DNA of 46,429 bases, taken from positions 1 through 46,429 of the forward strand of contig CANQND010000012.1 in the NCBI GenBank assembly GCA_947625115.1, given 5' to 3'. The stretch comes from an uncultured Clostridia bacterium (GTDB lineage: Bacteria; Bacillota; Clostridia; Christensenellales; CAG-314). Below the pieces are notes generated by a model. The model was given only the letters and a program-made list of their open reading frames with translations, searched no databases and had not been told where the DNA came from. Positions within the stretch are counted from its first letter, which is position 1, and every line of letters begins with the position of its first letter. A program made the position numbers and the translations under genes. This document shows positions 1-46,429 of the stretch, in pieces.

Positions 1-120
1 AAGCAAATGTGTCCTGTGGACACTTTGCCGTGAGCGCGGGCAAGTTGGGGCTTTTCTAACGCCCCAACGCAGTCGGCGTCCGCAGGACGACGAATGAGTT
101 TCGACCTGAAAAACAAGTAA
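1..120 (+). repeat. Hairpin-module mosaic, left edge
   Basis: No gene is seen here. The stretch opens with a GTGTCC-tgt-GGACAC hairpin (about 9-23). Next comes a 42-bp segment (34-75) with a TTGGGGC/GCCCCAA stem that is identical to 24450-24491. A GTCC-gca-GGAC hairpin (78-88) follows, then the conserved element ATGAGTTTCGAC (94-105). At the right-hand locus the same two conserved segments flank a different hairpin (CACC-gata-GGTG). The element may extend left of the window. It is probably non-coding. Possible roles are a REP/BIME-like repeat or a structured RNA. Confidence 0.75.
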
Positions 121-197
121 AATATTATTAAAAATTCCCCCTGTGTCAACACAAAGTTTTTGTTAGGGGTAGTAGCGATATAAGGTTTGTCTTGATA

Positions 198-256
198 GTC
201 GAAACTCATCAGTCACTTGCAGTGACAGCTTCTCTTCCGTCGTGAAGAGAAGCCTT
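198..256 (-). repeat. Inverted copy of hairpin module
   Basis: Read on the minus strand, this matches 24363-24420. It has an AAGAGAAGC-type hairpin (stem AGCTTCTCTT 227-236 with its partner near 245-254), a short CACT-gca-AGTG hairpin, then GTGACTGATGAGTTTCGAC (198-216 in reverse). The right-hand copy has CACC-gata-GGTG in place of CACT-gca-AGTG, a stem-preserving C-G to T-A exchange plus a new loop. The spacer 121-197 and 257-371 shows no gene or recognised site. Confidence 0.7.
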
Positions 257-371
257 ATACACGGTTGCCGACTTGTTCCCTTTGGGCAAAGTATATTGAA
301 ATATTAAATATATCATACACCGTAACCCACTTGCTCCCTGCAAACAGGGGTGTCGGTAGGGGAAGTAAAAC

Positions 372-433
372 AGTTCGGGCGTTTACGCCCGTCCTCAACT
401 TGCGGCAACGCCGCAAACTTCACTCGCCGCAAG
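372..433 (-). repeat. Inverted 62-bp hairpin module
   Basis: The reverse complement of this 62-bp block equals 23714-23775 except for three adjacent bases. Those three are exactly the triloop of a TTGCGGC/GCCGCAA hairpin (gtt here on the minus strand, ata on the right). A second stem, CGGGCG/CGCCCG, is conserved. Open frames that cross it on either strand are low-complexity products of the repeats and are not called as genes. Confidence 0.75.
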
Positions 434-448
434 GCGTGTTCCCCAAAG

Positions 449-625
449 ACCGTCCCCGTCACGGCAAAATGGGTCCCCGCGCAAGTACGCCCATACTTGC
501 GTGGGAAGAGGAGCCGCCGACTGTTAGCGGTACCGAGCGCGCTTGCGCGCTTGGTGCTAACCACAGCCGTGCGGCGACGAGGGGAAGGGGGACCGCCGTT
601 AGGCGGTGGAAGAGGAATATCCGCA
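449..625 (+). repeat. Structured repeat module, copy 1
   Basis: A direct copy of 23827-23999. Nested inverted repeats predict a long hairpin: outer GCCGC/GCGGC, then GTTAGC/GCTAAC, then ACCGAGCGCG with CGCGCTTGGT. Further hairpins lie on either side: CGCAAGTA/TACTTGCG (about 480-505) and ACCGCC-gtta-GGCGGT (about 590-606). Differences from the right-hand copy fall mostly in loops or are compensated in stems. It ends just before the TATAAT at 650-655 that may serve the downstream aspartokinase. Confidence 0.75.
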
Positions 626-649
626 ACCGACTCTTGCAATTGCTTTTTG

Positions 650-655
650 TATAAT
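650..655 (+). promoter_or_regulatory. Possible -10 box of aspartokinase gene
   Basis: A perfect TATAAT lies 27 nt upstream of the ATG at 683, just past the repeat module. No good -35 hexamer sits 17 nt upstream (ccgact), so this is a weak call. No clear ribosome binding site is visible before the ATG. Confidence 0.35.
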
Positions 656-682
656 TTTTTCAACTCAAAAGTACTATACAAT

Positions 683-1747
683 ATGATTGTGGCAAAATTC
701 GGCGGCACGGCGGTAACTCCGCGCAATTTGATATATCTAAAACGTATCGCCACGCCTACGCGCAGGGCGATAGTCGTTTCCGCGATAGGGCGCGAGTACA
801 AAGAGGATGTAAAGGCGACGGATCTGTTGCTCGGCTACTTCGAGGAAAGGGACGAACGCCTTTGGCAAGTTTTTGCCGACAAGTACCGCCGACTTGCGGA
901 AGTAAACGGGATAAAACTAAATTTGGAAGAGCTGCTTTGCGACGCTCACCTGCGCGCAACGCGCTTTGACAAAACCTACTGCGCCTCTCTCGGCGAGGAG
1001 CTTTCGGCGCGATTGGTTGCCGCGTACTTGGGCGCGACCTACATCGAGGCGGAGCGGGCTGTGCGTTTCGACGACGAGGGGAATTTGCTTTTTTCCGATT
1101 CCTGTCGCAACATCGAAGAGGTTTTCAACGGAGTCGGCGTGGGCGTAATGGGCGGTTTTTACGGCGGGTGTCCGTCGGGACGGCGTACCTTTACGCGCGG
1201 CGGCGGCGACGTTACGGGAGCGTTGACGGCGGCGGCGTTGAACGCCTCGCTGTACGAAAATTGGACGGACGTCAACGGTGTGTGCGTTGCCGACCCTGCA
1301 AAAGTACACAACGTGCAGACGGTGGAGTGCTTGGGCTACTCCGAAATGCGACGGCTCTCTGCGGCGGGCGCGCAAGTGCTTCACATAGACGCGGTTGCCC
1401 CCTGCGAACAACGGGGCATACCCATCAAAATAGGCAATTTTTTCAACCCCGACGGCGCAAGTACGGTTGTGTCCGCCTGTTCCTCCCGCAACAAATTGCT
1501 TTCCGTTGCGGAAAAATTTTGCGACGGGCAGTACGTCACGACGGTTTTGCATAGTTTTCCGCAATGGCGCGTTATGCGGCTCGTGTCGCAATTTGCGCGT
1601 TCGCAAACGGCAAGTCTTTCCGTTTTGGGGCGAGATTTTGCCGTAGAACCGAGTATTTCCGCCGAGTTCCAAGCGGGGATGGTGCGACTGTATTCGCCCT
1701 GTTCTGTTCTCAACGGGCTGTACGCGCTTTTGAGCGATTTGCGTTGA
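683..1747 (+). CDS. Aspartate kinase with short, divergent C-terminus
   Basis: Phosphorylates aspartate with ATP, the first step to lysine, threonine and methionine (and diaminopimelate for the cell wall). Seen: the amino-acid kinase signature KFGGT at residues 5-9, SLGEELSA near 102-109, GGFYG near 157-161, TRGGGD at 171-176, and WTDVNGV..ADP at 194-205. At 354 residues it is shorter than typical single-chain LysC (about 400). The region after residue 260 is poorly conserved, so the usual paired ACT regulatory domains are reduced or very divergent. The frame stays open upstream into the repeat, but KFGGT must lie near the N-terminus, which fixes ATG 683. The product is certain as an aspartokinase-fold enzyme. 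Allosteric control is unclear. Confidence 0.88.
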   Translation: MIVAKFGGTAVTPRNLIYLKRIATPTRRAIVVSAIGREYKEDVKATDLLLGYFEERDERLWQVFADKYRRLAEVNGIKLNLEELLCDAHLRATRFDKTYCASLGEELSARLVAAYLGATYIEAERAVRFDDEGNLLFSDSCRNIEEVFNGVGVGVMGGFYGGCPSGRRTFTRGGGDVTGALTAAALNASLYENWTDVNGVCVADPAKVHNVQTVECLGYSEMRRLSAAGAQVLHIDAVAPCEQRGIPIKIGNFFNPDGASTVVSACSSRNKLLSVAEKFCDGQYVTTVLHSFPQWRVMRLVSQFARSQTASLSVLGRDFAVEPSISAEFQAGMVRLYSPCSVLNGLYALLSDLR

Positions 1748-1784
1748 ATTGTTTTCGCTTGCGGCGTTAAACCCGCCTTTTGTC

Positions 1785-1813
1785 TTGACACCTTTGCCGT
1801 TATGGACTAAAAT
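1785..1813 (+). promoter_or_regulatory. Sigma-A-type promoter for baiN-like gene
   Basis: TTGACA (1785-1790), a 17-bp spacer, then TAAAAT (1808-1813). The ATG at 1829 follows a GAGGT ribosome binding site at 1820-1824, giving a very short leader of roughly 9 nt. Confidence 0.75.
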
Positions 1814-1828
1814 ATATTTGAGGTACTT

Positions 1829-3001
1829 ATGAAAATTCTTGTTATCGGCGGCGGAATGGCGGGGCTTACCTACGCCGTCATCGCCTGCAAAAACGGTTAC
1901 GACGTAACGGTTGCGGAGAGCAACAGCCGCGTAGGCAAAAAAATCTCCGTTACGGGCAACGGCAAATGCAATATTGGCAACGCTCGGGTGTCGCCCGCGT
2001 GTTTCAACGGCGGAGCCATCGTCAAGCGCGTGTTGGATTCCGTCCCCGTTGCGGAGTACACGCGTTTTCTCAACAGTTGCGGCATTTTTCTCTATTCCGA
2101 CAACGAGGGGCGTATGTACCCTCTTTCGGACAGCGCGGCAAACGTGGTGGACTGCTTGCGTTACCAAATCGTCAAGTTCGGCGGAAAACTGCTCACCGAC
2201 GCGACGGTATCGGGGCTGTCCAAAACAAAAGAGGGCTACACGGCAAACATTCGCGGCAAGTACTGCGATTTCGACAAAGTTGTGTTGGCTTGCGGCGGTC
2301 GCAGTCAGGCAAGCGTAGACGTGCGCAATCTGGTGCCGTCGGAACTGTTGACGCCTATGGTGCCGTCCCTTGTGCCTGTCAGGATAAAATATATGGACCC
2401 AACCCTCAACGGTTTGCGCGCAAGAGCGCGCGTTTCCCTTTGGGACGGCGACAGACTGCTGGGCGGTTCGGACGGAGAGGTGCAATTCAAAGAATACGGT
2501 CTGTCGGGCATTTGCGTACTCGATCTGTCGGCGTTGATAGCGCGCAGAGAAGTCAAACGTCAATCGGGCGAATATCGATTTGTTTTGGACGTTGCGCCCT
2601 TTTTGGAAGAGTGGAGCCTCGAAGAAATAGTTTACAGCCGACTTCGCGCAGGCGAAAAGGACAAACTGTTTTACGGAATTTTGCACAACAAACTTGCCGA
2701 ACACGTTGTGCGCCGCGCAGGCAAAGACGCCAATTCCACGCAGATAGCGCACACGGCAAAAAATCTGGAATTTCTCTTTGACAAGTTGCTGGATTGGTCG
2801 ATGAGCCAAGTTACCGCAGGCGGAATAAGCGAACGGGGAGTTTCTGCCGAAACACTGCAAATGCCAAACGGCGTGGTGGCGATAGGCGAAATTCTCAACG
2901 TAGACGGTATTTGCGGCGGAAACAATCTGTACTTTGCCGCCGCCTCGGCGATTTACACCTTTTCCCGCGCCGAGCGAGAAAAAGCCTTTTCGCTTTCCTG
3001 A
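1829..3001 (+). CDS. BaiN/HI0933 (YhiN)-family NAD(P)/FAD oxidoreductase
   Basis: A flavoprotein of the HI0933/BaiN family, whose members reduce C=C bonds or have unknown substrates. Seen: a dinucleotide-binding GGGMAG at residues 7-12, the family block GKKISVTGNGKCNIGN (36-51), and C-terminal GGISERGVSAETL and GEILNVDGICGGNNL blocks that form the second half of the FAD site. Its 390 residues match the family (about 400). A strong promoter and GAGGT site support ATG 1829. It is followed after 72 nt by a second, unrelated FAD oxidoreductase. The bile-acid activity of the founding BaiN should not be assumed, since most homologues are uncharacterised. Confidence 0.9.
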   Translation: MKILVIGGGMAGLTYAVIACKNGYDVTVAESNSRVGKKISVTGNGKCNIGNARVSPACFNGGAIVKRVLDSVPVAEYTRFLNSCGIFLYSDNEGRMYPLSDSAANVVDCLRYQIVKFGGKLLTDATVSGLSKTKEGYTANIRGKYCDFDKVVLACGGRSQASVDVRNLVPSELLTPMVPSLVPVRIKYMDPTLNGLRARARVSLWDGDRLLGGSDGEVQFKEYGLSGICVLDLSALIARREVKRQSGEYRFVLDVAPFLEEWSLEEIVYSRLRAGEKDKLFYGILHNKLAEHVVRRAGKDANSTQIAHTAKNLEFLFDKLLDWSMSQVTAGGISERGVSAETLQMPNGVVAIGEILNVDGICGGNNLYFAAASAIYTFSRAEREKAFSLS

Positions 3002-3036
3002 CGGCAAATTACTGCCGATTTGGGCGAAATATAGAG

Positions 3037-3055
3037 TACTATTTCACACATAGTA
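3037..3055. promoter_or_regulatory. 19-bp inverted repeat, copy 1 of 3
   Basis: TACTATTTCACACATAGTA, an inverted repeat with TACTAT/ATAGTA arms. Close variants occur at 14126-14144 and 30636-30654. This copy lies 18 bp upstream of the FAD oxidoreductase start and could be an operator or an unrecognised promoter element. Confidence 0.45.
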
Positions 3056-3073
3056 AGTAAATTATTGTAAAAA

Positions 3074-4654
3074 ATGCCATTTTTTGTAACAAAACCATTG
3101 CAAATACCGTTGGGTTGCGACGTAGAGGACGTAACGCCGAAATTGCTGAAACTACTGCGTTTGAAGCAGTCGGAGTTGAAAAACGTTTGTTTGCACCGCC
3201 AAAGCGTGGACGCGCGTAACAAGAGCGACGTCCACTTTGTGTGTTCCTACTTGGTGGAGGCAACGCGCGCTCCGCAAAACGCCCAGCCCTATGTTTTTCC
3301 GCAAGACGTGCTGTGCGAGGCAAAGCCGCGTTTGCGCAAAGAAGTAGTTGTTGTGGGCGCGGGACCTGCGGGTTTGTTCGCCGCGCTGTACCTTGTCAAG
3401 AGCGGTTGCAACGTCACCGTTGTGGAGCGGGGCGCGGATATATCCGCGCGACAAGCGGCAGTTAAAGAATTTTTTGTCGGAGGCAAATTCAACTCGGAAA
3501 CCAACGTCCAATTCGGTTTGGGCGGTGCGGGAACTTTTTCCGACGGCAAATTGACGAGCGGAATTTCTTCTCCGTTGACTTACACGGTGTTTCGTCAATT
3601 TGTGCGAAGCGGCGCGCCTCGTTCTGTGATTACTTCCGCCACGCCCCACGTAGGCACGGACAATCTTTCCGCCGTGGTGGCAAATTTGCGCGACGAAATA
3701 GTTTCTTACGGCGGACGTTTTCTCTTCAACGCGGCTGTAACGGACTTTGTTGCAAACAACGGTTGCGTTGAGGGCGTAAGGCTTGCAAACGGCTCAACTT
3801 TACCTGCGCAGGCGGTGGTACTTGCCTGCGGTCACAGCGCGCGTGACATTTTTGACACTTTGTACCGAGCGGGCGCGGAGATGACGTTCAAGCCCTTTGC
3901 CGTGGGTTTGCGTATCGAACACACGCGGAAATTTATCAACCAAGCGCAGTACGGCGAACTGTTTGCCGCCCACCGAGATCTGCCCTCGGCAAACTACAAG
4001 TTGGCTTTTAACGGTGCGGATCGCAGTTGTTACAGCTTTTGTATGTGTCCCGGTGGAACGGTGGTGGCAGCCAATTCCGAGCCGAACACCGTCGTCGTCA
4101 ACGGTATGAGCGACCACGCGCGAAACGGAGCAAATTCCAACAGCGCGTTGGTGGTAAACGTCACCGCGCAAGATATGGAAACGTTCGGTTTCGGCAAGGG
4201 CGTTTTTGCGGGAGTGGAGTTTCAGCGCGCGTTGGAACGCAAAGCCTTTGCTTTGGGCGGAGGCAACTATGTCGCGCCCTGTCAGAACGTTGCCGATTTC
4301 GCCGCAAACCGTCTTTCTTGCTCTTTCGACGTTGCGCCGAGCTATCCTCGCGGAGTGGCGTCGGCAAATATGCGCAATTTGCTCCCCGAGCCTCTGAGCA
4401 ACGCCCTGTGCCGCGCGTTGGAGTACTTCGACGGTAAAATACGCGGTTTCGGCAGTAGCGGCGTGTTTACGGGAGTGGAAAGCCGCACGTCCTCCCCCGT
4501 CAGAATAGTGCGCGACGCTTCGTTTCAAAGCAATTTGCGCAACCTGTACCCCGCAGGCGAGGGCGCGGGTTATGCGGGCGGCATTGTGTCGTCGGCGGTG
4601 GACGGACTGCGCGTGGCTATGAGCATTGCCGACCCCGTTGAAAGAAATTTGTAG
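3074..4654 (+). CDS. COG2509-type FAD-dependent oxidoreductase
   Basis: An uncharacterised NAD(FAD)-utilising dehydrogenase (COG2509), common in Clostridia. Seen: an N-terminal segment of about 90 residues before the Rossmann motif GAGPAG (95-100), an acidic ERG at 118-120 that contacts FAD ribose, GLGGAGTFSDGKL (148-160), a middle substrate domain, and a C-terminal SSAVDGLRVA block. It has 526 residues, the usual family size. The start codon ATG 3074 has no obvious Shine-Dalgarno sequence (upstream is tattgtaaaaa), which fits the leader-poor starts of other genes here. Substrate and pathway are unknown. Confidence 0.88.
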   Translation: MPFFVTKPLQIPLGCDVEDVTPKLLKLLRLKQSELKNVCLHRQSVDARNKSDVHFVCSYLVEATRAPQNAQPYVFPQDVLCEAKPRLRKEVVVVGAGPAGLFAALYLVKSGCNVTVVERGADISARQAAVKEFFVGGKFNSETNVQFGLGGAGTFSDGKLTSGISSPLTYTVFRQFVRSGAPRSVITSATPHVGTDNLSAVVANLRDEIVSYGGRFLFNAAVTDFVANNGCVEGVRLANGSTLPAQAVVLACGHSARDIFDTLYRAGAEMTFKPFAVGLRIEHTRKFINQAQYGELFAAHRDLPSANYKLAFNGADRSCYSFCMCPGGTVVAANSEPNTVVVNGMSDHARNGANSNSALVVNVTAQDMETFGFGKGVFAGVEFQRALERKAFALGGGNYVAPCQNVADFAANRLSCSFDVAPSYPRGVASANMRNLLPEPLSNALCRALEYFDGKIRGFGSSGVFTGVESRTSSPVRIVRDASFQSNLRNLYPAGEGAGYAGGIVSSAVDGLRVAMSIADPVERNL

Positions 4655-4743
4655 AAAATTGTCGTAATTTGTCGAAAGTCGTTTGAAATTGTCGAAAACG
4701 ATTGTAACGTAAATTTTTCGACGATTTTGTCAAATTTTCGATG

Positions 4744-4985
4744 TTTCTCAACAAATTTCCGCAACTTCCAACAAAATACAATTGTTTTCCAAGATTTCCG
4801 AATGTTTCCCGCAATTTAGTACGAAAAAACAACGTTTCCTACAATTTTAGAAAGTTTAAGTAAATTCTCAATAAATTTAAGTAATTTCCGATAAATTTCG
4901 ACTGTTTCCCAAGATTACCGAAAGTTCCACTCAATTTTACCCGAAAAAACACTTTTTTTTCGACAATTTCGGAAAATTTACAACG
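4744..4985 (+). repeat. Degenerate 120-bp tandem repeat in AT-rich gap
   Basis: The gap 4655-5095 has no gene. Two imperfect units of exactly 120 bp lie head to tail. Landmarks recur 120 bp apart: TCTCAA at 4746 and 4866, TGTTT(T/C)CC at 4783 and 4903, CGAAAAAAC in both units. The stretch 4655-4743 is rich in TTGTCGAAA-like words and may be a third, more decayed unit. A GCGAAA-ac-TTTCGC hairpin follows at 5004-5017. Function is unknown. Confidence 0.65.
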
Positions 4986-5045
4986 CCCGAAAACGGTGCA
5001 ATCGCGAAAACTTTCGCGCTACCGACGGTTTTTCCGCCAAAAATA

Positions 5046-5071
5046 CCCCGAAAGAGCCTGATCTTTCGGGG
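5046..5071 (-). terminator. Rho-independent terminator of gdpD-repeat protein operon
   Basis: CCCCGAAAGA-gcctga-TCTTTCGGGG, a 10-bp stem. On the minus strand it is followed by TATTTTT, so it ends the minus-strand operon 25 bp past the stop codon. On the plus strand it is followed by a weak T-rich run and may also catch read-through from the left. Confidence 0.85.
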
Positions 5072-5095
5072 CAAGTTTATTTGTAAAATTTTTCT

Positions 5096-8000
5096 TTAAC
5101 CCTTTTTGAAAGTAAACGCGTTCAATAATGTGCTGATAAAATCTTTCAAAGGAATTTGTTTCCACACGTCCCTGTGTTCAATCTGTTCGGACGTAAGCTC
5201 GCCGTTCCAGCTGTGTTTATCGCGCCAATACTTTTCAAACGTCAAGTTTCCGCCAGATAGAGCATTTTGAGTAATATAATCTCCAATTGTAGTTATTTCG
5301 TCGGGGCAGAACACAACCGCGAGTTTGTAAATATTTTCATTATCGTTCATTTCCATCATTCCGCTATCTATCAAATCGCCGATGGTGAGGCTTGTGGCAA
5401 TATTGGAAAGGCTGGTGCCGTTCAATTCGTCTATTCTCAAATTGGAAATTTTGCCGTTTAGACCTTTTACCGCCTCGCAACCCTCGCCGTGAACGTGATC
5501 GGGACCCGTTTCAAAGCAGTTGTACCACACAAACCCGTAACAGGTAAAGTTGTGGCTGTGGTCGCGACCTTCGCTTTGTTTGCAGGTAAGTTGCGCTTCG
5601 TAGTAGACGTTGTGCTTGGTGTCCAAAAAGTACAGTTCGCTGCCGTCGGCAGATTTATATATTTGGTCGTGGCGCAAGCGACCCGGCGTTTCGTCCTTTA
5701 CAACTAATTCAGGAGATTTACCCGAAACGTCCACTTGTTTGCGCTTGTAGTTCATTGCAATTCCCACGTAGATAGCGTCCAATTCGCCGCTCAATTCGCC
5801 TATCTTTACTTGCGCCAATTCTTTAAGCAAGCCGTTGGAATTTTCCAAATCGAGTACATCTCCGAGCGGAGTGTCGTTTACTATGTTTGTGAGGTTGTCG
5901 CCGCTCAATTCGTCCATTCTGAGGCGCGCTATTCTGCCCAAAATGCCGTCTGCAAGCGTGTAGCAACCGTCATCGTGGTTGTCGCCGTGTTCGGGAGCGG
6001 TGCAATTCAACGTGTACCAATTGAAGCGGTAGCAGTCGGCGTTGTGGGTGTGGCTGTTTTCCTTGTTGGTACAGTTCAACGTCGCGTCGTACCAAGTTTC
6101 GCCGTCAAGGCGCGCGTAACTGTCCGTATCGGGTTTCTGTTTTACCTGCCCGTCGGTGTTAGCCACGTCAGTGTAAGTCGATGTATCCACGGGTTTTCTC
6201 ACATATTTGAGCAGCGCGCCGAGGTACATTTGGTCTATCTTTCCGCCGAGTTCGCTAAGCGGCACGTCGGCAAGAGATTGCAACGCGGCGGGAATGTCCT
6301 TGCCCATAACGTCGCTCAACGTAAAGGTCTGTATCGTTTCGTTGAGGTTGCCGAGGTTGCTCACCTTTTCGTTGGCAAGTTTGCCCATCATTCCCGTAAC
6401 GGTTTCGCCGTCTTTTGTCCAAACGTACTTGCCGCTGTCGGGTTCGAGTTCGTCGCCCTTTTCGTAACCGAAAAAGTCGCCCAAGTACATATTGTTTATC
6501 GCCTCGTTCATATTGCCGAGTTCGGTATCGCCCAAACTTTTCAGCACGTCGGGGATGTCCTCGCCCATAACGTCGTTGAGGGTAAACGATTTTATCGTTT
6601 CGTTGAGATTGCCGAGGTTGCCTATCTTTTCGTTGGCAAGTTTACTCATCATTCCCGTAACTTCGGTTCCCATTTCCTCGTCTGTGTACCAATGGTATTT
6701 TTCGTCCTGCCCATCTAACAATTCGCCTTGGGTGTAGCCCAACACGCCGCCGAGGTACAAGTCGTCAATAGCTTCGCTCATATTGCCGAGCGGTGCGTCT
6801 TTCAAGCCCTGCAACTGCTTGGGGATCTTGTCGCCCATAACTTCGCCGAGCGTGTATTTCATAATGTCCAACGTACTCAACCCCTCTACGGTCTTGTCGG
6901 CGATCTTCGCCATTATGCCCGTAACGGGTTCGCCGTTGCCGTCAAGCCAGCCCTCTTCCGTCTTGGTGTAGCCCATCAGTTCGCCCACGTGCAACGAGTT
7001 TATCGCCGCGCCGAGATTGCCGACGGTGGTGTCTTTCAGCGAACGCAACTGCGAGGGTATTTTTTCCTCGCCGCCCATAACTTGGCTCAACGTGAGCGTG
7101 TCTATCATTCCGTTGAGGTCGTTCATATCGTTTATCTGCTTGTTGGCGAACACTTCGGTAAGGTCCTTTACCTCTTCCTCGCCGTTGGTCCACACAAAGC
7201 CGTAACAGCCCGCCACGTTGTGCGAGTGTTCCTCTTTGCCGCAGGTGTACTCGGGCGCGACGCCGCATTCTTCGCCGTGAGTGTGTTCCTCTATCGCGCA
7301 AATCAACTTGCCCTGATACCAAGTTTTGTTGTCGGGCGACAGTCCGAGAACGTTGCCCTCCTCGTCCAAAACGACGTACTTGGCAACTTCGTCCTCCTCG
7401 CCGTGCGGTTGAGTTTTGTACAGTTCTGTCACTTCGCCTGCGGGTTTTTCTATTTCCGTACGCTCAAAGCCCATCAACTGCCCGATGTACATCGAGTCGA
7501 TACCGCCGTTCATCAATTCGCCGATGGTCATATCCGACAAGTTCTCGAAAATTCCGCTCATTTCCTGCCCTTCGAGCAAGTCTTTGAGGGGAATGTTCGT
7601 CACTTTGTCCATAAGGACGTTGCTGTCGCCGCCCATAAGTTCGCCCACTGTGAGGTCGGCAAGCGCGGCGTAAATGCCCGTTGCGTCCTCTTCGGATTCC
7701 GTTTTCCACACGTAACCGAAACAACTTTCGTCGTGAACGTGATCCTCTTCTTCGTTGCGGCAGGTAAGTTTTGCCTGATACCAAATTCCGTCCTCTTGCT
7801 TGACGTACAGTTCGCCGTCCGAAAGTTCTTTGCGCAAAACGTTGGGTACGTCAGTGGCGGAGTAGTCGCTTGCGTCCGTTTCAACGCGGCTCAACCCGAG
7901 CAGTTGCCCGAGGTACAGCCCGTCGAACACCGAACCGCTCATCAAGTCGGCAATGGTGTAGTTCACAAAGTTTTCCAACAGTCCGTCCACCGTTACCGAG

Positions 8001-9328
8001 TCGCCTATCAATTCGCCTATGGGCAAATTCATAAACTTGCTCATCAACAAATCGGAGTCGCCGCTCGTCAGCATACCTACCGTAACGTCGGCAATGGCGG
8101 CGTAAACTCCCGTTGCGGGTACGTAACTCACTCCGTCGATAACCAATTCGTCGGCGTGGTCGTGTTCCTCGGTGCATTGCGTGTACCAAGCAAAGCCGAA
8201 ACAGTCCATATCGTGAGTGTGTTCCTCTTTGCCGCAGGTGTAGTCGGGCGCGTCGCCGCATTCGTCAGTGTGAGTGTGTTCCTCTTTGGTACAGCACAGC
8301 CGCGCCTCGTAAACTTCCGCTTCCTTTTCGGGGTCGTCGTCTGCTATCGACAGGGCGTAGCCGTCCTCTTTGGATAGCAACGTCACGTTGTCTTTCGTAA
8401 TTGAGGTGGCGGTGTAGCCCTCCGCGCTTGCAAGTTTGTTGCGTTGCAAGCTCACCAAGCCGCCGAGGTACACCCCGTTGAGAATGTCGTCGGGGTTGAG
8501 GTTGCCCTCTTCGTCTATCAAGTCGGTTATGGCGTTGTCGCCGAGGAAAGCCGTCAGATATTGACTGCCGTCGCCCAACAGTTCCGTCAAGGGCAGTTTG
8601 CCGAGTTCGTCGAACGCGCCGCCCTCCTTAAATTGCAAAAACATATTGCCCGTCAGTCCGCCGCCCACAAGGGGTCCCAATTTGGCTTGACCGACAGCCC
8701 ACATCAAGGAGTTGTCCTCCGTTCCCTGTTCTGCGTCGGCAAAGGTGCGTTCCAACGGCAACATTCCGAGTGCCACTTCCGCAATGCGCACTTCCGCCAG
8801 AACTGTTGCAATGCCGTTTTCCGCAAACAGTTCCGAAACGGAGTACGCCGAGAGTTTTTCCAAAAGGGTATCGGGGAACATCGGCTCGGCACTGCCGTCC
8901 TCGCCGTCCGAACCCGTAAACATATTTATCAACGCGGGGATAACGCTTACTTTTATCTGAGCTTGCGCCTGTTCCCTATCGCCGCCTATCAATTCAAAAA
9001 TAGGTATGTCAAGCACTTCCTGCGGCACTTGTTTGCCGCCGAAAAGCTCGTTTGGATCTATTTGGTAGGTTTCGCAAAAGTCGCCGAAAGTAAAGTACTT
9101 GCCGTTTTCGCCAATGCCCAACTTTTCGCGATAGAGCGCGCTTACCGAGTTGTAGATGTCGTACAGCGACAGTTGTGCAAGTTCGCCCAAATATTTGTCG
9201 CTGTCGGGAATCCAATCGCCGGGTTTGGCGACGGTGGCGGCGAATAGCAGTCCTCCGGCAACGGCTCCGAAAACGAGTATGATACCGAATATGACTCCCA
9301 AAAAGAACGCCAAAATTCTTCTGCCCAT
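5096..9328 (-). CDS. Giant membrane-anchored repeat protein with His/Cys loops
   Basis: Not assigned to a known family. A 1410-residue acidic protein. Residues 5-33 form a single hydrophobic segment after MGRR, an uncleaved anchor or signal peptide, and no LPXTG motif is seen. Residues 40-340 are unique. From about 240 on, short units such as LPIGELIG, YTIADLM and MYLGQLLGY recur, with clear 85-90 residue repeats from about 785 to 1045 (each with VTGxMxKLA, TLxDVMG, LGNMxEAI and YLGxxxGY). Five inserts (near 345-390, 522-542, 676-712, 1085-1123, 1248-1285) are rich in CxxEEHTHxxxC-like motifs and usually end CYGFVW. An AGAGGT site precedes the ATG. It lies 12 bp after gdpD in one operon. Likely a surface or cell-envelope protein. 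Metal binding by the His/Cys inserts is inference. Confidence 0.85.
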   Translation of the reverse strand: MGRRILAFFLGVIFGIILVFGAVAGGLLFAATVAKPGDWIPDSDKYLGELAQLSLYDIYNSVSALYREKLGIGENGKYFTFGDFCETYQIDPNELFGGKQVPQEVLDIPIFELIGGDREQAQAQIKVSVIPALINMFTGSDGEDGSAEPMFPDTLLEKLSAYSVSELFAENGIATVLAEVRIAEVALGMLPLERTFADAEQGTEDNSLMWAVGQAKLGPLVGGGLTGNMFLQFKEGGAFDELGKLPLTELLGDGSQYLTAFLGDNAITDLIDEEGNLNPDDILNGVYLGGLVSLQRNKLASAEGYTATSITKDNVTLLSKEDGYALSIADDDPEKEAEVYEARLCCTKEEHTHTDECGDAPDYTCGKEEHTHDMDCFGFAWYTQCTEEHDHADELVIDGVSYVPATGVYAAIADVTVGMLTSGDSDLLMSKFMNLPIGELIGDSVTVDGLLENFVNYTIADLMSGSVFDGLYLGQLLGLSRVETDASDYSATDVPNVLRKELSDGELYVKQEDGIWYQAKLTCRNEEEDHVHDESCFGYVWKTESEEDATGIYAALADLTVGELMGGDSNVLMDKVTNIPLKDLLEGQEMSGIFENLSDMTIGELMNGGIDSMYIGQLMGFERTEIEKPAGEVTELYKTQPHGEEDEVAKYVVLDEEGNVLGLSPDNKTWYQGKLICAIEEHTHGEECGVAPEYTCGKEEHSHNVAGCYGFVWTNGEEEVKDLTEVFANKQINDMNDLNGMIDTLTLSQVMGGEEKIPSQLRSLKDTTVGNLGAAINSLHVGELMGYTKTEEGWLDGNGEPVTGIMAKIADKTVEGLSTLDIMKYTLGEVMGDKIPKQLQGLKDAPLGNMSEAIDDLYLGGVLGYTQGELLDGQDEKYHWYTDEEMGTEVTGMMSKLANEKIGNLGNLNETIKSFTLNDVMGEDIPDVLKSLGDTELGNMNEAINNMYLGDFFGYEKGDELEPDSGKYVWTKDGETVTGMMGKLANEKVSNLGNLNETIQTFTLSDVMGKDIPAALQSLADVPLSELGGKIDQMYLGALLKYVRKPVDTSTYTDVANTDGQVKQKPDTDSYARLDGETWYDATLNCTNKENSHTHNADCYRFNWYTLNCTAPEHGDNHDDGCYTLADGILGRIARLRMDELSGDNLTNIVNDTPLGDVLDLENSNGLLKELAQVKIGELSGELDAIYVGIAMNYKRKQVDVSGKSPELVVKDETPGRLRHDQIYKSADGSELYFLDTKHNVYYEAQLTCKQSEGRDHSHNFTCYGFVWYNCFETGPDHVHGEGCEAVKGLNGKISNLRIDELNGTSLSNIATSLTIGDLIDSGMMEMNDNENIYKLAVVFCPDEITTIGDYITQNALSGGNLTFEKYWRDKHSWNGELTSEQIEHRDVWKQIPLKDFISTLLNAFTFKKG

Positions 9329-9340
9329 AGTTTACCTCTG

Positions 9341-10093
9341 TTATTGCAAAATGTCCTTTCTCTCGGGGAGAAAAGAATCGAATATTATATTGTCGAAGCA
9401 GTCGCGCAATTCTTCAAATTGTTTTTGACTGCGTATTGTCCAACACAAAATGGGAATTTTTTTTGCGTAGCGTTGTACCGCTTTGTTGTTGCGGATAGTG
9501 GCGGCGTCGTAGGCAATAAATTGACTTCCGTTCCATTTGCAGAACAACAGGTTGCGCAACGTCCACCTTTGAAACGGAGTAAGCCAACCCTCGAAGTTGC
9601 AGGACAGTTCGCCCCTTATCACTTCGGGCGCGTGTACCTTGAACCACCTTATGATAAAGGGACTGAACGACTCCACGCAAAAATTGCCTTTGTAGTTTTT
9701 CAACGCGTCGTAGGTTTTTTGTTCTATTTCGCCCACTTTGCGGTGAGGCTTTATTTCCACGACGATGTTCGCGCCGTTTGCCGCCTGTAAAAATTCCTCA
9801 AATGTGGGTATAAAACAGTCCGTGCCGAGCAAGCGCAGTTGGCGCAGCTTGTCAAATTCGAGTTCCCTAACGGACTCTTTCGCCCCCGTGAGGCGTTCCA
9901 GCGTAGCGTCGTGAAAGACGACGAGCTTGCCGTCCTTTGTCATTTGTACGTCCGTTTCTATCGCAAAGCCGTTTTGCGCCGCCTTGATAAATGCGGGCAA
10001 GGAGTTTTCAGGTACGGTTACGTTATCAAACAGACCCCTGTGGGCGACATAAATGTCCGTCAGCCATTTGTATTCTTGTCTAATCAATTTCAA
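9341..10093 (-). CDS. Glycerophosphodiester phosphodiesterase
   Basis: Hydrolyses glycerophosphodiesters to glycerol-3-phosphate and an alcohol, using a metal-dependent TIM barrel. Seen: HRG at residues 18-20, PENS at 28-31, ETD at 46-48, HD at 61-62 and EIKP at 113-116, the expected catalytic and metal-binding set. Its 250 residues are a standard length, with no signal peptide, so it is probably cytoplasmic. AGAGGTTGAA precedes the ATG. It is first in a minus-strand operon, 12 bp before the giant repeat protein. The two share a promoter at 10126-10154, although a functional link between them is not evident from sequence. Confidence 0.93.
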   Translation of the reverse strand: MKLIRQEYKWLTDIYVAHRGLFDNVTVPENSLPAFIKAAQNGFAIETDVQMTKDGKLVVFHDATLERLTGAKESVRELEFDKLRQLRLLGTDCFIPTFEEFLQAANGANIVVEIKPHRKVGEIEQKTYDALKNYKGNFCVESFSPFIIRWFKVHAPEVIRGELSCNFEGWLTPFQRWTLRNLLFCKWNGSQFIAYDAATIRNNKAVQRYAKKIPILCWTIRSQKQFEELRDCFDNIIFDSFLPERKDILQ

Positions 10094-10125
10094 CCTCTTT
10101 TATCCGTTGTGTCAACTAAATATAC

Positions 10126-10154
10126 ATTATAATATGATTTGGATATTTTTGCAA
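10126..10154 (-). promoter_or_regulatory. Promoter of gdpD operon
   Basis: On the minus strand TTGCAA (10154-10149), 17 bp, TATAAT (10131-10126). Transcription should begin near 10119, giving a leader of about 26 nt with an AGAGGT ribosome binding site. It is divergent from the lepA promoter at 10221-10249. Confidence 0.7.
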
Positions 10155-10220
10155 TAAAATATAGCAAAAAAAACCATAATACAAAACAATTTGTTCCGCC
10201 CCGAAAAATTATCCAACTCG

Positions 10221-10249
10221 TAGACAAAAGCCGATTTTTACTGTATAAT
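10221..10249 (+). promoter_or_regulatory. lepA promoter predicting a leaderless mRNA
   Basis: TAGACA (10221-10226), 17 bp, TATAAT (10244-10249). Position +1 is expected at 10256, exactly the A of the lepA ATG. There is no Shine-Dalgarno sequence upstream (tgaact precedes ATG). Confidence 0.75.
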
Positions 10250-10255
10250 TGAACT

Positions 10256-12055
10256 ATGTCACAGCGTAACACACGTAATTTTTGCATAATCGCACATATC
10301 GACCACGGAAAAAGCACCCTCGCGGACAGGTTAATGGAGTACACGGGGCAGGTAGCCAAGCGCGATCTGGAAGCGCAAATGCTCGATTCGATGGACATCG
10401 AGCGCGAACGCGGCATAACCATCAAGCTCACCCCCGTGCGAATGACCTACTCCAAGGACGGCGTGGACTACACGCTCAACCTCATCGATACACCGGGGCA
10501 TGTGGACTTCAACTACGAGGTTTCCCGTTCTCTCGCCGCGTGCGAGGGCGCGTTGCTCGTTGTGGACGCGTCGCAGGGCGTAGAGGCGCAAACCCTCGCC
10601 AACTGTTACCTCGCGTTGGAAAACGACTTGGAAATCATTCCCGTTATCAACAAGATAGATTTGCCCTCGGCGGACGTGGAGGGGACGAAAAAGGAAATCG
10701 AGGACGCGATAGGTCTGGACGCAAGCGCGGCTCCGCTTGTTTCCGCCAAAGAGGGCATAAACATCAAAGACGTGCTGGACGCCGTGGTGGACATTGTTCC
10801 GCCCCCGTCGGGCGACGTTGACGCGCCGCTGAAAGCGTTGATATTCGACTGTCAGTACGACAACTACAAGGGGGTCATTATCTTTACGCGTATCGTGGAC
10901 GGCTCCGTTAGCGTAGGTACGCAGATAAAGATGTTTCAAACCGCGGGCAAGGTGTTCGACGTGACGGAAGTGGGCATTTTCGCCCCTGCAATGCAACCCG
11001 TTCAAAGCCTGTGCGCGGGCGACGTCGGCTACATCTGCGCAAGCATAAAAACCGTTTCGGACACGCGCGTGGGCGACACCGTGACGGACGCCAAACGCCC
11101 CTGCGACAAGCCGTTGCACGGCTACAAAGAAGTTAAACCGATGGTTTTTTGCGGCATTTTCCCCGCGGACGGCAGCAAGTACAACGATTTGAAAGACGCA
11201 TTGGAAAAGCTAAAACTCAACGACGCTTCGCTCACCTACGAACCCGATACCTCCGTTGCGTTGGGCTTCGGCTTCCGTTGCGGTTTTTTGGGGCTGTTGC
11301 ATATGGAGATAATACAGGAACGCTTGGAGCGCGAGTTCGACCTCGATCTCGTTACCACCGCGCCCAGCGTGGTGTACAAGGTGTTTACCACTCAGGGCGA
11401 AGTGCTTATGATAGACAACCCCACCAAGTTGCCGCCGCCCACACTTATCGAGCATATCGAAGAACCCATCGTAAAGGCGGAAATATTCTCTCCGCCCGAG
11501 TACGTAGGCGACGTTATGGGGCTTTGTCAGGACAAGCGCGGCACGTTTATCGATATGACCTATTTAGACAAGCACCGCGTAAAGATAACTTACGACATTC
11601 CTCTCAACGAGATAATCTACAACTTTTTCGACACGCTCAAATCGCGCACGCGCGGCTATGCCAGCTTAGACTACGAACTGAAAGGTTTTGTTACGGGCAA
11701 ACTTGTGCGTATGGATATGTTGCTCAACGGCGAAGTGTGCGACGCGCTGTCCGTTATCGTCAACGAGGAACGCGCCTACGCGCGCGGACGGCAGATGGCG
11801 GAAAAGCTCAAAGAGGCTATTCCCCGTCAGATGTTTGAAATTCCCATTCAGGCGGCGATAGGCAACAAAATAATCGCGCGCGAAACGGTAAAGGCGTTGC
11901 GCAAGGACGTGCTTGCCAAGTGCTACGGCGGCGACATAACGCGCAAAAAGAAGCTGTTGGAAAAGCAAAAAGAGGGCAAAAAGCGTATGCGTCAGGTTGG
12001 TTCGGTAAGCGTTCCGAGCGAGGCGTTTATGTCCATTCTGAAAATAGACGACTGA
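10256..12055 (+). CDS. lepA: Elongation factor 4 (LepA)
   Basis: Ribosome-associated translational GTPase that acts on stalled or mistranslocated ribosomes and in 30S biogenesis. Seen: the G1 loop AHIDHGKST (13-21), DTPGH of G3, NKID of G4, then the beta-barrel, EF-G III/V-like domains and the LepA-specific C-terminal domain (ending near FMSILKI). Its 599 residues equal the family norm. The start is fixed because [13 protein letters not shown] must begin within about 10 residues of the N-terminus. No ribosome binding site is present and the promoter spacing implies a leaderless transcript. It heads a likely operon with an aldo/keto reductase (28-bp gap) and hemW (37-bp gap), a lepA-hemW association common in bacteria. 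Confidence 0.98.
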
Positions 12056-12083
12056 TTTCAATTGCGGCAAGGGAGGCAGAAAT

Positions 12084-12911
12084 ATGCTAAAAGATTTCGT
12101 TACTTACGACGGCGTTTCCGTACCCGCGGTGGGGCTGGGAACTTGGCAGAGCGCGCCCGCCGATTGCTACAACGCCGTGCGTTGGGCTTTGGACGCGGGC
12201 TATCGTCACATAGACACCGCGCACGCCTACGGCAACGAGGCGGACGTGGGCAGAGCCGTCAGGGACAGCGGTATTCCCCGCGAACAGGTGTTTATCACCA
12301 CCAAATTGCCCTCTCACATAAAGGACGAAAAGGGAACGGAACGGCACCTGACGGAATCGTTGCGCAATCTCGGAATGGACTACGTGGATTTGTATCTCAT
12401 ACACGCGCCGTGGCCGTGGTCGGAAATAGGCAAAGATTGCACCGAGGGCAATATCGTTGCTTGGCGCACGATGTTGGATCTGCAAATAAGAGGTTTCATA
12501 CGCTGTTGCGGAGTGTCCAACTTTTTGCCCACCGACATAAAACCGCTGTTGGAAGCAACGGGTACAATGCCCGCCGTCAACCAAATTCGCTATTTTATCG
12601 GCAACACTCAACGCGAAACCACTTTCTACTGTCAGGAAAACGGCATTTTGGTGGAGGCGTACTCGCCCCTTGCCACGGGCAACATTCTGGACAACGACGT
12701 TTTGGCGGAGATTGCCGCGCGGTATAACGCTTCGGTGGCGCAACTGTGCATTGCCTACTGCCTGCACAAGGGGACGTTGCCCCTGCCCAAATCCGTCAAC
12801 AAGGCGCGGATAGAGCAGAATTTGGCGGTGGACTTTGCCCTTTCGGAGAGCGACGTCGCGCTTTTGGACGGAATGGACGGCATAGGACCGTTCCGCAAAC
12901 TGCGCAGTTAG
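12084..12911 (+). CDS. Aldo/keto reductase
   Basis: NADPH-dependent carbonyl reductase of the AKR superfamily, close to the 2,5-diketo-gluconate reductase-like group. The catalytic tetrad is intact: D44 and Y49 (in HIDTAHAYGNE), K74 (TTKLPS) and H107 (YLIHAPW). The cofactor-binding stretch PLPKSVNKARIEQNL near the C-terminus is also present. Its 275 residues are normal. An AGGGAGG-type site (aagggaggcagaaat) precedes the ATG. It lies between lepA and hemW in the same direction with short gaps. The physiological substrate cannot be read from sequence. Confidence 0.93.
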   Translation: MLKDFVTYDGVSVPAVGLGTWQSAPADCYNAVRWALDAGYRHIDTAHAYGNEADVGRAVRDSGIPREQVFITTKLPSHIKDEKGTERHLTESLRNLGMDYVDLYLIHAPWPWSEIGKDCTEGNIVAWRTMLDLQIRGFIRCCGVSNFLPTDIKPLLEATGTMPAVNQIRYFIGNTQRETTFYCQENGILVEAYSPLATGNILDNDVLAEIAARYNASVAQLCIAYCLHKGTLPLPKSVNKARIEQNLAVDFALSESDVALLDGMDGIGPFRKLRS

Positions 12912-12948
12912 TTTTACTGCTCGGAGAAAAATCAAACGGTGGTGTAGG

Positions 12949-14079
12949 GTGAACAAAACAGACGAATATTCTTTGTACGTTCATATACCTTTTTGCAAAG
13001 CGCGGTGCGGCTACTGCGCTTTTTCTTCCTGCACCGATTTTTCTCTCGTCAAGAGCTATTTTGAAAAACTTTTCGGCGAGGCGGATCGTTACTCCGACAA
13101 GACCCGACCGATACGCACTCTTTACGTCGGCGGCGGAACTCCGTCCTCTCTTTCAACGCGCTACATTGACGCGCTATTTTGTAAACTGCGCGATTGTTTC
13201 GATATGTCCCGCACCTGCGAGATAAATTTCGAGTGCAACCCCGAAAGCACCTCCGACGAGTTGCTTGATTGTCTTGCGGACAACGGAGTTACCCGATTGA
13301 GCTTCGGTCTGCAATCGGTAAACGACGCCACTTTGAAAGCGATAGGGCGGTTGCACACCTACGGCGAATTTCTTTCCGCTTTGGAGCGCGCGCTTTTGCG
13401 CGGCTTTGCCGACGTAAACGCCGATCTCATCATCGGTCTGCCCGAGGAGCAATCGCAATTTATCCGCTCGGTAAAAACCGTTGCCAAGTTGCCCCTCACT
13501 CACGTGAGTATGTACGCGTTGGAATTGCACCCCGAAACGCCGCTGTGGAAGCGTTTCAATGGCAAATCGCCCGCAAGCGACGACGAAATGGCGGATATGT
13601 ACGACGAAGCGTTGCTCATTTTACGCGAAAAGGGGTTCATTCGGTACGAAATTTCCAACTTTGCCCAAGCGGGGCGCGAGTGCAAACATAACCTTAACTA
13701 TTGGCGCGAGGGTCGCTATTTCGCGTTGGGTGCCTCGGCAAGCGGTTTTGTGGAAAACGTTCGCTTTACCAACGCCCGAGATATACGCGATTACCTGTCG
13801 TTGCCCCTCGAAAGACTGCGCGACGGCAGTTGCGAGGAAGTAACCCTTGCCGAACAGGCAAAGGAATTTGTTATGCTCGGTTTGCGCTTGGTTAGCGGTG
13901 TGAGCCTCTCGGAGTTTGCCGAGCGTTTCGGTCGCACCTTTTGCGACTATTTCCCCTCGGCAAAAAGGTTAAATAAACTTGGTTTGTTGCTCTTTGACGG
14001 GGATAACGTGCGCGTTCCCGACGACAAATTTTACGTTTCAAATTCTATTGTGGCGGAACTTTGGTCGGACGTCGATTGA
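12949..14079 (+). CDS. hemW: Radical SAM HemW-like protein
   Basis: HemW family, once called oxygen-independent coproporphyrinogen oxidase-like. HemW proteins are heme chaperones with a radical SAM fold. Seen: the CxxxCxxC cluster motif C16-C20-C23 in PFCKARCGYCAF, followed by GGGTPSSL and an HNLNYW-containing middle, with a HemN C-terminal-like domain. Its 376 residues match HemW rather than HemN (about 450). The start is GTG 12949, since PFCKARC must be near the N-terminus and no closer ATG exists. It is last in the lepA operon. No other heme gene is in the window, so true heme handling is unproven. Confidence 0.92.
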   Translation: MNKTDEYSLYVHIPFCKARCGYCAFSSCTDFSLVKSYFEKLFGEADRYSDKTRPIRTLYVGGGTPSSLSTRYIDALFCKLRDCFDMSRTCEINFECNPESTSDELLDCLADNGVTRLSFGLQSVNDATLKAIGRLHTYGEFLSALERALLRGFADVNADLIIGLPEEQSQFIRSVKTVAKLPLTHVSMYALELHPETPLWKRFNGKSPASDDEMADMYDEALLILREKGFIRYEISNFAQAGRECKHNLNYWREGRYFALGASASGFVENVRFTNARDIRDYLSLPLERLRDGSCEEVTLAEQAKEFVMLGLRLVSGVSLSEFAERFGRTFCDYFPSAKRLNKLGLLLFDGDNVRVPDDKFYVSNSIVAELWSDVD

Positions 14080-14125
14080 GATTGTTTTGCGGCGCAACCA
14101 CCGCAGAAAATGGCGATTTATATAG

Positions 14126-14144
14126 TACTATTTCAGACATAATA
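14126..14144. promoter_or_regulatory. 19-bp inverted repeat, copy 2 of 3
   Basis: TACTATTTCAGACATAATA, which differs from the copy at 3037-3055 at three positions. It lies in the hemW-lysR gap, 54 bp before the lysR -35 box. Flanking bases (tatag before it) are also shared with copy 1. Confidence 0.45.
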
Positions 14145-14197
14145 CATTGAAACTTTCAAAAATAGCATATTTTCCCACAAATTTGCGCCTATTTATG

Positions 14198-14226
14198 TTG
14201 ATTTATTTGTTTCAGTCTGTTATAAT
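14198..14226 (+). promoter_or_regulatory. Promoter of LysR-type regulator gene
   Basis: TTGATT (14198-14203), 17 bp, TATAAT (14221-14226). The expected leader is about 57 nt and contains the inverted repeat at 14241-14265. Confidence 0.7.
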
Positions 14227-14240
14227 AGCATAGTAAAATC

Positions 14241-14270
14241 TTTGTCCAACTTTGAATTGGACAAAATTTT
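14241..14270 (+). promoter_or_regulatory. Leader inverted repeat with T-run (attenuator or operator)
   Basis: TTTGTCCAA - ctttgaa - TTGGACAAA followed by ATTTTTCT. It sits between the promoter and the lysR start, so it could be a weak intrinsic terminator within the leader or a dyad bound by the regulator itself. The 9-bp stem is exact but AT-rich. Confidence 0.5.
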
Positions 14271-14289
14271 TCTAATTTGTAGGTGCAAG

Positions 14290-15165
14290 ATGAAACTTTT
14301 GCAAATGAGATATTTTCAAACCGTTTGCCGCTACGGCAGTATCACCAAGGCGGCGGAGGAATTGTTCGTAAGTCAACCGACGATTTCCTTTTGTCTGAAA
14401 GAGTTAGAGGACGAATTTGGCGTAAAGCTGTTTCACCGCAGACACAACAGATTGCAGTTGACGGTAGAGGGTCAGTTCTTTTTGGACAAGATCAACTACA
14501 TTTTGCAGTCGGTGGATTCGCTCTGTACGCAGATGAAAGATATGGGCAAAAATCACAACCACGTCAAGATCGCCGTCCCCGCAATGATAAGCACCTTTTT
14601 GTTTCCGCAGATGTTCAACGCCTTTACGCGAATGTACCCCGAAGTGGAGTTGGAGATGTTGGAAACGGGTTCGTTGCAGACTCGCAAGTTGGTGGACGCC
14701 AACTCCGTGGATCTGGGCGTAACCATTTCGGACAATTTTGTCACGGACAGTTACAACGTTCTGCCCCTTGTCACCACCGAGTTGGTATTTTGCGTAAGCA
14801 GAACTCACCCCTTGGCGGACAGAACGCATATATCTTTCAAGGAGCTTGCCAGCGAACACATCATCTTGTTCAAAGCGGACAGCTACCAAAACATATTTAT
14901 CAAGCGCGCCTTTTCGGAGGTGGGCGTAGAACCCAAAATTTTGCTTTACTCATCTCAACTGTACACGATAAAGGAATTTTTGAGTTACGGCTACGCGGGC
15001 GCGTTCCTGTACAGACAGGTCGCCGAAATGGACAAAGACTTGGTGTGCATACCTCTTGATCAAACGATAATGCAGGACATTGTTTTGATTTGGTCCAAGA
15101 GCGGCAGTCTTTACTCCGATTCGGAAAACTTCATCAGGTTTGCAAAACAATATCACTTTGAATAA
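14290..15165 (+). CDS. LysR-family transcriptional regulator
   Basis: An N-terminal winged helix-turn-helix (MRYFQTVCRYGSITKAAEELFVSQPTIS, residues 6-33) followed by a periplasmic-binding-like effector domain; 291 residues, the family norm. ATG 14290 is chosen over an in-frame ATG at 14242 because it has an AGGTG site 5-6 nt upstream and puts the helix-turn-helix at the usual distance from the N-terminus. Also, 14242 lies inside the leader hairpin. LysR regulators usually control themselves and a divergent or adjacent gene. Here the next gene, 15 bp on, is pyrophosphatase, and no divergent gene exists. The effector is unknown. Confidence 0.92.
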   Translation: MKLLQMRYFQTVCRYGSITKAAEELFVSQPTISFCLKELEDEFGVKLFHRRHNRLQLTVEGQFFLDKINYILQSVDSLCTQMKDMGKNHNHVKIAVPAMISTFLFPQMFNAFTRMYPEVELEMLETGSLQTRKLVDANSVDLGVTISDNFVTDSYNVLPLVTTELVFCVSRTHPLADRTHISFKELASEHIILFKADSYQNIFIKRAFSEVGVEPKILLYSSQLYTIKEFLSYGYAGAFLYRQVAEMDKDLVCIPLDQTIMQDIVLIWSKSGSLYSDSENFIRFAKQYHFE

Positions 15166-15180
15166 CGCAAGGAGTAAATT

Positions 15181-15717
15181 ATGAACATTTGGCACGATAT
15201 ATCCCGTAGCAGGATAAGCAAAGACGACTTTTACGCCGTCATAGAAATAACGAAAGGCAGCAAAATGAAATACGAGCTGGACAAGGAAACGGGCTTGTTG
15301 GTGTTGGACAGAATTTTGTACACGTCCACTCACTATCCCGCCAACTACGGCTTCATTCCGCGTACGCTTGCGGAGGACGGCGACCCGATGGACGTTTTGG
15401 TGTTGTGTTCCGAGCCGCTCTTGTCGCACAGCCTTGTGCGTTGCTATCCCATCGGCGTGATTATTATGAACGACAACGGGTCCTGCGACGAAAAGGTGAT
15501 AGCCATTCCTTTCACCGACCCCAACTACAACGGATACAAGTCCATCAAGGATCTGCCCCAACACATTTTCGACGAAATGCAACACTTTTTCCGCGTGTAC
15601 AAGGAATTGGAAAACAAGCCCACGTCGGTGTCGGAAGTACACGACGCTGAGGACGCAAAGGCAATAGTGCAGAAGTCCATCGACGAATACATCGAAAAAA
15701 TTCTTTCGCAAAGGTAA
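15181..15717 (+). CDS. ppa: Family I inorganic pyrophosphatase
   Basis: Hydrolyses pyrophosphate to drive biosynthetic reactions; soluble, Mg-dependent. Seen: [11 protein letters not shown] (22-32) with the family E and K residues, YPANYGF (52-58), DGDPMDVL (66-73) with the metal-binding aspartates, and [14 protein letters not shown] later. Its 178 residues are the prokaryotic length. A strong AAGGAG site precedes ATG 15181. It lies 15 bp after the lysR stop, so the two are probably cotranscribed, and it ends at a strong terminator (15759-15785). Confidence 0.96.
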
Positions 15718-15758
15718 TTTCGCCCCTTTCGGTTTTACCTTTATTCCGTTTGAATGTC

Positions 15759-15785
15759 GCCCGCCCTATCGGCGGGCTTTTTTTT
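15759..15785 (+). terminator. Terminator after pyrophosphatase
   Basis: GCCCGCC-ctatc-GGCGGGC followed by at least eight T residues, a textbook intrinsic terminator. Confidence 0.95.
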
Positions 15786-16200
15786 TGCGCCAAACGTTGG
15801 AACAAAAGAAAAATTTTCAAAACAAACTTGTTTTTATGTGCGATACAACTTTTGTGCGCGATAAAAAGTCAAATTTATTTGTACAAACCAACCTCGTTAT
15901 TTATAGTGGAAGATTTATAGCGGAAAAAACAAGTTTAACAAAGAAGATAAAAATATACTACTGCCGTAGCAAAAATTGTAAACGTAAAAAATTATTTCTA
16001 TGCGCCAAACGTAGCAACAAAAAAATTTTCAGAACAAACTTTTTTTATGTGCGATACAGTTTCTATGCGCGCTAAAAAGACAATTTATTTATGCAAACCA
16101 ACCTCGTTATTTTTAACGGAAGAAATCAAGTTGTACAAAGAGAATAACAATCCTATAACAACTGCCGTAGTAAAAATTGTAAACGTAAAAAATTTTCGCG
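15786..16200 (+). repeat. AT-rich tandem duplication of about 215 bp
   Basis: Copy 1 runs 15786-16000 and copy 2 runs 16001-16200, roughly 80% alike by eye. Shared landmarks are TGCGCCAAACGT (15786 and 16001), ATGTGCGATAC, AAACCAACCTCGTTATTT, ACTGCCGTAG and TTGTAAACGTAAAAAATT (about 15977 and 16178). Base composition is far more AT-rich than the flanking genes. Copy 2 holds a 76-codon frame that is frameshifted in copy 1. Otherwise no gene is recognised in 15718-16398. Confidence 0.75.
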
Positions 16201-16277
16201 TACTTTTAGCAGAAACAGAAATCGAATCCGATATTTTTGGAGCCGCCGATAAAACGCAAGGCGGCGCGGCAGACTAA
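16047..16277 (+). CDS. Doubtful small ORF in tandem repeat copy 2
   Basis: 76 codons beginning MCDTVSMRAKK, with no ribosome binding site and no recognised family. The matching frame in repeat copy 1 (from the ATGTGCGATAC near 15836) starts alike (MCDTTFVRDKK) but loses frame before the end. That can mean a decayed duplicated gene or a chance frame in non-coding DNA. The end overlaps a GCCGCC/GGCGGC hairpin (about 16243-16266). Low confidence. Confidence 0.18.
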   Translation: MCDTVSMRAKKTIYLCKPTSLFLTEEIKLYKENNNPITTAVVKIVNVKNFRVLLAETEIESDIFGAADKTQGGAAD

Positions 16278-16310
16278 CGCAAAAGCCGCCGTGAGGTGTC
16301 TACAAAGCAA

Positions 16311-16353
16311 TTTTCTTTACGTTTTCTTTACGTCTTTTTTGTTTTCTTTACGT
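16311..16353 (+). repeat. Three TTTTCTTTACGT direct repeats before ktrB
   Basis: TTTTCTTTACGT at 16311-16322, 16322-16333 and 16342-16353. They lie 20-60 bp upstream of the TACAAT (16374-16379) that may be the ktrB -10 box. The spacing suits an activator or response-regulator site. The KdpE-like regulator downstream is a candidate, but that is inference. Confidence 0.5.
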
Positions 16354-16398
16354 GTTTTTTAACGAATATGATTTACAATATGCACAAAAGGAGTAGTT

Positions 16399-17727
16399 AT
16401 GGGACGCAAAAAACTGCATTTGAACGCTTTCCAAGTGATAATACTCGGTTTTTTGGCGGTGATACTTGTCGGCGCATTGTTGCTTTTGCTGCCCTTTTCT
16501 TCCCGTTCGCGGCAGGTTACGCCTTTCGATCAATGTCTGTTCACATCGGTTTCGGCGGTCTGCGTGACGGGTTTGACCGTGGTGGACACGGCAACGCATT
16601 GGTCTGTTTTCGGTCAGGCGGTAATTTTGTTGTTGATACAGATAGGCGGCTTGGGAGTTATCACTTCTATGGCGGCGTTGACGTTGCTTTTCGGCGGCAA
16701 AATCAGCCTGTTCCAGAAGTCCGCTATGCAGGAAACGACTTCCGTGCAGAAAATGGGCGGTATCGTCCGCTTTACGGTGTTCATTTTGATAGCGACTTTT
16801 GCCGCGGAGTTGGCAGGTGCCTGCGCGCTTATGGGAGTGTTCGTTCCGCAGTTCGGCGGCAGGGGCGTGTGGTTGGCGTTTTTCCACTCCGTTTCGGCGT
16901 TTTGCAACGCGGGTTTCGACATTTTGGGTACAAACGAGGCGCAGTACGTATCTATGACGGGCTACACGGGCAATATAACGTTGAATTTGACGGTTATGTT
17001 GCTCATTTTCCTCGGCGGCATAGGTTTTGCTACTATCTACGACATCGGCAAAAGCAAATTCCGTTTTTCGCAGTACGCGTTGCAAACCAAGACGGTACTC
17101 ATCGCTTCCGCCGTACTCACGCTGTTGCCCGCTCTTTACTTCTTCTTTGCGGAGTTTGCCGACTATCCGATAAAGGAACGTATTCTCGCTTCGTTGTTCG
17201 CTTCGGTAACGCCGCGCACGGCGGGGTTCAACACTGTGGACGTAAATTCTCTCGGTTCGGTGGGCAAGGCGTTGACGGTGGTGCTTATGCTTGTGGGCGG
17301 TTCGCCCGGGTCCACCGCAGGCGGAATGAAAACGACAACTTTCGTCCTCTTGTTCGCAAGCGCGCTGTCGGTGTTCCGCAAAAAGAACGATTCGCAACTG
17401 TTGCGCCGCCGCGTAGACGACGGCACGGTGAAAACTGCTTCGGCGTTGTGCCTTACGTATGTCACGCTATTTGCGGTGAGCGGTTGCGCCATTTCGTTGT
17501 TGGAAAGTCTGCCGTTGGGGGACTGCCTGTTTGAAACGGCTTCGGCGATAGGCACTGTGGGGCTGTCCGTGGGCATAACGCCCTCGCTCGGCATATTTTC
17601 CGAAATAATTTTAATGATACTTATGTTTGTGGGAAGAGTGGGCGGTTTGACGTTGCTGTACGCGGTTTTGTCCAACGGCAACAAAAACGTTTCCAAACTG
17701 CCGCAGGAAAAAATAGCGATAGGCTAA
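16399..17727 (+). CDS. ktrB: KtrB/TrkH-type potassium translocating subunit
   Basis: Membrane channel subunit of a Ktr/Trk K+ uptake system. Seen: eight or so hydrophobic spans arranged as four pore repeats, each with a selectivity-filter glycine: VCVTGLT (55-60), FCNAGFD, PRTAGFN and IGTVGLS. Its 442 residues match KtrB. An AAGGAG site precedes ATG 16399. It is 11 bp before ktrA, its cytoplasmic gating partner, and heads a five-gene run ending in a two-component system. Confidence 0.94.
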   Translation: MGRKKLHLNAFQVIILGFLAVILVGALLLLLPFSSRSRQVTPFDQCLFTSVSAVCVTGLTVVDTATHWSVFGQAVILLLIQIGGLGVITSMAALTLLFGGKISLFQKSAMQETTSVQKMGGIVRFTVFILIATFAAELAGACALMGVFVPQFGGRGVWLAFFHSVSAFCNAGFDILGTNEAQYVSMTGYTGNITLNLTVMLLIFLGGIGFATIYDIGKSKFRFSQYALQTKTVLIASAVLTLLPALYFFFAEFADYPIKERILASLFASVTPRTAGFNTVDVNSLGSVGKALTVVLMLVGGSPGSTAGGMKTTTFVLLFASALSVFRKKNDSQLLRRRVDDGTVKTASALCLTYVTLFAVSGCAISLLESLPLGDCLFETASAIGTVGLSVGITPSLGIFSEIILMILMFVGRVGGLTLLYAVLSNGNKNVSKLPQEKIAIG

Positions 17728-17738
17728 AAAGGAGAAAT

Positions 17739-18386
17739 ATGAAAACGGTACTTTTGATAGGATTGGGAAGATTTGGAAAACACGTCGCCACCGAACTCAA
17801 CGCGTTGGGTTGTCAGGTTATGGCAGTGGACTCAAACGAGGAACGCGTCAACGACGCATTGTCCTACATCACGCGCGCGCAAATAGGCGACAGCACCAAG
17901 ACGGAGTTTTTGAAGAGCCTCGGCGTAAGAAATTTCGATTTGTGCATTGTTACGATAAGTGATAACTTTCAAAGTTCGCTGGAAACAACGTCGTTGCTCA
18001 AAGAACTCAACGCCAAGTACATCGTGTCCCGCGCTTCCAACGACGCGCAGGAAAAGTTTTTGCGGCTTGCGGGCGCAAACGACGTTATCTACCCCGAAAA
18101 ACAAATGGCAAAGTGGGCGGCGATACGCTACGGTCTGGACAACGTTTTAGACTACGTGGAATTGGACGACAGCCACGCCATCATCGAAGTGAACGTGCCG
18201 AAAGCGTGGGTGGGCAAGTCCGTAGGCGAGTTGGAAGTGCGCCGCAAATACCACATCAACATCTTGGGAGTAAAAACGGGCGACGTGTTCGACGCGGAGA
18301 TCACGTCGGACACAAGGCTTTCCGAGGACAACACTTTGCTCGTGTTGGGAGAATATCGCGCGTTGCAAAAGTGTTTTCGACTGTAA
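17739..18386 (+). CDS. ktrA: KtrA/TrkA RCK gating subunit
   Basis: Cytoplasmic regulator of the K+ channel. An RCK_N Rossmann domain binds nucleotide (GLGRFG at 8-13, acidic D31 ending strand 2), and an RCK_C domain follows (about 135-215, MPKAWVGK-like VPKAWVGKSVGEL). The length of 215 residues is typical of KtrA (a single RCK unit). AAAGGAG precedes the ATG. In Bacillota, RCK_C domains of KtrA/KtrC bind c-di-AMP, which shuts uptake. That is family knowledge, not shown here. Confidence 0.94.
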   Translation: MKTVLLIGLGRFGKHVATELNALGCQVMAVDSNEERVNDALSYITRAQIGDSTKTEFLKSLGVRNFDLCIVTISDNFQSSLETTSLLKELNAKYIVSRASNDAQEKFLRLAGANDVIYPEKQMAKWAAIRYGLDNVLDYVELDDSHAIIEVNVPKAWVGKSVGELEVRRKYHINILGVKTGDVFDAEITSDTRLSEDNTLLVLGEYRALQKCFRL

Positions 18387-18399
18387 AGGAGCAACAAAA

Positions 18400-18543
18400 A
18401 TGATTTACGCTATCGTACTTGTTCCGTTGTTTTGCGTGATATGCGTCGCAGGATATTTTCTCGTGGGCAAATACGACAAGTTTGTGCGCAGAAACAAACA
18501 ATATCGTCGCGGACGCAAAAACAACAATCGCCGCACCAAATAA
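18400..18543 (+). CDS. 47-residue membrane protein, unrecognised
   Basis: Begins MIYAIVLVPLFCVICVAG with one hydrophobic segment (residues 2-22), then a strongly basic tail (KYDKFVRR...RRGRKNNNRRTK). AAAGGAG lies 6-7 nt before the ATG, a better site than many large genes here have. It starts 13 bp after ktrA and stops just before the kdpD-like gene, whose promoter overlaps its last bases. Orientation, spacing and ribosome site all say it is translated. By position it is comparable to small K+-transport accessory peptides such as KdpF, but no sequence likeness is claimed. Role unknown. Confidence 0.75.
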   Translation: MIYAIVLVPLFCVICVAGYFLVGKYDKFVRRNKQYRRGRKNNNRRTK

Positions 18544-18572
18544 TTGTGTTTGTTTGTCGATTATGATATAAT
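18544..18572 (+). promoter_or_regulatory. Internal promoter of kdpD-like gene, likely leaderless
   Basis: TTGTGT (18544-18549), 17 bp, TATAAT (18567-18572). Position +1 is expected at 18579, one base before the ATG at 18580. No ribosome binding site lies between. Confidence 0.65.
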
Positions 18573-18579
18573 TACCTTT

Positions 18580-20502
18580 ATGGAACAGCAAAAAGAACAC
18601 ATTTTGGTGTGTTTGTCGGCTTCGCCCTCCAACGCACACATAATAGAAACGGCGGCGCAAATGGCAAAGGCGTTTGACGCGCTGTTTACCGCGCTGTACG
18701 TAAGCACGCCAGACGCGCCCTCTATGACGGAAGAGGACAAAGCGCGCTTGCAACGCAACGTCGCCCTCAGCGAAAAGCTCGGGGCAACGGTTGCCACGGT
18801 GTACGGCGACGACGTGGTGTTTCAGATTGCCGAGTACGCCCGTTTGTCCCGCGTGACAAAGGTGGTGTTGGGGCGGAGCAGTATCAAGCGCAAGCCTTTG
18901 GGACGTCAGCCCCTCACGGACAGGTTGACGGCTATCGCCCCCGACATAGAAATACATATAATTCCCGATAACGCCGCCGAAATCAAGTATCGCGGCAACG
19001 CGCAGGGGATAGCGCGCCGCATTTTGCCCAATTGGCGGGATATTTTGATAACGTTGGGCGTTTTGGTTGCGGCAACGGGTATAGGTATGTTTTTTGCATA
19101 TCTTCGCTTTACCGAAGCCAACATAATAACCGTGTACGTGCTTAGCGTACTGATCACGGCGATATTTACGCAAAACTTTATCTGCAACGTCGTGGGAGCC
19201 ATCGGCGGCGTGGTGATATTCAACTTGCTGTTTGTGGAACCGCGTTTCAGTTTGCACGTCAGCGACGCGGGTACCTACGTGACCTTTGCGATAATGCTCG
19301 CCGCTTCCCTCATTTCGGGTATGCTCGCCCACCGCTTGAAGTACACAGCCAAGCAGTCGGCGCAATCCGCCTACCGCACAAAGGTGCTGTTCGATACGGA
19401 CAGGCTGTTACAACAGCAGACCGATTCGGACGAGTTGTTGTTCACTATGGCGCAACAGTTGGTGAGGCTGACGGACAGGGACGCGATAGTCTACTCCGTT
19501 GCCGACGGCAAATTGCTGTCGAGCAAGGTTTTTCTCGCCGATCGAAGCGACGGCGCGCCCTTTGACGAGGAGGCGGCAAAAAAGTGTCTTACCGCCAACA
19601 ACACAGTCGAGTTTGACGGGGCGGTGTACCGCGCGGTGGCGATAACGGACAGAGTGTACGGCGTTGTGGGCGTGAGAGTGGGCAACCGCCCGTTCGAGTT
19701 GTTGGAAAACAGCATTTTCGTTTCGATAGTGGGCGAATGCGCGCTTGCGATAGACAATGTTCACAACCGCAAAGAGCAGGAACGCGCCACCCTCGAAGCC
19801 CGTCAGGAACAGCTTCGCGCAAATATGCTCCGCGCCATCTCGCACGATTTGCGCACCCCGCTCACGTCCATTGCGGGCAACGCCGATTTCCTGCTCAATT
19901 CCTACGACAAGTTGGACGACGGCACGCGCAAACAGATTTTTTCGGATATTTACGACGATTCTATGTGGCTGTACGCCTTGGTGGAAAATCTGCTTTCCGT
20001 CACCCGTCTTAACGGCACGGTGCAGCTCAACCTCACCTGCGAATTGGCAGAGGATCTGATAGACGGCGCGTTGAGGCGTATTCACCGCCGTTCCAACGGA
20101 TACGTTCTCACCAAAAAGTTGCCCGACGTCCCCTTGCTCGTCAATGTGGACACCAAATTGATATTGCAAGTTTTGGTAAATTTGGTGGATAACGCCCTCA
20201 AATACACGCCCGAGGGCAGCGAGATAACGCTTTCGGCAGAGCCGACGGACAACGGCGTTATGTTTTCCGTTGCGGATAACGGGGCGGGCATAGCGGACGC
20301 ACTCAAAGACAAAGTGTTTGAAATGTTCTACACGGGAGATAACGCCGTCGCCGACGGCAGGCGCAGTCTTGGCTTGGGGCTTGCCCTTTGCAAATCGATA
20401 GTGACGGCGCACGGCGGCACAATGAGCGTAACGGACAACGTGCCGCACGGCGCGGTTTTCTCGTTTGTACTCCCGAAAGGAGGATCCGATGTCGGTGAAT
20501 AG
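18580..20502 (+). CDS. Truncated KdpD-like sensor histidine kinase
   Basis: 640 residues in order: a USP domain (about 5-125), a DUF4118 membrane domain with about four spans (about 150-260), a GAF-like linker, HisKA with phosphoacceptor H422 in SHDLRTP, and a HATPase (DNALKYTPEG, DNGAGI, LGLGLALCK). It lacks the N-terminal KdpD domain with the Walker motifs (full KdpD is about 890 residues). In the USP domain S13-A-S15, exactly 20 residues, then FTALY (36-40) fits the SxS-X20-FTAxY pattern tied to c-di-AMP binding in S. aureus KdpD. ATG 18580 is preferred to a start at 18544 because the upstream 12 residues are promoter DNA. No kdpFABC is present, so ktrBA is the probable target. Confidence 0.92.
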   Translation: MEQQKEHILVCLSASPSNAHIIETAAQMAKAFDALFTALYVSTPDAPSMTEEDKARLQRNVALSEKLGATVATVYGDDVVFQIAEYARLSRVTKVVLGRSSIKRKPLGRQPLTDRLTAIAPDIEIHIIPDNAAEIKYRGNAQGIARRILPNWRDILITLGVLVAATGIGMFFAYLRFTEANIITVYVLSVLITAIFTQNFICNVVGAIGGVVIFNLLFVEPRFSLHVSDAGTYVTFAIMLAASLISGMLAHRLKYTAKQSAQSAYRTKVLFDTDRLLQQQTDSDELLFTMAQQLVRLTDRDAIVYSVADGKLLSSKVFLADRSDGAPFDEEAAKKCLTANNTVEFDGAVYRAVAITDRVYGVVGVRVGNRPFELLENSIFVSIVGECALAIDNVHNRKEQERATLEARQEQLRANMLRAISHDLRTPLTSIAGNADFLLNSYDKLDDGTRKQIFSDIYDDSMWLYALVENLLSVTRLNGTVQLNLTCELAEDLIDGALRRIHRRSNGYVLTKKLPDVPLLVNVDTKLILQVLVNLVDNALKYTPEGSEITLSAEPTDNGVMFSVADNGAGIADALKDKVFEMFYTGDNAVADGRRSLGLGLALCKSIVTAHGGTMSVTDNVPHGAVFSFVLPKGGSDVGE

Positions 20503-21181
20503 CTTGATTTTGGTAGTGGAGGACGATCCCTCCGTTCGCAATCTCATTTCCGCAACGCTCAAAGCCAACGACTACCGTTACGTGATAGCGGAAAACGGCG
20601 AAAGCGCGGTTGCGACCGCCGCCTCTCACAACCCCGATATTATTTTGTTGGATTTGGGTCTGCCCGATATAGACGGCGTAGAGGTGATAAAGCGCGTTCG
20701 CGGTTGGTCGAGCGTACCCATAGTGGTGATAAGCGCGCGCAACGAGGACGACGACAAAATTTCCGCCTTGGACGCGGGCGCGGACGATTACGTGACTAAG
20801 CCCTTTTCCGTCGCGGAGCTTTTGGCACGGTTGCGCGTTATGCAACGCCGAATAAATTCCTTTTCGGAATCCGAACAGTCGGTTTTCTCCAACGGCAAAT
20901 TGAAGATAGATTTCGCGGCGGGTTGCGCGTATCTCGACGGCGACGAACTGCACCTCACTCCGATAGAGTACAAGTTGTTGTGCTTGCTCGCCAAAAACGT
21001 CGGCAAAGTACTCACGCACACCTACATCATTCAAAAGGTGTGGGGAAGCAATTGGACGGACGTAACGTCGTTGCGCGTTTTTATGGCTAATCTGAGAAAA
21101 AAGTTAGGCGACGGTCAGGGCGCGCAGGACTACATTCAGACCCACGTGGGCATAGGTTACAGAATGAACAAAGTCGATTGA
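20489..21181 (+). CDS. KdpE-like response regulator (OmpR family)
   Basis: Partner of the preceding kinase. The receiver domain has acidic E11-D12-D13, phosphoacceptor D55 (LLDLGLPD) and VTKPF. The C-terminal winged helix (about 130-230) carries HLTPIEYKLL and RVFMANLRKKL, as in KdpE. 230 residues. ATG 20489 has a strong AGGAGG site 5 nt upstream and overlaps the kinase stop by 14 nt, implying translational coupling. Likely target sites include the direct repeats upstream of ktrB, which is inference. Confidence 0.94.
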   Translation: MSVNSLILVVEDDPSVRNLISATLKANDYRYVIAENGESAVATAASHNPDIILLDLGLPDIDGVEVIKRVRGWSSVPIVVISARNEDDDKISALDAGADDYVTKPFSVAELLARLRVMQRRINSFSESEQSVFSNGKLKIDFAAGCAYLDGDELHLTPIEYKLLCLLAKNVGKVLTHTYIIQKVWGSNWTDVTSLRVFMANLRKKLGDGQGAQDYIQTHVGIGYRMNKVD

Positions 21182-21205
21182 CGCGCTTTCTGTGGTAAGG
21201 GCGGC

Positions 21206-21253
21206 AAACGGAATTGCGATTGCGCGACAAATGCGATCCAATTCCGTTTTTTG
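21206..21253 (+). terminator. Terminator of potassium/two-component operon
   Basis: AACGGAATTG (21207-21216) pairs with CAATTCCGTT (21239-21248), followed by a T-run. The 22-nt loop can itself form a small stem. Confidence 0.85.
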
Positions 21254-21310
21254 TTGCGGTTTTGAGGAAAATTTTTCCGACAAATGCGGCGGTAAAATGT
21301 CGCGGAGTTA

Positions 21311-21339
21311 TTGACTGTCCGTTCGGTTTAATTTATAAT
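21311..21339 (+). promoter_or_regulatory. Promoter of first DUF2974 gene
   Basis: TTGACT (21311-21316), 17 bp, TATAAT (21334-21339). The leader is about 26 nt with a GGAGG site at 21362-21366. Confidence 0.8.
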
Positions 21340-21371
21340 TTATTTATATCCTGTTATTTGCGGAGGAAAAT

Positions 21372-22448
21372 ATGAATATCGTTCAATACGTAACGGAGAA
21401 TAAATCGACCTTTGAGCAAATGCCTTTCAACGAAGTGGACAGTCTTGTGCTTTGCGAACTCTCCTATCTGCATTACACTCGCGCCGTTGCGGGCGCGCCT
21501 GCAAAAACGCTCAAAGAGCTGGCGAAAAATGTCGAAAGTTGGATAGAGGACACGCTTCTGCCCAAGTCCAACGCAAAACTCATCAAGGCAATTGCGGCAA
21601 GTCCGCGTTTTTCCGACGTCAAGGTGGGATATTTCCGCGAACGCAACAGCGTCAAGCGGGAAATACGCTTTGCCGCCGTCACCTTTCAGATAAAGCCCGA
21701 TTTGTATTATCTGGCGTATCGCGGCACGGACATAACGCTGTTGGGGTGGAAAGAGGACTTCAATATGGCGATAGTAAAGGTTATTCCCTCGCAAAAACTC
21801 GCCGCAGACTATATGGAGTTTGTCGCCTCGCAAACAGAGGGCGAATTGATACTCGGCGGACACAGCAAGGGCGGAAATCTCGTTATCTATTCCGGCGTGT
21901 TCGGCAGTGAAAAGACAAAAAAACGCGTATCCGCTATCTACGACCACGACGGTCCCGGTTTCAAAAACGACATTTTCGACGACCCACGTTACGTAGAGAT
22001 GATACCTCGCATACACAAAACCGTCCCTCACGATTCCATTATCGGAATGTTGTTGACCACAATGCAACACTACGATGTGGTGGAGAGCAACAGCGTTTCC
22101 GTTATGCAACACAACCCGTTCAGTTGGGAAGTAAAAGATTTTCAATTCAAAAAGTTGCCCGAAACGGCTCATACTTCGGTGGCTACCGACGAGGCACTCA
22201 CCAATTGGATAGCCTCTTTGGACAAGCCCACGACCAAGAAGTTGGTAAACGCCATCTTCACCGTGTTGCGGGGCAGCGGTGTGGAAACCGTCCCCGAATT
22301 GCTCAAAAACCCGCTAAAAAAGCTGATAAAAATGCAACAGGCGTTCAAATCTCTGGACGAAGAAAGTAAACAACTGCTGTTGGGCAACGGCAAAGAACTC
22401 ATCGCTCTTTGGTTCGCGTCTATGCGGCACGTTCGTTCGACAAAATAA
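21372..22448 (+). CDS. DUF2974 (Mbeg1-like) alpha/beta hydrolase, copy 1
   Basis: A lipase-like fold protein of unknown substrate. Seen: YRGTD (116-120), a nucleophile elbow GGHSKGG with S165, HDGPGF (192-197) and HKTVPHDSIIGML (215-227) as candidate acid and base regions. 358 residues, the family norm; no signal peptide. Strong GGAGG site and promoter. It is the first of a tandem pair, 21 bp before its paralogue. The C-terminal 60 residues are helical and charged. Confidence 0.88.
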   Translation: MNIVQYVTENKSTFEQMPFNEVDSLVLCELSYLHYTRAVAGAPAKTLKELAKNVESWIEDTLLPKSNAKLIKAIAASPRFSDVKVGYFRERNSVKREIRFAAVTFQIKPDLYYLAYRGTDITLLGWKEDFNMAIVKVIPSQKLAADYMEFVASQTEGELILGGHSKGGNLVIYSGVFGSEKTKKRVSAIYDHDGPGFKNDIFDDPRYVEMIPRIHKTVPHDSIIGMLLTTMQHYDVVESNSVSVMQHNPFSWEVKDFQFKKLPETAHTSVATDEALTNWIASLDKPTTKKLVNAIFTVLRGSGVETVPELLKNPLKKLIKMQQAFKSLDEESKQLLLGNGKELIALWFASMRHVRSTK

Positions 22449-22469
22449 CAGTACCTTAGCCGAGCAACT

Positions 22470-23558
22470 ATGAACATTGTAGATTACGTAAGAAAAAACA
22501 AAGCCACCTTTGCCGAACAGCCGCTGAACGAAGTGGACAGCCTTGTGTTTGCCGAAGTCGCCTACTTCAACTTTCGCCGCAGTGAATCGCAACTGCCCAA
22601 GCGCACGTTGGGAGAACTGACCCGCGACGCCGAGTATATGACGGCGGGAACGCTGTCCATTTTGCGCAGGCACAACCTGCAACTCGTCAAGGCGTTAAAC
22701 AAAAGTCCGCGTTTTGCCCCCGTTGAAGTGGGGTTTGCGCGCAGTCGAAGCAGCGATTCCAAGGAAGAACGTTTTGCCGCTGTCACTTTCCGCACGGGCG
22801 AAAATTCGTGGCATATATCCTATCGCGGCACGGGTGTGTCCCTCGTTGGTTGGAAAGAGAATTTGAAAATGGCTCTTATGCTCGTTATCCCCACGCAAAG
22901 GATCGCCCTCGATTACCTTACGACAGTCGCTTCGCGCGTGAGCGGTTCTCTCACTTTGGGCGGATTGAGCAAAGGAGGCAATTTGTCCGTGTTCGCCGCC
23001 ACCTACGCGCCCGACAGCGTAAAGGAGCGTATATCCGCCGTCTACAATCACGACGGTCCGGGCTTCAAAGAGGGCATATTCGACGACCCGAGATACCTGT
23101 CCGTTGCCGATCGCATACACAAAACCGTCCCTCACGATTCCATTGTGGGAATGTTGTTGAACACCACGCACAACTACGAAGTGGTGGACAGCGTGGGCGT
23201 TTCGATAAAACAGCACGATCCGTTCACGTGGGTAGTGAAAGACAATTACGGTTTCAAAAAACTGCCCCAAACCACGCGTACTTCCAAAGTTACCGACGCC
23301 GCGTTGACAAAGTGGCTGTCGAATATGGACGAGCGCACTCGCCGCAGGTTCGTCTACGCGGTGTTCGCGATAGTGGAGGGTAGCGGCGCGCGGGAAGTGG
23401 GCGATTTTCTGCATAGACCGTTACGCAAGATCAGACTTATGCGCAAGGCGTACGACGCTCTTCAACCGAGCGACCGCGAACTCATCGCGCACGGCGGCAA
23501 GCAACTGCTTTCGTTGTGGTTCGGCGACTTGTTCGCTCTTGCCAAAAGAAAAAAATAG
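22470..23558 (+). CDS. DUF2974 (Mbeg1-like) alpha/beta hydrolase, copy 2
   Basis: A paralogue of the preceding gene; the two open nearly alike (MNIVxYVxxNKxTFxxxPxNEVDSLV). Here the elbow is GGLSKGG with S167, so the position before serine is Leu instead of His, and YRGTG replaces YRGTD. HDGPGF and HKTVPHDSIVGML are kept. 362 residues. The ribosome site is weak (CCGAGCAACT), suggesting coupling to the gene upstream. A strong terminator follows. Divergent active-site neighbours suggest different substrates. Confidence 0.88.
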   Translation: MNIVDYVRKNKATFAEQPLNEVDSLVFAEVAYFNFRRSESQLPKRTLGELTRDAEYMTAGTLSILRRHNLQLVKALNKSPRFAPVEVGFARSRSSDSKEERFAAVTFRTGENSWHISYRGTGVSLVGWKENLKMALMLVIPTQRIALDYLTTVASRVSGSLTLGGLSKGGNLSVFAATYAPDSVKERISAVYNHDGPGFKEGIFDDPRYLSVADRIHKTVPHDSIVGMLLNTTHNYEVVDSVGVSIKQHDPFTWVVKDNYGFKKLPQTTRTSKVTDAALTKWLSNMDERTRRRFVYAVFAIVEGSGAREVGDFLHRPLRKIRLMRKAYDALQPSDRELIAHGGKQLLSLWFGDLFALAKRKK

Positions 23559-23566
23559 AATTTCAA

Positions 23567-23612
23567 CGCGCTCCCGCAACGCAAAAAAGCGATATGGGGG
23601 CGCGATTTTTTT
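23567..23612 (+). terminator. Terminator after DUF2974 pair
   Basis: CGCGCTCCC (23567-23575) pairs with GGGGGCGCG (23596-23604), followed by ATTTTTTT. It sits immediately before the hairpin mosaic begins. Confidence 0.8.
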
Positions 23613-23614
23613 AG

Positions 23615-23775
23615 CCGACCAAACGCAATGCTGTCGCTCGGGTATTCGCCTGAGGACAGTGAAGTTTTGCGCTATGCGCAAAGTGAAGTTGTGCTGTCGC
23701 ACAGTGAAGTACGCTTGCGGCGAGTGAAGTTTGCGGCATAGCCGCAAGTTGAGGACGGGCGTAAACGCCCGAACT
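23615..23775 (+). repeat. GTGAAGT-linked hairpin array
   Basis: Starts with a 28-bp unit (23615-23642) that recurs exactly at 24205-24232. Then GTGAAGT occurs at 23659, 23683, 23704 and 23724, about every 21 bp. Between copies lie different small hairpins: TTTGCGC-tat-GCGCAAA, TGTGC-tgtc-GCACA, a GCG-rich stem and TTGCGGC-ata-GCCGCAA. The last 62 bp are the inverted module seen at 372-433. No gene is seen from 23559 to 24937. Confidence 0.75.
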
Positions 23776-23826
23776 GTTAGCACTATTGTACGCGGGGGGG
23801 GGATAAGTAAGCGACTGCGATAAATA

Positions 23827-23999
23827 ACCGTCCCCGTCACGGCAAAATGGGTCCCCGCGCAAGTACGCAAATACTTGCGTGGGAAGAGGAGCCGCCGACT
23901 GTTAGCGGTACCGAGTGCGTTTACGCGCTTGGTGCTAACCAAAGCCGTGCGGCGACGAGGGGAAGGGGGACCACGAAGTGGTGGAAGAGGAATATCCGA
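23827..23999 (+). repeat. Structured repeat module, copy 2
   Basis: A direct copy of 449-625. The loop of CGCAAGTA/TACTTGCG changes from cgccca to cgcaaa. ACCGAGTGCG with loop ttta replaces ACCGAGCGCG with loop cttg, keeping pairing through a G-T pair. ACCAC-gaa-GTGGT replaces ACCGCC-gtta-GGCGGT. These changes keep base pairing and so support a folded RNA or single-stranded DNA. Confidence 0.75.
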
Positions 24000-24010
24000 A
24001 ACAAATTTTC

Positions 24011-24098
24011 GCGCCTCCCTCGTTGCAGATTATTTTTGGTCGAACACCCTCGCTCCTTGTGTCACAAGGTCCCCGACCGCCCACCCCTGAGTGAAGCG
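24011..24098 (+). repeat. 88-bp repeat, copy A
   Basis: Matches 24543-24630 with very few differences, one of which is the central base of CCTTGTGTcACAAGG. It contains CCCTCGTTGCAG, a T-rich tract and GACCGCCCACCCCTGAGTGAAG. The next stretch, 24099-24204, is AT-rich near its end and shows nothing recognisable. Confidence 0.7.
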
Positions 24099-24204
24099 AA
24101 GTTTTCCGCTACTATGTGCGAAACGCACATCTCCGCGCGCGAAAATTCCGATTTGACATAGAAGTAGGCTTCTGTTAATTTTATAATCACAAAATTTTGA
24201 ATAA

Positions 24205-24420
24205 CCGACCAAACGCAATGCTGTCGCTCGGGCGTTCTACCAAAAAAGGCTTCGCTTCGGGTGGCGAGTCCACAACCGCGTTAAAGGCTTCTCTTGGGGA
24301 CGCAAGAGTGCGCCACGCAAAGCAAACGTGTCCGTAGGAAACAAGTTTGCAACTGAAATAAAGGCTTCTCTTGACGACGCAAGAGAAGCTGGCACCGATA
24401 GGTGACTGATGAGTTTCGAC
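24205..24420 (+). repeat. Hairpin module with ATGAGTTTCGAC end
   Basis: Begins with the 28-bp unit also at 23615. It contains repeated GGCTTCTCTT units; the one at 24363-24390 forms a hairpin with AAGAGAAGCT. It ends with CACC-gata-GGTG and GTGACTGATGAGTTTCGAC (24402-24420). The 24363-24420 part is the reverse of 198-254. Confidence 0.7.
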
Positions 24421-24520
24421 CTGAAAAGCAAGTAGTCTACCTGCAATCTGCGCGGGCAAGTTGGGGCTTTTCTAACGCCCCAACGCAGTCGTCACCGATA
24501 GGTGACTGATGAGTTTCGAC
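24421..24520 (+). repeat. 42-bp identical module plus second ATGAGTTTCGAC unit
   Basis: Positions 24450-24491 are identical to 34-75 (42 of 42). They are followed by CACC-gata-GGTG and a second GTGACTGATGAGTTTCGAC (24502-24520). Here GTTTCG can pair with the following CGAAAC (stem across actac). Confidence 0.75.
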
Positions 24521-24542
24521 TACCGAAACAAGTTAAATTCCC

Positions 24543-24790
24543 GCGCCACCCTCGTTGCAGATTATTTTTGGTTGAACACCCTCGCTCCTTGTGTTACAAG
24601 GTCCCCGACCGCCCACCCCTGAGTGAAGTGAAGTTTGCCGTTACTCGGCAAGTGAAGTACAATTGTGAAGTTTGCGGCATAGCCGCAAGTTAAGGACGGG
24701 GCAATCGCCCCCGCCGTTCCTCTCCCCGACCACCAACCCCCGTCCGCAGGAGTAGGTCGGCAACTGTAATAAGTATCGCCCCGCATTTTT
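24543..24790 (+). repeat. 88-bp repeat copy B and GTGAAGT hairpins
   Basis: 24543-24630 repeats 24011-24098. GTGAAGT follows at 24623, 24628, 24652 and 24665, separated by TTGCCG/CGGCAA and ACAATTGT stems, then TTGCGGC-ata-GCCGCAA and a GGGGC/GCCCC stem. The element fades out near 24790, and an AT-rich stretch with the rarA promoter follows. Confidence 0.7.
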
Positions 24791-24901
24791 TTCCGCGAAC
24801 GCGCTTTTCATTTCTGCATTTTGGCATACGTTTTGTCTTTGGTATATAAAATATATTTCCGCGCGGAAAATTTTATTTTATTGATTATATATCGATTTAT
24901 C

Positions 24902-24930
24902 TTGCAAATCGGTTGATAATTTGGTACAAT
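24902..24930 (+). promoter_or_regulatory. rarA promoter predicting a leaderless mRNA
   Basis: TTGCAA (24902-24907), 17 bp, TACAAT (24925-24930). Position +1 is expected at 24937, next to the ATG at 24938. The bases between (agatagc) contain no ribosome binding site. Confidence 0.7.
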
Positions 24931-24937
24931 AGATAGC

Positions 24938-26293
24938 ATGGCACAGTATGAACAAAAATCGTTATTTGAAACGGACAAACTGCAAAACATTCCTCTTGCC
25001 GAGCGTATGCGCCCCAAGGTTCTGTCGGAGTTTATCGGGCAAACTCACCTGATATACGACGGCTCGCTTTTGTGCCGCGCTATCAAGGCGGACAAGTTGG
25101 GGAGCTGTATCTTTTGGGGTGCGCCGGGAACGGGCAAAACCAGCCTTGCAAACGTTATCGCCAACACAACGGGCAGTCATTTTGAAAAGCTCAACGCCGT
25201 CAGTTCTGGCGTGAGCGACGCAAAGAAGATCATCGACGACGCAACGCGCCGTTTTAACGCCTACGGGCAAAAGACCTATTTGCTCTTGGACGAGTGTCAC
25301 CGTTGGAGCAAATCGCAAAGCGACTGCGTACTCCCCGCAATCGAAAAGGGGTACATAACCTTTATCGGTTCTACCACCGAAAACCCCTACGTCAGTATGA
25401 CGCGGGCGATAGTTTCTCGTTGCAGAGTTTTTGAATTTCTGCCCCTTACCAAGCAGGATATACGTAAAGGCTTGACGGAAGCCGTCAAGCGCGACGGATT
25501 GCTTTCTCGTCGCAAAGTAGTTTTGGACGACGACGCGATAGAGTACATTTGCGAAACGGCTGCGGGCGATCTGCGCAACGCCTACAATGCGTTGGAGTTG
25601 GCTGTCATAACAACGGATCCGCAAGCGGACGGCACCACGCACATAACAAAGCTCATCGCCTCGCAATCTATGCAGAAAAAGGCGTTGTCGGTGGATACGG
25701 GAACGTACTACGATATGATTTCCGCGTTTATCAAGAGTATGCGCGGAAGCGACCCCAACGCCGCGTTGTTTTGGTTTGAACGTATGTTGGAAGCGGGCGT
25801 AGACCCCTTGTTGCTTGCCCGCCGCATTGTGATACACGCCGCCGAGGACGTCGGTCTTGCCGATCCGCGCGCATTGGTAGTGGCTACAAGCGCGTTGACG
25901 GCTTTTCAGAATATCGGCTTGCCCGAGGGGCGTATTCCTTTGACGGAAGCCATTTTGTACATATGCAACTGTCCCAAGTCCAACTCCGTGGTGAACGCGC
26001 TGTACGCCGCCGAGGACTGCGCCAAAAGCAACCCCGCCGCCCGAGTGCCGCGTTATCTTATGGACGAAAATCACCCGCGCAGTACGGAGGAAATTGACGG
26101 CGCGGCGTACAAATATCCGCACAACTACGGCGGTTGGGTGGAACAGCAGTACCTGCCCGACGAGGTAAAGGACGAAGTGTTTTACGTCCCGAGCAACAAC
26201 GGCGAGGACGTAGGTTGCCGCCAACCGAAAGTGAAAAAAGATTTCAAACACCAAGAAGTACCCAACAAGTGGTTCGAGGACGACGATAAATGA
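24938..26293 (+). CDS. rarA: Replication-associated recombination protein A (RarA/MgsA)
   Basis: AAA+ ATPase related to clamp loaders, acting at stalled or gapped replication forks. Seen: Walker A GAPGTGKT (61-68), Walker B LLLDECHRW, sensor 1 GSTTENPY, sensor 2 GDLRNAYNALE, and the MgsA C-terminal tetramerisation domain (SDPNAALFWFERMLEAG...). 451 residues, normal. The N-terminal PLAERMRPKVLSEFIGQ fixes ATG 24938. Its stop overlaps the ABC ATPase start by 4 bp (ATGA). Confidence 0.96.
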   Translation: MAQYEQKSLFETDKLQNIPLAERMRPKVLSEFIGQTHLIYDGSLLCRAIKADKLGSCIFWGAPGTGKTSLANVIANTTGSHFEKLNAVSSGVSDAKKIIDDATRRFNAYGQKTYLLLDECHRWSKSQSDCVLPAIEKGYITFIGSTTENPYVSMTRAIVSRCRVFEFLPLTKQDIRKGLTEAVKRDGLLSRRKVVLDDDAIEYICETAAGDLRNAYNALELAVITTDPQADGTTHITKLIASQSMQKKALSVDTGTYYDMISAFIKSMRGSDPNAALFWFERMLEAGVDPLLLARRIVIHAAEDVGLADPRALVVATSALTAFQNIGLPEGRIPLTEAILYICNCPKSNSVVNALYAAEDCAKSNPAARVPRYLMDENHPRSTEEIDGAAYKYPHNYGGWVEQQYLPDEVKDEVFYVPSNNGEDVGCRQPKVKKDFKHQEVPNKWFEDDDK

Positions 26294-27021
26294 TAAAATT
26301 ACACAACGTATCCAAAACCTATGCCAAATCGCAAACAAAAGCGGTGGACGAGATCACCCTGCAAATAAACGCAGGCGAGATATTCGGCTTTTTGGGTCCA
26401 AACGGCGCGGGGAAGTCCACAACTATCAAGATGATAACGGGCATACTCACCCCCGACAGCGGCACGATAGAGCTAAACGGGATAAACTTGGCGGAAGATC
26501 CCATCGCCGCCAAATCCATTGTGGGTTTTGTCCCCGACAATCACGAAGTATACGAAACGTTGAAAGGGATAGAGTATCTCAATTTTATCGGCACTATGTA
26601 CGGCGTTGCGCCCGACCTACTCAAAGAAAGGACGGAGGAGTACGCCTCGCTGTTCGATATGAAAAACGCGCTGACCGACTTGATTGGTTCCTATTCGCAC
26701 GGAATGAAGCAAAAACTTTCCGTCATAGCCGCGCTTGTTCACGACCCTAAGATATGGGTGCTTGACGAGCCTCTTGTGGGCTTGGATCCGCAATCGGCGT
26801 TCCGTCTGAAACAAATTATGAGAAAAAGAGCCGACGACGGCAACACGGTGTTTTTCAGTTCGCACGTGATAGACGTAGTGGAAAAGGTCTGCGACCGAAT
26901 CGGAATAATAAATCACGGCAAACTCGTGGCGGTGGACACGTTGGAAAATATCCGCAACAACGACAAAGTTTCTTTGGAAAGTTTGTTCCTTACCGTTACG
27001 GCGGACGGAGAGGGCAAATGA
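26290..27021 (+). CDS. ABC transporter ATP-binding protein
   Basis: Nucleotide-binding subunit of an ABC-2 type exporter. Seen: Walker A GPNGAGKST (36-44), signature SYSHGMKQK (in place of LSGGQ), Walker B WVLDEPLVGLDP and the H-loop SSHVID. 243 residues. It starts inside the rarA stop (ATGA) and its own stop overlaps the permease start by 4 bp, so all three are translationally coupled. The substrate is not evident; the group includes drug, bacteriocin and Na+ exporters. Confidence 0.94.
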   Translation: MIKLHNVSKTYAKSQTKAVDEITLQINAGEIFGFLGPNGAGKSTTIKMITGILTPDSGTIELNGINLAEDPIAAKSIVGFVPDNHEVYETLKGIEYLNFIGTMYGVAPDLLKERTEEYASLFDMKNALTDLIGSYSHGMKQKLSVIAALVHDPKIWVLDEPLVGLDPQSAFRLKQIMRKRADDGNTVFFSSHVIDVVEKVCDRIGIINHGKLVAVDTLENIRNNDKVSLESLFLTVTADGEGK

Positions 27022-28739
27022 AAAAATATTTAGCTCTCGTCAAATTGCTACTTGTAAAGCAATTTTGTCAATTCCGCGCCGCGTCGAGCAAAGCCGACAA
27101 AAGGAAACGCGGCGGAACAATAGCCCTCTACGTTTTGCTCGCTCTTTGCTTTGCGCCCACCGTCGTCGCGATAGCGGTGTGTATGTACTTTATGGGCAAG
27201 ATAGCGGGCGCGGATAGGTATCTCGGCACGTTTTTGTTGCTGATGTGTCAGGGCTTGGTTTTGATTTTCGGCGTACACTCCGTTATATCAACGGTGTTTG
27301 TGGTAAAGGACGCGGATAGATTGCTGTTTCTGCCCGTACGCGCGCACACCGTGTTTCTTGCCAAACTTACCGTGGCGTACATTAACGAACTTATCACAAC
27401 TGCGGTCGCGGCGATAGCGGTGCTGTTGCCTTTCGGTTTGGGAGCTTCGGCAAGCGCGGCGTACTACGTTATGTTGCCCGTGGCGGCGTTGCTCATTCCT
27501 ATGTTCCCAATGCTTGTGGGAACGCTCGTTGCAATGCCCTTGTCGGCGTTGGTTACCGCTTTCGGGAAAAACAGCCTCGTAAAAACGATTTTGCGCATAG
27601 CCATCTACGTGGTGATAATCGGTCTGTATATGTTTTTGATGTACCAATTCGGGTTTTTGACAGGCTCGGAAAACGGCAACGCGCTGGACAACCCCGAAGT
27701 GTACGTCCGCGAAATTTTGGAAAATCTGGAAGAGCGTTTGCACGTTGTAATGCCCTATTTTCACCCCGATTTTATGCTTATGACGGCTATGACCGCCGCC
27801 GATTTCGCGCAATGGATAGCGGGCTTTGCGGCGGCTTTGGGTGAAAATATCGCCTTGCTCGGTTTGGTGTTTTTGGCGGCGTTGCCTTTCTACCGCAGAA
27901 TGCTTGTTATGTCTGTGGAAGAGGGCGGGTCGCGCCGCAAAAAGGGCAACGAAACGGTCAAAATGGAAAATCGCGGCGTCGTTCGCGAGATAATGCGCGT
28001 AGACCTCAAAAAGACGGTGCGCGATCCTCAAATAGGCTTTCAATCCTTTGCGGGCATTGTGATGATGCCGATACTCGTGGTGATAATCTACTTTTGTTTG
28101 GGCATAAGCGACGAGGGCGACGCGTCCGTTCTGAAATTGATAAGCACGTCGTCGTTGTATCAGGCGATTGCTCCCGTGGTGATACTCGCCTACATCGGCT
28201 TTATCGGCGCGGCTACAAACGTGTTGGGACTTTATCCCATATCGAGGGAGAACAAGTCGCTGTCCGTTTTGAAAAGTTTGCCCGTCCCGTTCAACAAGGT
28301 GCTGTTGGCAAAGGTGTTGCTGGCTACGTCGGTAATGGCGGTGTGCGATCTTCTCACCTGCGTGTTGATAGTGGCTTTGCTCGGCGTAAAGTGGTACTAC
28401 GGCGCGGCGGTGTTGGCAACTATGCTGTTGATAGGCTTCGGCTCGATGTGCATAACTACGCTCGTTGACCTGAAAAATCCCCGTTTGAGTTGGGATAACT
28501 TTTCGGGATTGAAAAATATGAAGAACTCTTGGTTGGCAATGCTCGTCGCGTTTCTTTCCGCAATTTCTATCGCAACGTTGTCCGCGCCCTTTATCGTGTT
28601 GTACGCTCTGTTCGGACAGTGGTTTTGGCTGTTGATAATGTGGTTGGTCGATATGGCGGCAGGCGGCGCGTTTGCGGCGATTGCCTACAAGGTTATGACG
28701 GCAAAAGCGGCTAAGTGCTTTGAACAGATAGAAATTTAG
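27018..28739 (+). CDS. ABC-2 type permease
   Basis: Membrane partner of the preceding ATPase. 573 residues with about 12 hydrophobic spans in two halves (residues 35-300 and 345-570), separated by a charged cytoplasmic stretch (EEGGSRRKKGNETVKMENR, about 297-315). The N-terminus is basic and amphipathic. This resembles large putative ABC exporters of Clostridia rather than the 250-residue ABC-2 subunits, so one copy could form a full transmembrane unit. No substrate can be inferred. Confidence 0.88.
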   Translation: MKKYLALVKLLLVKQFCQFRAASSKADKRKRGGTIALYVLLALCFAPTVVAIAVCMYFMGKIAGADRYLGTFLLLMCQGLVLIFGVHSVISTVFVVKDADRLLFLPVRAHTVFLAKLTVAYINELITTAVAAIAVLLPFGLGASASAAYYVMLPVAALLIPMFPMLVGTLVAMPLSALVTAFGKNSLVKTILRIAIYVVIIGLYMFLMYQFGFLTGSENGNALDNPEVYVREILENLEERLHVVMPYFHPDFMLMTAMTAADFAQWIAGFAAALGENIALLGLVFLAALPFYRRMLVMSVEEGGSRRKKGNETVKMENRGVVREIMRVDLKKTVRDPQIGFQSFAGIVMMPILVVIIYFCLGISDEGDASVLKLISTSSLYQAIAPVVILAYIGFIGAATNVLGLYPISRENKSLSVLKSLPVPFNKVLLAKVLLATSVMAVCDLLTCVLIVALLGVKWYYGAAVLATMLLIGFGSMCITTLVDLKNPRLSWDNFSGLKNMKNSWLAMLVAFLSAISIATLSAPFIVLYALFGQWFWLLIMWLVDMAAGGAFAAIAYKVMTAKAAKCFEQIEI

Positions 28740-28906
28740 CCTCGACTTTCGCCTGTTTCGACAAAACGGGTTGGAATAAGGGCAAGTGTGCGGCGGATTG
28801 TTTTCGGACGGCGGCGCACCCGAATTTCGATAGAACGTTACCGCTCGGAAAATCGCCGAAAACGCTTTTTCCAAGCGAAAAAATAAAACATTTGGGAGAA
28901 ATTTAT

Positions 28907-30106
28907 ATGAACGTACTTGACGTACTGAAAGCGCGCGGTTACGTAAAACAAACCGTGTTCGAAGAGGAACTTTACGATTTGCTCGGCAAAGAAAAAGTGG
29001 TGTTTTACAACGGCTACGACCCTACTGCGGACAGCCTCACCGCGGGGCATTTCGTTACGCTAATGGCGATGGCGCATATGCAACGCGCGGGACACACGCC
29101 CATAATTCTCATCGGCGGCGGTACGGCTATGGTCGGCGACCCGTCGGGACGTACGGATATGCGCTCGATGATGAGCAAAGAAACGATAATGCACAACGTC
29201 GAGTGTTTCAAAAAGCAAATGTCCCGTTTTATCGACGTGGACAAGGCGATTTTCGTCAACAACGCCGATTGGCTGTGGAACCTCAACTACATAGACTTTT
29301 TGAGGGAAATAGGCACGTGCTTTTCCGTAAATCAAATGCTCACGGCGGAGTGTTTCAAACAACGTCTGGAACGCGGATTGAGCTTTTTGGAGTTCAACTA
29401 TATGCTTATGCAGGGGTACGATTTCCTTGTGCTTAACCGCAAGTACAACTGTATTTTGCAAACGGGCGGCGACGATCAGTGGAGCAATATGCTTGCGGGC
29501 GCGGACCTTATCCGCCGCAAAGAGGGCAAAAAGGCTTACGCGCTTACCTACACGTTGCTTACCACGTCCGACGGCAAAAAGATGGGCAAAACCGCCAAGG
29601 GTGCGGTGTGGTTGGACGCAAACAAAACAAGTCCGTACGACTTTTTCCAATATTGGCGCAACATAGAGGACGACCGCGTGGAAACTTGCCTCAAACTGCT
29701 CACTTTTGTGGATTTGGAAGAGATTGCTGAGCTTACCGCGCACAAAGACGAGAGAATGAACGCGGCAAAAGAACGCCTTGCCTACGAAGTTACGGTGATA
29801 GTACACGGCAAGGACGTAGCCGACCAAGTTTTGAAGCAGGTAAAGGCTTCGTTCGGTTCCGACGTGGAAAATATGCCCGTCGTAAGGATATCCGACCCCC
29901 TCAACATAATCGACATTTTGGTTAAATGCGGTCAGTGCAAGTCCAACGGCGAAGCGCGCCGTTTGGTGGAGGGCGGCGGCGTGTCCGTCAACGAGCAGAG
30001 GATAGGCGCGGCAAATTGGACCCTCCCCGAGGAAGTACTCGCCAAAGGCGAATTTGTACTGCACAAGGGCAAAAAGGTACACGTTCGCGTGATTATCGAC
30101 AGATGA
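28907..30106 (+). CDS. tyrS: Tyrosyl-tRNA synthetase
   Basis: Charges tRNA-Tyr. Seen: the class I HIGH-like element in DPTADSLTAGH (38-48), GGDDQWSN for tyrosine binding, KKMGKT as the KMSKS motif, and a C-terminal S4 RNA-binding domain (DILVKCGQCKSNGEARRLVEGGGV). 399 residues. ATG 28907 with GGGAGAA upstream is preferred to a TTG at 28892. The 167-bp leader was searched for a T-box (AGGGTGGNACCGCG) and none was found, although a GTGCG/CGCAC inverted repeat is present. Confidence 0.97.
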   Translation: MNVLDVLKARGYVKQTVFEEELYDLLGKEKVVFYNGYDPTADSLTAGHFVTLMAMAHMQRAGHTPIILIGGGTAMVGDPSGRTDMRSMMSKETIMHNVECFKKQMSRFIDVDKAIFVNNADWLWNLNYIDFLREIGTCFSVNQMLTAECFKQRLERGLSFLEFNYMLMQGYDFLVLNRKYNCILQTGGDDQWSNMLAGADLIRRKEGKKAYALTYTLLTTSDGKKMGKTAKGAVWLDANKTSPYDFFQYWRNIEDDRVETCLKLLTFVDLEEIAELTAHKDERMNAAKERLAYEVTVIVHGKDVADQVLKQVKASFGSDVENMPVVRISDPLNIIDILVKCGQCKSNGEARRLVEGGGVSVNEQRIGAANWTLPEEVLAKGEFVLHKGKKVHVRVIIDR

Positions 30107-30726
30107 AAGAGTACGTCACCCTTTCCGATACGCCTACCGTGGCGGAAATCGTAATAGAAAAATCTCGGTTTATCGCCGCCGCCGTCCGCGTTGATTCGGC
30201 GGAAGAAGCGCAACGTTTTGTGGAGGAGAGGAGAAAAAAGTTCGGCGACGCCACGCACAACTGTTACGCCTACGCGGTGGGGGACAAAGCCAAGTTCAGC
30301 GACGACGGCGAACCGCAAGGCACGGCGGGTTTGCCCATTTACGAGTGCATAAAGCAAAACGGATTGGACAGGGTTTGCGTTGTCGTAACAAGGTACTTCG
30401 GCGGTGTAAAGCTGGGCGCGGGCGGTCTTGTTCGAGCATACGGCGGCATTTGCGCAGAAGCGTTGCGCAACGCGCCTCGCCTCAAAATGACCGATTGCAC
30501 GCGCGCGCAGATTGTCACGGAGTACTCCTTTTTGAAACAGTTGCGTAACGCTTTGCAACCTTATGCGGTAGAAGAAGCCGTGACATTTGACTACAAAGTG
30601 ACCCTACTATATCTGTTTCCTACGGTTTTATCAAATACTATTGCAGACATAGTATCGGAAAATACGCTCGGAAAGGGCGTTTTTGAAGTGAAAGAGCGGC
30701 TTTTGTACTATTTTGAACACAAATAA
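30103..30726 (+). CDS. YigZ/IMPACT family protein
   Basis: An N-terminal IMPACT domain with the hallmark SDDGEPQGTAGLPI (about 66-79) and RYFGGVKLGAGGLVRAYG, then a ferredoxin-like DUF1949 C-terminal domain. 207 residues, the usual length. Homologues bind RNA or ribosomes, but bacterial function is uncertain. ATG 30103 overlaps the tyrS stop (ATGA). The 3' part contains an intragenic copy of the 19-bp inverted repeat (30636-30654) and is AT-richer than the rest of the gene. Confidence 0.93.
   Translation: MKEYVTLSDTPTVAEIVIEKSRFIAAAVRVDSAEEAQRFVEERRKKFGDATHNCYAYAVGDKAKFSDDGEPQGTAGLPIYECIKQNGLDRVCVVVTRYFGGVKLGAGGLVRAYGGICAEALRNAPRLKMTDCTRAQIVTEYSFLKQLRNALQPYAVEEAVTFDYKVTLLYLFPTVLSNTIADIVSENTLGKGVFEVKERLLYYFEHK
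30636..30654. promoter_or_regulatory. 19-bp inverted repeat, copy 3 of 3
   Basis: TACTATTGCAGACATAGTA inside the yigZ-like coding region, 90 bp before the pcrA start. It differs from the copy at 3037 at two positions (T to G and C to G in the spacer), with both arms intact. Confidence 0.4.
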
Positions 30727-30744
30727 CAAACGGGAGTTACGGCA

Positions 30745-34927
<4,183 letters not shown>

Positions 34928-35084
34928 TTTTTTACGGCCTCGCGGCAAATTTCGCGATAAAAATCGTCAAAAACCTGTTTTGCTCCGACGTTTCGCCGTT
35001 TGAACCGCCTGCCGAAAGCGAAAATACCGATTTGGCACGGCAGTCGGCTTTGCCGAAGTTTTACGACAGATTTTTTTGCGGTAC

Positions 35085-35130
35085 AAGGGGCTTTTGCGCC
35101 GTGTTTTAGGCGTTGCGAAAGCCCTTTTGC
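35085..35130 (+). terminator. Terminator after ligA
   Basis: AAGGGGCTTT (35085-35094) pairs with AAAGCCCTTTT (35118-35128). An inner GCGCC/GGCG stem extends it, and it continues into GCGTTTTGTT. Confidence 0.75.
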
Positions 35131-35182
35131 GTTTTGTTACAAATATTTATAAAAATATAAATTTAATTTTAGTCGCCAACGG

Positions 35183-35211
35183 TTGAAAAAATACTTTGCT
35201 TGTGGTACAAT
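35183..35211 (+). promoter_or_regulatory. Promoter of the housekeeping cluster
   Basis: TTGAAA (35183-35188), 17 bp, TACAAT (35206-35211). The leader is about 26 nt with a GGAGG site upstream of ATG 35244. It probably drives yicC through rpe. Confidence 0.8.
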
Positions 35212-35243
35212 ATTTAATTGAAAATAATGGAGGATTGTGCGCA

Positions 35244-36122
35244 ATGAAAAGTATGACGGGTTACGGCAAAGCAACGGTCACGCGAGATAATCGCGAACTT
35301 ACGGTAGAGTTGAAAAGCGTCAATCACCGTTTTTTGGACGTAGCGATAAAAATTCCGCGCTCTTTCGTTTCCTGCGAGGACGCTATCCGCGCCGTTATTT
35401 CCAAGGGCGTATCGCGCGGACACTTGGACGTGTATCTCAACTACACGCTTGTGGGCGACACGGACAAGCGCGTGGAAGTGGATATGACTCTTGCGCAAAG
35501 TTACGTTGAGGCGGCGCACCGACTCAGTTTGCAATTTCCCGAACTTCATCACGATTTCAACATAAACGCGCTTATGCACTCGGGCGACGTTCTGAAAGTG
35601 GAACAAGTCGGCGACGACGGTCAACTGTTGCGCTCTATGGTGGAGGAGGCGACCGCTCTCGCAGTGGAAAACCTCAACGCTATGCGTGAAAGAGAGGGAG
35701 AAATTCTCCGCCGCGATTTGCTGAGCAAGATAGACGTTGTGGAAAAGTTGCTCTCGCGCATAAAGGAATTTGCTCCCCGCGTTACCGAACAATACCGCGA
35801 AAAGCTGCTTGCGCGCATAACGGAAGCGTTGGGCGATGTTCAGTTGGACGACGCAAAACTTATGAACGAAGTTTGCTTTTTTGCGGATAAATCCTGTATC
35901 GACGAGGAAATCACGCGGTTGGGCAGTCACATCGCTCACGCCCGAACCATTCTCGCCTCCGACGGACCCGTAGGGCGGCAGTTGGATTTCTTGGTGCAGG
36001 AATTTAATCGCGAAACCAACACGATTTGCAGTAAATCGTCGATGTTGGAGCTTACCGACGTTGCGTTGGCAATGAAGAACGAAATAGAAAAAATTCGCGA
36101 ACAAGTACAAAATTTGGAGTGA
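35244..36122 (+). CDS. yicC: YicC/YloC-family endoribonuclease
   Basis: The YicC family has endoribonuclease activity in characterised members. Seen: the N-terminal signature MKSMTGYGKA followed by ELKSVNHRFLDV, a helical middle, and the C-terminal DUF1732 block with GRQLDFLVQEFNRETNTICSK broken near residues 252-272, the invariant end of the family. 292 residues. ATG 35244 has GGAGG upstream. It is the first gene of the cluster, 23 bp before gmk. The small gene remA that often lies between yicC and gmk in Bacillota is absent. Confidence 0.95.
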   Translation: MKSMTGYGKATVTRDNRELTVELKSVNHRFLDVAIKIPRSFVSCEDAIRAVISKGVSRGHLDVYLNYTLVGDTDKRVEVDMTLAQSYVEAAHRLSLQFPELHHDFNINALMHSGDVLKVEQVGDDGQLLRSMVEEATALAVENLNAMREREGEILRRDLLSKIDVVEKLLSRIKEFAPRVTEQYREKLLARITEALGDVQLDDAKLMNEVCFFADKSCIDEEITRLGSHIAHARTILASDGPVGRQLDFLVQEFNRETNTICSKSSMLELTDVALAMKNEIEKIREQVQNLE

Positions 36123-36145
36123 TCCATTGGAGATAAAACAAAAAT

Positions 36146-36718
36146 ATGGAAGAAAAAAAACAAGGTAAACTTATCATTATTTCCGGTCCCAGCGGCGCGG
36201 GGAAAGGAACAATTTGCGCCGAATTGATGAAACTTATGCCCGACTTGGTGCTGTCCTGTTCGGTGACGACGCGCGCTCCTCGCGCCAACGAACGCCGAGA
36301 TCGCAGTTATTTCTTCGTTACGGAAGATAACTTCCTCGATATGGTGCGCAGGAACGAATTGTTGGAATACGACCAACACTTTGAAAACTACTACGGCACT
36401 CCCAAAAAGTTCGTTGTGGATATGCTCAACTTCGGCAAGGACGTAATTTTGGAAATTGACGTAAAGGGCGCGTTGCAGGTAAAGCAAAACTATCCCGACA
36501 GCATTTTGTTCTTTATCGAGGCACCCAGCGAAGAAGCGTTGTACGAACGTCTGAAAAAGCGCGGTTCGGAAAGCGAAGAAAAAATTCAAATTCGAATGGC
36601 GCGTAACAAATTAGAACTTGCTCAACGTTACAAGTACGACTACTGCATTATGAACGACGACGTAGACAGAGCGGTAGCGGAAATAATAGAAATTTTGAAA
36701 GAAAGGAGAAAAAAGTAA
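36146..36718 (+). CDS. gmk: Guanylate kinase
   Basis: Converts GMP to GDP with ATP. P-loop SGPSGAGKGT (13-22), the GMP-binding SVTTRAPRANE with conserved Ser/Arg, YYGTP and DVKGALQVK, and a lid region. 190 residues, the usual length. A GGAG lies 13 nt upstream, rather distant. The stop codon TAA is immediately followed by the rpoZ ATG. Confidence 0.97.
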   Translation: MEEKKQGKLIIISGPSGAGKGTICAELMKLMPDLVLSCSVTTRAPRANERRDRSYFFVTEDNFLDMVRRNELLEYDQHFENYYGTPKKFVVDMLNFGKDVILEIDVKGALQVKQNYPDSILFFIEAPSEEALYERLKKRGSESEEKIQIRMARNKLELAQRYKYDYCIMNDDVDRAVAEIIEILKERRKK

Positions 36719-36904
36719 ATGATTACAAAACCTCCCATTGACGAACTGACCGCAAAAGCGGGCGACAAGTACACTCTTTGTTGCGTTATCGCAAAGCGCG
36801 CAAAGGAACTTAACAACAGCCCCGATTTGCCGCAGAACTTCAAACCCATCACCTATGCCGCGGGCGAATTTGACGACGGCATAACGGAGATAGCCAAGAA
36901 GTAA
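36719..36904 (+). CDS. rpoZ: RNA polymerase omega subunit
   Basis: 61 residues with the omega signature DELTAKAGDKYTLCCVIAKRAKEL (broken here only by length limits of the family motif: DKYTL...AKRA). It assists RNA polymerase assembly. The gmk-rpoZ-coaBC order supports the call. The ATG abuts the gmk stop; GAAAGGAGAAAAA upstream is a strong ribosome site. Its stop overlaps the coaBC ATG by one base (TAATG). Confidence 0.93.
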   Translation: MITKPPIDELTAKAGDKYTLCCVIAKRAKELNNSPDLPQNFKPITYAAGEFDDGITEIAKK

Positions 36905-38085
36905 TGCAAAATTTGCAGGGAAAAAACATCGTAATAGGCATTAGCGGAGGCATAGCCGTCTACAAGGTGTGTCAATTGGTGCGCCTGTTCAAAAAGGCGG
37001 GCGCAAACGTTGACGTAATTATGACGAAAAACGCAACGGAATTTGTTTCCCCGCTCACTTTTGAAACCCTTTCCAACCGCCCCGTTGTTACGGATATGTT
37101 CCGTCGCGGCGGTCATTGGGAAGTGGAACACATTTCGCTTGCCAAAAAAGCCGATTTGTTTGTCGTCGCGCCCGCAACGGCGAACGTTATCGGCAAGTAC
37201 GCCAACGGAATTGCAGACGATATGCTTTCCACTACGCTAATGGCGACGACGGCTCCCGTAGCGGTTTGCCCCGCAATGAACGTCAATATGTATCGGAGCA
37301 AGTCTTTCCGTGCCAATCTTGACCTTTTGCAGCAGCGCGGCGTGTACGTGGTGCGTGCGGAAAGCGGTTTTCTCGCTTGCGGCGACGAGGGCGAGGGGCG
37401 TATGGCGGAGCCTCAGACGATATTCGACTTTTGCGTAAAGTTGCTCTTCCCATTGTGCGATCTGGTCGGCAAGCGCGTTTTGGTAACTTGCGGAGCCACC
37501 GTTGAAAAGTTGGACGACGTGAGATACATTACCAACTTTTCCAGCGGAAAAATGGGTTGCGCCGTTGCGAAAGCCGCTCTCGATCGCGGCGCGGAAGTGA
37601 CGGTTATTTTGGGCAGACACACGGCTGTGCCGGACGGCAGAGCTTGCGTTGTCAACGTGGAAACCACCGCTCAAATGTTGGAAGAAACCCTTTCGCGCAC
37701 GGAAAGCAACGATATATTCGTGTTGGCGGGCGCGCCTTGCGATTACCGCCCCGAAGTTTTTTCGGAGAGCAAGATTAAAAGCGATGACCTCACCGTCCGT
37801 TTCGTCAAAAATCCCGACATCGCTCAACGCGTAGGAGAGTTGAAAAAGGGTAAATTTTTGTGCGTTTTTGCCGCGGAAACGGATAACGCCGTGTCCAACG
37901 CTCGCGCCAAATTGGTAAAAAAACACGCCGACTTGGCGGTGTTGAACGACGTAAAACACAACGACGTGTTCGGGAGCGACTTTGACAAGGTGACCTTTGT
38001 CACGGAACAAGACGAGGTGGAATATCCCGAAATGAGCAAGTACGACGTTGCCAACCTTATTTTGGACAGGGCAATCGGCAAATGA
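36904..38085 (+). CDS. coaBC: Bifunctional CoaBC (PPC synthetase/decarboxylase)
   Basis: Two steps of coenzyme A synthesis. The N-terminal FMN-binding decarboxylase half has GISGGIAVYK (12-21), the catalytic His in WEVEHISL, PAMNVNMY, and the Cys of FLACGDEGEGRM. The C-terminal synthetase half has VTCGATVEKLDDVRYITNFSSG with KMG, and an NDV near the end. 393 residues, normal. Overlaps rpoZ by one base and priA by 4 bp (ATGA). Confidence 0.96.
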   Translation: MQNLQGKNIVIGISGGIAVYKVCQLVRLFKKAGANVDVIMTKNATEFVSPLTFETLSNRPVVTDMFRRGGHWEVEHISLAKKADLFVVAPATANVIGKYANGIADDMLSTTLMATTAPVAVCPAMNVNMYRSKSFRANLDLLQQRGVYVVRAESGFLACGDEGEGRMAEPQTIFDFCVKLLFPLCDLVGKRVLVTCGATVEKLDDVRYITNFSSGKMGCAVAKAALDRGAEVTVILGRHTAVPDGRACVVNVETTAQMLEETLSRTESNDIFVLAGAPCDYRPEVFSESKIKSDDLTVRFVKNPDIAQRVGELKKGKFLCVFAAETDNAVSNARAKLVKKHADLAVLNDVKHNDVFGSDFDKVTFVTEQDEVEYPEMSKYDVANLILDRAIGK

Positions 38086-40280
38086 TTTACTCGGTAATAG
38101 TGGATTTGTCCGCGAGCGAAGTGGACCGAATATTCGACTACAAAGGCGAGGGCTACTCTGTTGGCACTCGCGTTTTGGTCAGCTTCGGCAAACGCCCCAC
38201 GGAGGGGTACATAATAGAAGAAAAGGACAAAACCGACTACGACGAAAACAAACTTAAAGAAATAATTCGTCCGTTGGACGATTTTCCCGCAATATCTGCC
38301 GATTTGTTGGAGTTGGGGCGTTTTATGCGCAGGGAATATCACCTGCGTTGGGCGGACGTTTTGCGCTTGTTTATCCCCGCCGAAATGCGCGGAAATCGCG
38401 TCAAATTGCTGTCCAAACAGCAAGTTTCCCTTGCCACGCAGGACAGCTTGGACGTGATACTCGCCTCGTTGAAACCCAACGCCACAATGCAGCGCGACCT
38501 TGTAACTTATCTGTATCTCAACGGCGCGACCCTTGCCGAAACGATAAACGCCGAGTTCGGCAACTCCGCTTTGCGCGCACTCAAACAAAAGGGGATAGTG
38601 GTTTCTCAGGACATCGTGGTGAGGCGCACCCCCTACAAAGATCTGCGCGTGGGCAACTTCGAGCGGCACACGCTCCTGCCCGCCCAACAAGCGGCGGTGG
38701 AAGCCGTTTTGTCCGATAAAACGGGCAAATTTCTTTTGCACGGAGTAACGGGCAGCGGCAAAACGGAAGTTTACTTGACGGTGATAGAAAAAATCGTCGC
38801 GCAGGGCAAGACTTGCATAATGCTCGTCCCCGAAATTTCCCTCACTCCCAATATGTTGCGGCAGTTGCGCGCACGGTTTGGCGACTCGGTTGCGCTGTTG
38901 CACAGCGGTTTGTCGAGCGGCGAACGCTTTGACGAGTGGACTCGGTTGAAAAACGGCGAGGCGAAGATAGCCGTCGGAGCGCGTAGCGCAGTGTTCGCGC
39001 CCTTGACCGACATCGGCGCGATAATCATCGACGAAGAACACGACGGCAGTTACATATCCGATTTCAACCCGCGCTACAACACTGTGGACGTGGCGCAATT
39101 CAGGGCGGAACAAAACGGCGCGTTGTTGCTTCTCGGAAGCGCGACCCCGAGCATTCAGAGCTACTACAAAGCCAAAACGGGCAAATTGAAACTGATAGAG
39201 TTACCCGAGCGTATCAACAAGCACCCGCTCCCCAAGGTGGAAATTGTGGATATGGCGTTGGAAACGCGGCGCGGCAACAGAGGCATATTCAGTTCCGTGT
39301 TGAAACAACGCCTTGCCGAAACTTTGGCAAACGGCAATCAGGCAATGCTTTTTCTCAACAGGCGCGGTTATTCCTCCTTTATGATGTGTACAAAGTGCGG
39401 CTATGTGGCAAAATGCGAAGATTGCGACATAACTCTGACAGTACACCGCGAGGACAACAGGCTCAAATGTCATTACTGCGGCAAGCAGTACTACTTGTTG
39501 GACAAATGTCCCAAGTGCAACTCTTCCGCTTTCCGTCAAGGTAAAATAGGCACCCAACAGGTGGTGGAACTGCTCCACACGCTGTTTCCGCAGGTCAACG
39601 TACTGCGTATGGACGCCGACACGACCCAAACAAAGGAAAGTCACGGCAAAATTTTGGAAGCGTTCCGCAACGGCGAAGCTCAGATACTTGTGGGTACTCA
39701 GATGATCGCCAAGGGACACGATTTCCCCAAAGTGACCCTTGTGGGAATTTTGGACGGCGACCAAAGTTTGTACCACGAGGACTACTTGGCTACCGAGCGC
39801 ACGTTTCAGTTGATAACGCAAGTTGCGGGGCGTAGCGGCAGGGACAAAGACGTTGGAACAGTGGTGTTGCAGACCTACACGCCCACTCACGACTGTTTGC
39901 AAATGGCGGCGCGGCAAGACTACAAAGGTTTTTACGCAACGGAAATAAATATCCGTCAGCCGTCGCATTTCCCGCCCTTTTCGGAAATATTGCGTATTTT
40001 GTACACGGGCGAAAAGGAAAAGGACTGTATCGATCAACTTACCGAGCAGTACGCCGCTTTGACCGATTTGAAAAGTCTTTATCCCAACGCTTTCTACTAT
40101 CTGGACAAAATGCGCTGTCCGTTGAAACGCGCGGAAAAGAAATACCGTTTTCAAATTCTTATGAAACTTTCCGTTGACAGTCTGCCGCAGATACTGCCGT
40201 TGATCTACGGTATTTGCGACGGAAAAAAACGCAACGGCGTTCAAATTTTTGCGGAACGCAATCCGCAAAACTTATCTTGA
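38082..40280 (+). CDS. priA: Primosomal protein N' (PriA helicase)
   Basis: Restarts stalled replication forks. Seen: the N-terminal 3'-DNA-binding domain, Walker A GVTGSGKTE (near residue 223), DEEHD (motif II), and eight zinc-binding cysteines in CTKCG...CEDC...CHYCG...CPKC, then GTQMIAKGHDFPKV and QVAGRSGR helicase motifs. 732 residues, normal. Start ATG 38082 overlaps coaBC. It stops 10 bp before def. Confidence 0.97.
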   Translation: MIYSVIVDLSASEVDRIFDYKGEGYSVGTRVLVSFGKRPTEGYIIEEKDKTDYDENKLKEIIRPLDDFPAISADLLELGRFMRREYHLRWADVLRLFIPAEMRGNRVKLLSKQQVSLATQDSLDVILASLKPNATMQRDLVTYLYLNGATLAETINAEFGNSALRALKQKGIVVSQDIVVRRTPYKDLRVGNFERHTLLPAQQAAVEAVLSDKTGKFLLHGVTGSGKTEVYLTVIEKIVAQGKTCIMLVPEISLTPNMLRQLRARFGDSVALLHSGLSSGERFDEWTRLKNGEAKIAVGARSAVFAPLTDIGAIIIDEEHDGSYISDFNPRYNTVDVAQFRAEQNGALLLLGSATPSIQSYYKAKTGKLKLIELPERINKHPLPKVEIVDMALETRRGNRGIFSSVLKQRLAETLANGNQAMLFLNRRGYSSFMMCTKCGYVAKCEDCDITLTVHREDNRLKCHYCGKQYYLLDKCPKCNSSAFRQGKIGTQQVVELLHTLFPQVNVLRMDADTTQTKESHGKILEAFRNGEAQILVGTQMIAKGHDFPKVTLVGILDGDQSLYHEDYLATERTFQLITQVAGRSGRDKDVGTVVLQTYTPTHDCLQMAARQDYKGFYATEINIRQPSHFPPFSEILRILYTGEKEKDCIDQLTEQYAALTDLKSLYPNAFYYLDKMRCPLKRAEKKYRFQILMKLSVDSLPQILPLIYGICDGKKRNGVQIFAERNPQNLS

Positions 40281-40290
40281 TAGGTGTGTT

Positions 40291-40749
40291 ATGGCAAGGA
40301 GAAATATACTGAAAATAGGCGACCCGCTACTAAGGAAAGTATGCAAACCCGTCGAGTCTTTCGACGAAAAACTCGCTCAACTGCTGGACGATATGGCAGA
40401 CACTCTGCACACCGTAGGCGGTTTGGGCTTGGCTGCTCCGCAGGTGGGCATATTGAAGCGCGTTTGCATTGTGGAGTACGACAATCGGCTGTATGAATTG
40501 GTAAACCCCGTTCTGCTGAAAAGTCGCGGCAAGTGTATCGACAACGAGGGCTGTCTTTCCGTACCGGGCTATCGCGGACTCGTGGAACGTCCGCAGACGG
40601 TGGACGTGGAGTACTTCGACAGGCAGGGCGTAAAACGCGTTCAGCACGCCGAGGGATATTTCGCGCGCGTGTTTCTGCACGAAATGGACCACTTGGACGG
40701 CATTTTGTTTTCGGACAGAATGATCAAAAAAATCATCGATGAAGATTAG
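40291..40749 (+). CDS. def: Peptide deformylase
   Basis: Removes the N-formyl group from nascent proteins. All three motifs are intact: GLGLAAPQ (44-51), EGCLSVP (86-92) with metal ligand C88, and HEMDH (130-134) with two His ligands and catalytic Glu. 152 residues, type 1 size. ATG 40291 has GATAGGTG upstream and is preferred to an in-frame ATG at 40249 that lies inside priA. It sits before fmt, which adds the formyl group, the usual pairing. Confidence 0.97.
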   Translation: MARRNILKIGDPLLRKVCKPVESFDEKLAQLLDDMADTLHTVGGLGLAAPQVGILKRVCIVEYDNRLYELVNPVLLKSRGKCIDNEGCLSVPGYRGLVERPQTVDVEYFDRQGVKRVQHAEGYFARVFLHEMDHLDGILFSDRMIKKIIDED

Positions 40750-40766
40750 CTTTTGTTGAGGTGACA

Positions 40767-41690
40767 ATGAAAGTAGTTTTTTTGGGGACGCCCGATTTCG
40801 GAGTTCCCGCTTTGCAAAATATAATGCGTTTTCACCAAGTAGTCGGTTGCGTTTGTCAACCCGACAAGGTGGGCGCGCGCGGCAAAACGGAGTACTGCGC
40901 GGTAAAAAAATTCGCTTTGCAAAACGGTTTGCCGCTCTTTCAATTTGAAAAAATTTCCCGCGACGGCGTTCAAACGCTCAAATCGCTTGCCCCCGACATA
41001 ATGGTTACGGCGGCGTACGGTCAAATTTTGTCGCAGGAAGTGATAGACGTTGCGCCCCACGGCATAATCAACATACACGGTTCGCTTCTGCCCGAACTAA
41101 GAGGCGCGGCTCCCATTCAGTACGCCGTGCTTTTGGGCTTGAAAAGGACGGGCGTCACCATTTTGAACACGGTACGCAAGGTGGACGCGGGCGAAATTAT
41201 TTTGCAAAAAGCTCTTGACGTGGAACCCTTTGAAACGTGCGGACATTTGTTTGAACGAATGTCTTTGCTGGGCGCGGAAGCTGTCGTAGAAGCGTTAAAG
41301 CAAATCGCCGACGGCACCGCCGTCTACACTCCGCAGGAGGAAAGCAAGGCTACGTTCTGTTCGAAGATCACCGCCGAGCAGGAGCAAATAGATTGGAACA
41401 AGTCGGCTACGGAAACAGTCAACCTCGTGCGCGCGCTCAATCCCTCGCCCGCCGCTTGGACCACGCTTTCGGGCAAACGCGTAAAAATTTACGAATTGCG
41501 CCCCGCCGAGGGCAGCTTTGAGGGCGCAAACGGCACCGTTGTGGCTTGCGGAAAGAAGTTTTTGACTGTTAAATGCGGCGAGGGTGCGGTAAACGTGTTG
41601 GAAATTCAGGCGGAAAATTCCAAACGTATGGATATAGCGAGTTTCTTGAACGGACATCGCGTGGCTGTCGGCACCGTTTTGGGTGAGTGA
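40767..41690 (+). CDS. fmt: Methionyl-tRNA formyltransferase
   Basis: Formylates initiator Met-tRNA with 10-formyl-THF. Seen: MKVVFLGTPDFGVPAL at the N-terminus, the active-site block NIHGSLLPELRGAAPIQ with Asn and His, then VDAGEIILQ, and a C-terminal OB-like domain. 307 residues. ATG 40767 is used because GAGGTGA sits just before it; the GTG at 40761 lies within that site. It is followed by rsmB with a one-base overlap (TGATG). Confidence 0.96.
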   Translation: MKVVFLGTPDFGVPALQNIMRFHQVVGCVCQPDKVGARGKTEYCAVKKFALQNGLPLFQFEKISRDGVQTLKSLAPDIMVTAAYGQILSQEVIDVAPHGIINIHGSLLPELRGAAPIQYAVLLGLKRTGVTILNTVRKVDAGEIILQKALDVEPFETCGHLFERMSLLGAEAVVEALKQIADGTAVYTPQEESKATFCSKITAEQEQIDWNKSATETVNLVRALNPSPAAWTTLSGKRVKIYELRPAEGSFEGANGTVVACGKKFLTVKCGEGAVNVLEIQAENSKRMDIASFLNGHRVAVGTVLGE

Positions 41691-42961
41691 TGAACAACGC
41701 CTTTCTCAAAAGTTTTACCGTACTGCACCAAGTGTACGTCGACAGGGCTTTTTCCGCCATCGCGCTCAACGAAGTTTTGAGCAGGTGCGACAATCGCGAC
41801 AAGGCACTCGTCACCAAAATTGTCTACGGCGTGTTGGAAAAGGACATTCGCTTGACCTACGTCCTGTCCCGCTTTGTGCGCAAAATGCCCAAGGGCGACG
41901 TGTTGCTGTACTTGAAGATGGGCGCGTACTGTTTGAGCGAACTCTCTTTGCCCGTCTACACGGTGGTAAACGATATGGCTGAACTGTCCAAGATGTCCGC
42001 CGACAAGCGGATAGTGGGTTTTGTAAACGCCACTCTCAAAGCCGTCGCAAAGGGTATAGGCGATTTCGACGACTATCCCTCCGACCCGATAGAGCGGCTG
42101 TGCGCGCTGTACTCCTACCCCGAATGGGCGTTGCGCAAATTGACAAAGGACTACGGCGAACAGACGGCGGAACAAATCGTTTCCTACGTGTCGGACAAGC
42201 GCACGACGGTGAGGTTCGTATATCCGATAACGGCAAGTCAGGTGTCGGAACGGTTCGGCGTACAGGCGGAGCAAACGCTTTTCGACGCGTTTTACGTAAA
42301 GGGCAACCTACCCTCGGACAGCCCCGACTGTACGGCGCAAAGTTTGTCTTCTATGGCAATCGCGCGTATATGCGCTTCCCTTACGGAGGAAAACGGCTCG
42401 TTTTTGGACTGTTGCGCGGCACCGGGCGGAAAATCCGTCTACGTAAAACAGCTCAAACCCTCGCTGTCGGTAACGTCCTGCGACGTGTACCCTCACCGAG
42501 TAAATTTGATAAAGAGCTACGCAAAGCGAATGAATGCGTCCCTCAACGCGGTTTGCAGAGATATGTCGCAACCCTTTGAGCAGTGGAACGACGCGTTCGA
42601 CACGGTGCTGTGCGACGTGCCTTGCAGCGGTTTCGGAGTGGTGGACAGCCGTCCCGATATAAAATTGTTCAGGCAAAACAAAGACATTTCCGATTTGATG
42701 AAAGTGCAGTACGCCATTTTGGACAACTGTTCGCGCTTTGTCAAGGCGGGCGGCACTCTCGTGTACTCAACTTGTACGGTTTTCGACAACGAAAACGGTC
42801 AGATAGTACGCAAATTTTTGAAAGAACACGGCGACTTTGGGTACGGTAAAATAGTTTTACCGCAATGCCCGTCGGCGGACGGACAAAACTTTTACCAATT
42901 TCTTCCGCACAAAGACGGTATGCAGGGTTTCTTTGTGGCGGTGCTTGTAAGGAACAAATGA
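41690..42961 (+). CDS. rsmB: 16S rRNA m5C967 methyltransferase RsmB
   Basis: An N-terminal NusB-like RNA-binding domain (about 1-140) and a C-terminal SAM-dependent methyltransferase. Seen: CCAAPGGKSVY for SAM, DVPCSGFGV with one catalytic Cys, and VYSTCTV with the second. 423 residues, normal. ATG 41690 overlaps the fmt stop by one base. A GTG three bases earlier is also possible. It overlaps rlmN by 4 bp. Confidence 0.95.
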   Translation: MNNAFLKSFTVLHQVYVDRAFSAIALNEVLSRCDNRDKALVTKIVYGVLEKDIRLTYVLSRFVRKMPKGDVLLYLKMGAYCLSELSLPVYTVVNDMAELSKMSADKRIVGFVNATLKAVAKGIGDFDDYPSDPIERLCALYSYPEWALRKLTKDYGEQTAEQIVSYVSDKRTTVRFVYPITASQVSERFGVQAEQTLFDAFYVKGNLPSDSPDCTAQSLSSMAIARICASLTEENGSFLDCCAAPGGKSVYVKQLKPSLSVTSCDVYPHRVNLIKSYAKRMNASLNAVCRDMSQPFEQWNDAFDTVLCDVPCSGFGVVDSRPDIKLFRQNKDISDLMKVQYAILDNCSRFVKAGGTLVYSTCTVFDNENGQIVRKFLKEHGDFGYGKIVLPQCPSADGQNFYQFLPHKDGMQGFFVAVLVRNK

Positions 42962-43998
42962 TACTTTTGCAGGATATGACGCAAGCGGAATTGACGACTT
43001 TTCTCACGGCGGAGTTCGGAACAAAGCCGTTTGTCGCCAAACAAGTTTACGGTTGGCTGTGCAAATCGGTGGAGTTCGACGAGATGACAAATTTGCCCAA
43101 GTCGTTGCGGGCGCGTTTGCAAGAAAAATGCGTCGCCGTCGCGGCAAAAATCGTGCGCACCCTCACGTCGAAAATCGACGGTACGCAAAAGTTTTTGTTC
43201 GAGTTGTGGGACGGCAACGTTGTAGAGGGCGTTTTGATGAGCTACAAGTACGGCAACACGCTGTGCGTTTCTTCGCAGGTCGGTTGCCGAATGGGTTGCA
43301 AGTTTTGCGCAAGCACGTTGGGCGGCTTGGTGCGCAATCTGTCCGCGGGCGAAATTCTCGGTCAGGTGCTTGCCGTCAACGCCTTGGGTAACGGCGATCG
43401 CTACGTAACCAACGTGGTGCTTATGGGTAGCGGCGAACCGTTGGACAACTTCGACAACGTAACTAAATTTTTGCGCTTGGCGTCCTGTCCCGAGGGGATA
43501 AACATCTCTCTGCGCAACATTTCTCTGTCTACTTGCGGCGTTGTTCCCAACATTATCAAACTTGCCGACTCCGACTTGCACGTGACGTTGACGCTCAGTT
43601 TGCACAACCCCGACAACGACGAGAGAAAAAACATAATGCCCGTTACCAACGCCTACTCGGTAGAGGACGCGATAGCCGCCTGCAAGTACTATTTTGAAAA
43701 GACGGGACGTCGCATAATTGTGGAATATACCTTGATAGACGGTCAAAACGACAGCTATGCGCACGCGTTGAAATTGGCTTCGTTGCTACGCGGAATGTCC
43801 GCGCACGTCAACGTCATCGCGCTCAACCCCGTTAAGGAAAGCGGTTTGAAAGGTACGAGCGAAAAAGGTTTGAAACGCTTTTTGTCCTATCTGGAAAAGC
43901 TCGGCGTTTCCGCAACGCGCCGCCGCACTATGGGGCAGGATATAGAGGGCGCGTGCGGACAGCTTCGCCGCCGTTACTTGGAAGAACGTTATGACTAA
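42958..43998 (+). CDS. rlmN: Dual-specificity rRNA/tRNA methyltransferase RlmN
   Basis: Radical SAM enzyme that makes m2A2503 in 23S rRNA and m2A37 in tRNA. CxxxCxxC at C110-C114-C117 (QVGCRMGCKFCAS), GSGEPLDN, and the catalytic C-terminal Cys in QDIEGACGQL. 346 residues, normal. ATG 42958 overlaps the rsmB stop (ATGA). It overlaps rsgA by 8 bp. In many Bacillota a PP2C phosphatase and PASTA kinase lie between rlmN and rsgA; they are missing here. Confidence 0.96.
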   Translation: MILLQDMTQAELTTFLTAEFGTKPFVAKQVYGWLCKSVEFDEMTNLPKSLRARLQEKCVAVAAKIVRTLTSKIDGTQKFLFELWDGNVVEGVLMSYKYGNTLCVSSQVGCRMGCKFCASTLGGLVRNLSAGEILGQVLAVNALGNGDRYVTNVVLMGSGEPLDNFDNVTKFLRLASCPEGINISLRNISLSTCGVVPNIIKLADSDLHVTLTLSLHNPDNDERKNIMPVTNAYSVEDAIAACKYYFEKTGRRIIVEYTLIDGQNDSYAHALKLASLLRGMSAHVNVIALNPVKESGLKGTSEKGLKRFLSYLEKLGVSATRRRTMGQDIEGACGQLRRRYLEERYD

Positions 43999-44860
43999 AA
44001 GCGGAATTGTTGTCAAATCCGTGGGCGGAGTGTTCACGGTGGAGTCCGACGGACGTAAATATGTGTGTTTCGCGCCGAAAAAGTTGAGATACAACGATTT
44101 GGACATCGTTGTGGGCGACAGAGTAGCTTTTAACATCTTGGAGCGCGGCAAGGGCGTGATAGCGGAGGTTTTGCCCCGTCGCAACAAACTCACCCGTCCC
44201 GAGATAGCCAACGTAGACGTGTGTTTCATTGTGTTGGCTTCCGAGCCGCAACCCGATCTCTACCTTTGCGACAAGGTGTTGGTAAATTGCTTTCAGGAAA
44301 AAATTCTGCCCGTGATTGTCGTAAACAAAATCGATTTGTCCTGCAACGCGGCGCAAACGGTTACGGAAAACTACTCCGAAATCGCCGACATAGTGCGCGT
44401 GTCCGCGTTGAACGGCGACGTAAACGAACTCAAACCTTATCTCGCCGACGGCAAAATCGCCTGTTTTGCGGGGCAGTCCGCCGTAGGAAAAACGTCGTTG
44501 CTTAACGCGTTGTTGCCCGATACTCACGCCGAAACGGGCGGTATATCCGCCAAATCGGGCAGGGGAGTACACACAACGCGGCATAGCTCTTTGCACAGGG
44601 CGGAGGGCTGCTATCTGGCGGACACGTGCGGTTTTTCTCTTTGCGAATTGGACAACATTCGCTCGGACGAATTGCGGCTGTATTGGGACGATTTCGTGAC
44701 GGTGGCGCACGGTTGCAAATATCCGTCCTGCACGCACACGGCGGAACCCGATTGCGCCGTTAAAGCCGCCGTTCAAAGCGGGAAAATCAACGCGTCGCGT
44801 TACGCGCGTTACACGGAAGAGTACAACGAACTCAAAGAATACGAAAAAAGACGATATTGA
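43991..44860 (+). CDS. rsgA: Ribosome small subunit GTPase RsgA
   Basis: A circularly permuted GTPase in late 30S maturation. An N-terminal OB fold is followed by G4 VVNKIDL, then G1 GQSAVGKTSL and G3 DTCGF, the permuted order. A C-terminal zinc knuckle has CKYPSCTHTAEPDC (Cys, Cys, His, Cys). 289 residues, normal. Starts at ATG 43991 inside the end of rlmN, so the two are translationally coupled. Confidence 0.96.
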   Translation: MTKSGIVVKSVGGVFTVESDGRKYVCFAPKKLRYNDLDIVVGDRVAFNILERGKGVIAEVLPRRNKLTRPEIANVDVCFIVLASEPQPDLYLCDKVLVNCFQEKILPVIVVNKIDLSCNAAQTVTENYSEIADIVRVSALNGDVNELKPYLADGKIACFAGQSAVGKTSLLNALLPDTHAETGGISAKSGRGVHTTRHSSLHRAEGCYLADTCGFSLCELDNIRSDELRLYWDDFVTVAHGCKYPSCTHTAEPDCAVKAAVQSGKINASRYARYTEEYNELKEYEKRRY

Positions 44861-44895
44861 ATGACGGCAAAAGAGGTGCCGCCGAGGAGAAAAAT

Positions 44896-45540
44896 ATGAA
44901 AGTTTTGGTAAGCCCGTCAATTTTATCCGCCGATTTCTCCCGTTTGGGATACGAGTGTCAGACGTTGGAACGTTGCGGTGCCGATTGGATACACTGCGAC
45001 GTTATGGACGGCAGGTTTGTTCCCAATATCACTTTCGGCTTGCCCGTGGTGCAAAGTATTCGCAAATGCGTGGCGATCCCTTTGGACGTACATCTTATGA
45101 TAGAGGAACCCGAGCGTTACGTGGAAAAATTTGCGGAAGCGGGCGCAGATACCATAACATTTCATTTGGAAGCCACCAAAAAGGTGTCCGAAACGCTCCG
45201 TTTAATACATTCCTGCGGCAAAAAGGCGGGGATTTCCGTCAAGCCCAACACGCCGATAGGCTCTTTGACCCCCTATCGCGGGCTGTTCGATATGGTACTT
45301 GTTATGTCTGTGGAACCGGGCTTCGGCGGACAGGAGTTTATCCCCGCAAGTCTGGACAAAATTCGCCGCGCCAAACAGCTGTTTCCCAATGTGCCTGTGG
45401 AAGTGGACGGCGGCGTCAACGCCGAAAACGCAAGGCAGGTTGCGGAAGCGGGGGCGGATATTATCGTTGCGGGAAGCGCGATTTTCGGCGCGCCCGATTG
45501 CGCCGCGGCGATAAAGAAAATTCGCGGCGGATCCAAATAA
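44896..45540 (+). CDS. rpe: Ribulose-phosphate 3-epimerase
   Basis: Interconverts ribulose-5-phosphate and xylulose-5-phosphate in a TIM barrel. Seen: SPSILSADF near the N-terminus, WIHCDVMDGRFVPN with metal His/Asp, HLE, VEPGFGGQEF and VDGGVN. 214 residues, normal. ATG 44896 has GAGGAGA upstream and is preferred to a TTG at 44857 overlapping rsgA. It is the last gene of the cluster, as in many Bacillota. Confidence 0.97.
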   Translation: MKVLVSPSILSADFSRLGYECQTLERCGADWIHCDVMDGRFVPNITFGLPVVQSIRKCVAIPLDVHLMIEEPERYVEKFAEAGADTITFHLEATKKVSETLRLIHSCGKKAGISVKPNTPIGSLTPYRGLFDMVLVMSVEPGFGGQEFIPASLDKIRRAKQLFPNVPVEVDGGVNAENARQVAEAGADIIVAGSAIFGAPDCAAAIKKIRGGSK

Positions 45541-45607
45541 ATTTTACGTAAGCGTGTAACTTTCTTCCTTTTTGCGGCATATAATGTAACCGTCAAAGGG
45601 AGAAAAA

Positions 45608-45700
45608 ATGAAGAGTAGAATTTTCTGTTTTAAGTTGCCGAATTTTTTGGGAAAATTTATTCTGACAATTTTGGGCAAAAGAGATGGGGCAAAAAGATAG
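45608..45700 (+). CDS. Doubtful 30-codon ORF next to IS200 element
   Basis: A TATAAT (45580-45585) and AAAGGGAG before ATG 45608 look like real expression signals, but the frame ends after 30 codons (MKSRIFCFKLPNFLGK...) just before the IS. The TTTTGGGCA/TGCCCAAAA inverted repeat (45669-45715) overlaps its end. It may be a small protein, the stub of a gene cut by the insertion, or nothing. Confidence 0.22.
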   Translation: MKSRIFCFKLPNFLGKFILTILGKRDGAKR

Positions 45701-45834
45701 AGTTTCTGCCCAAAAATACCGATGAGATAAAGTAAATATCCACCGGCATAGCCGGTGGCTTTACTTGTGAGGGTAAAACCCTCTGTTGTAGCTACACGAA
45801 ATCGTGTCTTTGTGAGCCTGGCGGCTGTCATGCG

Positions 45835-46302
45835 TTAGCGAACCGGCTTGTCTTTCGCAAATGGATCATTTATCTCGTATATAGTCATTTGCTCCATTCG
45901 TTTATCTTCGCTAAGTTGGTTCGCTATGTATTCTTTTATCTTTTTTGTATTCTTGCCAACCGTGTCGACATAATACCCTCTGCACCAAAACTCTCTGTTT
46001 CGGTACTTAAATTTGAGATTTCCGAATTTTTGGTATATTATTACACTGCTTTTGCCTTTCAAAAATCCCATAAATCCCGAAACACTCATTTTTGGTGGTA
46101 TCTTTACACACATGTGTACATGATCGGGACACACTTCTGCTTCAATTATTTCTACTCCTTTCCATTCGCACAACTGACGTAGAATTGCTCCAATCTCTCT
46201 ACGCTTTTCTCCATAAAACACTTTTCTCCTATACTTGGGCGCAAAAACTATATGGTACTTGCAATTCCACGTCGTATGTGCTAAACTTTCTGTGTCATTC
46301 AT
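45835..46302 (-). CDS. tnpA: IS200/IS605-family transposase TnpA
   Basis: 155-residue single-strand DNA transposase of the peel-and-paste type. The HUH motif is HVH (61-63) in CPDHVHMCV. The catalytic tyrosine is most likely Y125 in EYIANQ, with Q129 completing the metal site. GYYVDTVG (109-116) is a typical family block. Length is normal and intact. Translation starts at ATG 46302 (minus strand); the AGGAGG ribosome site lies inside the 3' arm of the leader hairpin. Confidence 0.95.
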   Translation of the reverse strand: MNDTESLAHTTWNCKYHIVFAPKYRRKVFYGEKRREIGAILRQLCEWKGVEIIEAEVCPDHVHMCVKIPPKMSVSGFMGFLKGKSSVIIYQKFGNLKFKYRNREFWCRGYYVDTVGKNTKKIKEYIANQLSEDKRMEQMTIYEINDPFAKDKPVR

Positions 46303-46308
46303 TTGACG

Positions 46309-46369
46309 AAACCTCCTGTGGTATTTTAGTAAGCTACCAGGCTCTATCTAATTTTACCACAGGAGGTTT
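46309..46369 (-). promoter_or_regulatory. tnpA leader hairpin hiding the ribosome site
   Basis: A perfect 15-bp inverted repeat: AAACCTCCTGTGGTA (46309-46323) with TACCACAGGAGGTTT (46355-46369). On the tnpA mRNA the 3' arm contains AGGAGG, so pairing would block translation. This matches the known repression of IS200 tnpA by a leader stem-loop, which also terminates read-through. Confidence 0.8.
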
Positions 46370-46429
46370 CTTTGTTCAACGGTAAACCTCCACGGAACCC
46401 CACGACAATCGTGGGGTTTTCGGTAAACA

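Follow-up and report, generated by a model that had tools for sequence, protein, structure and literature searches.

Fold of the Two Window Copies

Two similar segments of the analyzed window (the whole 46,429-nt stretch of DNA) differ in some of their stems while remaining able to fold, which raises the question of whether the fold is maintained by selection and of what kind of element carries it. The original prediction compared positions 449–625 with 23827–23999 and explained the paired changes by selection on folding of RNA or single-stranded DNA. All of the pairings that it claimed were found at the corresponding positions: hairpin P1 (CGCAAGTA/TACTTGCG) differs between the two window copies only in its loop (CGCCCA and CGCAAA), the ACCGAG(C/T)GCG stem retains its pairing through a G.T pair, and the outer GTTAGC/GCTAAC and GCCGC/GCGGC pairs are identical in both copies. 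The 3′ mini-hairpin ACCGCC-GTTA-GGCGGT of copy 1 (592–607, + strand), which is followed by GGAAGAGGAATAT, is likewise replaced in copy 2 by ACCAC-GAA-GTGGT (23970–23982, + strand).

Copy 1 is a composite of shell, core and 3′ hairpin located at 449–627 on the + strand, and its conserved 110-nt core, GGGN-P1-AGAGGA-P2/P3-GACGA, occupies positions 471–580 (+; 102.1 bits with R1, a covariance model built from the source genus). Within the core, the 12-pair hairpin P1 (476–505; arms 476–487 and 494–505) is followed by the invariant GAGGA (508–512), by stem P2 (513–575; arms 513–517 and 571–575) and by the invariant GACGA at the core end (576–580), all on the + strand. P2 encloses stem P3 (523–561, +), which consists of a lower part (523–528/556–561), the bulge GGT (529–531), an upper part (532–541/546–555) and a loop (542–545). 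A shell stem pairing CCCCGTC (454–460) with GAC..GGGG (576–578 and 581–584) spans 454–584 (+). Copy 2 (23827–24002, +) lies within a 1379-nt gap full of repeats, and its 110-nt core is located at 23849–23958 (+; 103.1 bits with R1). The motifs GAGGA and GACGA flank P2 and could oppose each other as G.A, A.G, G-C, G.A and A.G, a sheared tandem GA arrangement that is inferred; their facing G-C was invariant in 43 of 43 class-level sequences. The predicted folding energy of the window segment 471–580 was −63.8 kcal/mol, compared with −44.5 ± 3.7 kcal/mol in dinucleotide shuffles (z = −5.2); thus, the fold of the copy 1 core is not due to chance. An intrinsic terminator was rejected, since no G+C-rich hairpin followed by a T run was found within 449–627.

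Core and Shells

Alignment of the copies of the source genome and of its congeners revealed a constant core of about 110 nt in the order GGGN, 12-pair P1, AGAGGA, P2, P3 with a conserved 3-nt bulge, and GACGA, surrounded by variable outer shells. It should be noted that the trimming patterns were centred on the conserved motif, so that the invariance of AGAGGA and GACGA is partly a selection effect within the genus set; the class-level matches described below were likewise fitted to a model, yet their stems have little sequence in common with it.

The usual shell in the source genome was CCGTCCCC..GGGGAAGGGGGACC-hairpin-GGTGGAAGAGGAATAT, and the shell type of copy 1 was also present without a core at other loci. 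At four loci of this genome, the core sat in a long shell of an unrelated kind and had different P2 and P3 stems, GACAGC/GCTGTC standing in place of GTTAGC/GCTAAC and another paired stem in place of GCCGC/GCGGC. Nested and tandem core copies were also present. The shells (CCGTCCCC..GGGG, tRNA-terminator shells and others) may be host repeats that received the core or recombined with it.

Several other repeats were noted alongside. The window carries, at 24359–24420 and 24490–24520, a repeat module, GGCTTCTCTT..AAGAGAAGC plus (G/T)CACC-hairpin-GGTGACTGATGAGTTTCGAC, whose two-hairpin plan resembles that of the element's shell; the GGCTTCTCTT..AAGAGAAGC module hosts a core in genome G019. A tandem hairpin array at 23650–23766 has arms that differ but remain self-complementary, joined by a constant AGTGAAGTT linker, and similar arrays (AACTTCAC-hairpin) occur near cores in congeners. 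The P1 sequence is common to different core types of the source genome and unlike between genomes, as if homogenized in each genome.

Distribution of the Element

In the source genome (rabbit-gut Clostridia; 1.57 Mb, 83 contigs), BLAST with the window element gave 77 matches, about 25 of them near full length, and model R1 identified 32 cores. The two window copies are thus members of a dispersed family numbering about 30 copies. A DNA sequence search detected the element in 8 of 61 relatives, all within the genus, and a pattern search in named genomes returned rabbit-gut Clostridia MAGs together with chance matches. The covariance-model search of related genomes suggested in the original prediction was extended from the genus to the class. 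R1 matched 14 of 25 congeners (12 of them strongly) and gave no match in other genera of the same family; the strong congeners carried from 1 to 56 copies each, and both copy number and position varied among congeners. Across the order, R1 matched 13 further genomes in other families, with up to 10 full-length copies each, in which the order of motifs was the same and the stem sequences were new. A refined model, R2, constructed from the genus and order sets and applied at E ≤ 1e-4, identified the element in 73 of 391 class genomes belonging to 51 of 223 genera, many with at least 10 copies. The matches at 40 inspected class loci were full length, typically GGGGTCCCCGAAAAGTCG..CGACTTTTTGGGGAGAGGAG..GACGA, and the lower half of P3 was not conserved beyond the genus. 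Consequently, beyond the two copies compared originally, this is a high-copy, dispersed and insertion-polymorphic element found class-wide.

A phage origin was rejected: the window element had no match in phages or plasmids, and in IMG/VR the genus pattern gave no match and the class pattern two. One Subdoligranulum variabile plasmid carries a match. Copies of the source-genome type were also observed in two bins from rabbit gut that bear the labels Lachnospiraceae and Gastranaerophilales (L080 and L104), as a result of either misbinned contigs or transfer.

Covariation and Strand Bias

Two copies from one genome are insufficient to establish selection on the fold, because template switching or gene conversion, by which palindromes are repaired in one step (PMC8794818), can also explain them. 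Wider comparison gave double changes in 25 of 37 pairs among 21 diverse congener sequences, in 27 of 37 among 92 distinct genus sequences and in 36 of 37 among 43 distinct class-level sequences. The class covariation score was 0.65, against 0.17 in shuffled alignments and less than 0.10 when the structure was slid; the signal was also lost with slid structures in both genus sets. Covariation beyond shuffled and slid controls, the criterion for a structured non-coding RNA motif, was therefore met. Wobble pairs were distributed unequally, with 215 G.U versus 55 C.A in the genus (22 C.A without two weak internal pairs) and 72 versus 7 in the class (weak helices left out). As the complementary strand would carry mismatches at these positions, the + strand alone is constrained to fold and is the selected strand.

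A purely mutational origin, in which template switching and gene conversion keep the palindromes perfect without selection, is accordingly highly unlikely. This mechanism has been documented (PMC8794818), the window is rich in other self-complementary modules, the arms of the 3′ mini-hairpin change as wholes, and P1 is common to both core types of the source genome. However, this explanation predicts no strand preference and is largely refuted by the roughly ten-fold excess of G.U over C.A, and it cannot preserve the unpaired AGAGGA and GACGA, the 3-nt bulge and the stem order throughout the class. The strand-biased wobble thus argues against neutral drift and template switching alone. The original preference for folding selection over neutral drift is supported, although not by the two window copies themselves, since it rests on the class-level double changes (36 of 37), the strand-specific wobble and the retention of unpaired AGAGGA and GACGA while the stems change.

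Two observations would have overturned that preference, namely, stem-breaking substitutions as frequent as loop changes and conservation of a coding frame. Neither was obtained. Among 22 cores of the source genome, 23 variant cells were counted in 76 stem columns versus 37 in 34 loop columns, and fewer than 1% of pair cells were broken; the source genome alone provides weaker evidence, as its wobble-making and pair-breaking changes did not differ significantly. A coding repeat was rejected because the copies differ by frame-shifting 1-nt indels and none of 67 genus cores overlapped a gene called from codon usage.

Position Relative to Genes

In the genus, the upstream gene pointed toward the core for 37 of 48 cores (37:11), and the gaps holding cores were convergent in 18 cases versus divergent in 3. 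In tandem gaps, the core was in the sense orientation 19 times versus 8 times antisense (p = 0.05). The copies therefore avoid genes and divergent promoter gaps and favour the 3′ side of genes. Class copies, for which gene calls were cruder, revealed no clear strand bias; at seven loci (L226, L227, L238, L239, L241, L246 and L252), the core lay precisely in the interval separating a stop codon from the following Shine–Dalgarno sequence or ATG. In low-copy lineages, many copies adjoined tRNA genes or were flanked by directly repeated tRNA, mnmG or terminase fragments. At L101, L115, L147, L214, L222, L204, L148 and L197, the core had an intact tRNA gene on one side and a duplicated tRNA fragment on the other.

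The main rival to a mobile element is a regulatory or stabilizing RNA role, in which a domesticated or selfish RNA element present in transcripts would act as a structured spacer at gene ends, blocking 3′ exonucleases or setting translation of the next gene. The constraint on the + strand alone, the location 3′ of genes with the sense excess in tandem gaps, and the class copies placed directly between stop codon and translation start are all in its favour. On the other hand, window copy 2 lies beyond an apparent intrinsic terminator of the upstream gene, orthologous genes manage without the element, its copy number and position vary among congeners, and no consistent downstream gene was noticed. 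This role is regarded as unlikely, though it remains a serious contender.

The reading that we prefer, with no more than even confidence and without expression data behind it, is that of a mobile, non-coding element about 110 nt long whose working form is a folded single strand and whose enzyme has not been identified. The strand-specific fold, the high and variable copy number, the spread in the genus and class, the sites empty in relatives and the lack of an open reading frame were demonstrated. According to the proposed mechanism, the + strand would fold into P1, the linker AGAGGA and the P2/P3 stem closed by GACGA, and this folded strand, as ssDNA or RNA, would be recognized in trans by a copying or moving enzyme. 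Since it is the folded strand that would be recognized, the stem sequences could drift, unlike the fold and the AGAGGA/GACGA motif. The host would tolerate copies in the least harmful positions, such as those after genes, in terminator–promoter intervals and in loops of other palindromic repeats.

Insertion Sites and Ends

The gap that contains copy 2, between a Mbeg1-like gene and RarA, is 1379 nt long, compared with about 125–220 nt and no core in six congeners. At L246, the core lies at the stop/start overlap of two phage head–tail genes, which adjoin in homologous phages (...RLDREWKV* directly into MGFGKM). This near-clean case is compatible with insertion accompanied by a target duplication of at most 2 nt (TA). 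Across the copies, neither a fixed target site nor a target duplication of constant length was observed, those other than the copy at L246 having either no duplication or long direct repeats. Terminal inverted repeats were absent, as the core ends, (TA)GGG.. and ..GACGA, are not inverted copies of each other. Many order-level copies were located between long direct repeats of neighbouring genes, which points, on sequence evidence, to local duplication as one further way in which the element may multiply.

At two loci (L216:675–783 and L213:878–990), the core was found inside homologous coding genes near the 3′ end. Exact removal of ATA..GACGA would restore the frame in both, and the L216 gene is uninterrupted in its paralogue L217, as would be expected if the core were a very small intron, removed by self-splicing or in some other way. 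This explanation is extremely unlikely: almost every copy is intergenic, known self-splicing introns are far larger than 110 nt, no Rfam intron matched, and no more than about 20 C-terminal residues are missing from the two genes, so that tolerated truncation explains both cases.

Search for a Mobilizing Enzyme

Typical of the family of IS200/REP-associated Y1 transposases are hairpins of a single strand bordered by motifs, with target duplication slight or absent, and the element could be a REP-like substrate of such enzymes, that is, a non-autonomous ssDNA transposon. Within the genus, Y1 (IS200-type) transposases were found in 10 of 12 core-bearing genomes versus 2 of 13 others (p = 0.001), a result confounded by phylogeny. 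However, there was no association across the class sample (13 of 20 versus 10 of 20, p = 0.52), seven genomes with many cores (G534, G460, G500, G320, G613, G437 and G183) had no Y1 match, and cores were located near only one, decayed, of the 12 Y1 loci in the genus. Moreover, the Y1 protein encoded in the window is a plain IS200 protein. A REP-like substrate is thus quite unlikely, and Y1/RAYT as a general partner was rejected. The window Y1 gene itself (45835–46302, − strand; IS200/IS605 family) has palindromic flanks, and two further Y1 matches in the source genome are decayed or partial.

A retron, a group II intron or another element driven by reverse transcriptase was rejected, as no more than 4 of 25 congeners carried the reverse transcriptase domain and the source genome lacked it. 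An insertion sequence with an rve integrase was rejected as a partner as well (5 of 25 congeners, no match in the source genome).

Comparison with Known Elements

Integron attC sites are imperfect hairpins located 3′ of genes that are conserved in structure rather than sequence and used strand-selectively. The element resembles them in all of these respects, but inspection of its invariant columns revealed no R′/R″ boxes (RYYYAAC/GTTRRRY), no integron integrase is linked to it, and its copies are scattered among housekeeping genes. BOX elements of Streptococcus pneumoniae are modular intergenic repeats with nested or repeated modules and possible structured RNA. The element is alike in these respects, whereas its sequence, architecture and host differ and BOX consists of boxA/B/C units. 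REP/BIME sequences with RAYT (PMC2817692) are similar in being dispersed intergenic palindromes with mosaic arrays, a gene-end preference and species-specific amplification; unlike them, the element is 110 nt long with two stems rather than a short palindrome, and its structure rather than its sequence is conserved across the class. The element satisfies the REP/RAYT criterion that palindromes be dispersed outside genes, in mosaic arrays close to gene ends, but not that of an obligate RAYT flanked by repeats, no cognate RAYT having been found. MITEs, ERIC and RU (PMC10969869, PMC2759123) are, like the element, non-coding, about 100–180 bp, multi-copy and insertion-polymorphic, but the element lacks terminal inverted repeats, showed no constant target duplication in the copies compared and has a fold conserved on one strand only. 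REP/BIME, BOX, MITE and attC are the nearest known kinds, and for each of REP/RAYT, MITE and attC one or more of the defining features that were checked is missing from the element.

The original statement that the repeat belongs to no named RNA family also held: Rfam 15 gave no match at gathering cut-offs, and permissive scans gave no relevant match. No description of the element was found in the literature by sequence-string or concept search. Surveys of structured RNAs in gut microbiomes list thousands of candidates (PMC8040213), which were left outside the comparison. Elsewhere in the window, a 1410-aa open reading frame (5096–9328, − strand) had no Pfam match.

Significance

A bolder reading, less probable than not, is that the element is among the smallest non-coding mobile elements, spreading class-wide as a folded single strand of RNA or ssDNA by a route unlike those of REP/RAYT, MITEs, introns and integrons, and that the invariant AGAGGA/GACGA motif is what a host or phage enzyme, so far unidentified, recognizes. 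Its presence in about one-fifth of the sampled Clostridia genomes, often in at least 10 copies, with very strong covariation and no Rfam match, would mean that the annotation of gut bacterial genomes has a large gap, and the hundreds of independent variants of one fold provide a natural series for reading the recognized motif. If the element is mobilized, it points to an unknown mobilizing enzyme; if it acts as RNA, expression would be affected at many gene ends. Under either reading, it breaks assemblies and confuses surveys of RNA motifs.

Follow-up and report, generated by a model that had tools for sequence, protein, structure and literature searches.

Arrays of variable hairpins with a constant GTGAAGT linker in an uncultured gut Clostridia genome: a dispersed Gut-1 repeat with REPIN-like arrangement

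Among the systems closest to the arrays described here are two groups of dispersed repeats and one family filed as RNA. REP, REPIN and BIME elements of genomes with RAYT genes are many intergenic palindromes with a module of two inverted units, in which complementary mutations preserve pairing (PMC2817692). Pneumococcal BOX elements are built of boxA, boxB and boxC modules of about 50 nt, each with a fixed sequence (PMC3049150). Gut-1 entered the literature in 2010 as a non-coding RNA known from human-gut sequences only, and was graded as certainly RNA and probably not cis-regulatory (PMC2864571). It is typed as sRNA in Rfam (RF01706), and a literature search on Gut-1 found nothing beyond the discovery paper.

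Anatomy and family identity of the array

The window is the complete stretch of 46,429 nt analysed (contig CANQND010000012.1), and it belongs to a 1.57 Mb assembly designated G000. The linker GTGAAGT is found exactly at 23659, 23683, 23704 and 23724, with spacing of 24, 21 and 20 bp, and a second set lies at 24623, 24628 (overlapping), 24652 and 24665, just where the preliminary description had placed both arrays. The gaps of the main array contain, in order, the palindromes TTTGCGC-TAT-GCGCAAA, TGTGC-TGTC-GCACA and ACGCTTGCGGCGA, so the earlier claim of a different small hairpin in each gap holds. Cassette ACGCTTGCGGCGA is imperfect, and most sister copies have ACGCC-TTGC-GGCGT instead. A fourth palindrome, TTGCGGC-ATA-GCCGCAA, follows these three, and more hairpins are present on both flanks. 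By a simple count, the window has nine GTGAAGT against 4.9 expected, a weak enrichment reached by 7 of 100 shuffles; the clustering of the linkers, not their number, is the striking property. Folded as DNA, the array is more stable than all 200 shuffles (z -2.7). The features are listed in Table 1.

Table 1. Features of the array and its flanks in the window, and loci of a second linker family in other genomes
Feature	Position	Strand	Remarks
5' head of the element: CCGACCA..., hairpin CTCGGGTATTCGCCTGAG (23637-23654), then GACA	23615-23658	+	Recurs upstream of many G000 copies, often beside unique gene sequence
Core array: four GTGAAGT linkers; hairpin cassettes 23666-23682, 23690-23703 and 23711-23723	23659-23730	+	Rfam Gut-1 match
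Cap hairpin TTGCGGCATAGCCGCAA, then GTTGAGGA	23731-23755	+	In nearly all G000 copies
Flanking hairpin CGGGCGTAAACGCCCG; CGGGGCAATAGCCCC at the same place in other copies	23756-23771	+	
Tail: other dispersed palindromic modules in a chain, shuffled from copy to copy, with GACGGGGACGG-type and TCGTTGCAGATTATTTTTGG modules among them	23772-24620	+	Downstream-flank repeat matches
Second, shorter array: linkers 24623/24628, 24652 and 24665; cassettes TTGCCGTTACTCGGCAA and ACAATT; cap 24672-24688	24623-24688	+	
Third copy, truncated: the cap, a single linker and a portion of cassette 3, amid further tail modules	369-433	-	97% identity to query 115-179 (query = window 23600-23800)
Second linker family (ATATCATC/GATGATAT linkers)	L240, L359, L362, L364, L317, L366		

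Two similar tandem genes are located at 21372-22448 and 22470-23558; the second, which is Mbeg1-like (PF11187), has its 3' end shortly before the array. A hammerhead ribozyme was suspected at CTGATGAG...GAAA and was rejected, with no Rfam match found. A CRISPR array was rejected, as the preliminary description had done, because the constant unit is only 7 nt long (CRISPR repeats have about 23-50 nt) and the spacers are self-complementary palindromes. An ordinary tandem repeat was likewise correctly dismissed there.

The array is real, and what the preliminary description missed is its identity with a catalogued family. The Rfam model RF01706 (Gut-1 RNA) matches the window at 23657-23735 from model position 1 to 77, end to end, with three hairpins between GUGAAAU-like linkers (43.9 bits, E 5.6e-7), just below the gathering cut-off of 50 bits. 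Sister copies in the same genome exceed this cut-off (G000:C9:22036 with 53.5 bits and C61:883 with 50.1 bits), and the second array of the window gave a weak match (24626-24698, 21.2 bits). Within the order, 38 of 151 genomes carry Gut-1, many of them with at least ten scored copies; outside it, 2 of 298 genomes do, taken as an even draw of the phylum. Scored matches reach at least about 30 per genome, and these copy numbers are lower bounds, as 29 or 15 candidates were scored per genome.

Dispersal, mosaic tails and neighbouring genes

The preliminary description had proposed counting linker-hairpin units genome-wide. In G000, 70 pairs of the form GTGAAGT-N6-30-GTGAAGT were found and none of the reversed control pattern, so further arrays exist; a DNA similarity search with window 23600-23800 as query recognized about 42 similar places. 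The core usually consists of three cassettes, though the number ranges from two to five, with GTGAAGT between them and the cap hairpin and GTTGAGGA after them. On the downstream side, all sister copies show repeat matches over more than 300 bp and continue as other dispersed palindromic modules, and upstream flanks are mostly unique; the array is thus the 5' head of a longer, polar repeat mosaic, a larger feature than that first described. The tails in the window (23772-24620) and at L031-L060 are intergenic mosaics of many such modules, and their GACGGGGACGG hairpins resemble palindromes which flank RAYT-like genes in genome G118 (L373-L375). In G000, G012 and G040, many contigs stop a few hundred bases or less from an array; repeats that break assemblies are expected to have this effect.

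Genes adjacent to the arrays in G000 are unrelated, and include those for ProRS, L7/L12, DegV, an alcohol dehydrogenase and an ABC ATPase, among others, as well as tmRNA. At a single locus (L054, 469-1119), a divergent serine recombinase (resolvase) gene lies 61 nt from the array head. Two syntenic loci were compared between species. The gap upstream of rarA is 1379 nt in G000, versus 124-221 nt in six relatives whose upstream gene is homologous (522 and 628 nt in two others), and the distance from tmRNA to the next conserved landmark is 1016 nt versus 209 nt in G005. Both loci show insertion-sized differences of roughly 0.8-1.2 kb, absent from relatives.

Gene orientation beside the arrays was called with codon scores. 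In G000, 21 of 25 upstream genes point the same way as the array, as do 11 of 21 downstream genes. This bias speaks against a purely mobile-DNA reading and could point to a function at 3' ends, with the array as a selected mRNA 3'-end element, either a terminator or an exonuclease block. Consistent with it, of the 16 arrays of G040 that lie no more than 50 nt from the upstream gene, 14 share its orientation, and the tmRNA of G000 (L248, G000:C7) is without the intrinsic terminator common in relatives and has an array about 15 nt past its CCA. Against it, the orientation bias is weak or absent in other genomes except for the G040 arrays very near gene ends, and was not seen in G036, G012 and G142. 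An apparently intact terminator precedes several arrays, array hairpins are not followed by a T-tract, and the pattern could reflect later co-option of an inserted element. A preference for insertion directly 3' of intrinsic terminators, suggestive by eye, was rejected on counts, as 17 terminators point into elements and 20 away; this lack of enrichment toward elements likewise disfavours the 3'-end function, which we regard as rather unlikely.

Stem pairing, cassette exchange and inverted arms

Of 198 distinct cassettes collected across genomes, 170 have at least 60% of their stem positions paired, compared with 7% of shuffled cassettes; this figure comes from an earlier parser with looser linkers that split GC-rich hairpins, and a set of 302 distinct cassettes comes from its replacement. 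Pair column 11-21 of cassette 1 is CG in ten, GC in eight, AU in three and UA in two sequences, with 13 two-sided changes and no one-sided change. Hairpins vary between copies and between species. Among 1729 stem positions in the 302 cassettes, 1629 are Watson-Crick, 26 G-T, 25 A-C and 49 other; these cassettes were preselected for pairing by a filter that treats G-T and A-C alike. No RNA-strand signature was seen in these mispairs (G-T to A-C 26:25). An RNA under selection on a single strand would be expected to accept G-U more readily than A-C, so the equality points to DNA or to a mutational process that makes palindromes.

The same cassettes recur in different combinations across copies. 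In G012, two types in slot 1 and two types in slot 2 occur in all four combinations, as read from the cassette list, and a scripted test with rough classes found single quartets in G000, G012 and G040, some of them based on minor stem variants. Such mixing, together with perfect pairing and the lack of one-sided intermediates, would also suit an origin in which template switching creates palindromes locally and gene conversion between existing repeats alone spreads and homogenises them, with no transposition. The insertion-sized differences at two syntenic loci and the unique upstream flanks of copies require the seeding of new sites, and make this origin improbable.

In other genomes of the order, array pairs are arranged in facing orientation: 27 convergent (forward-reverse) and no divergent (reverse-forward) pairs were found in 65 elements. 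Two inverted palindromic units, as in a REPIN, are thus present in those genomes, and are rare or distant in G000, where the convergent arm is usually absent or about 1 kb away. Single arms dominate in G040 and G000. Two G000 composites, a minority there, have a matching inverted head about 1 kb off and CCGACCA/TGGTCGG ends (the pair L032/L046, and L038 with L059). Six paired elements, four of Gut-1 and two of the ATATCATC family, gave z of -4.0 to -6.0 when folded as single-stranded DNA, and in several of the predicted folds the linkers of opposite arms pair and the cassettes form side hairpins.

The ATATCATC family is a second kind of array, with a constant ATATCATC/GATGATAT linker and variable hairpins, identified in G010, G022, G033 and G036 in intergenic DNA, often beside tRNA genes. 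All five parsed elements have the convergent design. It resembles Gut-1 arrays in its constant linker, variable palindromes, convergent arms and intergenic position, and differs in the linker sequence and in giving no Rfam match at the three loci scanned.

Inverted arms bear also on the reading of Gut-1 as a stand-alone small non-coding RNA, as in Rfam and in the discovery paper. The covarying stems agree with those assignments. Tens of copies per genome at unrelated places, the facing arms and the equal G-T and A-C mispairs, where selection on one RNA strand predicts an excess of G-U, do not; moreover, just two weak promoter-like matches were found across the whole intergenic region, none of them upstream of the main array. 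We consider a stand-alone RNA quite unlikely.

Search for a mover and comparison with known systems

No autonomous partner or transposase was identified for the Gut-1 arrays. The window carries a Y1 gene near the contig end (45916-46272, minus strand), which is an IS200/IS605 family transposase (153.5 bits against a cut-off of 55) and fails the RAYT model (33.2 against a cut-off of 80). Among 14 array-rich genomes searched outside the genus, 11 have no Y1_Tnp (PF01797) match above cut-off; the distribution of Y1 genes does not follow that of the arrays, and a Y1 TnpA is not present wherever the element is abundant, as it should be for an IS200/IS605 derivative. RAYT-like genes are present in G099, G118, G120 and G104; of 17 genomes, only six gave a match to the RAYT model at E 0.001, and one exceeded its cut-off. 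The preliminary description had suggested looking for a TnpA/RAYT-like gene next to other copies, and this expectation failed, as none of ten RAYT-like genes inspected is flanked by inverted Gut-1 arrays. Those of G118 have their own GGGGAC-type palindromes on either side, and one of G099 has a two-linker remnant nearby, on one side only. An association with RAYT or Y1 genes was therefore rejected. Of the REP/BIME analogy drawn earlier, the architecture stands (inverted palindromes in many intergenic copies) and the spread by Y1 or RAYT enzymes does not. High copy number, inverted intergenic palindromes and the RAYT-like genes of the four genomes would suit a genuine REP/BIME family mobilised by a RAYT or by some other Y1 transposase, but this reading is very improbable.

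Most probably, the array in the window is one arm of a dispersed, non-coding, likely mobile and non-autonomous REPIN-like DNA element, whose family is filed as Gut-1 RNA, and not a stand-alone sRNA. Its dispersal, conserved pairing, cassette reassortment, convergent arms in relatives and insertion-sized differences at two syntenic loci support this reading. In the manner of a REPIN or MITE, copies would spread through intergenic DNA by active transposition, using enzymes provided in trans. The sequence recognised is likely to be the constant GTGAA(A/G)T, and the hairpins are probably recognised by shape, so that stems would be free to change while pairing is kept; cassettes may be swapped between copies via recombination. 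The full element would have two arms facing each other, so that the linkers of one could pair with the linkers of the other and the cassettes would be side branches, and, once single-stranded or extruded, the paired arms may adopt a stack of four-way junctions.

Still more tentatively, arrays of variable hairpins on a constant linker, of which two or more unrelated kinds exist (GTGAART and GATGATAT), might represent a general class of DNA elements that are read by their structure; their paired arms would extrude as ladders of four-way junctions recognised and moved by a structure-specific recombinase, a proposal we hold as doubtful. With a linker of constant sequence and hairpins free in sequence, the arrays lend themselves naturally to tests of shape-based DNA recognition. 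The results suggest that an Rfam sRNA family would really be mobile or repeat DNA, with consequences for the annotation of uncultured gut genomes, for false CRISPR and ncRNA calls, and for assembly, because many contigs end at Gut-1 arrays.

The sequence family itself is already known, and what is new is its repeat nature, inverted architecture, absent RNA-strand bias and cassette exchange. The window array belongs to the same family as RF01706, with three hairpins joined by GTGAA(A/G)T and the whole model matched; Gut-1 in Rfam is an sRNA gene from human gut samples, whereas the arrays studied here form a DNA repeat that has many copies, inverted arms and a mosaic make-up and is concentrated in a single order of uncultured, Clostridia-like gut bacteria. 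With REP, REPIN and BIME elements, Gut-1 arrays share intergenic palindromes, inverted units and kept pairing, but their hairpins vary from cassette to cassette while the 7-nt linker is constant, and they have no GTAG/GGAG-type 5' motif and no associated RAYT. The principle of pneumococcal BOX elements is similar, as these are also modular and dispersed, have a variable number of internal modules and co-cluster with other repeats (PMC3049150), but boxA, boxB and boxC modules are fixed in sequence, unlike the Gut-1 cassettes.
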